A DNA stretch of 55,054 bases from Caulochytrium protostelioides. Lineage: Eukaryota; Chytridiomycota; Caulochytriomycetes; Caulochytriales; Caulochytriaceae. Under the pieces are notes generated by a model. It was not told the origin of the DNA. It saw nothing but the letters and a program-made list of their open reading frames with translations, and made no database searches. The position numbers and the translations under genes were made by a program. Shown here in pieces: positions 1 to 55,054 of this stretch. The DNA is taken from assembly GCA_003615045.1 (NCBI GenBank), contig ML014236.1, positions 1-55,054 of the forward strand. The letters run 5' to 3'. Within the stretch, counting starts at the first letter, position 1; each line of letters opens with the position of its first letter.

Positions 1-1120
1 TCGATCAACCTCCTCGGCCGATCGACCATCGAGATTACTTATGATGGCCACACCGAGAAGATCCAAGCATGGATCATTGACACTGATAGGTTCGATCTCA
101 TCCTAGGCCAAACCTGGCTCCGAAAGCACAATCCACTCGTCGACTGGCGGAGCGCCTCCGCCACGCTCAACATCGACGGACGTATGTGCACTATCCGCCC
201 TCTTCCCTCCTCCACCACACACCGACAACCCTTTGATCCCCCTCATAGGCCGCGCTCTGAAGCAGCGACCTTGGCACTCACTGAAAACAAGAAAAATGAT
301 ACGACTGACGACGAAACAGCCACGAATGATGACCAAACAGCAGAAGGCTGATGAAATGACCAAAGGCAGGATTACCGAACACACCGAGCAAATGACCGCC
401 GAACCGACCGCCGAGAAGACCAATGACGATGCCCACGAAGGGTCCACGCTGGTGACTACCCGCCACCAGTTTCACATGCTTTTGAAACATGACAACGTAG
501 ATGAGCTGTTTCTGATGAACATTACGGCAGCTGACGACAGCAGCCACACGAAGGAAATCAAGGTCCATCCCCTTGATCCCCAGCTGCAGAACCAAGTGGA
601 CCGGCTGCTGCACCAGTACCGTGACCGCTTCCGCGTCGAACTCAAGAAGCGACCTCACAGTGTCTATGACCACAAGATCGACACTGGAGACGAGCCACCG
701 CACTTCAAGAATCCTTACCGATTGTCTCCGGCGGGAATGCTCGAACTCAAGAAGCAGATTGACAAGCTTCTTGCAGAAGGCTTGATCAGACCTTCTAAGT
801 CACCCTAGGGTGCTCCCGTCCTCTTCGCCCGCAAAAAGGACGGCACGTTGCGCATGTGCACAGACTATCGCGTGCTGAATAACAAGACGGTGCGCCACTC
901 GTACCCTCTGCCGCGCATCGATGACTGTTTAGATGTAGATCAGCTAGGCAAAGCCAAGTTCTTTTCCAAACTCGACCTGCGTAGCGAGTTTTGGCAACTT
1001 CGCCTGGAAGAGTTGCCTATCCCCACGACGGTCTTCGTCACGCGGTACGATCAATAGAGTACACAGTTACGCTCGCTTTTGGACTCATGAATTGTTATTA
1101 AAATTTTATAATGTTAAAAT
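1..1120 (+). pseudogene. Ty3/gypsy retrotransposon pol fragment (protease + N-terminal reverse transcriptase), broken
   Basis: Positions 1-351 read openly in frame 1 as a retropepsin-like segment with the motif F-D-L-I-L-G-Q-T-W-L-R-K-H-N-P and then D-W-R, typical of gag-pol protease regions of Ty3/gypsy elements. The reading then shifts to frame 2 (about 345-1057), which encodes an RT connector and palm start: [43 protein letters not shown]. An in-frame TAG at 806-808 sits where the family has Trp. A one-base slip near 1050-1060 moves the next conserved piece (E-Y-T-V-T-L-A-F-G-L-M-N) into another frame, and similarity ends near 1100. The 5' end is cut by the window edge. No LTR, RNase H or integrase was seen. 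It is a dead relic. Confidence 0.85.
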
Positions 1121-1614
1121 TGATCAATGTTCCTTAGGTAGCCCTTAAATGATTTGGCACGATGGGGCCATAGCGTGGCCGGCTGAATTCCAGCCTTCAT
1201 AAAATCAAACGAGTCAAAAATCAAACGATTTCGGAAGTTCTGCTAAAAGGCCGAAGAAGTTTTTTAAGCTCAAAAAGGCAATAGTGTTCTTGGCATCACT
1301 AGGTTTTTTCTCCACCAAGATCAGCAGTACCAAAAGGGAATGTTGGGAGGCACGTCAGGAAATCGCCTCTCAGTGGGCCTCAAAACTTTTTGGAAGTGGC
1401 TTGCTGTGTCAAAGTGACTTTGAGCCCTGGTGGTGGGCACACGGCAATCACAACTTTCCATCGCAACCCTGACTGAAAACGTCGGAGTGTTGGGTCTATG
1501 AAAGGCTACACCTAGAACGTAAAGAAAACATTCATGTGACATATGCATGGATACTACTATGGATATTACTTGTGCATCCAAGCTCTGTAGTCCCCTTATA
1601 TTCATAACATATCG
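1121..1614. other. AT-richer spacer between retrotransposon relics
   Basis: This stretch is clearly richer in A/T than the rest of the window. No coding motif, tandem repeat or LTR end was recognised. It may be decayed transposon sequence. Confidence 0.5.
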
Positions 1615-2650
1615 TCTTGTTTCTTGTTAATATGATGGCTACCCAGAGAATATCCCGGATCACGTCCTCCCCTCTCTCCCGCTTCGACATGGTCCTCGGT
1701 CGTACATGATTGAAGCGCCATAACCCAAACGTTGATTGGGTCACAGGCGTTATCACTCTCAACATCCAGGTTAAAGCACTGAAGATCAGACGCTCACCCC
1801 CACGCTCACCCCTGCTGCCCCTGTCATTGAACAGATTAGCCGGACGGCTCTCGTGAAGCTCATCGGCCGAAACGAGCTCTGCATGCTGGTATCAAGCGAA
1901 ATCCCGGCCTCGTCAGATCCAAAGACACTCCTTAGCGTTCACCTTCCACCCTCCGACCCTCTCTATCAACAAACGCATGCCCTCATTCACATGTCTCCAC
2001 CGTCTTGCTGTCTTCTGACGCCATGCCCTCTAACAGTTCTCACTCACATAGCATCTCCCTGAAGGGTCTTACGCCCCGCTTCCGCTCTCTCTACCGCATG
2101 AGTTCTCGCGAGCTGAAGGAGCTGAGCAAGCAGCTCGGGGACCTTGATGGGGGCCTTGTCCAGGAGAGCCCCCTGGTCCATCCCCGTGTTGTTTGCCGAG
2201 AAGGACGGGGTCTCCGCTTGTGCATCGACTACGGGACGCTCAACTCCCAATCAATCTGCCACTCTTACCCCCTTTCGTCGCTTCGGCCACTGCCTAGACC
2301 AACTGGGTAAGGCTTTTGGCCAAACTTGCTGGTTCAGCAGTTTGATCTCTATTGGGTCTTCTGGCAAACCCCCGTGGACAAGCCTTCCATTCCTCTCACC
2401 GCCTTCACGACTCGCCACGGTCGGTACGAGTTTGAGGTGATGCCTTTCGGCCTCTGAAACACACCCGCTACCTTCCAAGCTACTGAATGAACACGGCCTT
2501 ACGCCCCTATCTCGACAAGTTCATCATCGTTACCTGAATGACATTCTTCTTTATTCCCCGACTCTTGAAGCCCATTCTTCTTCGGCCGAACCTGGCTTCC
2601 GAAGCACAGCCCCCTCATCGATTGGAAAACTGCGGTTGTGTGCTCATATT
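1615..2650 (+). pseudogene. Second Ty3/gypsy pol relic, heavily frameshifted
   Basis: Pieces of the same kind of element as at 1-1120 recur in shifting frames. A protease remnant lies at about 1615-1770 (Y-D-G, F-D-M-V-L-G, R-H-N-P, V-D-W, T-L-N-I). RT pieces lie at about 2078-2580: F-R-S-L-Y-R-M-S, L-R-L-C-I-D-Y, H-S-Y-P-L, D-Q-L-G-K-A, T-R-H-G-R-Y-E-F-E-V-M-P-F-G-L followed by TGA, then N-T-P-A-T-F-Q-A. The catalytic Y-x-D-D box reads Y-L-N-D at 2531-2542, so the first catalytic Asp is lost. A further protease snippet (F-G-R-T-W-L-P-K-H-S-P-L-I-D-W-K) at 2574-2632 lies after the RT, which shows that pieces of at least two copies are juxtaposed. Not functional. Confidence 0.8.
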
Positions 2651-3372
2651 CAACACATAGTGCCCGCAGTGAATAATTCTCACCCAACAGGTCTTTATCT
2701 TTTGCCCTGACTACCTCCCAAATACTGTAAAGCGCATGCTGCATCGCCGCGCAGTAAGTGACCCGGACATTTCCTCCGAATCATGGCTCAGACATGCCCC
2801 ATATTGAGTTCGTCCTCAGGGAACATGAGTAAGCCCAAAGTTATACCGGATCGTGCTCGATGCCAGGTCCTTACATATCGCTGGTACATTTATTCAGTGT
2901 TTTAGGGATCGGGCCTCGCCGGTCTCGCGGCTCTTTCGACAAGCATTCCAGCAACTAATCTTTGAGGGGGTTGCTGCGCTCATTGATGAGACCGCCCTGT
3001 TGCGGTACTCTATACCTGTTGTGCTGAGAATCACTACTGTATGGCCCTTCGCAGGTGGCATCCGGCCAACAAACTTGGTTAGGTTATAGGGGAAGATGTA
3101 TGCCTCCATCCGAAGGACCATTAATTCCAGGGGCTACACAGAATCGACACCTGCAAGAGATCTACATGTTGTCAGGCATACATAGGATTAAAAAGATGTA
3201 TCAAAAGAAAAGCTGTATATGGATACGAAGCCGCTTTCGGTCGCAGCTGATAGACGTCTCTCTAGCAAAAGATTATCGCTCATCAGGGTGGTCAACCGTC
3301 TGCTCCCGATGAGGTCAACCGTTTTGAAATGATTTCTTGCGACGGCAGCCTTTTATAAGGCTGCACACAGTC
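2651..3372. other. Non-coding spacer, moderate GC
   Basis: Short open frames only (under 90 codons), none with recognisable motifs. Composition is close to that of the retrotransposon relics to the left, so it may be further decayed transposon DNA. GC rises sharply after about 3460. Confidence 0.4.
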
Positions 3373-3972
3373 TTTGATGGTAACGCCATCGTGCTCGCCC
3401 GATGAAGCCGATGCGAGCCTTTGTCATGAGGAATTAAGAACTCGAGTGGGCGGTTCCTGTTCACGATCCGCGGTGGTCGATCACGGAACGCTCGCCCGCC
3501 CCCCTCTCAGGTCGTGTTCAACGCCGTCTCCAACAACCGGTTCGGTACTCTGGCCTGACGCGGCTTTCGTGGATCAGACGGCGTGCGTGTGCACACCGCC
3601 AGGATCGATTCCCAGGCCCTTCGCGGGGGTCCTCATGGTCCCGCAGTCCCCGTGCATCGCGAATCGTGTTCGGCCGCCACGGCCACAGCCGTCCGGCGCT
3701 GCGCGGCGCTGTGTGGCCCTGTGCGGCGAGGCGCGGCGGCAAGCGGCCGTTCTGCTGGAGCTCACCCGTCACGTGAGGCGCGCCGCGCGGGCGCGCATGA
3801 TGCGCACGGGTGGTGTGGGGTCGGGCGGGGGCCGGAATGGCGGCGGGCAGCCGGCGCCCGTCATTGGGGCTGAGCGGAGCGGGTGCATCGTGCGTGGGAC
3901 CGAGCCGAGGCCCTGAGCCGTCGCGCTTCTCGCGGCGCACACCGCGAAGCGGCCATCCATTGCGCAGCGCCA

Positions 3973-4022
3973 GGAGCCGAGATGCGGGAGCCGAGGTGCG
4001 GGAGCCGAGATGCGGGAGCCGA
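3973..4022. repeat. 14-bp tandem repeat, about 3.6 copies
   Basis: The unit GAGCCGAGATGCGG repeats with one A/G variant. It lies in non-coding GC-rich DNA. Confidence 0.8.
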
Positions 4023-4170
4023 GAGCTCGGCGGCGGCGGGGCGGAAGGTGGGCTGGAAGGTGGCCGCCCACCGTGGTGGGCGCCGGCAGGCCGACCGTCA
4101 TTGCATCATTGTATCCGCCGTCCGCGGCGCGGGAATGGGCGACCGGCTCGCTCCATACCGACCGTGACGG

Positions 4171-4258
4171 AGACGGCGTGCCTGACGGCGTGCCTGACGG
4201 CGTCGGTGCCAGCGTCGGTGCCGGCGCCGGTGCCGGTGCCGGTCTCGGTGTCGGTGCG
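4171..4258. repeat. Degenerate short tandem repeats (GACGGCGTGCCT, then GGTGCC)
   Basis: Two 12-bp units are followed by a run of 6-bp GGTGCC-like units with scattered changes. Confidence 0.7.
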
Positions 4259-4459
4259 CCGTGGCCACCCAGCGCCGCGACGCGGTCTTCGAGGCTGGAG
4301 AAGTGATCTAGGCCGCGGCCGGGACGCGCCGCCTGATCGTCTTGCGCGGGAGACGCCGACGGCCATGGCGGAGCTGCGGGGGCGGGCGGGCGAGCGACGG
4401 GCGGCGGCCACCCGAGGCGCCTGCCCGTCGCCCCCCACCGCGCTCCGTCCTCCCGGGGC

Positions 4460-4521
4460 ACGGCGGCGGCGGCGGCAGCGGCGGCAGCGGCGGCGGCGGC
4501 AGCGGCGGCGGCGGCGGCAGG
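4460..4521. repeat. GGC/AGC triplet tract
   Basis: A run of GGC triplets with interspersed AGC, in non-coding DNA. Confidence 0.8.
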
Positions 4522-4991
4522 AGGTGGTCGCGTGTGCCGAAGGCGGCCACAGTGTGGGGTAACCCCACACTCTCGGGTGGCGGCGTGCGAGCGCGTCGCG
4601 GGTTCGTGCTTCGAGTGGGTGTCGGGACCAGCGTCGGGACGAGCGTCCGGTCCGGTCGCGGCGTCGGCCTTCCCGCTCGATGCCGCCCGAGGCGCTCGTG
4701 ACGCCGCCCATTGGGGGGGCCGTGGTGATCAAATATTGGCGCTCTCGTGTCCCAATTTGACGCTTAATGGGCCGATTCGAAGGTCAGGTGGGCGCCGCAG
4801 CGTCGCCCGGCGGCGGCGGCGGCGATGCGCGCTAGGCCGGGCCAGGCGGGTGGGCGCTCGCAGGATGGCCGCGGCGCCGCTGAACACGACGAAGGACGCT
4901 CGGCCGAGATCTCCGGCTCGGCCATAACCACGAGCGCGGCCGAGATGGAGACGGGAACGGGGTCACGCGAGGCCAAGTAACGGCCTCTCGG

Positions 4992-5001
4992 ATGATATAA
5001 G
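4992..5001 (+). promoter_or_regulatory. TATA-like element upstream of cysteine dioxygenase
   Basis: GATATAAGG in GC-rich surroundings, about 330 bases before the first in-frame ATG of the dioxygenase at 5329. It could position its transcription start; short upstream ATGs at 5058 and 5087 would then lie in the leader. Confidence 0.35.
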
Positions 5002-5328
5002 GAAGATGCCTCGACGGGACGGGCCAAGACGACCGGCATCTAGCGCTGAGCGCCGATGTGACGGTACAGAGACTATTGGAGGGGATGAGGGCGCCTGGCG
5101 TGCGTGAAGGCCCGGCCGCGCGCGGAGAAAGCCAACTTCGAGATCGTGCCAGAGGGGTGGGATGCACGAACTTCATGGGATCACTCGGACAGCATCAACA
5201 TCGCTTTCAGCTCATCGCCATCGCCACCGTGCATTTCTCCTTCTGCCATTACGTATCGCGCTGCTGCTACTGCTGCTGCCGCACGTCGCACTGCGCCTCT
5301 TGAATCGCTCGACCTGCCTTCGCGCCCG

Positions 5329-6327
5329 ATGCCCCGCCCGGCCGCCGCCGCCGCCGCCGCCGATCGGCCGTCCTTCAAGTCGCCGCCCGCGGGCGAGGGG
5401 TTTCATCCGTCCCGCGGCACGATGGACGGCGCCGACGACACTTGCGTTTCGGCGCCCGTCTCGCCGCCGATCTCACCCGTCGCCGAGCCTGAGTCCCTCG
5501 CCAAGGCCTCGGCGCGCGCCGCCGCGGCCGGCTCGGACGGCCGCGGCCGTCCCGTCTCCCCGGCGTCTGACCCCACCGACGCGATCGCCCGGCCGCTGCG
5601 CTTGCCGACGCCAGCCGACCCCGCCGACGCCAGCACGCCGCCGCAGACGCTGACCGAGCTGAGCACCCGGCTGGCCATGATCATGGGCCCCACGGGCGGC
5701 CTAGCCACGCAGGACGTCGAGACCGTCGCGCGGATCGAGGCGCTCATGGCGTCCTATGTCGCGGCGCCGGTGGCGGGCGCCGACGGCGCCGGCGACCTGG
5801 AGTGGCAGCGCTATGCGCACTACGACCCGCGCTACGCGTATACCCGCAACCTCGTGGATGACGGCAACGGCGCCTACAACCTCATGATCCTCTGCTGGGG
5901 TCCTGGGCGGCAGAGCCCCATCCACGACCATGCCAATGCGCACTGTGTCATGAAAATCCTCGATGGGGCCTTGACGGAGACGCAGTTTGCCTGGCCCGAG
6001 GCCGGTATCGCGGGGGCGGGGGCGGCAGCCGTAGCCGCAACCGCATCGCCGACCGAAGCGGGCACGGCGGCGGCGGCGGCGGCGCCAGCGGAGTGCGCCA
6101 TGCAGCCGACGCAGGTCACGACGCTCCGCGCGAACCAGTGCACCTACATCCACGACCGCATCGGCCTGCACCGCGTCTCCAACCCGCGCGCCGACGCGGT
6201 CAGCTTCAGCCTGCACCTCTATTCGCCGCCCAAGAGCGCGAACTATATCTTTTGTCCGCACACCGGGCGCATGTCGGCCGCGCCGACGGCCTGCCAGTTC
6301 TACTACACCGAGCATCGGTGTCGCGAC

Positions 6328-6371
<44 letters not shown>

Positions 6372-6471
6372 CTCCCCGTTGGCCACGCCTCCCACGACGG
6401 GGCCTCCCCGCCTTGCCGGGACGCACCGTGCCTCCGACGCTTCCTCCGCTTTGTCATCGTCTCGCGCATGA
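5329..6471 (+). CDS. CDO1: Cysteine dioxygenase (type I)
   Basis: Cytosolic non-haem iron enzyme that oxidises L-cysteine to cysteine sulfinate, the first step of cysteine catabolism. The protein has 380 aa from the first in-frame ATG (5329); ATG 5422 is an alternative. The cupin core begins near residue 110. Iron ligands are visible as H199 and H201 in I-H-D-H and H281 in G-L-H-R-V. C206 and Y298 (S-L-H-L-Y-S-P-P) match the thioether-forming Cys/Tyr pair of animal and fungal enzymes, with the same spacings (H199 to C206 is 7; H281 to Y298 is 17). Oddities: a disordered 100-aa N-terminal extension, an Ala-rich insert of about 28 residues between the second and third iron ligands, and a C-terminal tail starting with a run of about 16 alanines. 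No intron is needed. The family call is firm; the tail may vary between strains. Confidence 0.93.
6329..6371. repeat. GCG triplet tract coding polyalanine
   Basis: An almost pure GCG repeat inside the 3' end of the cysteine dioxygenase frame. Its length changes by whole codons without breaking the frame. Confidence 0.85.
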
Positions 6472-6774
6472 GGTCGTTGATCATAGTATAATAGCATGCC
6501 TTTACCTGGGTGGCTCGTGTCCCTCGCGGACTGGGTGGGAACAGACAAGCGTTGCCCATGGCGACGGCATGGCTGGCGGCAGGCGGCCTTGCCAGGGCCA
6601 CCACCCGGGCAAGCGCGCCGCGTCCGCGCCGTGGCCGGCGACGATCGGCCTCATGGCCGGCGTCCGCCGGCTGCGGCCTGCGCCCGGCGAGGCCATGTGC
6701 CGGGAGCGCGGCGGCATCGCGTCGCACGCGCGCGGGGTGGGACCGGCGGCCGTGGCGTGGCCGCCGTGGGGGGC

Positions 6775-6822
6775 CGCCGCCGCCGCCGCCGCCGCCGCCG
6801 TCGTCGCCGCCGCCGCCGCCAC
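6775..6822. repeat. GCC triplet tract
   Basis: Run of GCC triplets with a short GTC interruption, non-coding. Confidence 0.8.
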
Positions 6823-7290
6823 GGACGCCTCGGGACCGCGTCGCGCCGCACGGCAACTCCGACGGCGCCGCCGACCCACGATGACGCCGCCGCCCCCGCG
6901 GCGCGACGCACAGCGGTCGCACATCGGGGGGCGGCCGATCGGGCGGCGCGGCGCGGCGCGGCGGCGCGTCTGGCCGTCCGCAACGTCCGCAACGCGGCGC
7001 GAGCGACGGCCACGGCGTCGACAGCCGCGATCGCGGCCACGGCCGTCGCCGCCGCTTTTGCGCTCGACGGGCCTCGACGGACGCTCCCGCCACCATCGCC
7101 ATGGCCAACGCCAACGCCAACGCCCTCGCTGCCGCTGCCGCTGCCGTCGTCTTCAGCATCAGCATCGGTAACGCCGTCGCCGCCGTCGCTCTCCCCGCCC
7201 TCCGCTTGCGCTGTCCCGTGAGTGTGATCGGGGCGCTCCTGAGATATCCGGAGAGACGCCGCGGGCCGATCCTGTCTCTGCGACGGCGCT

Positions 7291-7317
7291 CGTGCCGTGC
7301 CGTGCCGTGCCGTGCCG
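7291..7317. repeat. (GTGCC)5 pentanucleotide repeat
   Basis: Five perfect copies of GTGCC. Not a multiple of three and located in intergenic DNA. Confidence 0.85.
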
Positions 7318-7596
7318 ATCGACGACATCGGGTGTCCGCTTCGCGCTTGCCCACTGATCGCGGGGTCCGCGTGCTCGGCGTCCCGTGTGGCTCACGGCGC
7401 GTTCGTGGCCCACGGCGCATTCAACGATTGGGGGGGGGGGTTCGCCAACCTGCCTGGCTGCCTGGCCGCGCACCTGCCGAGCGGCTGACCTGTCTGCCTT
7501 GCTTGGCCGTCTGCCTGCCTGCCCGACGCGCCCATCGATGGACGCCGCGTGACGACCGTGCTTCCTGCTTCCCAGATACCACGATCTCGAAGTTTT

Positions 7597-7606
7597 GTTA
7601 TAAGAG
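7597..7606 (+). promoter_or_regulatory. TATA-like box of the kinase gene
   Basis: TTATAAGAGA stands about 130 bases before ATG 7732 in an otherwise GC-rich stretch. It fits a promoter for the kinase and supports the downstream start. Confidence 0.45.
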
Positions 7607-7731
7607 AGAACCGCAGCGACTGCCGCTGTCGCCTCCGCTGTTACCGCTGCTGCTGCTGCCGTCGCGGACCACCACGGACGCCGCTGCAGTCTGTCGCTTC
7701 GCCACGCACCGCGCGCCACGAGCTACGCGCC

Positions 7732-10700
7732 ATGCGGTCGCGGCGCCCGTCGTCGGCCCAGACGCCGATGAGCGAGCTCGCGCGCTCGCTGCTCGACGAC
7801 AACCCGAGCCATGTCGGCAACTACCGCATCGGACGGACGATCGGCGAGGGCTCCTTCGGCAAGGTCAAGGCGGGCGTCCACCTGCCGACCGGGGTGCCCG
7901 TGGCGATCAAGATCGTCGACAAGACGCATCTGCCCGTCGTGGTCCGCGAGATCGAGTCGTGGCGGTACATGCACCACCCGCACATCGTGCAGCTGTATGA
8001 GGTCCTGCGCACCGAGTCGCGGATCTACATGGTCACCGAGCTCTGCCGCGGCGGCGAGGTCTTCGACCTGGTCTGCCGCCACGGTCGCCTCCCCGAGGCC
8101 GAGGCGTGCCGCCTCTTTTCGCAGATCGTGCGCGGCGTGCAGCACTGCCACGATAACCGTCTCGTGCACCGCGACCTCAAGCTGGAAAACATCCTGCTCA
8201 CCCAGGACGGCGATGTCAAGATCATCGACTTCGGCTTCACCAAGGAGTATAACGACCGCACGCTGCTTGACACGTACTGCGGGTCCGTGTCCTACGCGGC
8301 ACCCGAGATGATCACCGGCAAGCGCTACGCGGGCCCCGCCGCCGACGTCTGGAGCCTCGGCATCATTCTGTACGCCCTGCTCTGCGGCTACCTGCCGTTC
8401 GACGACGACGCCGACACCGAAGTCCATGCCAAGGTGCTGCGCCTCGAGTACACGCTGCCCGCCCATCTCAGCCCCGAGGCCGCGGACCTGATCACGCGCA
8501 TCCTTCAGCTCGATGCCGCGCAGCGCCTGAGTCTGGCTCAGATCCAGAGCCACCCCTGGTTCCAAGCCCACGCCGCCGTCGTCCAGTCGGATCCCCCGTG
8601 CTCCCCCCTGCATCCGACCACCGCGGCGGCGGCGTCCGCCACGGCATCGGCGGTGAGCGCGACCTCCCCGGTGACCGCAGGGGCGCACCCGGTCGGCGGC
8701 ATTCACGACGCTGCCGACGCCGCGGACGTCGGAACCACCGCTTGGCCCAGCGACCCCTCGACAGGCTCCTCGTCCACCTCGTCCGCGCGCTCGCCTGACG
8801 TGCCGCAGCCCTCGGCCGACGAAGTGGCCGGCATCACGCCGCTGCGCGCGGCGCCCACGCCCCGCATGCTACCCACGGACCCGTCCGCTGCAAGCTGGGG
8901 CGCCCAGGACGGCGTCAGCGCCGGCCCCGCGGCGCCCTCCGCGGCCCCGCCGGCGATGGACACCGGCACGGGCCCCGAGTCGGGTCCTGCGCTGCCGAGC
9001 CCCGGCGGCCCGCTCGTGGTCCCCGTGTCCCCCGCCGCCAACCCGGACTTGCCCGACTACCCCCAGCTGTCGCCCGTGACGATGCATCCGCTGATCGCGC
9101 AGACGGTGCTGGCGCAGCACACGATGCCGTGGACGCCGACCACGCTCGCCCGCGCCGCGCAGCAGCAGCAGCAGCGGCGCATGGGCGGGCCGGCTCGCGG
9201 CTCGCTCTCCCGCCACCCGACGATCACGGGGCCCCCGTCCGCTCGCCAGGACGACCCGAGCGCCGCCACGGGCGGCGACGACGGCGACGGCGGCGACGGC
9301 GGCAGCGAGATGCGGCTTCCACCGGCGGCGCCACAGCTCGACGCGGCGCTGCCGCCGAGCGGCTTCCCGATCCTGCCGCCGCAGCAACTGGTCACGCAGA
9401 AGGAAGTCCGTCTTGTCCACCATTTGGACCGGCTGGGCTTCGACACGGCCGCGATCCTCTGCGCCGTGCGCGAGTGTCGCTGCGACAGCCTGGCCGCCAT
9501 GTGGTACTTGCTGCTCGCCAAAAAGACGATGATCGAAAAACAGGCGCAGGCCGCTGCCGCGCGGGAGGCGGCACTTGCCGCCGCGGCCGCCGCAACGGAC
9601 GCGACGGACGCGATGGACGCGATGGACGCCGATGTTCCCATGGAGCGTCTGCCCGCGCCCGGCGCCAGCGCGCTGCCGCGCGGACCGCCCCGCTCGGCGC
9701 TGCTCAGCGCCGCGGCGCGGGGCATCCGCATCAACACTCGCGTCGGCGCGTCGGCCAGCGCGCCCGCCACGCCCGCGTACGCGTCCTCCCGCCGCCACTC
9801 GGAGCCCGGCTTCCAGCTCGCGTCGCTGGTGGCGTGGCGGCGAGCCGCCGAAGAAGGCACGGCGCGCCAGGCCGCACGTGCGGCGCCCCCGGAGCCGCCG
9901 GGCGGCGTCAACGGCGTGGACGCCGCCGCCGCCGCCACCGCCACCGCCACCGCCACGAGCGGCTACCTGGGCCGCGTGCGGCCCGCGGGATTCCCGGGCC
10001 CGCTGCCGACGGCGCCGACGGGCCCGCTCTTCCGTGAGCGCGAACGCGCGCGGGGGCGTGGCGTCTCGCTCGGCGCCGACCATGGCGGGGGCGGCGGCGA
10101 CGACGGCGACGGCGACAGGTTTGGCACGGGCGCCTCGACGCCGACGTCGACGACCGGCGCGGGGCCCGGGCGCCGCTCCAGCGTGCTGTATGCGCAGCCG
10201 ATTCCGGGGTCGCCCGTGGCGGGCTCGGACGACGCGATGGGCGGGGCGTGCGTGCCGCTGCCGCCGGCGCTGCCGCCCGCCGTACCGGTCGATGCCGCCC
10301 TCTGGGGCGATGCGGCCGTCCGCCGCCGGCCGTGGCTCGCGGCGCAGGGCGCGGCGCTCACGGATCCTGCCTCCTCCGCATCCGTCGCGGCGGCAGGCCG
10401 TGCGGCCGTGCCTGGCGGCGGGGCCGCCCCCGACGGCGGCGGCGGCGGCGGCGGCAGCAGCAGTGGCCTGCACGGCGCCTCCGCGACCACCGGGTCGCGC
10501 AGCGGGATGCGCGCGTCGGCGCTGCCGTCGATGGCGGCCGTGTCGTCCGCGTCGCCCGACGCGACGTGGGACGACCTGCACGAGCGCCTGCTCTCGGACG
10601 CAGCGCCGGACGACCCGGCGCGCCCGGCGTTGTCGGCACTCACGAGCGCCGCCATGGACGAGCGCGAGGATGGCGGCAGCGTGGGGCCGCTGCCGTCGCT

Positions 10701-10932
10701 CTCGCGGCGCGGCTCGCTGCGGGACGCGGCGGGGTTGTCCCTGATCCCGCCGGCGGCGGGCGGCGGCGCGAGCGGCAGCGGCAGCGGCAGCAGTAGCGCG
10801 CCGTCGTCGGTGTTTAGCCGGTTTGCGCGGTCGCTGCCGGCGACGTCGCTGATGATTCCGACGTTGCCGGTGATGGCGGAAGCGCCGAGCCCGGATGTCT
10901 TGGACAGTGGCGGCCATTCTGGCCCCTCGTAA
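7732..10932 (+). CDS. CAMKL-family serine/threonine protein kinase (SNF1/KIN4-like)
   Basis: 1066 aa from the first in-frame ATG (7732); ATG 7768 is an alternative. The kinase domain covers residues 31-277: glycine loop G-E-G-S-F-G-K-V, V-A-I-K (K60), H-R-D-L-K-L-E-N (D148), D-F-G (D166), then an activation loop D-T-Y-C-G-S with T181 where SNF1/KIN kinases are phosphorylated, followed by A-P-E. All catalytic residues are present. The domain most resembles fungal CAMKL kinases. The remaining 780 residues are Ala/Pro/Ser-rich and likely disordered, with one ordered island at about 557-604 (L-D-R-L-G-F-D-T, then C-D-S-L-A-A-M-W-Y-L-L) that looks like the UBA-like or autoinhibitory helix bundle of AMPK-related kinases. 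The gene converges on the PDK gene with only about 146 bases between stops. The substrate is unknown. Confidence 0.88.
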   Translation: MRSRRPSSAQTPMSELARSLLDDNPSHVGNYRIGRTIGEGSFGKVKAGVHLPTGVPVAIKIVDKTHLPVVVREIESWRYMHHPHIVQLYEVLRTESRIYMVTELCRGGEVFDLVCRHGRLPEAEACRLFSQIVRGVQHCHDNRLVHRDLKLENILLTQDGDVKIIDFGFTKEYNDRTLLDTYCGSVSYAAPEMITGKRYAGPAADVWSLGIILYALLCGYLPFDDDADTEVHAKVLRLEYTLPAHLSPEAADLITRILQLDAAQRLSLAQIQSHPWFQAHAAVVQSDPPCSPLHPTTAAAASATASAVSATSPVTAGAHPVGGIHDAADAADVGTTAWPSDPSTGSSSTSSARSPDVPQPSADEVAGITPLRAAPTPRMLPTDPSAASWGAQDGVSAGPAAPSAAPPAMDTGTGPESGPALPSPGGPLVVPVSPAANPDLPDYPQLSPVTMHPLIAQTVLAQHTMPWTPTTLARAAQQQQQRRMGGPARGSLSRHPTITGPPSARQDDPSAATGGDDGDGGDGGSEMRLPPAAPQLDAALPPSGFPILPPQQLVTQKEVRLVHHLDRLGFDTAAILCAVRECRCDSLAAMWYLLLAKKTMIEKQAQAAAAREAALAAAAAATDATDAMDAMDADVPMERLPAPGASALPRGPPRSALLSAAARGIRINTRVGASASAPATPAYASSRRHSEPGFQLASLVAWRRAAEEGTARQAARAAPPEPPGGVNGVDAAAAATATATATSGYLGRVRPAGFPGPLPTAPTGPLFRERERARGRGVSLGADHGGGGGDDGDGDRFGTGASTPTSTTGAGPGRRSSVLYAQPIPGSPVAGSDDAMGGACVPLPPALPPAVPVDAALWGDAAVRRRPWLAAQGAALTDPASSASVAAAGRAAVPGGGAAPDGGGGGGGSSSGLHGASATTGSRSGMRASALPSMAAVSSASPDATWDDLHERLLSDAAPDDPARPALSALTSAAMDEREDGGSVGPLPSLSRRGSLRDAAGLSLIPPAAGGGASGSGSGSSSAPSSVFSRFARSLPATSLMIPTLPVMAEAPSPDVLDSGGHSGPS

Positions 10933-11078
10933 CCCGCACCACAGGCATCCATAGGCCGGAAGCCCCGCTGCTCGCGGACCCGCGCGGCAGTTTTGTTTTT
11001 TTAAAAGGGGGCGTTTAGTTTCATGACGACCCTGCTGGGGTTTCGTGCGTCTCGCCTCATTGTTCTTTGCTTATTGTC
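10933..11078. terminator. Short shared 3' region of convergent kinase and PDK genes
   Basis: Only 146 bases separate the two stop codons. The stretch holds a T-run followed by four A at about 10991-11005, the only A/T-rich piece, which could serve cleavage/polyadenylation. The transcripts probably overlap at their 3' ends. Confidence 0.35.
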
Positions 11079-12368
11079 TTACATGAGCGGCTCCTCGGTG
11101 TCGCTGAGTCGGTTGAGATGGAGGTACGCATCGGTGCCGTAGCCTTCCATGGAGATGAGGCGGAGGTCGCCGCCAAAGTAGCGGGCATAGAGGCGGCTGA
11201 GCGGCAGGCCGTAGCCGAACCCGGCGAGCGGGGCGCGGAAGTCGCTCTTGTTGTAACCCTCCTCGTAGGAGGGGTGCTCGGCGGTGGTGTACATGTAGGT
11301 CCAGATGAGGGGCATGCCGCTGCGCGGGATCCCGCCGCCCTCGTCGGAGATCTTGATGGTGAGGTCTTCTTTGCCGGCGGCGACGACGACGCGGATCTCC
11401 GGGTAGCTGTCGGCGTCGATGCCGTGGCGCTCGACGACGGCGCGCAAGGAGTTCTTGAGCAGTTCAAACAGCATGTGGTGGAGGTGGCTGGGCACGTACA
11501 TGAAGTGGATGTCGGTCTGCCCGATCATGCGCACCTGGGGGCCGTCGAAGAGCCCGTAGTACTCCTGGCAGATAAAGCGGGCGTTGTCGATGGCGTCCTG
11601 GGTGATAGCGCCAAGGTTGGTCTTGGTGCAGATGATACCGACGTAGTCGCGGTTGGACTCGCCGTCGGTGGCGGCCTTGTTGAGGGCGATCTGCTGGCCG
11701 ATGAGGATGCGGATGCCGATGCGCGACATGAAGAAGCGGTCGAGGAAGGCCTGGATCGCGGTCGGGAGCAGCGCCTTGGACGGGTTAGCGCCGCGGAGCA
11801 TCGGCGAGTTGGTGCGGGCCCAGTGCTCCTTGAGCTCGATGATGCCCTGCGCGATGGCAGTGACGACCGGGTCGTGGCGGGTCTTGATGGTCGCGAGCGC
11901 GTTCACGAACGCGTCGTTGTACGCGTGGATCTCGGGCGCGATCGGCGGCGGCGGCACGCCCGCGGCGTGCGGGTCCTTCGGCGGGTTGAAGTATCGGATC
12001 CCGGCCCACCCGGGCCGGCCGGTGAGGTGCGGCTTGTCGCGGAGCACGGCGTCCGGGACGCCGAACGTGGCCGCCTCCGGGAAGTCGATCAGGTCCTTGA
12101 ACGACTGGGTATACATGTGCTTCACGCGCTGCACGGACGGCATCTCCGAGAGCGCGTGCGGCAACGCATCGAGCTCGACGACGCGGTGCGCGAGACGGAT
12201 CGGGAGCTCGTGGTGCACGAACTGCGTTGCGCGCAGCAGCGTGAGCTGGCTTGGCCGGTGGCCGAACTCGACCATTTGCCGCAGCGAGACAGGCGTCTGC
12301 TGGAACGTCGCATAGTGCTTGATCTTCTCGAGCAGCGCGCTCGAGAACCGGCTCGGCGTGGCCGCCAT
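11079..12368 (-). CDS. PDK: Pyruvate dehydrogenase kinase-like mitochondrial protein kinase
   Basis: 429 aa from the first in-frame ATG (12368). The family phosphorylates and inactivates the E1-alpha subunit of pyruvate dehydrogenase (or the branched-chain ketoacid complex) in the mitochondrial matrix. The N-terminal four-helix part (about residues 10-100 and 150-235) carries S-L-R-Q-M-V-E-F-G and A-Q-G-I-I-E. The GHKL ATP-binding domain shows the N box E-L-L-K-N (302-306), G1 box D-E-G-G-G (342-346), and G2 box G-F-G-Y-G-L-P (383-389), followed by the closing D-A-Y-L-H-L strand. All nucleotide-binding motifs are intact. Oddities: a proline-rich insert of roughly 35 residues (about 107-147) inside the regulatory domain, and no Asp-Trp motif at the C-terminus, unlike the mammalian isoforms. 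PDK and BCKDK cannot be separated with certainty here. Confidence 0.92.
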   Translation of the reverse strand: MAATPSRFSSALLEKIKHYATFQQTPVSLRQMVEFGHRPSQLTLLRATQFVHHELPIRLAHRVVELDALPHALSEMPSVQRVKHMYTQSFKDLIDFPEAATFGVPDAVLRDKPHLTGRPGWAGIRYFNPPKDPHAAGVPPPPIAPEIHAYNDAFVNALATIKTRHDPVVTAIAQGIIELKEHWARTNSPMLRGANPSKALLPTAIQAFLDRFFMSRIGIRILIGQQIALNKAATDGESNRDYVGIICTKTNLGAITQDAIDNARFICQEYYGLFDGPQVRMIGQTDIHFMYVPSHLHHMLFELLKNSLRAVVERHGIDADSYPEIRVVVAAGKEDLTIKISDEGGGIPRSGMPLIWTYMYTTAEHPSYEEGYNKSDFRAPLAGFGYGLPLSRLYARYFGGDLRLISMEGYGTDAYLHLNRLSDTEEPLM

Positions 12369-12805
12369 AGCGGGTGATGCAGCGGGCTCCCCGGGGGATC
12401 TAGGCGAGCAGGATCGGCACGCCGCCCTGGGGAGTGGGCACGCGAGAGCGCGAGAGAGCGAGAGACCGGGGTCTCGCGTGGTCTGGAGCACGTGGGAGAC
12501 CCGGCGACAGGACGATCGGGATATCAGGACGTCGTGATACCTGGCCACCAGGATGTCAGGACGTCAGGAAACGGGAATGTCAGGAAACCAGAATGTCACG
12601 GGAGACACGATGCAATCTTGGCTGCGACGCTCGTCAGTGGCGATGCAAGTGACGCTGCGGAGAGGTCGAGCGACCCGAGTGATGATGGCAGATCAACTCG
12701 GCGGGGATGCCGGCAGGAGGAGCTCGGCCCATCAGGGTGCCGAGCGCGACCTCCCTAGGGTCTGCGATGAAACGGACCGGAACGCGCTGCGAGACAACGG
12801 GATCG

Positions 12806-12815
12806 GCGCCGCCGC

Positions 12816-12846
<31 letters not shown>

Positions 12847-12855
12847 GCCGCCGCG
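12806..12855. repeat. GCC triplet tract
   Basis: Nearly pure GCC/CCG run in non-coding DNA, one GCT interruption. Confidence 0.85.
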
Positions 12856-13650
12856 CATGGGCACGTGGGCACCAGCCCCATGCGGGAAAAGGGGCTCACG
12901 GCGCTCGCGGCGATGACGCCGATGACGGCGGGATGCCCGCGCCAGCCCATCCCATGGAGCCCATCCCATCCCGCCGGCGCCAATGACGAGCGTGAAGCTC
13001 TGAGAGGGACCACCAGGGACCTGCATCACCCGCGGCGGCGGCGACGACGCCGCGTTCGATTCTGAACAGCGCGTCGGGAGCCAGCGCCGTGATGTTGACG
13101 TTCACCTGTCACGTGTCGTGGATGTGATTCGGTGGATGTGATCTGAACCAGTGCAGGAGGCAGGGTCTGGTCTATGGCACGATGCATTTGCCATTGCATC
13201 CTGCAAAGGCACTGCATGATACAACGCCAGTTTCATGGTGATCGCGATCAAAAATGTGATGGATGGATCCATCCCGCTGATCCATCATCGAGCGATATGG
13301 ATGTTCGCCGTTGCTGTGAAGACCCCGCGGTCCCGCGATCAGGCGCGATGCCAACGCACAGAGGATGCCAGGATGGCATGGATGACGCTCGTGTCGTCAT
13401 GGACGCCGCCAGCGGGGCCGGTATGCCATCAGCATCCAGCGTATGCTGATGCATCGATCATACACTCGCGCTGGTCGCCGATGGTCCCAGCGAGCGGCGA
13501 CAGTGACGATTTGATGGATCTCGCGGATTCGATCCGCGCTGCATGAACCAAGCCGGCGACGACGCGATGAGGAGGCGCTATTCCCGAATGAACAAGGGGC
13601 GGCCGGCAATGGTCCGCCGTTGCGTGTGCGACCGTTTTGAAAGCCTTGGT

Positions 13651-13676
13651 CCCCGCTCAGTCGATACTGAGCGGGG
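13651..13676. repeat. Perfect 11-bp inverted repeat with 4-base loop
   Basis: CCCCGCTCAGT, loop CGAT, ACTGAGCGGGG. It lies in non-coding DNA about 1.3 kb before the next start. Function unknown. Confidence 0.7.
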
Positions 13677-13735
13677 GTCGTCGCGGGTCAACGGCGGCGG
13701 TGGCGGCGGCCCTTGCCGATCTGGCCAGGAAGGTG

Positions 13736-13742
13736 AGCGGCG

Positions 13743-13777
<35 letters not shown>

Positions 13778-13783
13778 GCGGCC
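13736..13783. repeat. CGG triplet tract
   Basis: Run of GGC/CGG triplets in non-coding DNA. Confidence 0.7.
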
Positions 13784-14399
13784 CAGACGTCGGCACGAAG
13801 GTGTGACAAACGCGGGCAGGTGAGGATCGGCGGCGGCCGATGGCAATGAGGCGTTTATCATATGGACCAGAACCGAAGACAAGGACCGGCGCGCGGGCCG
13901 ACGACGGGCCCACCAGCAGGAGGCCATCGGCACGCGGCGGCGGCAAGAGCGGGCTGCCAGCAAGGCCAGCGAGGAGCCAGCGAGGCCGCCAGCAAGGCGA
14001 CGGCGGCGGCTATCTGCGGGCTGCGGCCGCGAGACAGTGCCGACGCTCCAATCTCGTCCGTGCGGGTTCCGGCTCCAGTTCCGGCTCCGGCGTTGGCGCC
14101 GCGAGAGGAAGCTTCCGAAGCATCGACGCGCCGGTATAATTTTCTGACGCGGGCGTCGGTGTTCTGGTCTGGTGACGGGCGATGGGCCGATGGTGATGGC
14201 CGTTGCCAACGCCGTCGGTGGCGTCGGCGGCGTCGACGGCGTCGACGGCGTCTCGCCTGGCCTCGCCTTGTTGCGCGTTTGAGAAGGCATGGCCGCCGAT
14301 TCGGCATGTAAGCAGGTGGCGAGCCGTGGCAGGGCCGCAGCAGGGCCGCGGATGCCGACAGCTGCCAGGGAACGGCGTCGCGCCGTGCCGGCGACCGCG

Positions 14400-14409
14400 G
14401 ACTATATAG
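14400..14409 (+). promoter_or_regulatory. TATA-like element upstream of the 14940 gene
   Basis: ACTATATAGC in a GC-rich setting 530 bases before ATG 14940. It is a possible promoter element; the distance is long, so this is uncertain. Confidence 0.25.
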
Positions 14410-14939
14410 CGGTCGGGCGCCTCGTCTGCCGTCGGAGTGTCATGTTATCATTTGGATGGTGCCCATCGTTTCTGACCGTGGAAAACCCAATGAGGGGCTA
14501 TTTCTTTCCATCAAGGAACGCATCCGCCATTCATACTCGCTCTACTTGCCTTGCGCGTGTGCGTGGAGTCGTGCTCGTTGCAACAGCATCGTCTGGCTCT
14601 GCACGACACTGCACAGCGGCTCGCCTCGCTTCTCACTTCATAGACGCGGATCGATACGGACACGGATACACATTCCGCTTCTCGCTTTTTGGTGAAGCAC
14701 CGTACGAGACCACCCATCGTGTTGACGTCGGCGCTGCTCCCCATTGGATTGATACCCTCGCCTCCGCGGGCCACGGCGCGCCATTTCCCCGCATCGCCGG
14801 GTCCTTCCACCGCGAAACCACGCGGGAAGCCGCTCCGCCGATCCCTCGCGACCGGACCCCTTCCAAGCCACGGGTTGCTCGGGCCACACGCCGGTCAGGG
14901 GCCCTTTGTCCGTTTTTTTATTATTGAGGTCGGAGCGCG

Positions 14940-17900
14940 ATGGCGGTCCGCCAAAGCGTCGGGGCGGCGCTGCCGCCCGCGATCGAGATTGATGACGATG
15001 TGCCGCTGTCGCGGATCGCCGGCACGAGCGATCACGGCGAGTCCTTGCATCACCACGACCCGGCGAGCGCCGGCAGCAGCCTCCACGACGGCTGGAAGAC
15101 GACCGATGCCGCGCGCCGCCCCCGGGCCACGTCGAGCGTCGACAGCCGCTCCGTCGCCGAGAGCTTGGGCGGCGGCCTCGGCAGCGACCGCCGCGTGTCC
15201 TGCGTCGCGCCAGCGCCTGCCGCGCCCGGCGCGATGCCCAACCGCAGCGCGCTTGTGACGCCGTCGTCGACGCCGTCGCCGCCGCCGCCGGCGCCCGCCG
15301 GGGCGGCGCTCTCGCCCGACCAGCGCAGCCTCGCCTCGTCGACGCTGTCGCGGCGCTCGATGCCGCCGGCGCCGTCGATGGCCGCCGGCGCCGGCATGCT
15401 CCATGCGACGCCGGCGCCGCACGACTCGCCGGGCAGCGGCTTCCGCCTCCAGACGCCGCCGAACCATCCGCCCAACATGCGCTACCTGAGCACGGGCGGA
15501 ATGCAGCGCCACACCATGTTCCCCGGCGCGGGTCCTGCCTCGGGGCTCGGGATGGGCGGCGCCATGGGCGGCGGTATGGGGATGGGCGGCGGGCGCGCGT
15601 CGGGCTCGCTGACGTTCTCGTCGGTGCCGTCGACGCCGCTCACGCCGGACGGCGACTCGATCGTGTCGTCCGTGCTGTACCGCCTGCAGCCGTGGATGCA
15701 GGACGTCAACTCGCAGCTCGGCGACATGCAGGCGGCGCTCGTGCGCATGGAGCGCATGCTGCTCAAGATGCAGCCGGGCTTCCTGCCGCCGTCGATTCCG
15801 ACGCGCGACGTGCGCTCGACGTTTGTCGCGGGCCCGTACGGCTCGCCGCACCAGAACGCGATTCCGGCGTTCCCGTCGCCGCCCGCCAGGCCGCTGGTGA
15901 GCACGGCGCCGCCGCCCATCAAAATCGGGGAGCGCACCGACCGCGTGCCCACGGACTGGACGCCGACGTTCAGCCCGACGATCGCGCCCAAGCTCTCGCC
16001 CGGCCGCCCGCGCCACACGATGCACGGCGCGACCCTCATTTCGGCCGAGAAGGAGGGCATCGCCCTCAACACGGGCCTCATCAAGCTCGCCAGCAACATG
16101 ACGCAGCAGCAGCACGTGATGCACAGCGGCTCCATCTCGGGCAACAGCAGCGACGCCCACTCTATCTCCTCCCGGGGGTCGATGATGCACACGCCGCACG
16201 GCGTCAACAACAACAACGGCGGCGCTGCCGGCGCGGCCGGCCGCTCGCTGATTGATGTCATCAATACCAGCGGCCACGGCAAGAGCCGCAACATCCTCAC
16301 GTGCTCGGCGTGCATCGGCCGCGGGTGGCGCCACAACCCGCTGTCCCCGCATCTGCACATGCGCGACGAGCACGGCCACTGCGCCGGCTGCGGCTACTGC
16401 CAGGCCTGCCAGGGTAGCGGCATGGTCGTCAACAAAACCACGTGCCAGACCTGCATCTCGCTCGGGTTCCTCCATGTCGACACCCACGTGGCGCATACCG
16501 GGCCGCGCACCCAGCGCTGCGCGGGCTGCACCGTGTGCCGTGACTGCGACGGCATCGGTGTGCTCGAAAAGGAGGACGCTGCCGAGGGGCCGAGCCACCA
16601 CGCCCATGTCGACGAGACGGCCGGCGACGTCCGTGAGGCCTGCGACGACTGCCTTGGCCACGGCTTCAGCCATACCAGCAAAAAGCAGCACAAGGGCCCG
16701 AAGGACCAGCGCTGCCGCTACTGCGACGAGTGCAAGACCTGCTCGGGCGCCGGCGTCGTCTTCCGCCGCCCCGAGATCGACTGCGTTCGCTGCGAGGGCT
16801 CGGGGCTCATTATCCACTGCGACGAGCACCGCACCTACAGCGGCAGTGCCTGCGATGAGTGCATCGCCTGCCGCGTCTGCCAAGGCGCCGGCAAGTGCGC
16901 CATGACCCGCGACCAGGCGCTCGCCTCCAGCAACGTGCCCCGTGGCCAGGCCGCCGCGCTCAAGCTGGCCCCGCCGCCCATCCTGCCGCCGCCTATTGCT
17001 CGCGCGAGTCTCCTGGCGCCGGGCGGGGTCGTTCCCACGGGCCCTTCCGACGCCGCCACGAGCAGCGACCAGGACGACACGGTGTCGCTTGCTCCGATCC
17101 GCCGTCGTCCCATCTCGGTCAACGACCTCCATCTAGCCTCGGCGGCCCCCAGCACCCCGGGCGGCATGGCGCGCAAGGCGGCCCGGGGCGGTGAGGCGCG
17201 CTCGCCGTCGTCGTCGTCGCTGGCCTCGTCGTCGCGCCACCGCGCCAGCAGCCCCGCCCTGAGCCGCCCCGGGTCCGGGAGTATCCGCGCGGCCTCGCCG
17301 TCGGTCCTCATCAATGGCGGGTCGCCGCTCAAGCAGAGTATGAGCCTGAGTCCTGTCTCGCCGGACTCGCCCGAGAGCGGCCGTCCGCTCTCGATGTTCG
17401 TGCGGCGCTCGTCGGGGCCCGGCTCGCCGGACAGCGCGCGGCCGCTCTCGATGCTGGTCGGCCGCCGCGCCGCCGCTGCCGACGCCGCCTCGCTCGCGCC
17501 ATCCTCCCGCGGCAGCGGCCGGGCCCACCGCGCCGGCGGCCCACCGGCCGGCGACTCGGACGCCGGAGACTCGATCGTCATTCACACATCCACCACGACG
17601 CCGGGGACCGACCTGCCGGCGCTGCCGGCCGCGCCGTCCACGCGGGAGGACGGCTCGCCCGCGCCCGAGGAGGACTCGCCGGTGCTGTCGGACGCGTCGC
17701 CGATGGGCGCGGCGGCCTCCGAGGCTTCGTACGAGATGGTGACCGCCGACGAGCTCGCGCGCGAGATCATGGCGCACGCGAACGCCAACTTCGACAGCGG
17801 CTTCGAGGAGGGATTCCAGGCCGCGGCCGCAGCGGTGCTGCAGGCCGTGTCGGCCCAGGTGGCCGGTTTCCCCGGCGACGCGTTCGGCCTGATGGGCGCT

Positions 17901-18389
17901 GGGGCCGACGACCACGAGGACGCCGTCTCGGCCGGCAGTGTCGCGCCGGAGTCCTACCGCATCTCCGTGACGATCCCGAACGCCCACGCGCTCACCGCGC
18001 CGCAGAGCCTCCAGGTGGAGCACATGGCGCCCGAGAGCGCCGAGGCCTTGCCCGATGGCCAGAGGTACGGGCCGGCATCACCGTCGATGCGGTCGCCGGT
18101 CTTCGTCGCCGGGCTGCCGCAGAGTGTCTCGATGCTGGAGCTCGACGAGATGGCGGCGCTCCAGCCCGGCGACAGCCGGTCCGTCTTCATGGCCAAGACG
18201 ACGCGGCCCACGGGCGCCACGACGCCGGCCTCCGCCGGCCTGTTTGGCTCGCCCGTCTCCCTCAACGCCCATGGTAACTTGTACTCGCCCCAGATGGGGA
18301 GTCCCCACTCGCCATCGGCCACGTCACGCAAGGAGCGCCGCGAAACGATTTGGCGCATCAGCGGTCGGCCGACCAGGATCCAGTTCTAA
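14940..18389 (+). CDS. Large protein with four tandem six-cysteine (DnaJ-zinc-finger-like) modules; function unknown
   Basis: 1149 aa. ATG 14940 is preceded by an in-frame TGA at 14925, fixing the start. Residues 1-235 are disordered and Ser/Pro-rich. Residues 238-282 form a predicted amphipathic helix (V-L-Y-R-L-Q-P-W-M-Q-D-V and on), possibly a coiled coil. Residues 455-653 hold four consecutive modules of about 40 residues, each C-x2-C-x3-G, a His-containing spacer, then C-x2-C-x2-C-x2-C-x-G-x-G (the last module is slightly different). The C-x2-C-x-G-x-G unit is the signature of the DnaJ cysteine-rich zinc domain, but there is no J domain here. The last 490 residues are low-complexity apart from a helical stretch near 940-985. 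I infer zinc binding; the partner and process are unknown. The gene converges on the minus-strand gene at 18942. Confidence 0.85.
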   Translation: MAVRQSVGAALPPAIEIDDDVPLSRIAGTSDHGESLHHHDPASAGSSLHDGWKTTDAARRPRATSSVDSRSVAESLGGGLGSDRRVSCVAPAPAAPGAMPNRSALVTPSSTPSPPPPAPAGAALSPDQRSLASSTLSRRSMPPAPSMAAGAGMLHATPAPHDSPGSGFRLQTPPNHPPNMRYLSTGGMQRHTMFPGAGPASGLGMGGAMGGGMGMGGGRASGSLTFSSVPSTPLTPDGDSIVSSVLYRLQPWMQDVNSQLGDMQAALVRMERMLLKMQPGFLPPSIPTRDVRSTFVAGPYGSPHQNAIPAFPSPPARPLVSTAPPPIKIGERTDRVPTDWTPTFSPTIAPKLSPGRPRHTMHGATLISAEKEGIALNTGLIKLASNMTQQQHVMHSGSISGNSSDAHSISSRGSMMHTPHGVNNNNGGAAGAAGRSLIDVINTSGHGKSRNILTCSACIGRGWRHNPLSPHLHMRDEHGHCAGCGYCQACQGSGMVVNKTTCQTCISLGFLHVDTHVAHTGPRTQRCAGCTVCRDCDGIGVLEKEDAAEGPSHHAHVDETAGDVREACDDCLGHGFSHTSKKQHKGPKDQRCRYCDECKTCSGAGVVFRRPEIDCVRCEGSGLIIHCDEHRTYSGSACDECIACRVCQGAGKCAMTRDQALASSNVPRGQAAALKLAPPPILPPPIARASLLAPGGVVPTGPSDAATSSDQDDTVSLAPIRRRPISVNDLHLASAAPSTPGGMARKAARGGEARSPSSSSLASSSRHRASSPALSRPGSGSIRAASPSVLINGGSPLKQSMSLSPVSPDSPESGRPLSMFVRRSSGPGSPDSARPLSMLVGRRAAAADAASLAPSSRGSGRAHRAGGPPAGDSDAGDSIVIHTSTTTPGTDLPALPAAPSTREDGSPAPEEDSPVLSDASPMGAAASEASYEMVTADELAREIMAHANANFDSGFEEGFQAAAAAVLQAVSAQVAGFPGDAFGLMGAGADDHEDAVSAGSVAPESYRISVTIPNAHALTAPQSLQVEHMAPESAEALPDGQRYGPASPSMRSPVFVAGLPQSVSMLELDEMAALQPGDSRSVFMAKTTRPTGATTPASAGLFGSPVSLNAHGNLYSPQMGSPHSPSATSRKERRETIWRISGRPTRIQF

Positions 18390-18941
18390 GCATCTCGCGA
18401 ACGGCTGACCGCCCGCCGACGGCGACTGAACCACGTGGGTCGCCGCCGACGCCGCCGCCGACTGCCCCCCCGGCTTCCGTGCTCACCCCGCCCTGGCCCG
18501 GTCCACTTTTTCTGTTTGGCGTTTGTTATTCCGTTTCATGCCGATATGTTTCTCTTTTTTTTTTTACTATTACTGTTCTGCATCCGGCCACGCATGTCCG
18601 ACCTCGTCTCGTCTCGTCTCGTCGCGTCTCGTCGCGTCTCGTCCTGCAGCGTCCGCTGACCCGCCCATCACGCCGCAGCCGCCTGGCCCCCCGCCTGCTG
18701 GCACATCCAGCCCCATGAAAGGAAAGTAGAAACCGTGACCTCGTCCGCTCCCCTGCCCCCCCGCACCATGCTCGACTTCACCCGTAGCCCTCGAACGCAG
18801 ATCATTATATAAGGAAACTTGAATATATCGTATTTTTATCCGCGAATCAGACACAACCGGAACGGAAGGACACACGTATGGCGATGGGTGATCGAACGCG
18901 GAAATGGAGGTCGTCAGCCTGCAATGGCTGTAAAGGAAAGT
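18390..18941. other. Convergent 3' intergenic region with T-rich tract
   Basis: Contains a pyrimidine/T-rich stretch at about 18505-18580, a CTCGT-type repeat and a TATA-like TTATATAAGG at 18803-18812. No gene was recognised. Confidence 0.45.
18603..18646. repeat. CTCGT/CGCGT pentanucleotide repeat
   Basis: About eight 5-bp units of CTCGT with CGCGT variants, intergenic. Confidence 0.8.
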
Positions 18942-20732
18942 CTAGACGCCGAGGGTGGACTGCGAGTCCAGCATCATCTGCTGCTGCATAAGGGCGATCT
19001 GCTGGTGGCGGTAGTACGCGGCATAGTATTGGTTCTGCACGTGCGGCGGGAGCTGCGGGAACGTGGAGGTGTCGTAGCCCATGGCCGCGTAGTGCTGGAG
19101 CATACTGATCATGCTGTCGTTGGCGGGCATGCCGCCGGGCATCATCACGGACACCCGGGACCCGTGGCCCATGGGCATAGGCGTCGGGCCGGGCGGGACG
19201 ACCGGCGACAGCGGCGCCGCAAACCCGTTCGGCAGCATGACCATCCGCGGCGACGCCATGCGCGCCTGATGCCCATACGTATCTGAAGCCGGGGCGAACC
19301 CGTTCATGATGCCGCCCTGGACCGGGCTCGCCATGACGCCCGGCTGCGGGAGCCGCAGCTCGACGGACGAGTAGCTCCGCGGCTGCATACTGGGGTCCAA
19401 GAGCTTGGCGAGCGGCGTGTTCTGGTTCGCGTACGACGCGGCGTGGCGTCCGAGCGCCGACGCGGGGCGCGGACCGTTGTCGCCGACCGAGTGCCGCGTC
19501 AGGCTGTTCGAGCGGCGGCGGCCCCCGTTGACACTGCCGATGACGCTGCCGCTGCCGCCGCTGCCGCCACTGCCGCTGCCGCCATACAGCGACGCGACGG
19601 CCGAGACGCCCGAGTCGTGCGACACGAGCGACATGTTGCGCCGAGCCGGCGGCGCCATCAGCGGGGCCCCCACGCCGCCCATCGGCGACGCCACCATCGG
19701 GCCCATCGCCATCGCCATCCCTGTCGGCGGGCTCATCATGGCCAAGTGAACAGCGGCCTGGCCGGCCGTCGCGCCCATCGCCCGGTTCAGGGTCGCCGTC
19801 GGCGGCAGGCGCGCCAGCCCGCGGGGCGACGGCGGCGGTGACGGGCGCATCGAGGAGCGCTGCGGCGAGGCGTGGTGCGCCAGCGGCTGGTGGCTGCCGC
19901 GGCACGCGAGGCCGGCGGCTGCCGCCGTGGGCGCGGGCGGCGTGGCAAGCGCCGGCGGCATGGCGGGCGCTGGTGGGGCCACCGTCTCACCGCGCTCGGC
20001 GGCTTCACGGGCGCGGCGGTTGCGCGGCTTCGCCGGCAGGGGCGCCGCGCCCGACGGCGCGCGAGCCGCAGCGCCGCTGCCGCCCCTGCGGAGTTCGGGT
20101 GTCGCCGGCGGCGTGTAGCGGCCGATCGTCGCCGTCCTGGGCACGATCGTGGAACCCACGGTGCCGCGCCCGAGGGAGGTGGTGGCGTGGGCGCCGGCGG
20201 CGCGGCCGAGGTCGCGCAGGTGGCCGCGGGGATCGGAGCCGGGCGTCAGGGAGCGGCCGCGGGCGGGCGCGGCGTCCAGGAAGCCGGCGGTGGCGGTGTC
20301 GTTGGCCATTTCAAGGTAGTTGAGGCCACCCATGATTTCGGCCATGAGCCCCGAGTCGATGTCGCCGTCGATGAGGGGCGCGGCGGCGGGCGGCGTGGTG
20401 GCGGCGGGCGCGGCGGCGGGCGCGGCGGCGGGCGCGGCGGCGGCGAGCTCGGCGCGGCGAAAGTCGGCGGTCATGCTGAGCGGAGCAGTCTCGTCGAGGT
20501 CTGCGCCGGCCGGCTGTGTCGGCGGGCGGTACTTGCCGTCCTCGCCGGGCCGAATAATGGCGATGGGGGCCTCGTTCAAGCGACCCGAGACGTTGGGGAT
20601 CACGACGTCGTCCAGGGAGAACATGGCGAACTCGCGGATGCCGCTGGTATCGCCGGCATCGGAAGGGAGGCTCGTGTCGGAAGCGTCGGCCTTCGCGCCG
20701 GCCTTTCGCCGGAAGAGCTTCTTGAAACCCAT
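18942..20732 (-). CDS. Unrecognised 596-aa, mostly disordered protein with basic N-terminus
   Basis: I do not recognise this protein. It starts M-G-F-K-K-L-F-R-R-K, a short basic-hydrophobic N-terminus able to bind acidic membranes; Gly2 is present but the Ser/Thr at position 6 that N-myristoylation prefers is not. Residues 35-75 (F-A-M-F-S-L-D-D-V-V-I-P-N-V-S-G-R-L) look ordered. The middle is Ala/Pro/Ser-rich with several R-x-x-S/T sites. The last 55 residues are Met/Gln/Tyr-rich (Q-N-Q-Y-Y-A-A-Y-Y-R-H-Q-Q). Codon use matches the neighbouring real genes (GC-ending), and the frame is the only long one with a non-repetitive N-terminus, so I think it is a gene. It may be a membrane-peripheral scaffold; that is a guess. 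Confidence 0.65.
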   Translation of the reverse strand: MGFKKLFRRKAGAKADASDTSLPSDAGDTSGIREFAMFSLDDVVIPNVSGRLNEAPIAIIRPGEDGKYRPPTQPAGADLDETAPLSMTADFRRAELAAAAPAAAPAAAPAATTPPAAAPLIDGDIDSGLMAEIMGGLNYLEMANDTATAGFLDAAPARGRSLTPGSDPRGHLRDLGRAAGAHATTSLGRGTVGSTIVPRTATIGRYTPPATPELRRGGSGAAARAPSGAAPLPAKPRNRRAREAAERGETVAPPAPAMPPALATPPAPTAAAAGLACRGSHQPLAHHASPQRSSMRPSPPPSPRGLARLPPTATLNRAMGATAGQAAVHLAMMSPPTGMAMAMGPMVASPMGGVGAPLMAPPARRNMSLVSHDSGVSAVASLYGGSGSGGSGGSGSVIGSVNGGRRRSNSLTRHSVGDNGPRPASALGRHAASYANQNTPLAKLLDPSMQPRSYSSVELRLPQPGVMASPVQGGIMNGFAPASDTYGHQARMASPRMVMLPNGFAAPLSPVVPPGPTPMPMGHGSRVSVMMPGGMPANDSMISMLQHYAAMGYDTSTFPQLPPHVQNQYYAAYYRHQQIALMQQQMMLDSQSTLGV

Positions 20733-23230
20733 GATGTCAGGAGGAGATGCGAGAAACGAGGGGCCGTGGTTTTACCCCTGGTCTTCGTCGTCGTGACTGA
20801 CTGCCGCGGAGGAGTCAGTGAGGACCACTACACTCCAGGGAAGAGGCGTCCCTGGATCCGAGCCGGGAAGGGGTCGTGGAGAGCGCAAAACGCAAGAATG
20901 TCAGCTCCGCAGGATGAATAGGAAACGGGCCGACGAACGCGTTGCCACGAATGGGATTAGCTGAGAAGCGCCTGCGCGAAGGCGCGGGGAGAGGAGAGAG
21001 TGAAGGGAGGGTGAAGGGACGTCATGCATGCGAGGCGAATAAAAGCAGAGCAGCAGAAGCGCCGCCAGGGGCAATGATGACGATCCAGTCGTGCACCACG
21101 CCAAGACGTGCCCAACACCGCGTGGAGGACAGGTAGACCGCGTGGTATGACGACCCGCAAAGGTCAGCTTAGCACGAATTAGGACAGACGACGACCCCTT
21201 CAGCCGACACGAGTCTCTGGCGTCTGTGATGGATGCGGGCCAGGCGCCGCTTGTCCAATGAAAAGAGGTAGACCCGCGGAGTTACAAGAGAATCCGATAC
21301 GGTGACAGACCAGTGCCAAGGTTATCGTCGTATACTGCGTATGCTGACGATGATGATGACGATGATGTCTGCTCGCCGAGCCCGAAAATGCCCAGCGGCG
21401 CGTGACAGGTGGAGGCGTGCTCGCGATGTCGATGTCGATGGCTTAATATTGATGAGGTTATCGTCGTCTCTGCCGCTGAATGACGATGGCGAGGGCTCAC
21501 AGCATGGGTTCATGCAAGGATACGATTGACAACGGACGGATCACGCGGGGTCGACTTGACGTGCTGGGCCTGGATGAGATGTGACGTGACCAGGGGCCCG
21601 AGCGGCTCGCGTAAACTCCGACCGCTAAAAAGAGGCTGAGGGTCGGATCGCAGCGACGCCAGGCGCGCGGCCGACACAGACGACGAATGCGGGCGAAGGC
21701 GTGGACCCATGAGTGAATGGATACTCGATGGCGCTGCCAAGAATAGACAGCGGAGTGATCGGCAGCACGGGACCCCAGTATGCGCCGGAAGCTCCCGGCG
21801 GCCTCGGCGCTTTCGGCGCCCCGACAGGGATCGGCGGCGGCGTGGGGGCGCCCGGGGAGACCACACCCTTCGGAGTGCCTGCCGCCGGCGAGCCTTCGCT
21901 CCCGCGTGCCGCGTTCAGGCGACTCCCTCCCGGAGCCGAGACCAGCATGGGTCGACCGGCCGTCCGACGGGCCGCGAAGAGGCCTGTGCCACGAGCGCCC
22001 TGTCGCCGCGGCCTCCTCCTCCTCCTCCGCGGTTGTCCCATATCGGCGGCCGGTCCGCGGCCCAAGCCTGGCACTGGAGCCTGCGCATCGACGCGGCCGT
22101 GGTGGGCCCGGTCACACGCGACTCTGCCCGCTTGCCCGCCCGCGCCGCCGTGGTCCAGGCGCGCCGCGCCATGCTGGGTCCGCCACAAAGTAATAATAAA
22201 CGCCTGGCGCCGGGGGCGACCGCGCGTGCGCAGGACGCCAGCTCAGACCGAGGCAGACGCCGCAGACCCCGTCGGGCCAGGCTGGGCCAAGCCTCGCGCG
22301 AAGGCAGACGGCTGCGGCCGCTTCGTGGCCTGCTTGGCGCAGACCTCCCGTCGGCGCCATTGGACCTGGGGCTCGCAGCGCCGGGTCGCCCCACCCGGTC
22401 CAAGCATGAGGTCGTCACGACCGCGGAAACCTACCCTCCTCGCCTTCCCGGCCGAAGCAGGTGCAGGAAGCCCTGTGGAGGACGGCGACTCAGCAGCTGC
22501 TCCGGCGGGAGGGACGGAGGGAGGCGATGCGCGATGCGGCGATGCGCGATGCGGATGAGCCGTCTTGCTGCACCCGCTCACGGCAGCCGCCACCCACGCG
22601 TTCTGCAAATGAATCGTGCGTCAATCGATCAATCAATCAATGAAGCCATTTCCTCCACGGAGGGCGTGGGAAGCGTGCTCCCAACGAGTCCGGGTGGGGC
22701 CTGAGTCCGCGGCCCAGTCACCCTCCGGGAAGCAGGATAGACCCGGCGATGACTCCTAAAAAAAAAGGTCGAAATCGTGCTGGCTCACGCCATTTCCCAA
22801 CCTGGTAACCCCTCCGGCCCTCTCCGCGTCCACACTATCACCGAAAATGCCGAGGTGGCGCCGGAAGCTGAAGAGTTGAAGCGCTGAAGAAAGCGCAGGA
22901 CGTGAGGACTATAATTAGATTAAGCAAAAAAGCTTTCCCACACCAACATGCCCATCACGGCCCAACAAGGGCGGGCGGGGGGAGAGGCACAGGGGCTGCA
23001 CGGACTGCATGGAGAGCATCGGATGGGCCACTGCCATCCATGTTCACACATCGCCATGGCCATGACCATCCCGGTCCCTCGTCTCGGGCAAATCCTGCGG
23101 TCGAGGCCTCCCAGACAATGCGCCTCTCCCTTCCCCCTTCACCCGCCCCCGGCCTGCCGATCGCGTCGGGAGGGAGGGAGGCACCGCCGATCCCATCGTC
23201 TAAGCCACGCACGGTGATCCGCGGGAATGA
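20733..23230. other. 2.5 kb intergenic region
   Basis: Contains overlapping plus-strand frames of 281 and 331 codons at 21709-22704 and others on the minus strand, none with motifs; their composition follows GC bias, so I do not call them. Small tandem repeats lie at 22523-22556 (GCGATGCGCGAT-like) and 22622-22640 (ATCA). An A-run is at 22757-22766. The upstream part should hold the promoter of the 20732 gene. Confidence 0.45.
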
Positions 23231-26149
23231 TCATTCAGGTGACGACGGCCGTTCGACAGCGTCGCTGCTCGGCGTCGCCGCCGCCGCAGGGGCCGTGTCG
23301 CCCGCCGGCCGTGCACGTCCGGCCTCGGCCGCGCCGAGGGCTTTGCCCGGCACGCTGGGCGGCGGCGTGGCCCAGGGCGGCGGCGGCGGCGTCCGCGTGG
23401 CCACGGCAGGCGCCAGCGGCGTGAACGGGGTGGTGAGCCGCGGCGAGGCGATGCGGGAGACCGGCGCGATCCACGACACGGGTCGCGCCGACGCGCGGGA
23501 CGGGGAGCCCGGGCTCTCGGCGGCGGCGGCGGCGGCAGCGGCGGCGGGCGCGACGGGCGGCATGCGCAGGCGGCGGCGCGACCCCATGGGCCGGACGGCG
23601 CGCGCCGCCGGGGACGACGCGCCCATCAGGGGCCACGCGGCGCTGCTGGGCGACGACGCCGACTGCGAGACCGACGATGGCCGCGCCGACGCGGCGTCCC
23701 CGCGGCTGTCGCGGCCGCCGGCGATCCATCCCATGCTCGGCCGGCGCGACGGCAGGCTGCGCAGCGACGCGGACGGCGAGACGGGATCGTCGCGCGCCGG
23801 GAGGCCCGTGGCGGTGCTGCTGCTCGGGGAGCCGACGTGGAGCGCGCTCGGGCGGCGGGAGAGCGGTCGGCGGCGCGCGGAGGGCGAGAGGGCGGGACTC
23901 GTCGGCGCCGGCAGCCACGACGTGCGCACGCGCGGCCGCGGCTTCGTCGTGCTGGCCGCCGGCGTCGGCGAGGCGAGGCTCGTGGCCGCCATCGCCATCG
24001 TGGGCGTCTTGATGCGCGACGGGCTGCCCGCCGATGCGCGAGAGGCTCCCGGCCTGGCCGCACCCGCGCCCGCGTGGCGCCATCCGCCGGCCGCGGGCGG
24101 GCTCGGCGACGCGAGCGTGCCGTACCGACTGCGCGGCGCGCCGCCGACCGCCGGCGCGTGAAACGAATCGTCGTTGATTTTGCGGAACTGCCGCGGACGG
24201 TACCCGGAGCTCGCGGGGGCGGACGAACCGGGCGCGTCCGCGAAGCGCGCGGGGCCGACCCGCGGCGAGCCGAAGCGAGGCAGCGGCGAGGCCGACACCG
24301 ACGGGGCGTGGGTGGGCGCCGCGTGGGCGGGGCGCGGCGTGCGGCGGGCCGCGACGAACGCGGGCGTCGGCAGCCGCGAGGGCGGGACAATGCCGCTGCG
24401 GAGCCCGCGGGAGACCGGCAGACGCGTCGGGATGCCCGTCGCCGCCGTCGTGGCGCTGCCCACGCTCGACCGCGCTCCCGATGCGGCGGCTGCAGGCGAT
24501 GGCGCCGCGTCGGTGGACGCCGTGACCGTGCTGGCGGTGCTGCTCCAGCTGGTCGCACGGTCGCCGGGCCGCGGCGTCATGGACGGACTGGTCGCGGACG
24601 AGCCCCGGGTCGAGCCCGAGAGGGCCGAGGCGACGGGCTGATGAGGAGGCGGCCACGCGGGCGACGTGAGGGCCTCGGCGAGGGCGGCGAGCACGGCGTG
24701 CGACGTGATGAGCTTCTGGTCCGCCGCCAACGGCATGCCGAGCGCCGTCGGTGCGATCGGGTCGGTCTGCACCATGGCGTGGCAGGACGCCACGAGGCCG
24801 CTGTCGTCGTGCTCGGCACGACCCACACGCGTCGCCCCGGGCTCGACCGCCGCCCCGGCGGCCCTGAGCGGCGACCCAAGCGGTGGTGCCGATGTCACCG
24901 ACGCGACAAGGACGTCCCCGGGCGCGGCGGCGGCAGCGGTGGCGACGCGCTGGAGCTGGTCGGCGCGGAGGATGCAAGTGAGTCCGGCGACGAGGTCGTC
25001 GACCGAGCCGGAGCCGTCCACGCCGTCCGATGGGTGCGACGGCCGCCCATACGCGGCGAAGATCGATCCTTCGAGCTGCGGACACGCATGGAGCACGAGT
25101 TCGCGCAGCCGCGGCGCCGCCGTGGTCGTGGCCGTCGCTATGGCGGCATCGGCCGTGGCGGCGGCCGCCACGAGCTGCCGAACAAAGACGTGGAGACTGG
25201 ACGGCGTCATGCCGAGACAGCCGCTGAGGACGAGCGAGGCGAGGCACGGCGCGCGGGCGCCCAGGATAGCGAGGGTCAGGTCGGTGAGCTGCCGACAGAA
25301 CCCGAGATCGAGCGACGTGAGGCGCGGGCAGTGGGTCGCGAGGCTGAGCACGCCGGCGTCGGTGAGGTGTGCGCAGCCCTCGAGGACGACGACGTCAAGG
25401 CGCGCGCAGCTCGGCAGCGCCGCAGCGAGGATGAGGTCCGTCACGCCGGAGCGAGTCAGGTTCAGCGACTGCAGCGGACTCCGGGCGGCGCCGACGGCGC
25501 CGAGGTCGAGCCGCCGCGGCGCGGCGCCGCGAGCCGGCCCGCGGGTGCCCTCCAAGTCGAGCAGCCGGAGCGTCGGGCAGGCCTGGACGAGGTCGATGAG
25601 CGACGCCGCCGAGACGTGGGTATACGCGAGATCCAGCGTCGTGAGGCGCGGACACTGCGCCACCAAGTCGACGAGCAGCGCGTCGGACACGGCGCATCCC
25701 CGCAGCGTGAGCACCTGCAGCCGCGGCACATGATCGATCAGGCCCTGGACAAAGACATTGGTCAGCGTGGGACACGGGCCGATGCGGACGCTGCGCAGAT
25801 TGCCAAAGAGTTGCAGGCCGATGTCCAGGTCGCCGATCTCGATCGTCTCGGCCATCGACGCGGGGACCTGCCACTCGGTCACATAGGACGCGTATGGGTG
25901 GACGGGCGACTCGCCCCCGATCAGCATTGTCAGCAGCGATGTATACGAATCGACGGTGGCCACCGGCAGGCGCTGGTAGAGCGTGCGCGCCGCGCTGCGC
26001 GACCAGCGTCGATTCACAAACAGGCACGTGTACAGGTCGCGGCGGCCCAGCCGCTGCATGACCGGCAGCAGCACGCTGCTCGACGCGCCGTTGAACGCCA
26101 TGGCGCCACAAGGCGCTGCCGACGGCGGGGCGGCCGTGGCCGTCGCTGC

Positions 26150-26186
<37 letters not shown>

Positions 26187-27337
26187 TGAGCGCGCGCGCA
26201 ATCCGGCCCTCCCACGGCGTCGGCGTCGGCGTCGGCGTCGGACGCAGACGTCTCGGGCCGCGGCACGGGCGACGGCGACCGCGACGGCGCGGGATCGCGG
26301 ATCTGCAGGACGGAGGACAGGGTCGCGAGCGCCGGCGGCGGCGGCGGCGGCGGCGTTGGGCGGCGGGGCAGCGGCACGGCGGGCTCGCTTCGGACGCGAG
26401 CGGCGGCGCGCAGGTCGCCGCGACTCCCACGTTTGGGCGGGCCGCCACGCGAGCCGGCGGACTCGGCGGGCGGGCGAGCGGCGGCGGGCGCGCCGCCGGG
26501 ATCGGCCTCGCCGTCCGAGTCGGACAAGGCGGCGGCGGCGGCGTCCAGCGCGGCCGAGACCCGCGTCGGGGAGGGCAGCGGCGTCGGGATGCCGGCGGCG
26601 GCGATGCCGGCGGCCAGCGCCGTCTCGGCCGCGGTCGGCGGGGCGGTCGCGCGGGCGGCAGCGGCGGTCGCCACGGGCACGAGCACCGGCGCCGGCGCCG
26701 GCGAGGTGGGCGAGCGGCGGATGCGGCTCGTGGTCCGGCGGAGCGTCCGGACGGCGTGGTGCGCCGTCAGGGACTCCGCGCAGGCGCCGCCGTCCACGCC
26801 GGCCGCTGCGGCCACCGTCGGGTCGACGGCTGCCGGCGGGGCCACGGCGCGGCGAAGGGGTCGCGACGCCAGGGCCGAGGCCGAGAGCGGGAGCGGAGAG
26901 ACGGTGTCGCGCGCGGCGTCGGACGCATCAGCGTCTTCACAGGGTATGGCGGCGGTCAGCGGCGATGCGGACGTGGTAATGGCGGCGGCGGCGGCGGCGG
27001 CGAGCGGCACGCGACTGTGCCCGGGCGGCGTCCGCGCGGCGACGGCGTCATCCACCGCGGCATCCGAGTCGGCGTCCGAGTCTTGCTGTCGCGCAGAAGG
27101 CTCGGTGCTCGGGTTCTGGCGGGCATCATGGGCATTCCGGATGTCCTCTCGGCTGCCCTCGTCGCTGCTGCTGTATCGAATGCCGCTGTCCACCTCTGAT
27201 AAGTCGGCCATGCGGTCGGCCAAGCGGTCGACCAAGCGGTCGGCCAAGCGGTCGGCCATATAGTCCACATCGCTGGCATCGCTCGAGTCGCTCAAGCCAG
27301 GCGCATCGCGCAGGCGCGCGGTTGACACGTCCGGCAT
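23231..27337 (-). CDS. F-box / leucine-rich-repeat protein (Grr1/AMN1-like)
   Basis: 1368 aa from the first in-frame ATG (27337). F-box proteins bind SKP1 and bring substrates to SCF ubiquitin ligases. Residues 1-410 are low-complexity and acidic/Ala-rich, including a four-unit D-R-L-A/V repeat near residue 30-48. An F-box-like segment lies at about 413-460 (L-L-P-V-M-Q-R-L-G-R-R-D-L-Y-T, then V-N-R-R-W-S). At about 510-755 there are cysteine-containing LRRs of the Grr1 type, for example L-Q-V-L-T-L-R-G-C, L-T-T-L-D-L-A-Y-T, L-D-V-V-V-L-E-G-C and L-T-S-L-D-L-G-F-C. The remaining 600 residues are Ser/Pro/Arg-rich and likely disordered. The LRR part is secure; the F-box is divergent and its substrate cannot be inferred. 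It is the leftmost of four consecutive minus-strand genes. Confidence 0.85.
26152..26186. repeat. GGCGTC hexamer repeat inside the F-box gene
   Basis: Tandem GGCGTC units encode alternating Pro-Thr on the minus strand just before the F-box; a second short run is at 26217-26240. Confidence 0.75.
27196..27258. repeat. 12-bp coding tandem repeat (GGTCGGCCAAGC)
   Basis: About five units encode D-R-L-A/V on the minus strand near the N-terminus of the F-box protein. Confidence 0.8.
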
Positions 27338-28020
27338 GCTGGCGAATGGGAACGGGACGCCGAGGAAGGCGCGCGCGCCGCCGCCGTGGGCGGCCTGCCG
27401 ACGGCGGCGACAGTCCTCGCGGTCCGGTGCGGCAGCCGAGCGTCGCGAGTCATGGCCTCCGCGCGGCAGATTCGGCGCGACAGACCGCGACGGCCAGGCC
27501 GCCCTCCGCGGCCTGCGGCGACGATCTGCCGCCGACGTCGTGCGGCGCGCGCCGTCCACAGGGCCGCAGGAGGCCAGCGACCGCCCGGCAGGACGCGTGT
27601 CAGCGCCGGCGCCGGCGCCAGGGCGAACGCTAACGCCGCCGGCGCCGACGGCCAGCGCTTCGCAGCGCTTCGCAGCGCCACGTGGCGTCGGCTGGCGCGG
27701 AGCCGAGACGTCAAGCGAGGCGGCGTCGCGTCACGGCACGTCAAAGCAGAACAGGGGAGAAGGCAGGTATGAGGATGCGTTGGGGTCGGTCTCACGTGTC
27801 GTCGGCACGCTGGCGCTTTGATCGCTGGCGCTTGGATCGCTGGCGCTTGGATCGGCCCCCTGGCTCCGCGAAGCGCCAAACCGGCAACCCTGGCGCCCTG
27901 GTCTCCCTGGCATGCGGGCACGCCGGCATGCTTAGATGATGGCATCCCCGTGGCCATCACGACGCCGCCGCATGCCAAACCGGCGACGTCGCCACCGAGG
28001 CTCACGCCGTCCACGCCGCA

Positions 28021-28055
28021 GCCTAGCCCAGCCCAGCCCAGCACAGCCCAGCCCA
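28021..28055. repeat. (GCCCA)n pentanucleotide repeat
   Basis: About seven units of AGCCC with one variant, intergenic. Confidence 0.8.
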
Positions 28056-28386
28056 GCGCAGCGATCCCAGGCGCTTGCGATTGAAACAGGGTCCGAGCCG
28101 CGGTTCACGGACACCGAGGTCACACTAAAGTGTGGCGCTTGGCGTGTTTATCCCTTTGTTGGCGGAAGGTCGGCCGCAGCGCCATTTTAGCAGAAGTGAG
28201 GCACTCGCCATGAGGCGATGCAGAGATGCGGCGGCCCCGAGGCTTGCGGCGCCTCCGGCTCCGCCGGCAACGAACGGCACCGCCACCGCTCCCCCAGGAC
28301 CGCTCGACCGGTGATGAGCCGCGACGGCGATCCATCACCGCCTGATCGGATCCACTCAACACCGGTTTCCATACGAACCATACTCT

Positions 28387-28436
28387 GTCTCGCATGATAC
28401 CACGTGATACAACATGATACAACATGAGACAACGTG
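28387..28436. repeat. 10-bp TGATACAACA-like tandem repeat
   Basis: About five imperfect units (TGATACCACG, TGATACAACA, TGATACAACA, TGAGACAACG). Confidence 0.75.
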
Positions 28437-28475
28437 ATCCAGTGACCCACGCGATCATCCGTCATGGGTCTCCAT

Positions 28476-29843
28476 CTACACATTCGAGCGGTAGACCACC
28501 TCGAAGCCGCCGCCGCTCTCGGCGGTATACCGCGCGTCATTGGGGTCCGCGGCGGCCGTGATGACAGCGGCCGTGAAGCTCGCGTCCCGCGTCAGCTGGC
28601 GGCTCAGCCGCGCGCGTGCCTGCCGCGCCTGCTGCAGCCGGACCAGATCCGCCGCCCGCGTAAACGGATTCGTCTCGTCGCCGTCCTCCTCCTCCTCGCC
28701 GCCGCCGACGCCGACGCCGCCGCCAAAGACGCCCGGGCTGCCCGTCAGCAGCGCGCCGTCATACGCGTTGTCGCCGCCGTCGCCGGCATACGCGGCGTCC
28801 GCATGCATCGAGGCGGCGCGGAACGGCGGCGGCGCCGCGCCATACTCGCCGCCCGCGCCGGCGCCGGCGCCGGCCGTGCCGCGGGACGGCGCCGGCCCGC
28901 CGCCGTCGTTCGCGGCGGCCCGCATCACGGGGACGGGACGGCGCTGCTGAAGCCCCGCGGTGGACGCCGCGTCGTGGGGCCGCAGACCCGAGAGGAAGGA
29001 CTGGATGTCGGTGTCGATGCAGGCGGGCGGCGCGGCGTCGGCGAGGAACGCGGCGTTGGGCCCCGCGGTGCGCGGGTCGCCGATGTAGCGGACCTCGAGA
29101 TGCGGCTGCTGGTGCGCGTGGTGCTGCGCGAGCTCGCGGAGCTGCTGGGCGGCGCGCTGGATGGGCGGCAGGTTGAGATAGACGAGGGCGATGATGCCCG
29201 TGAAGAGGAACGGCAGGATCAGCGCGTTTTCGCCGATCAGCACGTACGTGGCTTGGCCGAAGAGGCCGCCGACGATGTAGCTGACGAGGAGGGGCACGTG
29301 GACGCGGAGGCGCCAGGTCTCGGCTTTGGTGTCGCGGCGGCAGGCCTGGCCGAGGATATTGCCGATGTCGGTCACGATGCCGGTCATGTGCGTGGTCCGG
29401 ACGACCATGCCCGAGTAGTTGGTGGCGAGCGCGTTCTGCAGTCCGCAGGCGAACGCCGCGCACCACTCGCCCACGAGCAGCTCGCGCTGGAGGAAGATGA
29501 ACGAGCCGAGCAGCATCGCCGACTCGAGCAGCAGCGCATACCCGTAGCTCTGGCCGAGCTTGAACTTGGCGTCGCCGACCATGAACCCGGCGACGAAGGC
29601 GCCGAAGCCGTACGAGAAGACGACGGACGTGACGAGGATCAGCGAGGTCATGTCGAAGCGGAACAGCGTGATGGCGATCCGGCTGACATTGCCGGTGACG
29701 TGCGACACGGTCACGGTGAACACGCCCGCGAGCGTCACCACGTTGATGAAGCCCGCGTTGACGGCGAGGAGCGAGCCGCCGATCATGACGGCGCGGAACT
29801 CCGCCGCGGCCAGGGTGGCCATCGACAGGGGCGGTGGCGCCAT
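28476..29843 (-). CDS. DUF1275 (YoaK-like) integral membrane protein
   Basis: 455 aa from the first in-frame ATG (29843); ATG 29822 is an alternative. Six hydrophobic segments are visible in the first 240 residues. The family hallmarks are the G-F-I-N-V-V-T-L segment early in TM1, the V-S-H-V-T-G-N-V-S motif after it, and the mirrored T-T-H-M-T-G-I-V-T-D-I-G motif after TM4, which suggest an internal two-fold repeat as in the bacterial YoaK family. The C-terminal 210 residues are a fungal-style disordered tail (Ala/Gly/Pro-rich with an acidic patch). The substrate is not established for the family; transport is presumed. The stop lies close to repeat-rich intergenic DNA, and the next gene (SNF5) runs in the same direction about 850 bases upstream. 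Confidence 0.9.
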   Translation of the reverse strand: MAPPPLSMATLAAAEFRAVMIGGSLLAVNAGFINVVTLAGVFTVTVSHVTGNVSRIAITLFRFDMTSLILVTSVVFSYGFGAFVAGFMVGDAKFKLGQSYGYALLLESAMLLGSFIFLQRELLVGEWCAAFACGLQNALATNYSGMVVRTTHMTGIVTDIGNILGQACRRDTKAETWRLRVHVPLLVSYIVGGLFGQATYVLIGENALILPFLFTGIIALVYLNLPPIQRAAQQLRELAQHHAHQQPHLEVRYIGDPRTAGPNAAFLADAAPPACIDTDIQSFLSGLRPHDAASTAGLQQRRPVPVMRAAANDGGGPAPSRGTAGAGAGAGGEYGAAPPPFRAASMHADAAYAGDGGDNAYDGALLTGSPGVFGGGVGVGGGEEEEDGDETNPFTRAADLVRLQQARQARARLSRQLTRDASFTAAVITAAADPNDARYTAESGGGFEVVYRSNV

Positions 29844-30690
29844 CGTGGCCGCTGAGGCACGCGGATGCACACGGGCAATGCAGCGAAGGCCGCGGGCGGT
29901 TTCGATCGCGCGGCGAGAATGAGGCCTGTCGGGGGATGGGATGAATGCCACGGATCGCGGAGGGCGGGCGTCGACGGTTCGCACGTGGCACGGGGCACCT
30001 GCGAGATCGTGCCGGGCCTTATCCGCCTCGCTGACCCCTCGTTCCTCGATGGAGCGAATCAGCACCTCTCAGCATCGAAGCATCGGTGCCTCTTCAACCC
30101 AACCTTCCCCAAACAACAACGACGACCACGACGACCACGACGACCACGACGACCACGACGACCACGACGTCCACGACGACCACGACTGGCATTCGAGGGA
30201 CGACGCCCCGCGCGTCATGCACGGCACCGAGCACCGAGCAGACCGGACGGCGGCGGCTCCCACATCCATCTATGGCGATCGAGACCGATGGGACCCAGGA
30301 ACCCGGAGCCGCGGTTCGCGTTCATCACAAACAGGCGACCGGCCGGGCCGCGGCGGCGCCGATGGACCTCCCCGGCGCCGCCGATGGGCCCCCAGGCAGC
30401 TGAGATCACACCCGCCGTCGACAATTCCGCCGCCCGGGCCGCCGCCGCCCGACAGGCCCAACAGGCAACACCGCCAGACCGCCGTCCTCGGACCGCTTGG
30501 CAGGGCCGCCGCCGCGGCCTTCCGCCAGTGACCGAGGAAAACAAGGCCACACACGCGATGCGGCTGCCCGTCCACATCCCCCGCGGCCGGTCGATATCGA
30601 GGTACCGAGTGTTGCTATATGAGGATCTCGAGAGATCGAACGCGTCGAGCGCGTGATGGGTGATAGGTGATCCCCGTTCTTGACGTGGGG
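29844..30690. other. Intergenic region between DUF1275 and SNF5 genes
   Basis: Contains a GACCAC hexamer tract at 30119-30187 and no recognisable coding sequence. It must include the promoter of the DUF1275 gene and the 3' end of SNF5. Confidence 0.45.
30119..30187. repeat. (GACCAC)n hexanucleotide tract
   Basis: About eleven units of GACCAC/GACGAC with one GTC variant, intergenic. Confidence 0.85.
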
Positions 30691-32095
30691 TTAGTAGCGA
30701 TAGGAGCCCGTGAACCCCGAGGACCGGCGCCCCTCGATGCCGCCATAGAGGCTGCGGGCATTGAGGCCGTAGCCGCCGCCGCCGGCGCCGCCGGCGCCGC
30801 CGCCGTATCCCGCGAGCGCGTAGCCGGCGCCGCGCTGGCCGCGGCGCAAGCGTCGGCCCTGGCGGTCGCGCTCCTTCGCCAGCCGCGCGAGGCTCTCCTC
30901 GTCGAGCTCGCGCACGTCCGGCTGCCACTCCGTCTCGACGGCCTCGCCGCGGAAGGGCCGCTTGTGGGGGGCGAGCGGCGGCGCGCGCGCCGTCTCGCCG
31001 GTCTGCAGTCGCGCCGCGGCAACCTGCTCCCGGATCGCGACGGCGATCGCCGGCACGAACTGGCCCGCGATGCCGACGTCCGCCGCCAGCATCGCCGCAA
31101 AGCACTCCGGCGTGATGGCGCCCTCCGCCGCCGGCGACAGCGGCCACTCGAACTGGTCGCGCAGGTGCAGCGTGCCGACATGCAGGTTCAGCCGAATGAT
31201 GGCGCGCTCGCCGTCGTCGAGCGGCGTCGACGGCGGCGGGACTGCCGCGAACGGCGCCGGCAGCGCCGTCGCTGTCGGCGGCGGCGGCGACGTCGGGGCA
31301 GCCACAGCCGTCGCCGTCGCCGCGTCGCGCGGCTCGGACTTCATACCAGGATCGGATGGCGGTAACGACGCCGCGCCGGCGTCGGTGGTGGTCGGCCGTG
31401 CTGGTGGTGGGGGTGGGGCTGATGATGAGGAGGTCGGCGGTGGTGGGGGTGATGAGGCGGATGAGGCGAGTGACGCGGCCGCGACTTCGAGGGGGCCGCC
31501 GGGCGGCGTGTCCAGCGGCGGGAGAACGGCGGGTGAGGGCGTCGGCGAGGGCGGGAGGAGCTCCTCGACGGCGGCAGGCTCCAGCGCCGACAGCTGGGCA
31601 CGAATGGACTGGGCGATCAGCGGCACGAAGTGGCGCGGATAGACGTTGTCGAAGTCGTCGATAAAGAGCTGGGCAAAGTGCTCGGGCGTCACCAGCTGCT
31701 CGGCCGTGTTCCAGAGAAACGCGTCGTCGAGCTTGATGCCGTCCAGCTCCAGCGCAAGCGAGATCGGGACCAGCCGGACCGGGGCCTGCGCATGGTGCAG
31801 CAGCGTGGTCTTGGAGCTAGCCGAATCAAAAGACAACACAACAGCAGGTGAGCGACACGTATGCGGGTCGACCTTTCTTGGCATCCGTGGGGTGGAAAGG
31901 TGGGCAAGAGAGGCACGCTTCATGGCCGTCCTGCCGCATCAGGAGCGCGGAAGGTCACGGCGTCACGTACCTATAGACATGGCGCGTGGCCGGCCGCTGC
32001 TTGGACTTCTTGTAGCGCGGCACGAAGTCCGGCAGGGTCGGGGCCGCGATATACTCCTCCTCGTCGGAGGCTTCGTTGTAGAGGTTGCGTGACAT
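30691..32095 (-). CDS. SNF5: SNF5/SFH1/INI1 subunit of a SWI/SNF- or RSC-type chromatin remodeller (two exons)
   Basis: Exon 1 is 32095-31971 and exon 2 is 31816-30691 (416 aa); the 154-bp intron starts GTACGT and ends GGCTAG, and joining keeps the frame. Exon 1 begins M-S-R-N-L-Y-N and ends in a basic stretch K-K-S-K-Q-R-P. Two SNF5 repeats are clear: repeat 1 just after the junction (V-P-I-S-L-A-L-E-L-D-G, D-A-F-L-W-N, T-P-E-H-F-A) and repeat 2 near residues 235-310 (L-N-L-H-V-G, D-Q-F-E-W, T-P-E-C-F-A). They are separated by a Pro/Ser/Ala-rich linker of about 120 residues. A basic helix and a Gly/Tyr-rich tail follow. Total length is near that of yeast Sfh1, much shorter than Snf5, so an RSC role is possible but not proven. 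Without splicing, an ATG at 31923 inside the intron would give a different N-terminus. Confidence 0.87.
31817..31970 (-). other. Intron 1 of the SNF5 gene
   Basis: Donor GTACGT (reading down from 31970) and acceptor GGCTAG ending at 31817 on the minus strand, preceded by a T-rich tract. Removing it puts the start M-S-R-N-L in frame with the first SNF5 repeat. Confidence 0.75.
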
Positions 32096-32924
32096 GGTGT
32101 GGGGGCCCGCGACTGCGATCGCTGTCCTGGCCACGATACAATCGTATGGAAGCGCTGAAGCGTCAGGAGGGCGCCACCACCGGGACGCGAAGGCACGGCA
32201 AGCACGGCCTCGCGCGAAATGCCCAGGCGGCGATCGTGGCCCACGCGTATCACTTGAGCAAGCGGGGGCAAGGCACGCAGCGTCGCGCAAGCCGAGGGGC
32301 CGTCGGGCAGGTGGCCGTGGGTCAGGCCGACAGGACGCGGGAAACCATAGGGCTAGCGGGGCGGAGGACCAGTCGGAACCGACCAGAACAGCACAGGCGT
32401 CAAGCACGCCATCGACAGCGTCACGACGGCTCGGGACCGCGGCGGCGTGGTCAAGCGAAGAGCGATCCGAAGGGCACCTGTGCTTGTACAGATGCGGTGG
32501 CAGCGGGCGGCCGCGCCGCCAAGTCGGTGGTCCGCCCGTGAGGAAAGGACAGAGAGGCCGGGAGGCGCGGGTCCCATCCCAGACTGCGCAGCCATGGGAA
32601 GGCGAACAAGGGGCCAGCACCCGAGAAATGCGCCACACGGTCACCAACGCCCTCGCGCTCGAGAGACGTCGGTCCGGCGAAACAGGAAACACCATCCATA
32701 CCACGGGCCATCCTGATCCTCGCGAGGCTTCTGGCACCGGCAATCGAGAGAATAAGAACAATTTCATATAAAACGAGGAAAACGGAACGGAGAGAGAAAT
32801 ATCGAAAGAAAGCGAAGGGCGGCTCAGATCGCCCACGCAAAAGAAGGCTGGGGTTCACGCAACAGGACCCGAAAACTCTGTCACGACGTCGGATACCCGC
32901 AGCGATGGAAGCGACTCTCGCAAA
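32096..32924. other. Intergenic region between SNF5 and carboxypeptidase Y genes
   Basis: No gene was recognised. The A-rich part at 32680-32860 includes CATATAAAAC at 32765-32774. It should contain the SNF5 promoter and the 3' end of the carboxypeptidase gene. Confidence 0.45.
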
Positions 32925-34598
32925 TTAGGCAAAGTTCTTCTTCTGGATCCAGGTCTCGATCATCTCGGCGCCGGCCTCGGGCTGGTCGTAGGGGACCATG
33001 TGGCCAGCCTCGTAGATCTGGAGGAACGTCAGGTTCTCGTGGGCACGGACCTTGCCGCCAACCTTGCCGGTGCGGCCGACCTTCCAGTCGACGTCCTCGG
33101 CATTCTCGAACTCGTCCTGGCCCGACCACTCGAGCGCGCGGATCCACGCCTTGTTGCCGATCCAGTTGCAGATATAGTCCGCGTCGCCGGCGTAGATGAG
33201 GATGCGCACGCCCGACTCGAGCAGCGGCACGAGCAGCTGCTGGAAGGGCAGCGGCCAGTCGCCTTGCATCACAAAGTTGCGGTTGACATCGAAGTTGCAG
33301 CCCTGGTACGCGCGGTCCACGCCGAGCTCCGACTGGACGGCAGGCAGGTTCAGCCACGCCTCAATGTCCTCCAGGATCGGGTAGCACAGCTTGGAGCCCG
33401 GGGCGCAGTCCGTGCGGACATCGTACACGTTACGACCCGTCTGCTGGAAGGGCCCGATCATGGCGTTGTTGCAGTACATGGTCGCCGGAACGCAAGCGAA
33501 GGGCGTCTTCCACTTGTAGCACGACTGCACCAGGCTCGCGCACGTTTCATACTTACCGCGCATCTGGTCACACTGCTCGTTTGTCAGAACAGGGCCATAC
33601 TTGGTATCGCACGCCATGTCCGGGTAGTACTTGTACTGCACCAGCGCGTCGGTCAGACCGTTGCCGATCGCCAGCGAGTCGAGGTGGATGGTGACGAGGT
33701 CTTCGGGACGGAGACTTTGCTGCGCAAGACCGCGCTGGTGGGCGACCTGCTCGGCCTTGGCGTTCCCAGCAGCGATCGTGGCGCCGATCTGGGGAATGTA
33801 GTGACCCGCATACGACTCGCCCGTCACGTGGAAATCGGCCGGCTGGTACTTCGTGAACGTCTGCAAAAAGATCTGGAGGAACGCATAAACGTCCTTCGCG
33901 GCTTCCTTGGTGTTGCTGACGGCCTCGTTGCCTTCGCCATACGAGAACCCGACATCGACCGGCTGGTCAAGGAAGACAATGTTGGCCTTGTTGTTCCACG
34001 AGTGATCGTTGTGAACGGTGCCGTTGCCGTTCTCGCTCATGCGGCACGGACCGAGCTCCATGAAGAGGCCCGTCAGCGAGGAGCAACCGGGCCCGCCGTT
34101 CAGCCAGAGCAGGAACGGGTCCGAGTCCGGCTTGTCGCGCGACTCAAAGAACCAAAAGAAGAAGTGCTTGTCCGTGCCGACGTCGAGGTAGCCCACGTGC
34201 TGCTTGACGGTGTTGTCGCACAGCGTGACATCGCTCTTGACGCGGATCTTGTGGTCGGGAAACGCCGCGTGGCGGAACGACGTAAACTGGCCGTCGGCCT
34301 CCGAAAAGGCCTGCGTGTTCACGGGCATCACGGGGCGCGATTCGGGCGTCACGGCGAGCAGCTGCGGCATCGGGCTAGCGTCGACGCGCACCGCCGGCTT
34401 GGACGTCGGCTCGTCCTCGTGCGCGACCGAGCCCGCGAGGGGGTGCAGGAAGGCCTGCGCCGCATACTTCGCCGATGTCACGATCTCGGACCACACCGAG
34501 TGGCCGGCGATCTCGTCGACGCGACGGGGCTCGGCGGCGACATTCGTCACGGCCAACGCCGCGGTCGCCGCGGCGGTGAGCAGAGCCGACGCGCGCAT
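32925..34598 (-). CDS. PRC1: Carboxypeptidase Y-like vacuolar serine carboxypeptidase (S10)
   Basis: 557 aa. Removes C-terminal residues from peptides in the vacuole. A signal peptide (about 1-22: M-R-A-S-A-L-L-T-A-A-A-T-A-A-L-A-V) is followed by a propeptide to about residue 115. The mature enzyme starts near the conserved V-K-Q-H-V-G-Y-L-D. Substrate/oxyanion region W-L-N-G-G-P-G-C-S-S is intact. The catalytic triad is present: S262 in G-E-S-Y-A-G, Asp in Y-A-G-D-A-D-Y-I-C-N-W (D472/D474), H533 in A-G-H-M-V-P. Cysteines typical of CPY (C-V-P-A-T-M-Y-C-N-N, L-C-Y-P-I-L) are present, as are N-glycosylation sites N-G-T and N-L-T. Similarity to yeast Prc1 is high across the mature region, so the call is firm. 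Expected processing is removal of the propeptide on arrival in the vacuole. Confidence 0.95.
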   Translation of the reverse strand: MRASALLTAAATAALAVTNVAAEPRRVDEIAGHSVWSEIVTSAKYAAQAFLHPLAGSVAHEDEPTSKPAVRVDASPMPQLLAVTPESRPVMPVNTQAFSEADGQFTSFRHAAFPDHKIRVKSDVTLCDNTVKQHVGYLDVGTDKHFFFWFFESRDKPDSDPFLLWLNGGPGCSSLTGLFMELGPCRMSENGNGTVHNDHSWNNKANIVFLDQPVDVGFSYGEGNEAVSNTKEAAKDVYAFLQIFLQTFTKYQPADFHVTGESYAGHYIPQIGATIAAGNAKAEQVAHQRGLAQQSLRPEDLVTIHLDSLAIGNGLTDALVQYKYYPDMACDTKYGPVLTNEQCDQMRGKYETCASLVQSCYKWKTPFACVPATMYCNNAMIGPFQQTGRNVYDVRTDCAPGSKLCYPILEDIEAWLNLPAVQSELGVDRAYQGCNFDVNRNFVMQGDWPLPFQQLLVPLLESGVRILIYAGDADYICNWIGNKAWIRALEWSGQDEFENAEDVDWKVGRTGKVGGKVRAHENLTFLQIYEAGHMVPYDQPEAGAEMIETWIQKKNFA

Positions 34599-34755
34599 GG
34601 CGAGAGCTGCTCGTCAGAAGCAAAGAAGGAGGCGTGGGAAATATGAAGAAGAGAAAAAAAAGGAGAGAGACGGGCGTCGTGGTGATGAGGGTGGACTGAA
34701 GTAGAGAGGATCACGGAACGTGATGGGATGTGATGGGATGCCCGAAAAAAAAAAA

Positions 34756-34782
34756 GGATGCAATGCAATGCAATGCAATGCC
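34756..34782. repeat. (ATGCA)n pentanucleotide repeat
   Basis: About five perfect ATGCA units upstream of the carboxypeptidase gene. Confidence 0.85.
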
Positions 34783-35145
34783 ATCCGAGGGAGATCCGCC
34801 TGATTCCGATGGAGAAGCAAGCGTCGATGCAAATGACTCAACGACCAATGGATCAACACGATCCGCCCGATTGCGCTTAAGTATGCGGCGAGCAATGCGC
34901 GAGAGATCAGGTGCGCACGACCAGGAACGAACGAGAGCGGGTGCTGAGCAGTGTGCCACGCGCAAGGCCGCGTGATGCGCCCCTGGAGCGAGATGAAAGC
35001 TGACGGTGGCGAGGGGATGCCTTCCGAGCGGCGGCAAGGGCAGCGCGACCCTGTTGGCTGGGCACCTGCTGCGGCGGCCCGAGGCGCCGGAGACGGTGTG
35101 GTCTGGGCGCGCGGATGGCGTGGCCGTGTGGGGTCAACCGCGATG

Positions 35146-35183
35146 CGATGCGAAGCGAAGCGATGCGATGCGATGCGATGCGT
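35146..35183. repeat. GATGC/GAAGC pentanucleotide repeat
   Basis: About seven units of GATGC with two GAAGC variants, intergenic. Confidence 0.85.
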
Positions 35184-36752
35184 GGCTTAGCCAACGATTC
35201 CGCACCGCCGCAACCCGATCCAAGGGCGGATCACAGGTGTTGTCGTGGAGGCGTCGCGGCTGTCTTGGCTTGCGAGCGCTTGCGAACGGGGGCCGCGGCG
35301 TTAGCGAGAGAAGCGAAAAGCGCGGGCTCCGTCGCGATACCACGAGCAGGTCAAAGGAGGTGGTGAGCCGAGGCCGCGTGGAGATGGGCGGCGTCCGCTG
35401 GCCAAGGGCGAAGGAGGCGAGAGGCGTTGGAACGAAGCCGAGAAGCAACGCCAGACGCGTACCCGAATGAGGGAATCAAATTCGAATCGAAGCGCCGAGA
35501 TGCCATGGGACGATCGCGCCGGCAGATGATGCCGCGAGAAGTCGCGGAGTCAGGCAAGTCGTGGCACCCGCGGCATCCCATCGAGTGATGGAGCCTTATC
35601 GACCATGATCATCGTCGGCAACAGGTGAGATGGGAGGTCCCTGCCTTTTATACTTGAGACATCAAGATCAGACGCATCGAACCGCGTGCTCATCGACTGA
35701 CACAAGACACCAGGCGGCATGGCGGCATGGCTTCCCGAGGATCCACGGCAGGATGACGAAGGAACACAGACACACCTATCCGATCCCTTTGGCGGTGCTG
35801 TCCACCCAGCGCCGCCTCATGCGGACCTGCGACAAAGGAACGTTCCCCTGGTTCGTTCGCAAGCGCCTGAAAGGCAGACTCGAGCCCGAACATGGTATCT
35901 TTCCTTGACGGGGGGCAGTCGAGGGAAAAACAAACGTCATTCTTGCGATCGCTGAATGGAGATGACCGACAAAGGCCGGCATACCCTTGGAAGGATGTTG
36001 TTTCTGTACTCGGGTATTTCTGACTCGATTGTGTTGACGATGAGTCGTGAGATTCGCGACCGAGCATATCAATGTTTCATCAGGATCTCCGTTTCCAGAA
36101 ATGCACAAAGAATGAATTCCATAGGATTGGGACGAGGCCAGTACAAGGCCACATTCATACGCATTCAGACGAAAAGAAGCGACGGCTGTCCCGCCGTTCC
36201 GCGTGATATCAGTCAGTGATGGCCACTGAAGTGCGATGAAGTGATTGAGACGAATGATGCGCCTGCGTCGCATGCAGACAATGTTGCATGCCAGACGCTG
36301 CTTGACCAGGAACCATGCTGCGATGTGACATCGTTGTCCACATTCCAAAAGACGAACGTATCAGGTTCTGGTTATTCCGGTAGCGCCTCGGCGATTGGCG
36401 CCGTCTGCGGCTGCGACTCGCTTCATGGCATCGCCAGCGCCTATGTGACACACCGTTCTCCGACACGGGGGCTTGGCACGCGGGCGAGCTCAGCCTCCGA
36501 TGAAGGAGGGACCGACGGAGAGTCAAAGCGGTGGCGGCATGACCGTCCGCCCGGCGCCAGCCGGTGCGTCGTTGAAGTAGCGCTCACATCGCATCCGCTG
36601 TCGGGGATGATCCGCATCGAACCATACTCGATGCTGATCATGCTCGCTGTGGGTCAGGCATGCGCCCCGCATCCTCGTCTGATCCTTCGTAGACGGCACG
36701 TCCGCACCCTTCTCCGGCCATCGTCCACATCCGTCACCTACTCGCACTCACC

Positions 36753-37913
36753 ATGGCGACTTCTTCCCGGCGGGCTCCGCCAGCTCCGCTAGCCCCGCTG
36801 GCCTCGAGGGCCCCGCCGGCTCCCCTAGTGATCGCCATGCCGCCGAGCGAGGCCGACGCGGCGGCGTCTCACGAGCTCGAGCCGTCCGCGCCGCCCATCT
36901 GGATCGACACGACCGCGATCACGGCGGGACGCCCGTGCGCCCGGCTACCGCGCGATGTCCGGCTCTGCGTGAGCCCGCGCGATCCCGCGGCCGCCGAGGC
37001 CCACGCGGTGCTCAAGCGGGTCCTCGACCGCCTGGCCGTCGCCTTCGCCGGCCATGGCGATGCGTCAGGACCGACGGCGGCCGCGGTGCGGTCTCGCTTG
37101 GCGGCGGTGCCATGGCGACTTCGGACGCCGGCAGGCCGCGTCGTGGCGCCGCAGCAGTCGGTCCTGCGGGACGCCGAGACGGCGGCCCCAGCCGCCGCGG
37201 CTGACGCGATCCCAGGCGTCCGGCACCACCCGGTCTGCCTCACGCTGACGGTCGCTCTCTGCGGCGGCAAGGGCGGGCTGGGCACCCAGCTGCGCGCGCA
37301 GGGCGGGCGCATGTCCAGCCAGAAGACGACCAACTACGAGGCATGCCGAGACCTCGCGGGCCGGCGGCTGCAGACGGTGCATGCGGCGCAGCGCGTGGCC
37401 GAGCGTGCGGCCGCCGCGCCCGCGCGCGAGCAGGCCAAGCAGGCGGCCCTCGCGGCCGCCATCCGCGCAAAGCGGGAGGCAGCGGCCCGGCTGGAGGCCG
37501 CCGCCGCGCCGCCGCCGGCTGAGGCTGAGGCGACGACGGGTGCTCGAGCGCGGGCCGCCGAGGCGTCTGCCCGCGCCGAGCCCGGGCGTGACGACCGTGT
37601 GAATTATTACCGCGTGATGGATACGGCGACGAAAGACATTCAGGCTGCGACGCGAGCCCTCACATCGTCGTCGTTCTCATGGCCACCCTCCGTTCCCGCG
37701 TCGGCATCATCAGCCGCTGGGCCGAGCAAGAGACCTGCAACAGAGACAATCGTCACCGCGCCGCAAACGTCGTCGTCCTCGTCGTCCTTGCCACCATCCC
37801 ATGAGAAGGGCAAGCAGCCCGCAGCCCCAAAGACGGCTGCCGGCACGAAACGCAAGCGCAACGTGTGGGATGATGTGTCGAGCGATAGTGAGGATCCGGA
37901 GGCAGGTCACTGA
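36753..37913 (+). CDS. SDE2: SDE2-type protein (ubiquitin-like N-terminus cleaved at GG-KGG; splicing/genome stability)
   Basis: 386 aa from ATG 36753; ATG 36837 is an alternative start. In fission yeast and humans SDE2 is made with a ubiquitin-like N-terminal fold that deubiquitinases remove after a Gly-Gly, leaving a Lys-starting product that joins the spliceosome (fission yeast) or acts in replication-stress control (human). Here the hallmark L-C-G-G-K-G-G-L-G is at residues 169-177, so cleavage is expected after G172. It is followed by the conserved block L-R-A-Q-G-G-R-M-S-S, K-T-T-N-Y-E-A-C-R-D-L and G-R-R-L-Q-T-V. The ubiquitin-like part (about 48-172) is divergent and carries an Ala-rich insert. 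The rest is an Ala-rich helical region (205-290) and a Ser-rich tail with a basic K-R-K-R motif, possibly a nuclear signal. No SAP domain is visible. Confidence 0.88.
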   Translation: MATSSRRAPPAPLAPLASRAPPAPLVIAMPPSEADAAASHELEPSAPPIWIDTTAITAGRPCARLPRDVRLCVSPRDPAAAEAHAVLKRVLDRLAVAFAGHGDASGPTAAAVRSRLAAVPWRLRTPAGRVVAPQQSVLRDAETAAPAAAADAIPGVRHHPVCLTLTVALCGGKGGLGTQLRAQGGRMSSQKTTNYEACRDLAGRRLQTVHAAQRVAERAAAAPAREQAKQAALAAAIRAKREAAARLEAAAAPPPAEAEATTGARARAAEASARAEPGRDDRVNYYRVMDTATKDIQAATRALTSSSFSWPPSVPASASSAAGPSKRPATETIVTAPQTSSSSSSLPPSHEKGKQPAAPKTAAGTKRKRNVWDDVSSDSEDPEAGH

Positions 37914-38952
37914 TTGGCATGAAAAATCACGTCTACGACGAGCATGCCGGTGCCATTTCCATCATCTAAGAGAAGACATGATTTACAGCAGGGTCGAAGC
38001 TAGCATCAAGCTGATAAAGATTCGAAATTCAAAGCCCCCGCTGGGCGCCCCGAGGGCCACCGAATGTGATGGAATCGGACGGCTGACATCGCCAGGCAGT
38101 CGCTTGGACTTCATGCCCAATGCAGTAAGCCGAGGGCCGCGCCGACGGTGGCCGCGGGGTCTCGAGGCCGTCGGCATTCCCCGGCATCCGGCATCCGGCA
38201 TCCAACATCCGGCATCCGACATCCAACATCCGGCATCCGACATCCAACATCCGGCATCCGACATCCAGCATCCGGCATCCGACATCCGGCATCCGACATC
38301 CGGCATCCCGCGCGTGCATGTCACATCCTGACGGCCGCCACGTCACGCAGTCGACGGCGACCACATCCACTTGCAGCGTGGGCGGCGCTGCCGCGCCGCG
38401 CCGCGCCGGGGCCCCCGCGCCGCTCATGGGACCCGCCACCATCTCGACGTGTCGTTGGCGGGGGCCGCCTGACTGGGGCAGGCCCGCGATGGCGCCTCGT
38501 GCACCGGGCGGCGGCTGCGGCGGCACGGGCCTTATCGTTCCTTGGCCGGCCTCGGAGACGCCTGGGGTGGGAGTCTGGGGCCTGGGAGTCCACCGTCAAT
38601 CGCGATGCCGTCCCTTGACGCCTCGTCGGATAAGATGCTCTTGGGACAATGAACGATGTGGGATGCATCGGGCGATGATGGGCTGTGGGCCTGACAACTG
38701 AGGGATCTGGAGGCGATTTGACGGTGACGACGAACGGATGCTGCTTCTGCCGGAGACTCGCTCCGAACGTCCGACCGACGCGCTTTCGTCTTGCCCTCAT
38801 CTGGTGCCGCAGTCGACCATCCCTTCGACACACCACCTTCCCGCGACATCGTTACCGGCTACGTGGATACGTTGTCTTTGGTTCCATTCGGCGTGTGCAC
38901 ACTGCTGCTTCCCCGCCTCTGAACCTCGCGCGTCGCGCTTTTTTGTCCGACC
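37914..38952. other. Intergenic region between SDE2 and SERCA genes
   Basis: Contains the minisatellite listed next. A pyrimidine-rich stretch (about 38905-38950) lies directly before the SERCA ATG, as in many fungal promoters. No other gene was seen. Confidence 0.5.
38176..38308. repeat. Minisatellite of 7-bp and 21-bp CATCCGG/CATCCGA/CATCCAA units
   Basis: About 19 heptamer-like units (GGCATCC, GACATCC, AACATCC) are arranged in a higher-order 21-bp pattern. The array is open in all frames on one strand, but the peptides are only repeat products, so I treat it as non-coding. Confidence 0.85.
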
Positions 38953-41900
38953 ATGGACGCCAGCTTTTCGAAGTCGACGGACGAGGTCCTCCGCTTTTTT
39001 GATGTGGACCTCGATCAAGGCCTTTCCGACAAGCGCGTCGAAGAGCAACGCGAAGCCTTCGGCGAAAATGGTAAGTCACGTCTCCTCTTTTCTCTTCTTC
39101 TGCGACGAAGCCATCCCGATGGGCACCCCTGCGCGAGAAGACCACATGTCCCAGCACGTCGCGCACGTCATGTGCCATGCAGCCACATAGCGTGGCCTTC
39201 ACTCGTTGATACCGTGCCGATGCGCGAAGTTATTCTGTGACTCACCCGCTCCCCGGTTTATTCTTTGGTTGGTGTCGTGATACCATTCAGCTTTGCCGGA
39301 GGATCCCCCGACCCCGATTTGGGAGCTGATTCTGGAGCAATTCAAGGACAAGCTCGTCTTGATTCTGCTGGGCGCTGCGGGCGTGTCGCTCGTACTGGCA
39401 TTCCTCGAGACAGACGAGAAGGAAAAGTCGACGGCGTTTGTCGAGCCGATGGTGATCCTGCTAATTCTGATCGCGAACGCGTTTGTCGGCGTCGTCCAGG
39501 AGACCAAGGCCGAGCACGCAATCGAGGCGCTGAAAGAATACTCCCCGGACGAAGCGACGGTGAAGCGCAATGGCCAGCTGCTGCGTATCCCGACGGAGGA
39601 GCTCGTGCCGGGCGATGTTGTCTTCCTCGCGGTCGGCGACAAGGTGCCCGCCGACATCCGTTTGATGAACGTTCAGAGCTCCGCGTTTAAGGCGGACCAG
39701 GCGATTCTGACTGGTGAGCCTATTTCCGTGAGCAAGGACCCGGATGTCGTGGTCCAGGACACACGCGCGGTCAAGCAAGACCAGGTGAACCTTCTGTTCT
39801 CGGGGACGACCGTCACGGTCGGCAAAGGCTACGGCATTGTGGTGCAGACCGGCGTGAACACGGCGATCGGCAACATTCACGACTCGATCACGTCGCAGAT
39901 CGCTGAGAAGACGCCGCTCAAGATTGCGCTGGACGACTTTGGCGACCAGCTGGCGTGGATCATTACCATTATCTGCATTCTCGTCTGGGGCATCAACATC
40001 CGCCACTTCAGCGATCCTGCCTTCGAGGGCAACGCGCTCCGTGGCGCCGTGTACTATTTCAAGATCGCTGTTGCCCTCGCCGTTGCGGCGATTCCCGAGG
40101 GCTTGTCGGTAGTGATCACGACGTGCCTCGCCTTGGGCACCAAGCGGATGGCGCGCCAGGGCGCGATCGTGCGCAAACTCCGCTCGGTCGAGACGCTCGG
40201 CTGCACGCGCGTCATCTGCTCGGACAAGACCGGTACGCTGACCACAAACATGATGAGTGTCCGCCGTGTGCTCACGTTCGGCGCGAATGCCGGCCATCTC
40301 AATCGCTACCAGATCACAGGCTCTTCCTATGGCCCGGAGGGCCAGGTGCGTCTCAACGGCGAGGCCATCAACGACGTCGTCGCAAATGCCGACAAGGACC
40401 ACAGTCTTGCGGAGCTGCTCCACATCTGCAGCCAGTGCAACGACTCGTCGATCGCGTATGACAGCGGTGCGTACACTAAGGTCGGCGAGCCGACCGAAGT
40501 GGCCCTGCTATCACTGGTGGAGAAGATGGCGCCGCTCTTCGACGGCAAGCTGGAAGCCCTCGCGGGCCCGCACCACATCGAGGCCTTGTCGGAGAGCGAG
40601 CGAGCGCACCGTGCCAACGCGTACCACCGCCACATCAGCAGCCTGTACACCCGCGAGACGACGCTCGAGTTCTCCCGCGACCGCAAGTCCATGTCGGTCA
40701 TTGTCGAGCGCGACGGCCGGACCCGCAAGCGCCGCACGCGTCTCATGTACGTGAAGGGCGCCCCCGAAAGCATTCTGGAGCGCTGCGAGTTTATCCGTCT
40801 CGGCGAGTCGACTGAGCCCCTGGACGATGCCACGCGCGAGTCGGTGCTCGAGCAGATCGCCACATGGGGCGAACAGGAGTCCCTCCGCGTGCTCGCGATG
40901 GCTTCCCGTGACGCCACGGATCTGCCGCAGCCTCTGAAGCTCGATCCCACGCAGTATGCGAAGGTCGAGTCGGGCCTTACCTTCGTCGGTCTGGTCGGGA
41001 TGACCGACCCGCCGCGTGTCGAAGTCGCGGGCAGTCTGCAGCGCTGCCGCGAGGCCGGCATTCGGGTGATCGTGATCACGGGTGACAACAAGAAGACGGC
41101 CGAGTCGATCTGCCGCCAGATCGGCGTGTTTGGCGCGAACGAGAACTTGACCGGCAAGAGCTACACGGGCCGCGAGTTCGATGACATGACGACCGAAGAG
41201 AAGCGCCGTGCCGTGCTACGCGCGTCGCTGTTCAGCCGCACCGAGCCTGCCCACAAGCAGGAGCTCGTGGACCTGCTCAAGAAGGAAGGGATGGTCTGCG
41301 CCATGACGGGCGACGGTGTGAACGATGCGCCTGCGCTGAAGGCCGCCGATATCGGGGTCGCCATGGGCACCGGCACGGATGTGGCAAAGCTCGCCTCGGA
41401 CATGGTGCTCCAGGACGACAATTTTGCCACGATTGTCTCGGCGGTTCAGGAAGGACGCTCGATCTACAGCAACACCAAGCAGTTCATTCGCTACTTGATC
41501 AGCTCCAACATTGGCGAGGTCGTTTCGATCTTCCTGACGGTGCTACTTGGTCTGCCGGAAGCGCTCATCCCCGTGCAGCTGCTGTGGGTCAACCTGGTGA
41601 CGGACGGCCTCCCGGCGACGGCGCTCGGCTTCAACCCCTCGGACCATGACATCATGCACGTGCCCCCGCGGAATGCCCGCGAGCCCATCGTGACACGCTG
41701 GCTCTTTATCCGCTACATGGTGATCGGCACCTATGTCGGCGTCGCAACGATTGCCGGCTATGTCTGGTGGTACCTCTTCTACTCGCAGGGCCCGCAGATT
41801 ACCTACCACCACCTGAGCCACTTCCACCAGTGTGCGTCGCTGTTCCCCTCGATCGGCTGCGCCATGTTTACAGGCGAGATGGCGCGCCACGCCACGACGA

Positions 41901-42313
41901 TGAGTCTTTCGATTCTTGTTGTAATCGAGATGCTCAACGCCGCCAACAGCCTCAGCGAGAACGAAAGTCTGCTGACCTTCCCGGTCTGGAAGAATATGTA
42001 CCTCGTCGGCGCCATCGCCCTTTCGATGGTGCTCCACATCGGGATTCTGTACATCCCCTTCTTCGCCGACATCTTTTCGATTGCGCCGCTCGACCAAGAA
42101 GAGTGGATCGCCGTCATCCTCATCTCGCTGCCGGTCATCGCGATCGACGAGGTTCTCAAGGCCATCTCTCGCTGGTTCGTCGTGCCCCGCACCAACTCCC
42201 AGGCCCTTGAACAACTGGATGCCACCACCAAGCGCGCTGTCGCCAGCGCGTCGCTCGGCGGCCAGAAGCGCATCGCCAAGGAGAGGCGCCCCAGCATCAA
42301 AAAGCACCAGTAA
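38953..42313 (+). CDS. SERCA: SERCA-type P2A calcium ATPase (two exons)
   Basis: Pumps cytosolic Ca2+ into the ER. Exon 1 is 38953-39070 and exon 2 is 39291-42313, joined across a 220-bp intron starting GTAAGT and ending TTCAG; the product has 1046 aa. The junction rebuilds the conserved E-N-A-L-P-E-D segment. Motifs in order: A domain L-T-G-E-P; TM4 calcium site A-A-I-P-E-G-L; phosphorylation site D-K-T-G-T with D351, the same residue number as in rabbit SERCA1; nucleotide-domain K-G-A-P-E; hinge T-G-D-N and [11 protein letters not shown]6 calcium site N-L-V-T-D-G. All key residues are present. The protein ends K-K-H-Q, a canonical KKxx ER-retrieval signal. The gene converges on the 7TM-RGS gene. 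Confidence 0.97.
39071..39290 (+). other. Intron 1 of the SERCA gene
   Basis: GTAAGT donor at 39071 and TTCAG acceptor ending at 39290. A GTGAT about 14 bases before the acceptor could be the branch site. Splicing joins the N-terminal helix region to the first transmembrane part in frame. Confidence 0.9.
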
Positions 42314-42530
42314 ACGCTTGTGTCCTTCTGATCAGCCTCCGCATTGGTGATGCTGCGCGTCCATCCATGCATTCCCTCTTCTCATGAGGTCATTCTTGAC
42401 CGTGTTATGTCCCGCCCATGTCCTGCTCTTTCGTCACTGATGCAAATTGTCTCATCTTAATAAGTGGTTTAGCCGAAGAGATTCAAGGGGAACTCGCGGG
42501 CTCGATGGTCCCAGCCTTGCGTAGCTTTTT

Positions 42531-42565
42531 GAGCCCCTCTTCGAGGGTGGCTCTTATTATTTTTC
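42531..42565 (+). terminator. Stem-loop followed by T-rich run downstream of SERCA
   Basis: GAGCC-CCTC, loop TTC, GAGG-(GT)-GGCTC at 42531-42553, followed by a T-rich stretch. It may aid 3'-end formation of the SERCA transcript; eukaryotic terminators do not require such a structure. Confidence 0.3.
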
Positions 42566-42639
42566 TTTAGAGACTGGCTCGTTTGACGACCCAACATGTC
42601 CACCATGCCTACCATGCTCGTTCGTGCTGCCAGAGGGGT

Positions 42640-42712
42640 CCCTCAAGGGGGCAGTTCGCATTTGTTTTATCGCCGGATGTCGTCTCAAGGGAGAGCCTGT
42701 ATGTTCGTTCAT
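42640..42712 (+). repeat. Solo copy of the dispersed Fanzor-associated 3' element
   Basis: The core TCGTCTCAAGGGAGAGCCTG at about 42678-42697, followed by a TGTTCGTTCATAC-like tail, matches (as reverse complement) the element at 48484-48600 and 53846-53935. The flanking coding part is absent here, so this looks like a solitary transposon end. Confidence 0.6.
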
Positions 42713-42784
42713 ACAATGTCACGTAATATACAGGGGCACTGGTGGAGGTTTCTGGTGGAGGTTTCAGCAGCATGACAAATGAGA

Positions 42785-45511
42785 CTAAGGCATGTTGCTT
42801 GCGATCCGCCGCAAATCTTTGAGGTAGTTGGCATAGATCGTCCGGAAGAGATCGCGGCGCGTGTGCAAGAACAGGTTTGCCTGCTGCGTCTTGAGCGCCA
42901 TAAGCGTGCCCGGAAAATGGGCATCGGCCTGGCGAGACATCTGGTCGGCCCAGAACTCTTTGATCTTTCCCGAGATATTTAACTCGAGCGGCGCACCTGG
43001 CGCGATAAACGTCGCATACAGCTGCGAGAAGGTAACGCCCCCGCGCTCAGTCGAGTTGAGCATCGCCGGCGAGACTTCTAAAAACCGTACCATCTCCTGC
43101 GCGAACCCGCGCCGCAGAAGCTCCGACACTTGCGCCTGGCCGACTGGATCGTTCCACAGCAGTTCCAGCTGCTCAATCGACTTGAGCTTCATACCGCGCT
43201 TACCCCTTATCGCGCCAGGCGACGCCATCGCCTTCGGCGACCCTGGCGCGCGTGGCGCCGACGGGCTTCCCGGGATCACGGTTAGCGGCGTCGGCGTCAT
43301 TGCCGTCGTCGGCGTGCTTGAGGCCGCCGCGGAAGACAAGGACGTCGTTTTGGCCAGTGGGATCCCCGTCGCTACAGTGGGTGCGGGCACCGAAGAAGCC
43401 GTTGCCGTTGCCGGCGGCACCGTCAGCGCGTCTCGAGGTGTCACGGATCTGGCCGGCACTGCGTCCGGGATCCCCCCACTCTGGGTGCTGCAAAGCTCTT
43501 GGACGGATGCTGCTGCCGACGCTGGCTTGGGCTGCTTGGCGGCGGGCCACCCCAAGTCGAGCGGGACGGCCGTCATGGGCGGCATCACCGGCGCGGAGCC
43601 CATCGCGCCCGGCGCCGTCGTCGCAGCAGCCCCTGACGGCACGTTCTGGTGAATGCTCGTGGACCGCGGAAGCGTCATCGACGCCGGCGCCGACGGGCCC
43701 GTCGAGCTCACGGAGCCCGAGCGTACAGGCACCGGCGGTTTGGGCGGCGGCGACGTCATCATGCCTGGGTGGCCATCCGGCCCCTGCGCCGTGTCCGAGG
43801 GCGTCGGAACCGCGTGGGCAGGGCCGGGACTGGCGAGCGATGGCGCGGCGGCACCATTCAGCGAGGGCAGCATCGCGGCGCCGGCATCGATCGCCGAGAT
43901 GCCTGCCGCCATGCTGCTGTACCGCGGCGAGGTCGGCGACGTTGTGTGGCCCGAGCGCGGGGGCAGCGCCATCCCCGACGGATCGACATAGAGCGCGCCG
44001 ATCACGGGCACCGGGCCGGCGTGCGAGGCGGTGCCGGCCGGCCCCGCGGACAAGAGCACGGCGGCCTGATATGGCAGGGACGGGGTCCAGGGCGAAGCGT
44101 GCGTCGGCGTGCCGATCTCGTCGTGGGAGGTCATGGGCGCGGAGCCCATCACGCCGGGGGTAGGCTCGACGGTCGTCTTCTTGACATCACCGGCCGCGAG
44201 CGCATCGGCGCTGGCGTCGACGGGCGTCGAGCCGTCGTCCTCGGGCGCCGCGAGATGAGGGCCGCCCTCCTCGACATCAACCATGAACCCACCGCGGGCC
44301 TGGAAGAGGTGCTCCACCAGCAGTCCCACCAAAATTCCGACATCGACAATGACGGCGACGAGCAGCGTCACTAGCAGGAGCGTGATTGAGGTGGCGACGC
44401 GGGATTCGGCGAGGAAGGTCGCACCTGAGGCCATCAGCAGCGCTGCGACGGTTGTGCGCGCCATGCAGAGCTCGAACATGAACCCCCCATTGTTCATCGC
44501 GACCAGCGGTAGCGCTCCAGCGGTGAGCGGCAACTGCGTCGCCGGCACCACAATCAAGACGACGCCGAGTGCGATGTTGCCGCGCAGGGTGGGCGCGAGC
44601 GCGAGCAGCGTTGTCGCGCGGTACACGTCGCCGCCGACCTGCGACCACGTGATGAGCGTAGCAAGCCCGGCGCAGAGAAGGCCATAGAACCCCGTGCGCA
44701 GGGCCCAGGCAAGCCACTGCGAGCGCTTGCGGGCGGACGCGATCTCATCGCGGGAATTGACGACGCCGCGGTAGTACACGTGGCCCTTCTCGGTCCCCGT
44801 GATCGGCTGGAACGACGCCGGTGCTGCGATGGCGTTTGCCTCGCGGATCTTGGGCTGCGACGCGCCGTGACGAGTGTCGGTGTCGCTGGCGGACGCGCCG
44901 TGAGCGCCGCGCAGCTGCGTGAAGAGGCGCACACGCACGCGGCCGAGCTGGGAGCGCTTGCCCGAGGCGCCTGCGTTGAGCGCTCCGGACTGGGCAATCG
45001 AGCGCAGCCTCAGAAAATCGCGGGTCTGCTGGAGCTGCGCCGTCGCAGGGTCGCCCGAAAAGAACGTAAGCGCGCGGGCATATGCCTGGAGCCCCGAGCG
45101 GCGCGCGGCATGCGCTCCCCAGTATAGATCGGCCCGACCAAAGAGCGCGAGCGATCGAGTCACATTGAGCGTCAGGAAGACGGCCAGCAGAAACATCAGC
45201 ATGGTATACCACGGCTGGAAGAGATGGTGCATGGCTGCCGTCGACGAGTCCGACGCCAAGAACATGGGCGTCAGGATCCAGCAGGTGCCGCCGAGGGCCC
45301 AGAGCTCAAAGACCCAAAGCAACGGCGACCGCGCAGCGATCGTGGGCACGTGGCCATACAGCGTGAGAAGCAGCGTCGCGGTCGGGATCAGCGCTGCGGC
45401 CACAATGAGCAGGGCGAGCGCTAGGCCGGACGGTGCCGGGTTCTGCAAGTAGCCGAGCGCTACCGCCATTTGCTCGGCCGCCGAGAGGTGGCTCGACAGC
45501 GGGACTGTCAT
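42785..45511 (-). CDS. Seven-transmembrane protein with C-terminal RGS domain
   Basis: 908 aa from ATG 45511. Seven hydrophobic segments are visible: about residues 27-50, 63-85, 95-122 and, after a cytosolic loop of roughly 140 residues, four more between about 265 and 395 (A-L-R-T-G-F-Y-G-L-L-C, L-G-V-V-L-I-V-V, T-V-A-A-L-L-M-A, L-V-T-L-L-V-A-V-I-V). A low-complexity linker follows (about 410-770). An RGS domain lies at about 775-900: L-L-R-R-G-F-A-Q-E-M-V-R-F, T-F-S-Q-L-Y-A-T-F-I, L-E-L-N-I-S-G-K-I. RGS domains speed GTP hydrolysis by G-alpha subunits. The 7TM-plus-RGS layout is known from plant AtRGS1 and fungal GprK-like receptors, so this is probably a plasma-membrane sensor that turns off G-protein signalling. 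The ligand is unknown. Confidence 0.85.
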   Translation of the reverse strand: MTVPLSSHLSAAEQMAVALGYLQNPAPSGLALALLIVAAALIPTATLLLTLYGHVPTIAARSPLLWVFELWALGGTCWILTPMFLASDSSTAAMHHLFQPWYTMLMFLLAVFLTLNVTRSLALFGRADLYWGAHAARRSGLQAYARALTFFSGDPATAQLQQTRDFLRLRSIAQSGALNAGASGKRSQLGRVRVRLFTQLRGAHGASASDTDTRHGASQPKIREANAIAAPASFQPITGTEKGHVYYRGVVNSRDEIASARKRSQWLAWALRTGFYGLLCAGLATLITWSQVGGDVYRATTLLALAPTLRGNIALGVVLIVVPATQLPLTAGALPLVAMNNGGFMFELCMARTTVAALLMASGATFLAESRVATSITLLLVTLLVAVIVDVGILVGLLVEHLFQARGGFMVDVEEGGPHLAAPEDDGSTPVDASADALAAGDVKKTTVEPTPGVMGSAPMTSHDEIGTPTHASPWTPSLPYQAAVLLSAGPAGTASHAGPVPVIGALYVDPSGMALPPRSGHTTSPTSPRYSSMAAGISAIDAGAAMLPSLNGAAAPSLASPGPAHAVPTPSDTAQGPDGHPGMMTSPPPKPPVPVRSGSVSSTGPSAPASMTLPRSTSIHQNVPSGAAATTAPGAMGSAPVMPPMTAVPLDLGWPAAKQPKPASAAASVQELCSTQSGGIPDAVPARSVTPRDALTVPPATATASSVPAPTVATGIPLAKTTSLSSAAASSTPTTAMTPTPLTVIPGSPSAPRAPGSPKAMASPGAIRGKRGMKLKSIEQLELLWNDPVGQAQVSELLRRGFAQEMVRFLEVSPAMLNSTERGGVTFSQLYATFIAPGAPLELNISGKIKEFWADQMSRQADAHFPGTLMALKTQQANLFLHTRRDLFRTIYANYLKDLRRIASNMP

Positions 45512-46457
45512 TGCGGCGACGGCGTCCGCAGCGGCGGTGGCGGCGGCACCCAGTTAGCAGCCCGTCGGTGGGTGCCCACGCGGCGTGTGCGGAGTTACGG
45601 GTAGCGCGCGCTCGGCAGCTGCAGATTGCGGGGAGCATGCAGGTCCCGCTCGGGCCCCAATCCCAGCGCGCGCAAAGGAGGCCTGAAAGGGAGGGTGTGG
45701 CACACACACGCCACCAACGCTTGCTTTGCCGATCCTTGCGGAGGGGTTGCGACACACAAAAAGAAAGGACAAAAAGAGGACAAATGGCAGGGTCTTGGGG
45801 AAGCCGGCGATGGATGCGGATGTAGCAATGGGACGTCGACTCGTCTACGAGATCCGCCGCATCGATATCGCGACTGGGGTTGATGGGGAAGCTTGTCGCA
45901 CGGCGTAAGAAACAATCACAAGCTAGCGGTGTGTGCGTGAGAGCGAGAGTGGCATGATCAGCTGGTCGAAACCTGGTGGTGGCGCACGTGCCTCGATGGC
46001 TACGAAGGCCGTATGAGCGATTCGGGAAACGGATAATGGATGATAGATGACGTGAAAAACGCTATTGGGTATACCGCGTCGCCCATGCAAAAAAAGGGAA
46101 TAGGGGGGCCAAAAGGGTTATCCGTTGAGCGTTAATAGCGTAGGTTCGGATGGAGCAAGGGCATCCGAGCATCGAAGGACAACAGTAGGTCGAGGCGCGG
46201 ACAAGCTGAGGCCGTAACGTGGCCGAGGCGACACGAAATCACAAGCCCGTCCGAAGCCGCGACGAGACTCGAGCACAGCATAGACGATGGCGCGTGGGGC
46301 AAAGCGAAGGCACGCGTCATGCATGCGGCCTGTGTATAGCAGGAGGGCGCGCCGGATCGATGGCGACCCGAAAGAGTTGCTGGGATGTCCCGTAAGTCGC
46401 ATGAGCCTGCAGCAAGATGCTCATGTCCAGGGCTGCGTCGAGTCAGCAGCCTCGCCC

Positions 46458-46532
46458 CGCTTGTTCGGGCCTGCTCGGACTCCCTCGAGCTTGTTCGGAC
46501 CTGTTCGGGCTCGTTCGGGCTCGCTCGAGCTT
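46458..46532. repeat. Imperfect TTCGGGCCTG / TTCGGACTC decamer array
   Basis: About seven degenerate units around the word TTCGG or CTCGAG, next to the CATGC array. Confidence 0.6.
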
Positions 46533-46535
46533 TGC

Positions 46536-46577
46536 CGTGCCATGCCATGCCATGCCATGCCATGCCATGCCATGCAC
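46536..46577. repeat. (CATGC)n pentanucleotide repeat
   Basis: Eight near-perfect CATGC units, intergenic. Confidence 0.9.
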
Positions 46578-47308
46578 CATAGCAGATCAGAAGACCTGAT
46601 GCATGCGCCTCCGGCCGGGCGTAGGCATCGGCCCCTCATATGGGTTGGTCAGCGATGCGTGGCAGGCGCTGCAGCCAGTCGCATGCAATGGGGGAGCACC
46701 ACGCATCCATCACCGTTCATCAAACATGAGCGCTCCGCACGCCCGGCCGTCCTTCCTGCCGCCCCTGCTGTGTCGATTGCCCGCACGGGAGCCTTGTTGG
46801 CCGATCCCCGGATGCTATAGCATCGCGGTGGTGAATCATGGATCGGCATCCATGCTTCACCACCGCGAGCGAGCGATGTCCAGGTGACCGAGACCCGGCG
46901 CATCGCGTCCGACGCGCGGTCGGGTCCCGTTCGATTAGGCACCGCGCGTGGTGGCCGGGGGTCTTTCCGACTCCCAACGACGCATCCTCTCGCAGATCCC
47001 GGCCTGGGGCGCGTGCGGGTTACGCGTCTGCCCTCCGCCGCAGCAGGCCCCCCACAGCAGGCCCGTCGGCAGGCAGGCACGTCCTCGCGCATTGTGATGA
47101 GGCCTGCGGAGGTATGCCCGCATCGCTTCACCTCTTGTCGTGGGGCGGGGAGCGTGCCGTCCTCTTCCCGCGTCATCCCGACTCCGACTCCGACGCTGAC
47201 GTGGGCGCCGACTCCGACGATAATAGCAGCGCATGAGCAATGTGAGGCCATAACACATGCCGGTACACGGCCGATGACTGCCCCCGCCTGGATGGTTGGA
47301 GAGTATCG

Positions 47309-47314
47309 ACGTTG

Positions 47315-47345
<31 letters not shown>

Positions 47346-47346
47346 A
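47309..47346. repeat. (CTG)n triplet tract
   Basis: About twelve CTG/TTG triplets in intergenic DNA. Confidence 0.85.
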
Positions 47347-47904
47347 GACGACGACGATGCCTCAAAGAAAGCGGCCAGACCCGAACGCTGACGGACGATG
47401 CGGGCGGATCATGTCCAGACCTTGAGACGTCGGCGATTCGTCGTGATCTGTCGATCTGCGATCTGTGGGTCATCGCTCCGACGCGGTGGGTTAGCGCGGT
47501 CGGTTGATCGGAGACATGGCGGCGTTTAAAACGGTGGAGGGAAGGCGCAGCGCAGACCGAGCCCGCTTCGATGACTTGGGCCTGCGATCCGAACGGGTGA
47601 AGCGTGGAACACTGCATTGCTCATCGCATGGCTCGGTTGAGCGGCGGGGCCCAGGGCACTTCCCAACGGCCTTCGCCAATCGCGACGGTTTCGAGTCATG
47701 GGCTCGCGGCGGGACCCTCCAGACCACCCTGCGAAGTGATCCGCCAACACCACCCAAGGACGGCAGAGGACTTTAGGGGAACCTGCGGCTGGTGCCGGTC
47801 TCGCGCCGTCTTCATGGGCATCCAAGTGGCTCACCCCATGGAGAGCCGACCCACACAGGGCCACCGTCGGGGTCTTATCGATATCGAGTATACCGAGTCA
47901 AGGC

Positions 47905-48045
47905 TCACCCCGATCTTCGGTGGCGCCCCCTAGGGGTCTCCCCCGAAGCAGACTCGCTTTCGGTTCAGTATCGGATGACTTGGCCGACCTTGGGCTGCCA
48001 CCGGGTTGGCTCCGGGTGGCGGCACCGCGCTATCGGTCTGGCGGG
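47905..48045 (-). repeat. 3' flank of Fanzor-like relic A (shared downstream element)
   Basis: Downstream (leftwards) of the relic's C-terminal motif the words AGGGG-TCTCCC, AGCAGACTCGC and TATCGGATGACTTGG align with those at 48560-48625 and 53900-53965, indicating the same transposon 3' end. Confidence 0.55.
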
Positions 48046-48478
48046 TCAGACCCGACAGCGTCGGATATTCGACGCGGCAATGAGGTCGCGGTTCACCAAC
48101 TTGCCGTGGGTGGCTTCAATGGCGTTGGTAGCTTCATACCACAGCCAGCCACGAACCGCGGTCTCCTGGCGCCGGTGTTGACCGGGTTTCAGGACCACAG
48201 TCGTCTGGGCCTCAACCAGGGTCTTGCGGGCCGGGATGGCCGGCGTCGGCGCGGCCGCGGGAACACCCGCGCGAGCACGGCGGGGCGGGTTGACCCGCGT
48301 CGGCGCCGTCGAGCGAGCGCTCGCCCCACGCATGCGGACCGGATTCACGGCCGCAGGCGCGGTGTGGGCAACGCTTGTCCGGGACGCGCGAGCGATCGGC
48401 ACCTGCGTCGAGTCCCGGGTTTCACCTTCGTCAGGATCCCGTTGGATCCTGGGGTCGTCCGGAACTCGTCGACCATCA
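48046..48478 (-). pseudogene. Fanzor-like (eukaryotic TnpB-type) nuclease relic A, C-terminal part
   Basis: On the minus strand V-D-E-F-R-T-T is encoded at 48473-48453 (E at 48467-48465) and N-R-D-L-I-A-A-S-N-I-R-R-C further on (D at 48087-48085), preceded by G-W-L-W-Y-E-A-T-N. These match the RuvC-II glutamate motif (V-D-E-x-x-T-S/T) and RuvC-III aspartate motif (N-R-D-x-N-A-A-x-N-I) of Fanzor/TnpB proteins. Both catalytic residues survive in this copy, but the two motifs are in different frames, and a nine-A run just before the first motif also breaks the frame. The RuvC-I half is missing, so the gene is dead. Two related copies at 53.9-54.8 kb support the assignment. An Arg/Pro/Ala-rich insert separates the motifs here compared with copy C. 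Confidence 0.65.
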
Positions 48479-48483
48479 TTTTT

Positions 48484-48650
48484 TTTTAACCAACGTACAA
48501 ACAGACAGGCTCCCCCTTGAGACGACCAGGCACGAACGCCATGCCCTCCCGGATGCCACCAAGGGGCACTCCCACAGAGGCAGTCCGCGTTCGATGTATC
48601 GCTGAATGAGCTGGCTAACCACGGGCTGCAACGTGGCTGTCAAGTTTGAG
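48484..48650 (-). repeat. Isolated 3' end of another Fanzor-like element
   Basis: In minus orientation a GCAGCCCGTGGTTAGCCAGC-like segment (48602-48640) is followed by CCCCTTGGTGGCATCC and GGTCGTCTCAAGGGGGAGCC (48509-48570). The same order occurs after the C-terminal motif of copy B near 53.85-53.99 kb. It is placed immediately upstream of relic A, so two element pieces are in tandem. Confidence 0.6.
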
Positions 48651-49093
48651 TGGCTCCACAACCGCCGTTTCCCCCATACATTTTGTATGGGGGAAGAGGA
48701 ACCTCCGTGGCCCTTCCATTCGCCCAGTTTTTCTTCCGAGGTGAGATCCCACGAGGTGACCCTCTGACTTCTCGTCTCACACATGCCGAGATCCCACTGG
48801 TGCCTCGGCCGTCTGACCCTGTCTGGTCAGTACGGGTTCGCCCATTCCAAAGCAGATGAGAAAACATGAAATGGAGAGATACAAAGCAATGATAATTCAC
48901 CGACGGCGTTTTGCGAAAAGCGATCCATGAAAAAAAAGGAAAAAAAATAAATCGAGGGGGTTCATGAGGAGAACGAGAGAAAGGTTCTTGGTCAACAAAA
49001 ACCGATGCGCTGGATATGAGTCGAATGGTATGAAAAAAAAGGAAAACAATAAGGAGAGCAAGGAGCATACTAACAAGCATGAGGCACACAGCC
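48651..49093. other. 3' flank of the fasciclin gene
   Basis: A/T-rich, with two A-runs (about 48928-48950 and 49033-49042), consistent with 3' untranslated and terminator DNA of the minus-strand fasciclin gene. Apart from the hairpin nothing else was recognised. Confidence 0.5.
48669..48695. repeat. Perfect 12-bp inverted repeat with 3-base loop
   Basis: TTCCCCCATACA, loop TTT, TGTATGGGGGAA. It stands just outside the isolated Fanzor-like 3' end and between it and the fasciclin gene. It could be a transposon end, an RNA hairpin or a recent palindromic insertion. Confidence 0.8.
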
Positions 49094-51025
49094 TTACAGG
49101 TCGGCCAACATCTGCTCGACGTCCTCCACCGTCAGGGAATCTCCCTGAATGGGCGCCGCCGCGGCCTGCTGGTGAGAGTGGGCATCGACCATCCTCGTCA
49201 ATGCATCATAATGGTCCTCGGGAAGAATGAGGCGCGGCACAATATACAGGTTCGCGTTGCGAGCCAGCATGTCCTCAAAGATGATGGGGACGTGCTCGTT
49301 CAGCAAGAGACGCGAGCCCATACCCAGCGCACCATTGCAGCGGATGCCCGGGTGCTCTTCGCCATGCGGCGGGTGGTGCGGCTTGCCATGGCCAGGCTTG
49401 CCGTGGCCAGGCTTGTGGTGGTGGTGCTTGCCGTGGCCAGGCTTGTGGTGGTGGTGCTTGCCGTGGCCAGGCTTGTGGTGGTGGTGCTTGCCGTGACCGG
49501 GTTTGTGATGGTGGTGCTTGCCCGCAGCGTCCACCTGCTTTGTCTCCGACTGCGTGTACGCGGCCGGCAGGCCGCTCTGCAGACCTTCACGGACCGTCGC
49601 CATCTGCTCGCGGATCTGCGAGATCAGCACGCCGTTGTAGTGCGAACTGAGCGAATCGTCAGGCCAGCCGTCCATGCGGCCCTTCGCCCGCAGTGCCGTG
49701 ATGTTAATTTGGTTGTCGGCCACGGTGTCCAGCGTCATCTGCTTGCCGTCTTTCGTGCCATCGTACAGCTCATCAGAGTACGCAAGGCGCGGCACGACAT
49801 GACCCATGATGATCTTGGCCAGCAGCTTACGGCCCTCCTCCGTGTGGGTCAGCCAGTGCAGGCGGCGGCGGCCAAGCGAGGTAAACGCATGGTTAGTCGG
49901 CACAAAAAGCGTGTATGCCTCGCACTCATCGAGGTAGTCACGGTTGAGAATGCTCGGGTGGTGTTTCTCCAGCAGGTCGAGATACTTCAGGAAGAGGTGG
50001 AAGATCTTGCCGTGCGACTTGCTGAGGACCTCAATCAGGTGACCCGCGCGCGGGGGAACCACAATGGGGCCGTCAATCGCATGCAGCACGCCGTTCGATG
50101 CGCCGACATCCGCATAGACGATTTGCGCAAAGTAGTTGAGGCAGATCTCGAGGCCCTTGGCTGCGGACGTGATGCGGATCTGCTGGGGCGCGTCGCCGAG
50201 CGAGTCCACCGTCAAGTTCGACGCAATCAGCGCATGACGACGGCCAAGACCCCACGGGTGGTCGTCACCGACGTCACTGAGCACGGCGGGGAGAGCCAGG
50301 TCATGGACCGAGGCCTGGCGCGGGTGCAGCCACGTCGGGGATGGCGGATAGGTGCGCGACTTCTCCGAGATGCGGCCCTTAATGACATGGTAGCGAAGGA
50401 TCGTTTCCAGCACGTGCGTCGGCGGAAGCTTCGGGTGGTCGTCGCCGTCGCCGTCGCGGTCGATCGTGCAGGTCGACAGGGCCTCAAAGCCGCGCGCGGC
50501 GTCCGATCCCCAAACCATGACCTCTGATGGGCACTTGTCGGGCGGCGGGTGGTGGCGCAGGAAGCGGCCGATGCGCACGAAAGCCTCGTTCGTGGGAGCA
50601 AGGAAGGTCCACTGCTCATCCTGGTCGTCCTTGGAGATGGCCTCCTTGAAGTTCGGGACGTAGGAGACGGTGTGGTTCAGGATGGCGAGCGACGACGAGT
50701 GACCCAGCACATCGTACAGCGTGTTGCCGCTGCGCTGCAGAGCAGGCGCTTCGTCCTGCACGAGCGGAACCAGACGAGGCGTGGCCAGGTTCGGCGCAGA
50801 CACGTGGAGCACGGACTGCGCGTTCGTGATGAGCGCCTTGTCCTTGCCCTTCCGGGCATCGGTGGTGCCCCAGAAGGTGTGCCACGCCTGCGTCCACGCA
50901 GGGCCGTCAATGAGCTCGAGGTGACTCAGGTAGTTGCGCGAAAACTGGAGGGGGTTGGCGTCCGCCAGCGATGCCGACGGCCACGCGAAGGTGGCCAGCG
51001 CGATCACGGCCAATGAGGCATGCAT
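49094..51025 (-). CDS. Secreted fasciclin (FAS1) domain protein with histidine-rich repeat insert
   Basis: 643 aa from the first in-frame ATG (51025). Residues 1-21 (M-H-A-S-L-A-V-I-A-L-A-T-F-A-W) form a signal peptide. Two FAS1 adhesion domains are visible: the first at about 95-325 (T-L-Y-D-V-L, W-T-F-L-A-P-T-N-E-A-F, Y-H-V-I-K-G, G-V-L-H-A-I-D-G-P-I) and the second at about 330-620 (L-I-E-V-L-S, Y-T-L-F-V-P-T-N-H-A-F, I-M-G-H-V-V-P). The second is split by a His-rich insert at about 501-553 made of four K-H-H-H-H-K-P-G-H-G units and shorter G-K-P-G-H-G pieces. No C-terminal hydrophobic GPI signal is seen. It is likely an extracellular or vacuolar adhesion-type protein. The insert could bind Zn, Cu or Ni; that is inference. 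A CATAAAAGG-like TATA element lies upstream near 51413. Confidence 0.88.
   Translation of the reverse strand: MHASLAVIALATFAWPSASLADANPLQFSRNYLSHLELIDGPAWTQAWHTFWGTTDARKGKDKALITNAQSVLHVSAPNLATPRLVPLVQDEAPALQRSGNTLYDVLGHSSSLAILNHTVSYVPNFKEAISKDDQDEQWTFLAPTNEAFVRIGRFLRHHPPPDKCPSEVMVWGSDAARGFEALSTCTIDRDGDGDDHPKLPPTHVLETILRYHVIKGRISEKSRTYPPSPTWLHPRQASVHDLALPAVLSDVGDDHPWGLGRRHALIASNLTVDSLGDAPQQIRITSAAKGLEICLNYFAQIVYADVGASNGVLHAIDGPIVVPPRAGHLIEVLSKSHGKIFHLFLKYLDLLEKHHPSILNRDYLDECEAYTLFVPTNHAFTSLGRRRLHWLTHTEEGRKLLAKIIMGHVVPRLAYSDELYDGTKDGKQMTLDTVADNQINITALRAKGRMDGWPDDSLSSHYNGVLISQIREQMATVREGLQSGLPAAYTQSETKQVDAAGKHHHHKPGHGKHHHHKPGHGKHHHHKPGHGKHHHHKPGHGKPGHGKPHHPPHGEEHPGIRCNGALGMGSRLLLNEHVPIIFEDMLARNANLYIVPRLILPEDHYDALTRMVDAHSHQQAAAAPIQGDSLTVEDVEQMLADL
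49377..49525. repeat. 30-bp coding tandem repeat (His-rich units)
   Basis: Four near-identical 30-bp units plus partial ones inside the fasciclin gene; all in frame. Confidence 0.9.
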
Positions 51026-51171
51026 GGTAGCGGCATGCACCAGGCGTACACTCCAAACAGGTGCGATTCGAGAAGAATAGAGAAGATCCGAGAAGATGGC
51101 GTGGAGCGATGCGAATGAAAGAAAATGATCGTCGTGGTGCCAAGCACCCAGTGATCAGTGAGGGAGACCAG

Positions 51172-51212
51172 CCTGATCGATCATACGATGGATCGATCGA
51201 TCTGATCGATCA
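51172..51212. repeat. GATC/ATCG-rich palindromic cluster
   Basis: Overlapping TGATCGATC words form several short inverted repeats within 40 bases upstream of the fasciclin gene. Confidence 0.6.
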
Positions 51213-51410
51213 GTGCGACACGTGTTCGAAAGAGAGAGAAAAAGTGGGACAGTGAGCGCTGAGATAGAGTAGATGTTCAGCATCGATGGTGGGAGACAGC
51301 TTCCTCGCCGGCAGCCAGGCTAGCGCTCGATCGAACGTGCGGAGCGCGCACGACGCGGACAGCGGCCATGGAGGTCTGCAGAGGCCACGTGGACTGGGCG
51401 ATGGATGGGC

Positions 51411-51420
51411 CCTTTTATGC
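51411..51420 (-). promoter_or_regulatory. TATA-like box of the fasciclin gene
   Basis: On the minus strand GCATAAAAGG lies about 390 bases before ATG 51025, in otherwise GC-rich DNA. Confidence 0.35.
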
Positions 51421-51544
51421 GTACATGGGCGCTGTCGCGCCAGGACGCGGGGCCGCTCGCGCATCCACGCGATCGATCGCGTGGCTCAGCCCCTCCTGAC
51501 CCAGCGTCATTTGCCATCATCGCAAGTGGGGGGGCGACGCCCGG

Positions 51545-51571
51545 TCATGATGATGATGATGATGATGATGG
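51545..51571. repeat. (ATG)n triplet microsatellite
   Basis: About nine ATG/GAT triplets, intergenic. Confidence 0.9.
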
Positions 51572-51632
51572 CCGCGCCGCGTCCGGATCGGGGCCGCGCG
51601 ACTCGCCGGGGTGAGGCTTCCCGGTTAAGCGG

Positions 51633-53381
51633 TCACGGGAACGCGCGGCACGCGGGCAGCGGCCGGAAGGCCGGCGGCGGGCCCGACGCCCGCAGCTCGG
51701 CGAGCGGCGTGTAGTCCTCGGCGAGCGGCGCGCGCAGGGCCGAGACCAGCACGAGGTGGGGCGTCCACGCCTCGGACGGGTCACCCGACGGCGGCGGCGA
51801 CGGCGGCGGCGGCGAGCGCGGCGGCGGCGAGGAGGATCCGACCGAGGACGGCGGCGGCGAGACCCCGTCGAAGGCGCGGGCAGCCCCCCACGGCGACGCC
51901 ATCCTTGTGACGACCGCGTCCACCGCGGGCGCGTCGCGCCCCTCGGGCGTCGGGCATGGACCCGGCGGCACGTCCTCGACGACCGCCACGACCGAGGCGG
52001 CGAGCGGCTTCGCCACCGGGGTGGCGATCGATGCCGTTTCCACAGGGTCGCGATCGAGCCGATCCAGCGCCTGAGGCGGCGGCGGCGTGGGGATGCCGCG
52101 GACGCCCGACGTACCGGCACCGGCACCGGCACCGGCACCGGCACCGGCACCGGCATCGCCAGGCGGCAGCATCACCGGACCACTCACCGACGGGTCGCCA
52201 CAGCCAGGCGCCGACGGACCAAGACGCTGGCGCTTCCGAGCCGGCCGTACGGCCGTCGACGGCGTCGACGTGACCCAGCGGGCATACGCCTGCGCTTCGG
52301 GGGGTCCGGTGTACGCGTCATCGATCCCGGGCCGAGGCGCCGCCGGAACCGATCCGAGCTGGAAGCGCGCCGGACCTCCGAGCAGGCGGTAGGCGGCCGC
52401 GACGCGCGCGACCGCCGCCGCGTCCGCCGCCGCAGCCGCCGCGGCGCGCGGGACCGCGGGAAACGGCGGCAACGACGGGCCCGCAGCGCCGCGCGTCCCG
52501 GCCGTGGCCACGGGCGCCCGCGCCGCGTCGAGGTCGAGGACCGGCGCGGCCACGCACTTCTGGCCACGCGACAGAAGGAGGAGCGGCGCGCCGGCGCCCA
52601 TCCCCAGCACCGCGGCCGTCAGGAGGCCGAAGCCGCCGGCGCCGGCGCCGGCACCGGCGCTGCCACTGGCGCCGGCGTGGAACCCGCGGTGTCCGAAGCC
52701 CGCGGGACCCGGCAGACGAACGGTGCCGGCACGCAGCTGCGCGCGGGCGGCGCCGTAGGCGCGCAGGCTGAGCAAAGCGCTCGGGCGGCCGTCATAGGCC
52801 GATCGCGAAGCGAACGTCGCCGCGGGGGGGCGCCACGACGGCGCTACGGAACGGCCGACCGCGCGGGTGGCCGCCTGCATGGCCGACCACGCCGTCGGCA
52901 TCGACGAGGCCGGGAACGGCGGCGCGGCGCGCGCGGCGACGGCGGCATGCCGGTACGCCCCCCAACCGGGGCGCGGGCCGGACGGGCCGGGTGCCAAGAC
53001 GCGGGTCAGCGCAGCCGCGGGGCGGTCGGACCGGATACTTGAATGCCACGGGCGCGCTGGCCGGGCGCGCGAGGCGCTGAGAACGGCGAGCACCCCATGT
53101 GCCACGCGGACCCAGAGGCGTCCCCCCGTCGGGGGCGCCGCGACGGCCGTCGCGGAGCGCGGATCCATGGGAACGGATCCGAGCCGGGGAGGAGCACCGA
53201 GGCCGGCGCGATGGCCACGGCGGGCCGCACCCGTCGCGAGAAAGCGCAGCAGGGGCAGCATGATGAGCGCCCGAGCGGCGAGCGGATCGGCAACGTCAGA
53301 GATGCCGCGAGAAACGAGCGGGAAGACAAATCGATCGAGGGCCGAAGAGGCCACGTGGCTGATGACGCTCGCGGCCGACAT
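51633..53381 (-). CDS. Unrecognised 582-aa protein, possibly mitochondrial
   Basis: I do not recognise this protein. The first in-frame ATG is 53381; ATG 53261 would begin M-L-P-L-L-R-F-L-A-T-G-A-A-R-R, which looks like a mitochondrial presequence. The first 260 residues are rich in Arg, Ala, Ser and aromatic residues with almost no acidic ones (W-G-A-Y-R-H, F-G-H-R-G-F-H-A-G), again like mitochondrial targeting DNA-encoded leaders. A Gly/Ala/Leu-rich hydrophobic segment follows (F-G-L-L-T-A-A-V-L-G-M-G-A-G), possibly one membrane span. The rest is Pro/Ala/Ser-rich with a Gly-Ala repeat (52112-52153 in DNA); two short ordered-looking pieces are Q-A-Y-A-R-W-V-T-S and H-L-V-L-V-S-A-L-R-A-P. A minus-strand CATAAAGA lies near 53525-53532 as possible TATA. 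The gene is plausible; function is unknown. Confidence 0.5.
   Translation of the reverse strand: MSAASVISHVASSALDRFVFPLVSRGISDVADPLAARALIMLPLLRFLATGAARRGHRAGLGAPPRLGSVPMDPRSATAVAAPPTGGRLWVRVAHGVLAVLSASRARPARPWHSSIRSDRPAAALTRVLAPGPSGPRPGWGAYRHAAVAARAAPPFPASSMPTAWSAMQAATRAVGRSVAPSWRPPAATFASRSAYDGRPSALLSLRAYGAARAQLRAGTVRLPGPAGFGHRGFHAGASGSAGAGAGAGGFGLLTAAVLGMGAGAPLLLLSRGQKCVAAPVLDLDAARAPVATAGTRGAAGPSLPPFPAVPRAAAAAAADAAAVARVAAAYRLLGGPARFQLGSVPAAPRPGIDDAYTGPPEAQAYARWVTSTPSTAVRPARKRQRLGPSAPGCGDPSVSGPVMLPPGDAGAGAGAGAGAGAGTSGVRGIPTPPPPQALDRLDRDPVETASIATPVAKPLAASVVAVVEDVPPGPCPTPEGRDAPAVDAVVTRMASPWGAARAFDGVSPPPSSVGSSSPPPRSPPPPSPPPSGDPSEAWTPHLVLVSALRAPLAEDYTPLAELRASGPPPAFRPLPACRAFP
52112..52153. repeat. 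(GGCACC)n hexanucleotide repeat, coding Gly-Ala
   Basis: Seven perfect units inside the 51633-53381 frame. Confidence 0.9.
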
Positions 53382-53845
53382 GCAAGCGTCGATCGTGACG
53401 ACGGACAGACAGTTGAAGCGATCGCTTGCGCCAAGGCGTCTGTTCCCCTCCGCAGCTATGTTCAAGCGCGCAGGAGCTTGCAGGATAGCAGGGTCGCCAC
53501 AGCAAGCTTGCGCTTGCTACCCTCTTTATGGGACCGTTGCGCCGAGTCCGCCCGCGCGCACCGCCCCCCGTTGACCCGGCCGGTGGGGCGGGGGCGCACG
53601 AGCCGCGGCCGTGGCATCGGACATCGGCATCGGAAGGCTCCGCAGGCCCTTCGTTCCGTCCGACTCACGTTCCCGCCGGTTGCTGGTCGCTGGTCCTACC
53701 CACCGCGCAAGCGGCTCCCGGTGGGCAATGCGTGGCACCCGGCAGGCTCGGCAGACAGCCTGCGGCGTCGACCGCAGCGCAGGCGAGAGGAAGGAGGGTG
53801 GGCTACGGCCGAGCGATGACGGCAACGCGCATGTTCTTTCATGAG
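53382..53845. other. Intergenic region upstream of the 53381 gene
   Basis: GC-rich, no recognised gene. A minus-strand TATA-like CATAAAGA lies near 53525-53532. Confidence 0.45.
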
Positions 53846-53986
53846 CAGTCAGGGCTCTCCCTTTGAGACGACCGAGCACGACCGCCCTGGTGCCCACCCA
53901 AGGGATCCCCCGCGGGGCCGTTCACACGAGGCTCTTCGCCGGATGGGCTTGCCGACCGCGGGCGGCCGTGGGGCTTGCCCCAGGAT
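53846..53986 (-). repeat. Fanzor-like 3' element next to copy B (left part)
   Basis: In minus orientation a GCAAGCCC-type segment (53940-53986, homologous to 54200-54246) is followed by GATCCCTTGGGTGGGCACC and GGTCGTCTCAAAGGGAGAGC (about 53855-53915). The same order occurs at 48484-48650. Confidence 0.6.
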
Positions 53987-54174
53987 CAGGATCAGGATCA
54001 GGATCAGGATCAGGATCAGGATCAGGATCAGGATCAGGATCAGGATCAGGATCAGGATCAGGATCAGGATCAGGATCAGGATCAGGATCAGGATCAGGAT
54101 CAGGATCAGGATCAGGATCAGGATCAGGATCAGGATCAGGATCAGGATCAGGATCAGGATCAGGATCAGGATCA
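53981..54174. repeat. (GGATCA)n hexanucleotide array, about 32 perfect copies
   Basis: A perfectly regular 6-bp array of about 194 bp. It reads through in all six frames as dipeptide repeats (Gly-Ser, Asp-Gln, Ile-Arg; Asp-Pro, Ile-Leu and others on the reverse), so the apparent long frames across it are artefacts. It sits inside the 3' region of a Fanzor-like relic. Confidence 0.97.
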
Positions 54175-54390
54175 CCCACGGCGGCAGTAACGCAGTAGTC
54201 GGATGAGCTTGCCGGCCACGGGCTGCAGCGAACTTGCCCGGGGATGCGGCACAGCGCCATCGGCCTGACTCGTGAGGCCAGGCAGCGTCGGATGCTCAAC
54301 GCGGCATCGAGATCGCGGTTCACCAACTTGCCGGGCTTGCTCCAGGATGCGGCACAGCGTTTGGCCGTCTGACCCATGAGGTCTGATCGT
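54175..54390 (-). pseudogene. Fanzor-like nuclease relic B, C-terminal end, partly duplicated
   Basis: The minus strand encodes G-K-L-V-N-R-D-L-D-A-A-L-S-I-R-R-C-L (catalytic-type Asp at 54314-54312) and then L-C-R-I-P-G-Q. This equals the RuvC-III motif region of relics A and C. Immediately upstream (54336-54388) part of the following segment is repeated (GGATGCGGCACAGCG occurs at about 54243 and 54349), so the region has been tandemly duplicated. No RuvC-I or RuvC-II motif remains in this copy. Leftwards the 3' segment runs into the hexanucleotide array. Confidence 0.65.
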
Positions 54391-54790
54391 GAGTCCTGAA
54401 GGACCTCCAAGGGGTGGTCTTCAACAAAGCGATCTGCAGGGCCGTGGCCGCAGAGCAGCCAAGGGCAGGCTCTCCGTTCCTTCATCTCGGGCGTACAAGG
54501 CGTGCGCTTCTGCACCGTCATTGTCGACACATTCCGCACGACCCAGACAGATGCAGAGACAAATCTGTCCCTGAAAAGAGTGCAAAGCCGGCGCACGAAA
54601 GCCGTGGCCACAGGTTGGCTGTGATATGGTGCCACCAACGGCCATTCTGTGAACCACGACCTCAACACCGCTCTGAACATCCACCGTTGCCGGGCCGCGC
54701 TCGTCAGGTCTTCGACGCTGTGCCACATTCCCGGGCAAACCATGGAGCAGCCCGTGGTCGTTCGAGCTAAACCCCGGGGCACTCGCTGGA
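54391..54790 (+). pseudogene. Fanzor-like nuclease relic C, C-terminal part, inverted relative to B
   Basis: Plus-strand frame 1 encodes R-F-C-T-V-I-V-D-T-F-R-T-T-Q (54508-54546), then G-W-L-stop-Y-G-A-T-N (TGA at 54622-54624 where relic A has TGG), then V-N-H-D-L-N-T-A-L-N-I-H-R-C (54649-54690) and L-C-H-I-P-G-Q. RuvC-II and RuvC-III motifs are in one frame, unlike in relic A, but the RuvC-II Glu is replaced by Thr and a stop lies between them. The RuvC-III Asp is kept. Spacing from the Glu position to the Asp is only about 43 residues. The N-terminal half was not found; relics B and C are head-to-head, so their missing N-terminal sides face each other. Confidence 0.65.
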
Positions 54791-55054
54791 CGGCCGCTGG
54801 AGCAAGGGCTTGTGGTGCGACGTCGGCCAGTGCTCACGGATATGACGCGGCGAGAAGACGTCGTCGTCGTTGAAGCTGACTGTCATCTTCACTCGGTGCA
54901 TAACAGCAAGTCGCTGTGCAGGAGCTGCTGCAACGTGCCCGAGACGTCTTGGTCAGTGAACCTGGCCAGCTCACAGCTACGATGCAAGCCACGCATGCAA
55001 TAGACCCTAGCTCCGCCCGGCCGGTCGTCACGCTCCCGTCACGTCCCACGTCAA
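54791..55054. other. Right end of window, nothing recognised
   Basis: No motif or repeat was seen. It may be further 3' flank of relic C. Confidence 0.4.

Follow-up and report, generated by a model that had tools for sequence, protein, structure and literature searches.

The motif-bearing segment near 48 kb of the window, by which we mean the whole 55,054-nt stretch of Caulochytrium protostelioides DNA analysed in this study, is very probably the inactive 3' portion of a transposon gene of the Fanzor1 type. We found that this segment belongs to a repeat family with many copies in the genome, whose 3' ends are common and whose 5' ends vary, and that the family retains the catalytic residues of Fanzor1 and lacks the zinc ribbon. 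With slightly more confidence than doubt, we read the family as part of a large and ancient Fanzor1 branch with proteins of about 620 residues, in which the ribbon is gone, the D-E-D site is complete, activity would be RNA-guided and a metal-free hairpin would handle the target strand, and which underwent a one-ended expansion in Caulochytrium.

A probable Fanzor1 relic in the window

The initial annotation had described a relic of a Fanzor-type nuclease on the minus strand, recognised by the motifs VDEFRTT, GWLWY and NRDLIAASNIRR. All three motifs were confirmed in the sequence (Table 1). The RuvC-II motif lies in the open reading frame 48345-48485 and the RuvC-III motif in the open reading frame 48046-48639, and the two are out of frame with each other. 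Because the motifs stand in different frames and the TGA ends the second frame early, the window copy is dead and unable to make protein. Its RuvC-I part is missing through 5' truncation.

All 45 non-self matches listed in the own-genome DNA search described below fall in query positions 355-931, which places the start of the repeat in the window at about 48475. With a query placed further downstream, matches stop between 47917 and 47873. Family tails also align within 48641-48536 at 63-72%, marking the tail of an older copy whose 48479 end was set by eye, and the window copy apparently inserted immediately behind this tail.

Two further Fanzor relics in the window are more diverged than the 47881-48475 copy, and the third relic has VDTFRTT where the 48 kb copy has VDEFRTT. 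The possibility that the three relics are one broken copy was dropped, since their strands differ and one is without the insertion found in the 48 kb copy. As for the neighbours, weak RVT_1 matches were observed on the plus strand at 830-1048 (31.2 bits, over the family cut-off) and 2332-2481 (26.2 bits). Next to the relic, at 49094-51154 on the minus strand, lies a long open frame that carries a His-rich repeat and a fasciclin domain (E 1.1e-20).

Table 1. Fanzor-related features of the window, with positions counted along its full length
Feature	Position	Strand	Remarks
Copy of the Fanzor1-encoding repeat, cut short at its 5' end, ~595 bp (C-terminal gene part and 3' tail), very probable	47881..48475	-	Repeat matches
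RuvC-II motif VDEFRTT, catalytic Glu 48467-48465	48453..48473	-	Glu in 20/23 family rows
Pro/Arg/Ala-rich insertion between RuvC-II and RuvC-III	48165..48417 (limits approximate)	-	Frameshift inside or adjoining
GWLWY	48136..48150	-	Site of the second Cys pair in solved Fanzor1; RGLLWY or RGLLWC here
RuvC-III motif NRDLIAASNIRR, catalytic Asp 48087-48085	48058..48093	-	Asp in 30/30 family rows
Premature TGA stop	48046..48048	-	Ahead of the conserved C-terminus
Candidate omega-RNA scaffold: 3' untranslated tail that carries the 3' end shared across the repeat family	47881..47967	-	
3' tail of an older, more diverged copy, directly upstream	48479..48641 (limits approximate)	-	Ends in nine A
Second Fanzor relic, RuvC-III, KLVNRDLDAALSIRRC	54222..54341	-	tblastn with P0003, E 6.2e-12
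Third Fanzor relic, RuvC-II VDTFRTT to RuvC-III VNHDLNTALNI, without insertion	54458..54768	+	tblastn with P0003, E 4.9e-18

Homology, active site and predicted fold

The initial annotation had proposed a profile search of the region. Pfam gave no match on three window pieces and NCBIfam none on one piece. Longer copies searched against Pfam gave just 11-residue PF07282 matches in two of four (E 0.27-0.3) and one chance-level match to another family, and when seven proteins were searched, the PF07282 cut-off was passed by the distant P0112 alone. No family of either collection was over cut-off on the Caulochytrium pieces tried, which counts against a Fanzor1 assignment. We attribute the negative Pfam check to the absence here of the C4 zinc ribbon that PF07282 describes. 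The accession PF26935 is precomputed on many relatives and may be an existing model of the ribbon-less clade; a Pfam scan of one carrier, P0003, did not report it.

A PDB search with the single L017 sequence (a longer Caulochytrium copy) gave no match, and a homologue alignment was needed. The profile built from this alignment matched Fanzor1 only (E 3.6e-21, 1.4e-15 and 2.2e-9), and RuvC-II aligned with LIDEFRTSSFC of PpFz1 and LLDEYKTSSVC of SpuFz1. The predicted fold of the relative P0001, which is not a Caulochytrium protein, also matched Fanzor1, with a wide gap to everything else. In the window, all five relatives' proteins tried matched the part from GWLWY to NRD by tblastn (E 3.4e-15 to 4.9e-11), and the family's own L017 peptide matched at E 1.7e-46. 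The match of P0003 to the window ties the relatives to the window family. The contigs of the relatives matched in this way are presumably metagenomic.

The three RuvC motifs occur in order in the longer copies. Counts are given in rows, which are matching stretches, and two loci contribute a pair of rows at RuvC-II and another pair at RuvC-III. The RuvC-I Asp was present in 11/11 Caulochytrium rows (as DPG in 9/11), the RuvC-II Glu in 20/23 and the RuvC-III Asp (N-R-D) in 30/30. The rows without the Glu are the out-of-frame stretch of the window copy, a second match in L038, and L036. Across 63 aligned homologues, D381, P382, E546 and D590 never vary and G383 hardly does; the catalytic Asp-Glu-Asp set was invariant in 63/63 and complete in 111 of the 115 matches. 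The available part of PMC10711439 gives as the Fanzor fingerprint a DPG in RuvC-I together with an alternative RuvC-II Glu, placed just before the ribbon and not about 50 residues upstream. Both features were found here, with DPG at RuvC-I and the Glu just before the ribbon site.

The lack of Pfam and NCBIfam matches over cut-off would also suit an unrelated coding repeat or a transposase, of the DDE or another kind, in which the two motifs are alike by chance. We consider this scarcely credible in view of the ordered RuvC motifs, the PDB profile matches to Fanzor1 only and the Fanzor1 fold match. These results support the earlier claim of a Fanzor-type nuclease relic and place it, by motif rows, PDB profile matches and the fold match of the relative, in the Fanzor1 branch.

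The Chlamydomonas eustigma protein P0082 is among the relatives. In a viral structure library searched with Foldseek, the closest fold matches were A0A6G6XPP9 (E 2e-40) and A0A2P0VP66 (E 7.7e-29) of Tetraselmis virus 1, a likeness of predicted folds that points to large viruses as possible carriers. A tblastn search of viral contigs with the homologue alignment found no relative.

Loss of the zinc ribbon

The available part of PMC3627910 describes a strictly conserved motif of Fanzors that includes a C4 zinc finger (Bao and Jurka, 2013). In the available part of PMC10711439 (NAR, 2023), the search pattern demands CxxC...CxxC and the finger is said to be present in many TnpBs and Fanzors, and the main text of a Cell paper of 2024 on the structures of Fanzors (PMC11423790) does not contain the word zinc. 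SpuFz1 of Spizellomyces punctatus (PDB 8gkh) has a CCCC zinc finger according to the available part of PMC10432273, whereas the Caulochytrium copies are without these cysteines. Between RuvC-II and RuvC-III no C4 zinc finger was found, which counts against a standard Fanzor. The first Cys site is His in 19/23 Caulochytrium rows, and the second is Tyr in 24/30 and Cys in 2. As the C4 zinc finger described in PMC3627910 is absent, we class the family as a Fanzor variant and not as a standard member.

The loss extends to the relatives. The RuvC-II Glu and the RuvC-III Asp were both aligned in 113 of the 115 homologues, a set that includes P0011, whose second half is unrelated sequence, and 109 of these 113 have no CxxC between the two residues. 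The four with CxxC are P0112-P0115, the four weakest matches, and P0113 and P0114 have two. A pattern-based count likewise gave 77/81 homologues without CxxC. P0011 itself is a hypothetical-protein gene model of C. protostelioides (CXG81DRAFT_23488) in which a Fanzor fragment runs into unrelated sequence. Most sequences of the proposed ribbon-less branch are from environmental contigs, and a green alga and a chytrid-type fungus are represented as well. The ribbon stretch of the P0001 model is still a two-strand hairpin (561-565 and 570-578) without cysteines. These observations are consistent with a zinc ribbon that would have turned into a metal-free hairpin.

We also considered whether the proteins are no longer RNA-guided nucleases and the ribbon loss reflects a change of role, for example to RNA or DNA binding without cutting. 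The absence of the ribbon across the clade and the extra loop in Caulochytrium would fit such a change; however, the catalytic residues, invariant among the aligned homologues and present in nearly all matches, would be unexpected were cutting lost, and we regard a change of role as improbable. A nuclease that has kept its active site and lost its ribbon is the reading we retain.

In a literature search covering mostly open literature, no title or abstract beginning on the ribbon-less branch or on Caulochytrium Fanzors was found among the papers listed, and a description may exist. At least one survey of Fanzors was reportedly published in 2023. Since the published descriptions and one search pattern (PMC3627910, PMC10711439; available parts) require CxxC...CxxC and the PF07282 model stays below cut-off for the closest members tried, a ribbon-less branch would be missed by ribbon-based searches. 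Such a branch allows a direct test of the ribbon's role in cutting and is a source of compact variants from nature.

The repeat family in the Caulochytrium genome

The window segment 47900-48830 was searched as DNA against the genome (20.9 Mb, 337 contigs), and 40 of 470 candidate places were scored. At least 46 matches including the window itself were found, the long ones at 76-89% identity and short extra pieces at 68-86%. The long matches elsewhere in the genome indicate that the resemblance in the window is not due to chance. With a C-terminal L017 protein query, at least 194 matching pieces were found (142 of 1118 candidates scored), and with a middle-region protein query at least 175 (146 of 375 scored); several pieces may come from one copy, and the counts are lower bounds. 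An N-terminal DNA query gave 53 candidates, of which 40 were scored. The fall in match numbers from the C- to the N-terminus fits 5' truncation, with three queries that differ in kind and length.

The suggestion of the initial annotation that this genome carries or carried Fanzor transposons was thus borne out by both DNA and protein searches. Its expectation of intact copies elsewhere fared less well: none of the copies read has a full-length gene free of interruptions, and several have long open stretches. Other copies reach from 60-odd to more than 1,600 bases further upstream than the break in the window, and the longest reach the N-terminus (MADAESVS... in L057). This N-terminus opens with acidic residues and serines; behind them comes a basic run resembling PAKRRRPDRAEK, which we read as a possible nuclear localisation signal. 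We estimate that the parent element is a repeat of about 2.4 kb with a single gene. This gene would encode an RNA-guided nuclease, laid out as the basic NLS-like N-terminus, a REC/WED region and a split RuvC domain with a Fanzor-type D(PG)-E-D site.

Taken alone, the 48 kb relic is an ordinary dead copy; the family is of moderate interest through its lost ribbon and proposed one-ended spread. By description only, Auxenochlorella is alike: in its small eukaryotic genome, the most abundant repeat encodes a Fanzor and is otherwise uncharacterised (PMC12633428, available part). Fanzor copies were also observed near reverse-transcriptase matches or other repeats in L062 (G000:C183:9200-12600) and L045 (G000:C22:15000-22500), which are probably nested insertions in repeat-rich regions.

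The insertion between RuvC-II and RuvC-III

The Caulochytrium copies L017, L037, L041, L045 and L062 carry about 90 extra residues (91 in L017), a partly duplicated stretch with much Pro, Arg and Ala, that are absent from the aligned relatives. SpuFz1 and PpFz1 (Parasitella parasitica, 9cf0) differ from the Caulochytrium copies in the same way. As we read the alignment, the insertion sits at the hairpin tip, and it is probably a disordered loop that the Caulochytrium version of the protein would have gained. As the third relic of the window is without it, the insertion arose within the history of the repeat or was lost from that copy.

The possibility that the insertion is an intron was examined, and it was kept as coding. 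In-frame stops are rare (4/2365 codons, with 59/2326 and 7/2325 in the other frames), and codon position 2 is the least variable, as in the flanking gene. Variation was measured against L017 in 32 copies including L017. At codon positions 1, 2 and 3 it was 14.2, 8.9 and 19.8% in the gene before the insertion, 17.7, 12.1 and 15.6% in the insertion, 15.7, 9.7 and 14.2% in the gene after it, and 15.6, 26.7 and 22.2% in the 3' tail. The gene before the insertion shows the mark of past protein selection. The insertion and the part after it have a low second position alone, a weaker mark of selection. Position 3 is not the most variable within the insertion, and its coding nature is not strongly established.

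A proposed one-ended spread of the copies

Of 30 copies, 16 were assigned a 5' junction. Three of these (L031, L049 and L050) were set aside on account of further family sequence upstream, leaving 13 copies with an unobjectionable junction. The 5' junctions of these 13 are scattered along the element, and the 3' ends are shared. No target-site duplication was found in any of the 13; the longest shared word was 3-6 bases, with a mean of 4.31 vs 4.66 for mismatched flanks. All 16 copies gave the same outcome. Over the 20 bases that precede the junction in the 13 copies, T reached 34%, against a background of 22%.

Copying from one end in the manner of Helitrons is favoured with low confidence; it would account for the spread, perhaps with a transposase acting in trans. 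The available part of PMC3627910 assigns the Fanzor1 elements CRe-1, 2 and 3 of Chlamydomonas reinhardtii to Helitron2. Set side by side by description only, they resemble the Caulochytrium family in frequent 5' truncation, intact 3' ends and many copies. They differ in that they often have 7-19 bp duplications (PMC3627910, available part), whereas in Caulochytrium no duplication, defined 5' end or Helitron partner was found. That the family is itself a Helitron2-type rolling-circle element is a tentative reading to which we give somewhat less than an even chance. The same over-abundance of 3' parts, a hairpin near the 3' end, the somewhat T-rich 5' flanks and the presence of Chlamydomonas eustigma P0082 among the relatives would agree with it; however, the duplications frequent in truncated CRe copies are missing from all 13 copies, and the element has no defined 5' end. 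A search of the genome for Helitron_like_N (PF14214) gave no match, and the control genomes were equally silent.

Target-primed reverse transcription by LINE machinery, with the Fanzor gene multiplied as 5'-truncated retrocopies, could also produce truncated 5' and common 3' ends. Reverse transcriptase matches are present in the genome (19, of which 15 are over cut-off), and by eye 9-bp repeats stand at some 3' ends and the older copy has its A-run at 48487-48479. On the other side, target-site duplications are absent from the 13 copies, most ends are without poly(A) by eye, and the family tail was not found within 3-4 kb downstream of the two LINE-like loci L059 and L060. We therefore consider a LINE-driven spread unlikely, and Helitron-like copying stays the favoured route. 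SPu-1 elements have 33-bp terminal inverted repeats and TA duplications (PMC3627910, available part); no duplications were seen in Caulochytrium. The Caulochytrium expansion would be a second case of one-ended Fanzor spread, besides the CRe elements of Chlamydomonas.

The 3' tail and a candidate omega RNA

According to the available parts of PMC10711439 and PMC10432273, the guide RNA of Fanzor1 extends beyond the end of the element. In the longer copies, the tail of the repeat begins directly behind the stop codon; by reading of the alignment, it ends at common points of at least three types. By analogy, this tail would likely be the omega RNA scaffold. From what is known of Fanzors, the guide would be copied from the DNA just beyond the 3' end, and the enzyme would cut copies of the flanking site.

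Tails of 43 copies, the window copy and 42 others, were aligned, and three stems named beforehand were then counted in scripts. For the inner stem CTTCGG/CCGAAG, 214 of 240 cells were paired and 19 were compensatory, vs a mean of 4.8 in 500 shuffles. Fourteen of the 19 come from a single T-A to C-G switch, which may have happened once or twice. Covariation supports the inner stem, mostly through this one switch. The outer stem was no better than shuffles and had no covariation in the 43-copy alignment, and the stem CACC/GGTG was rejected, as the script counts gave it no support. Run on the alignment of the entire tail, RNAalifold detected next to nothing. Folding of 21 of the 43 tails was moderately better than that of mononucleotide shuffles (mean z -1.77). 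Among single copies, the window copy (z -0.19) and L017 (z -0.46) folded no better than shuffles, and L048 folded well (z -2.26).
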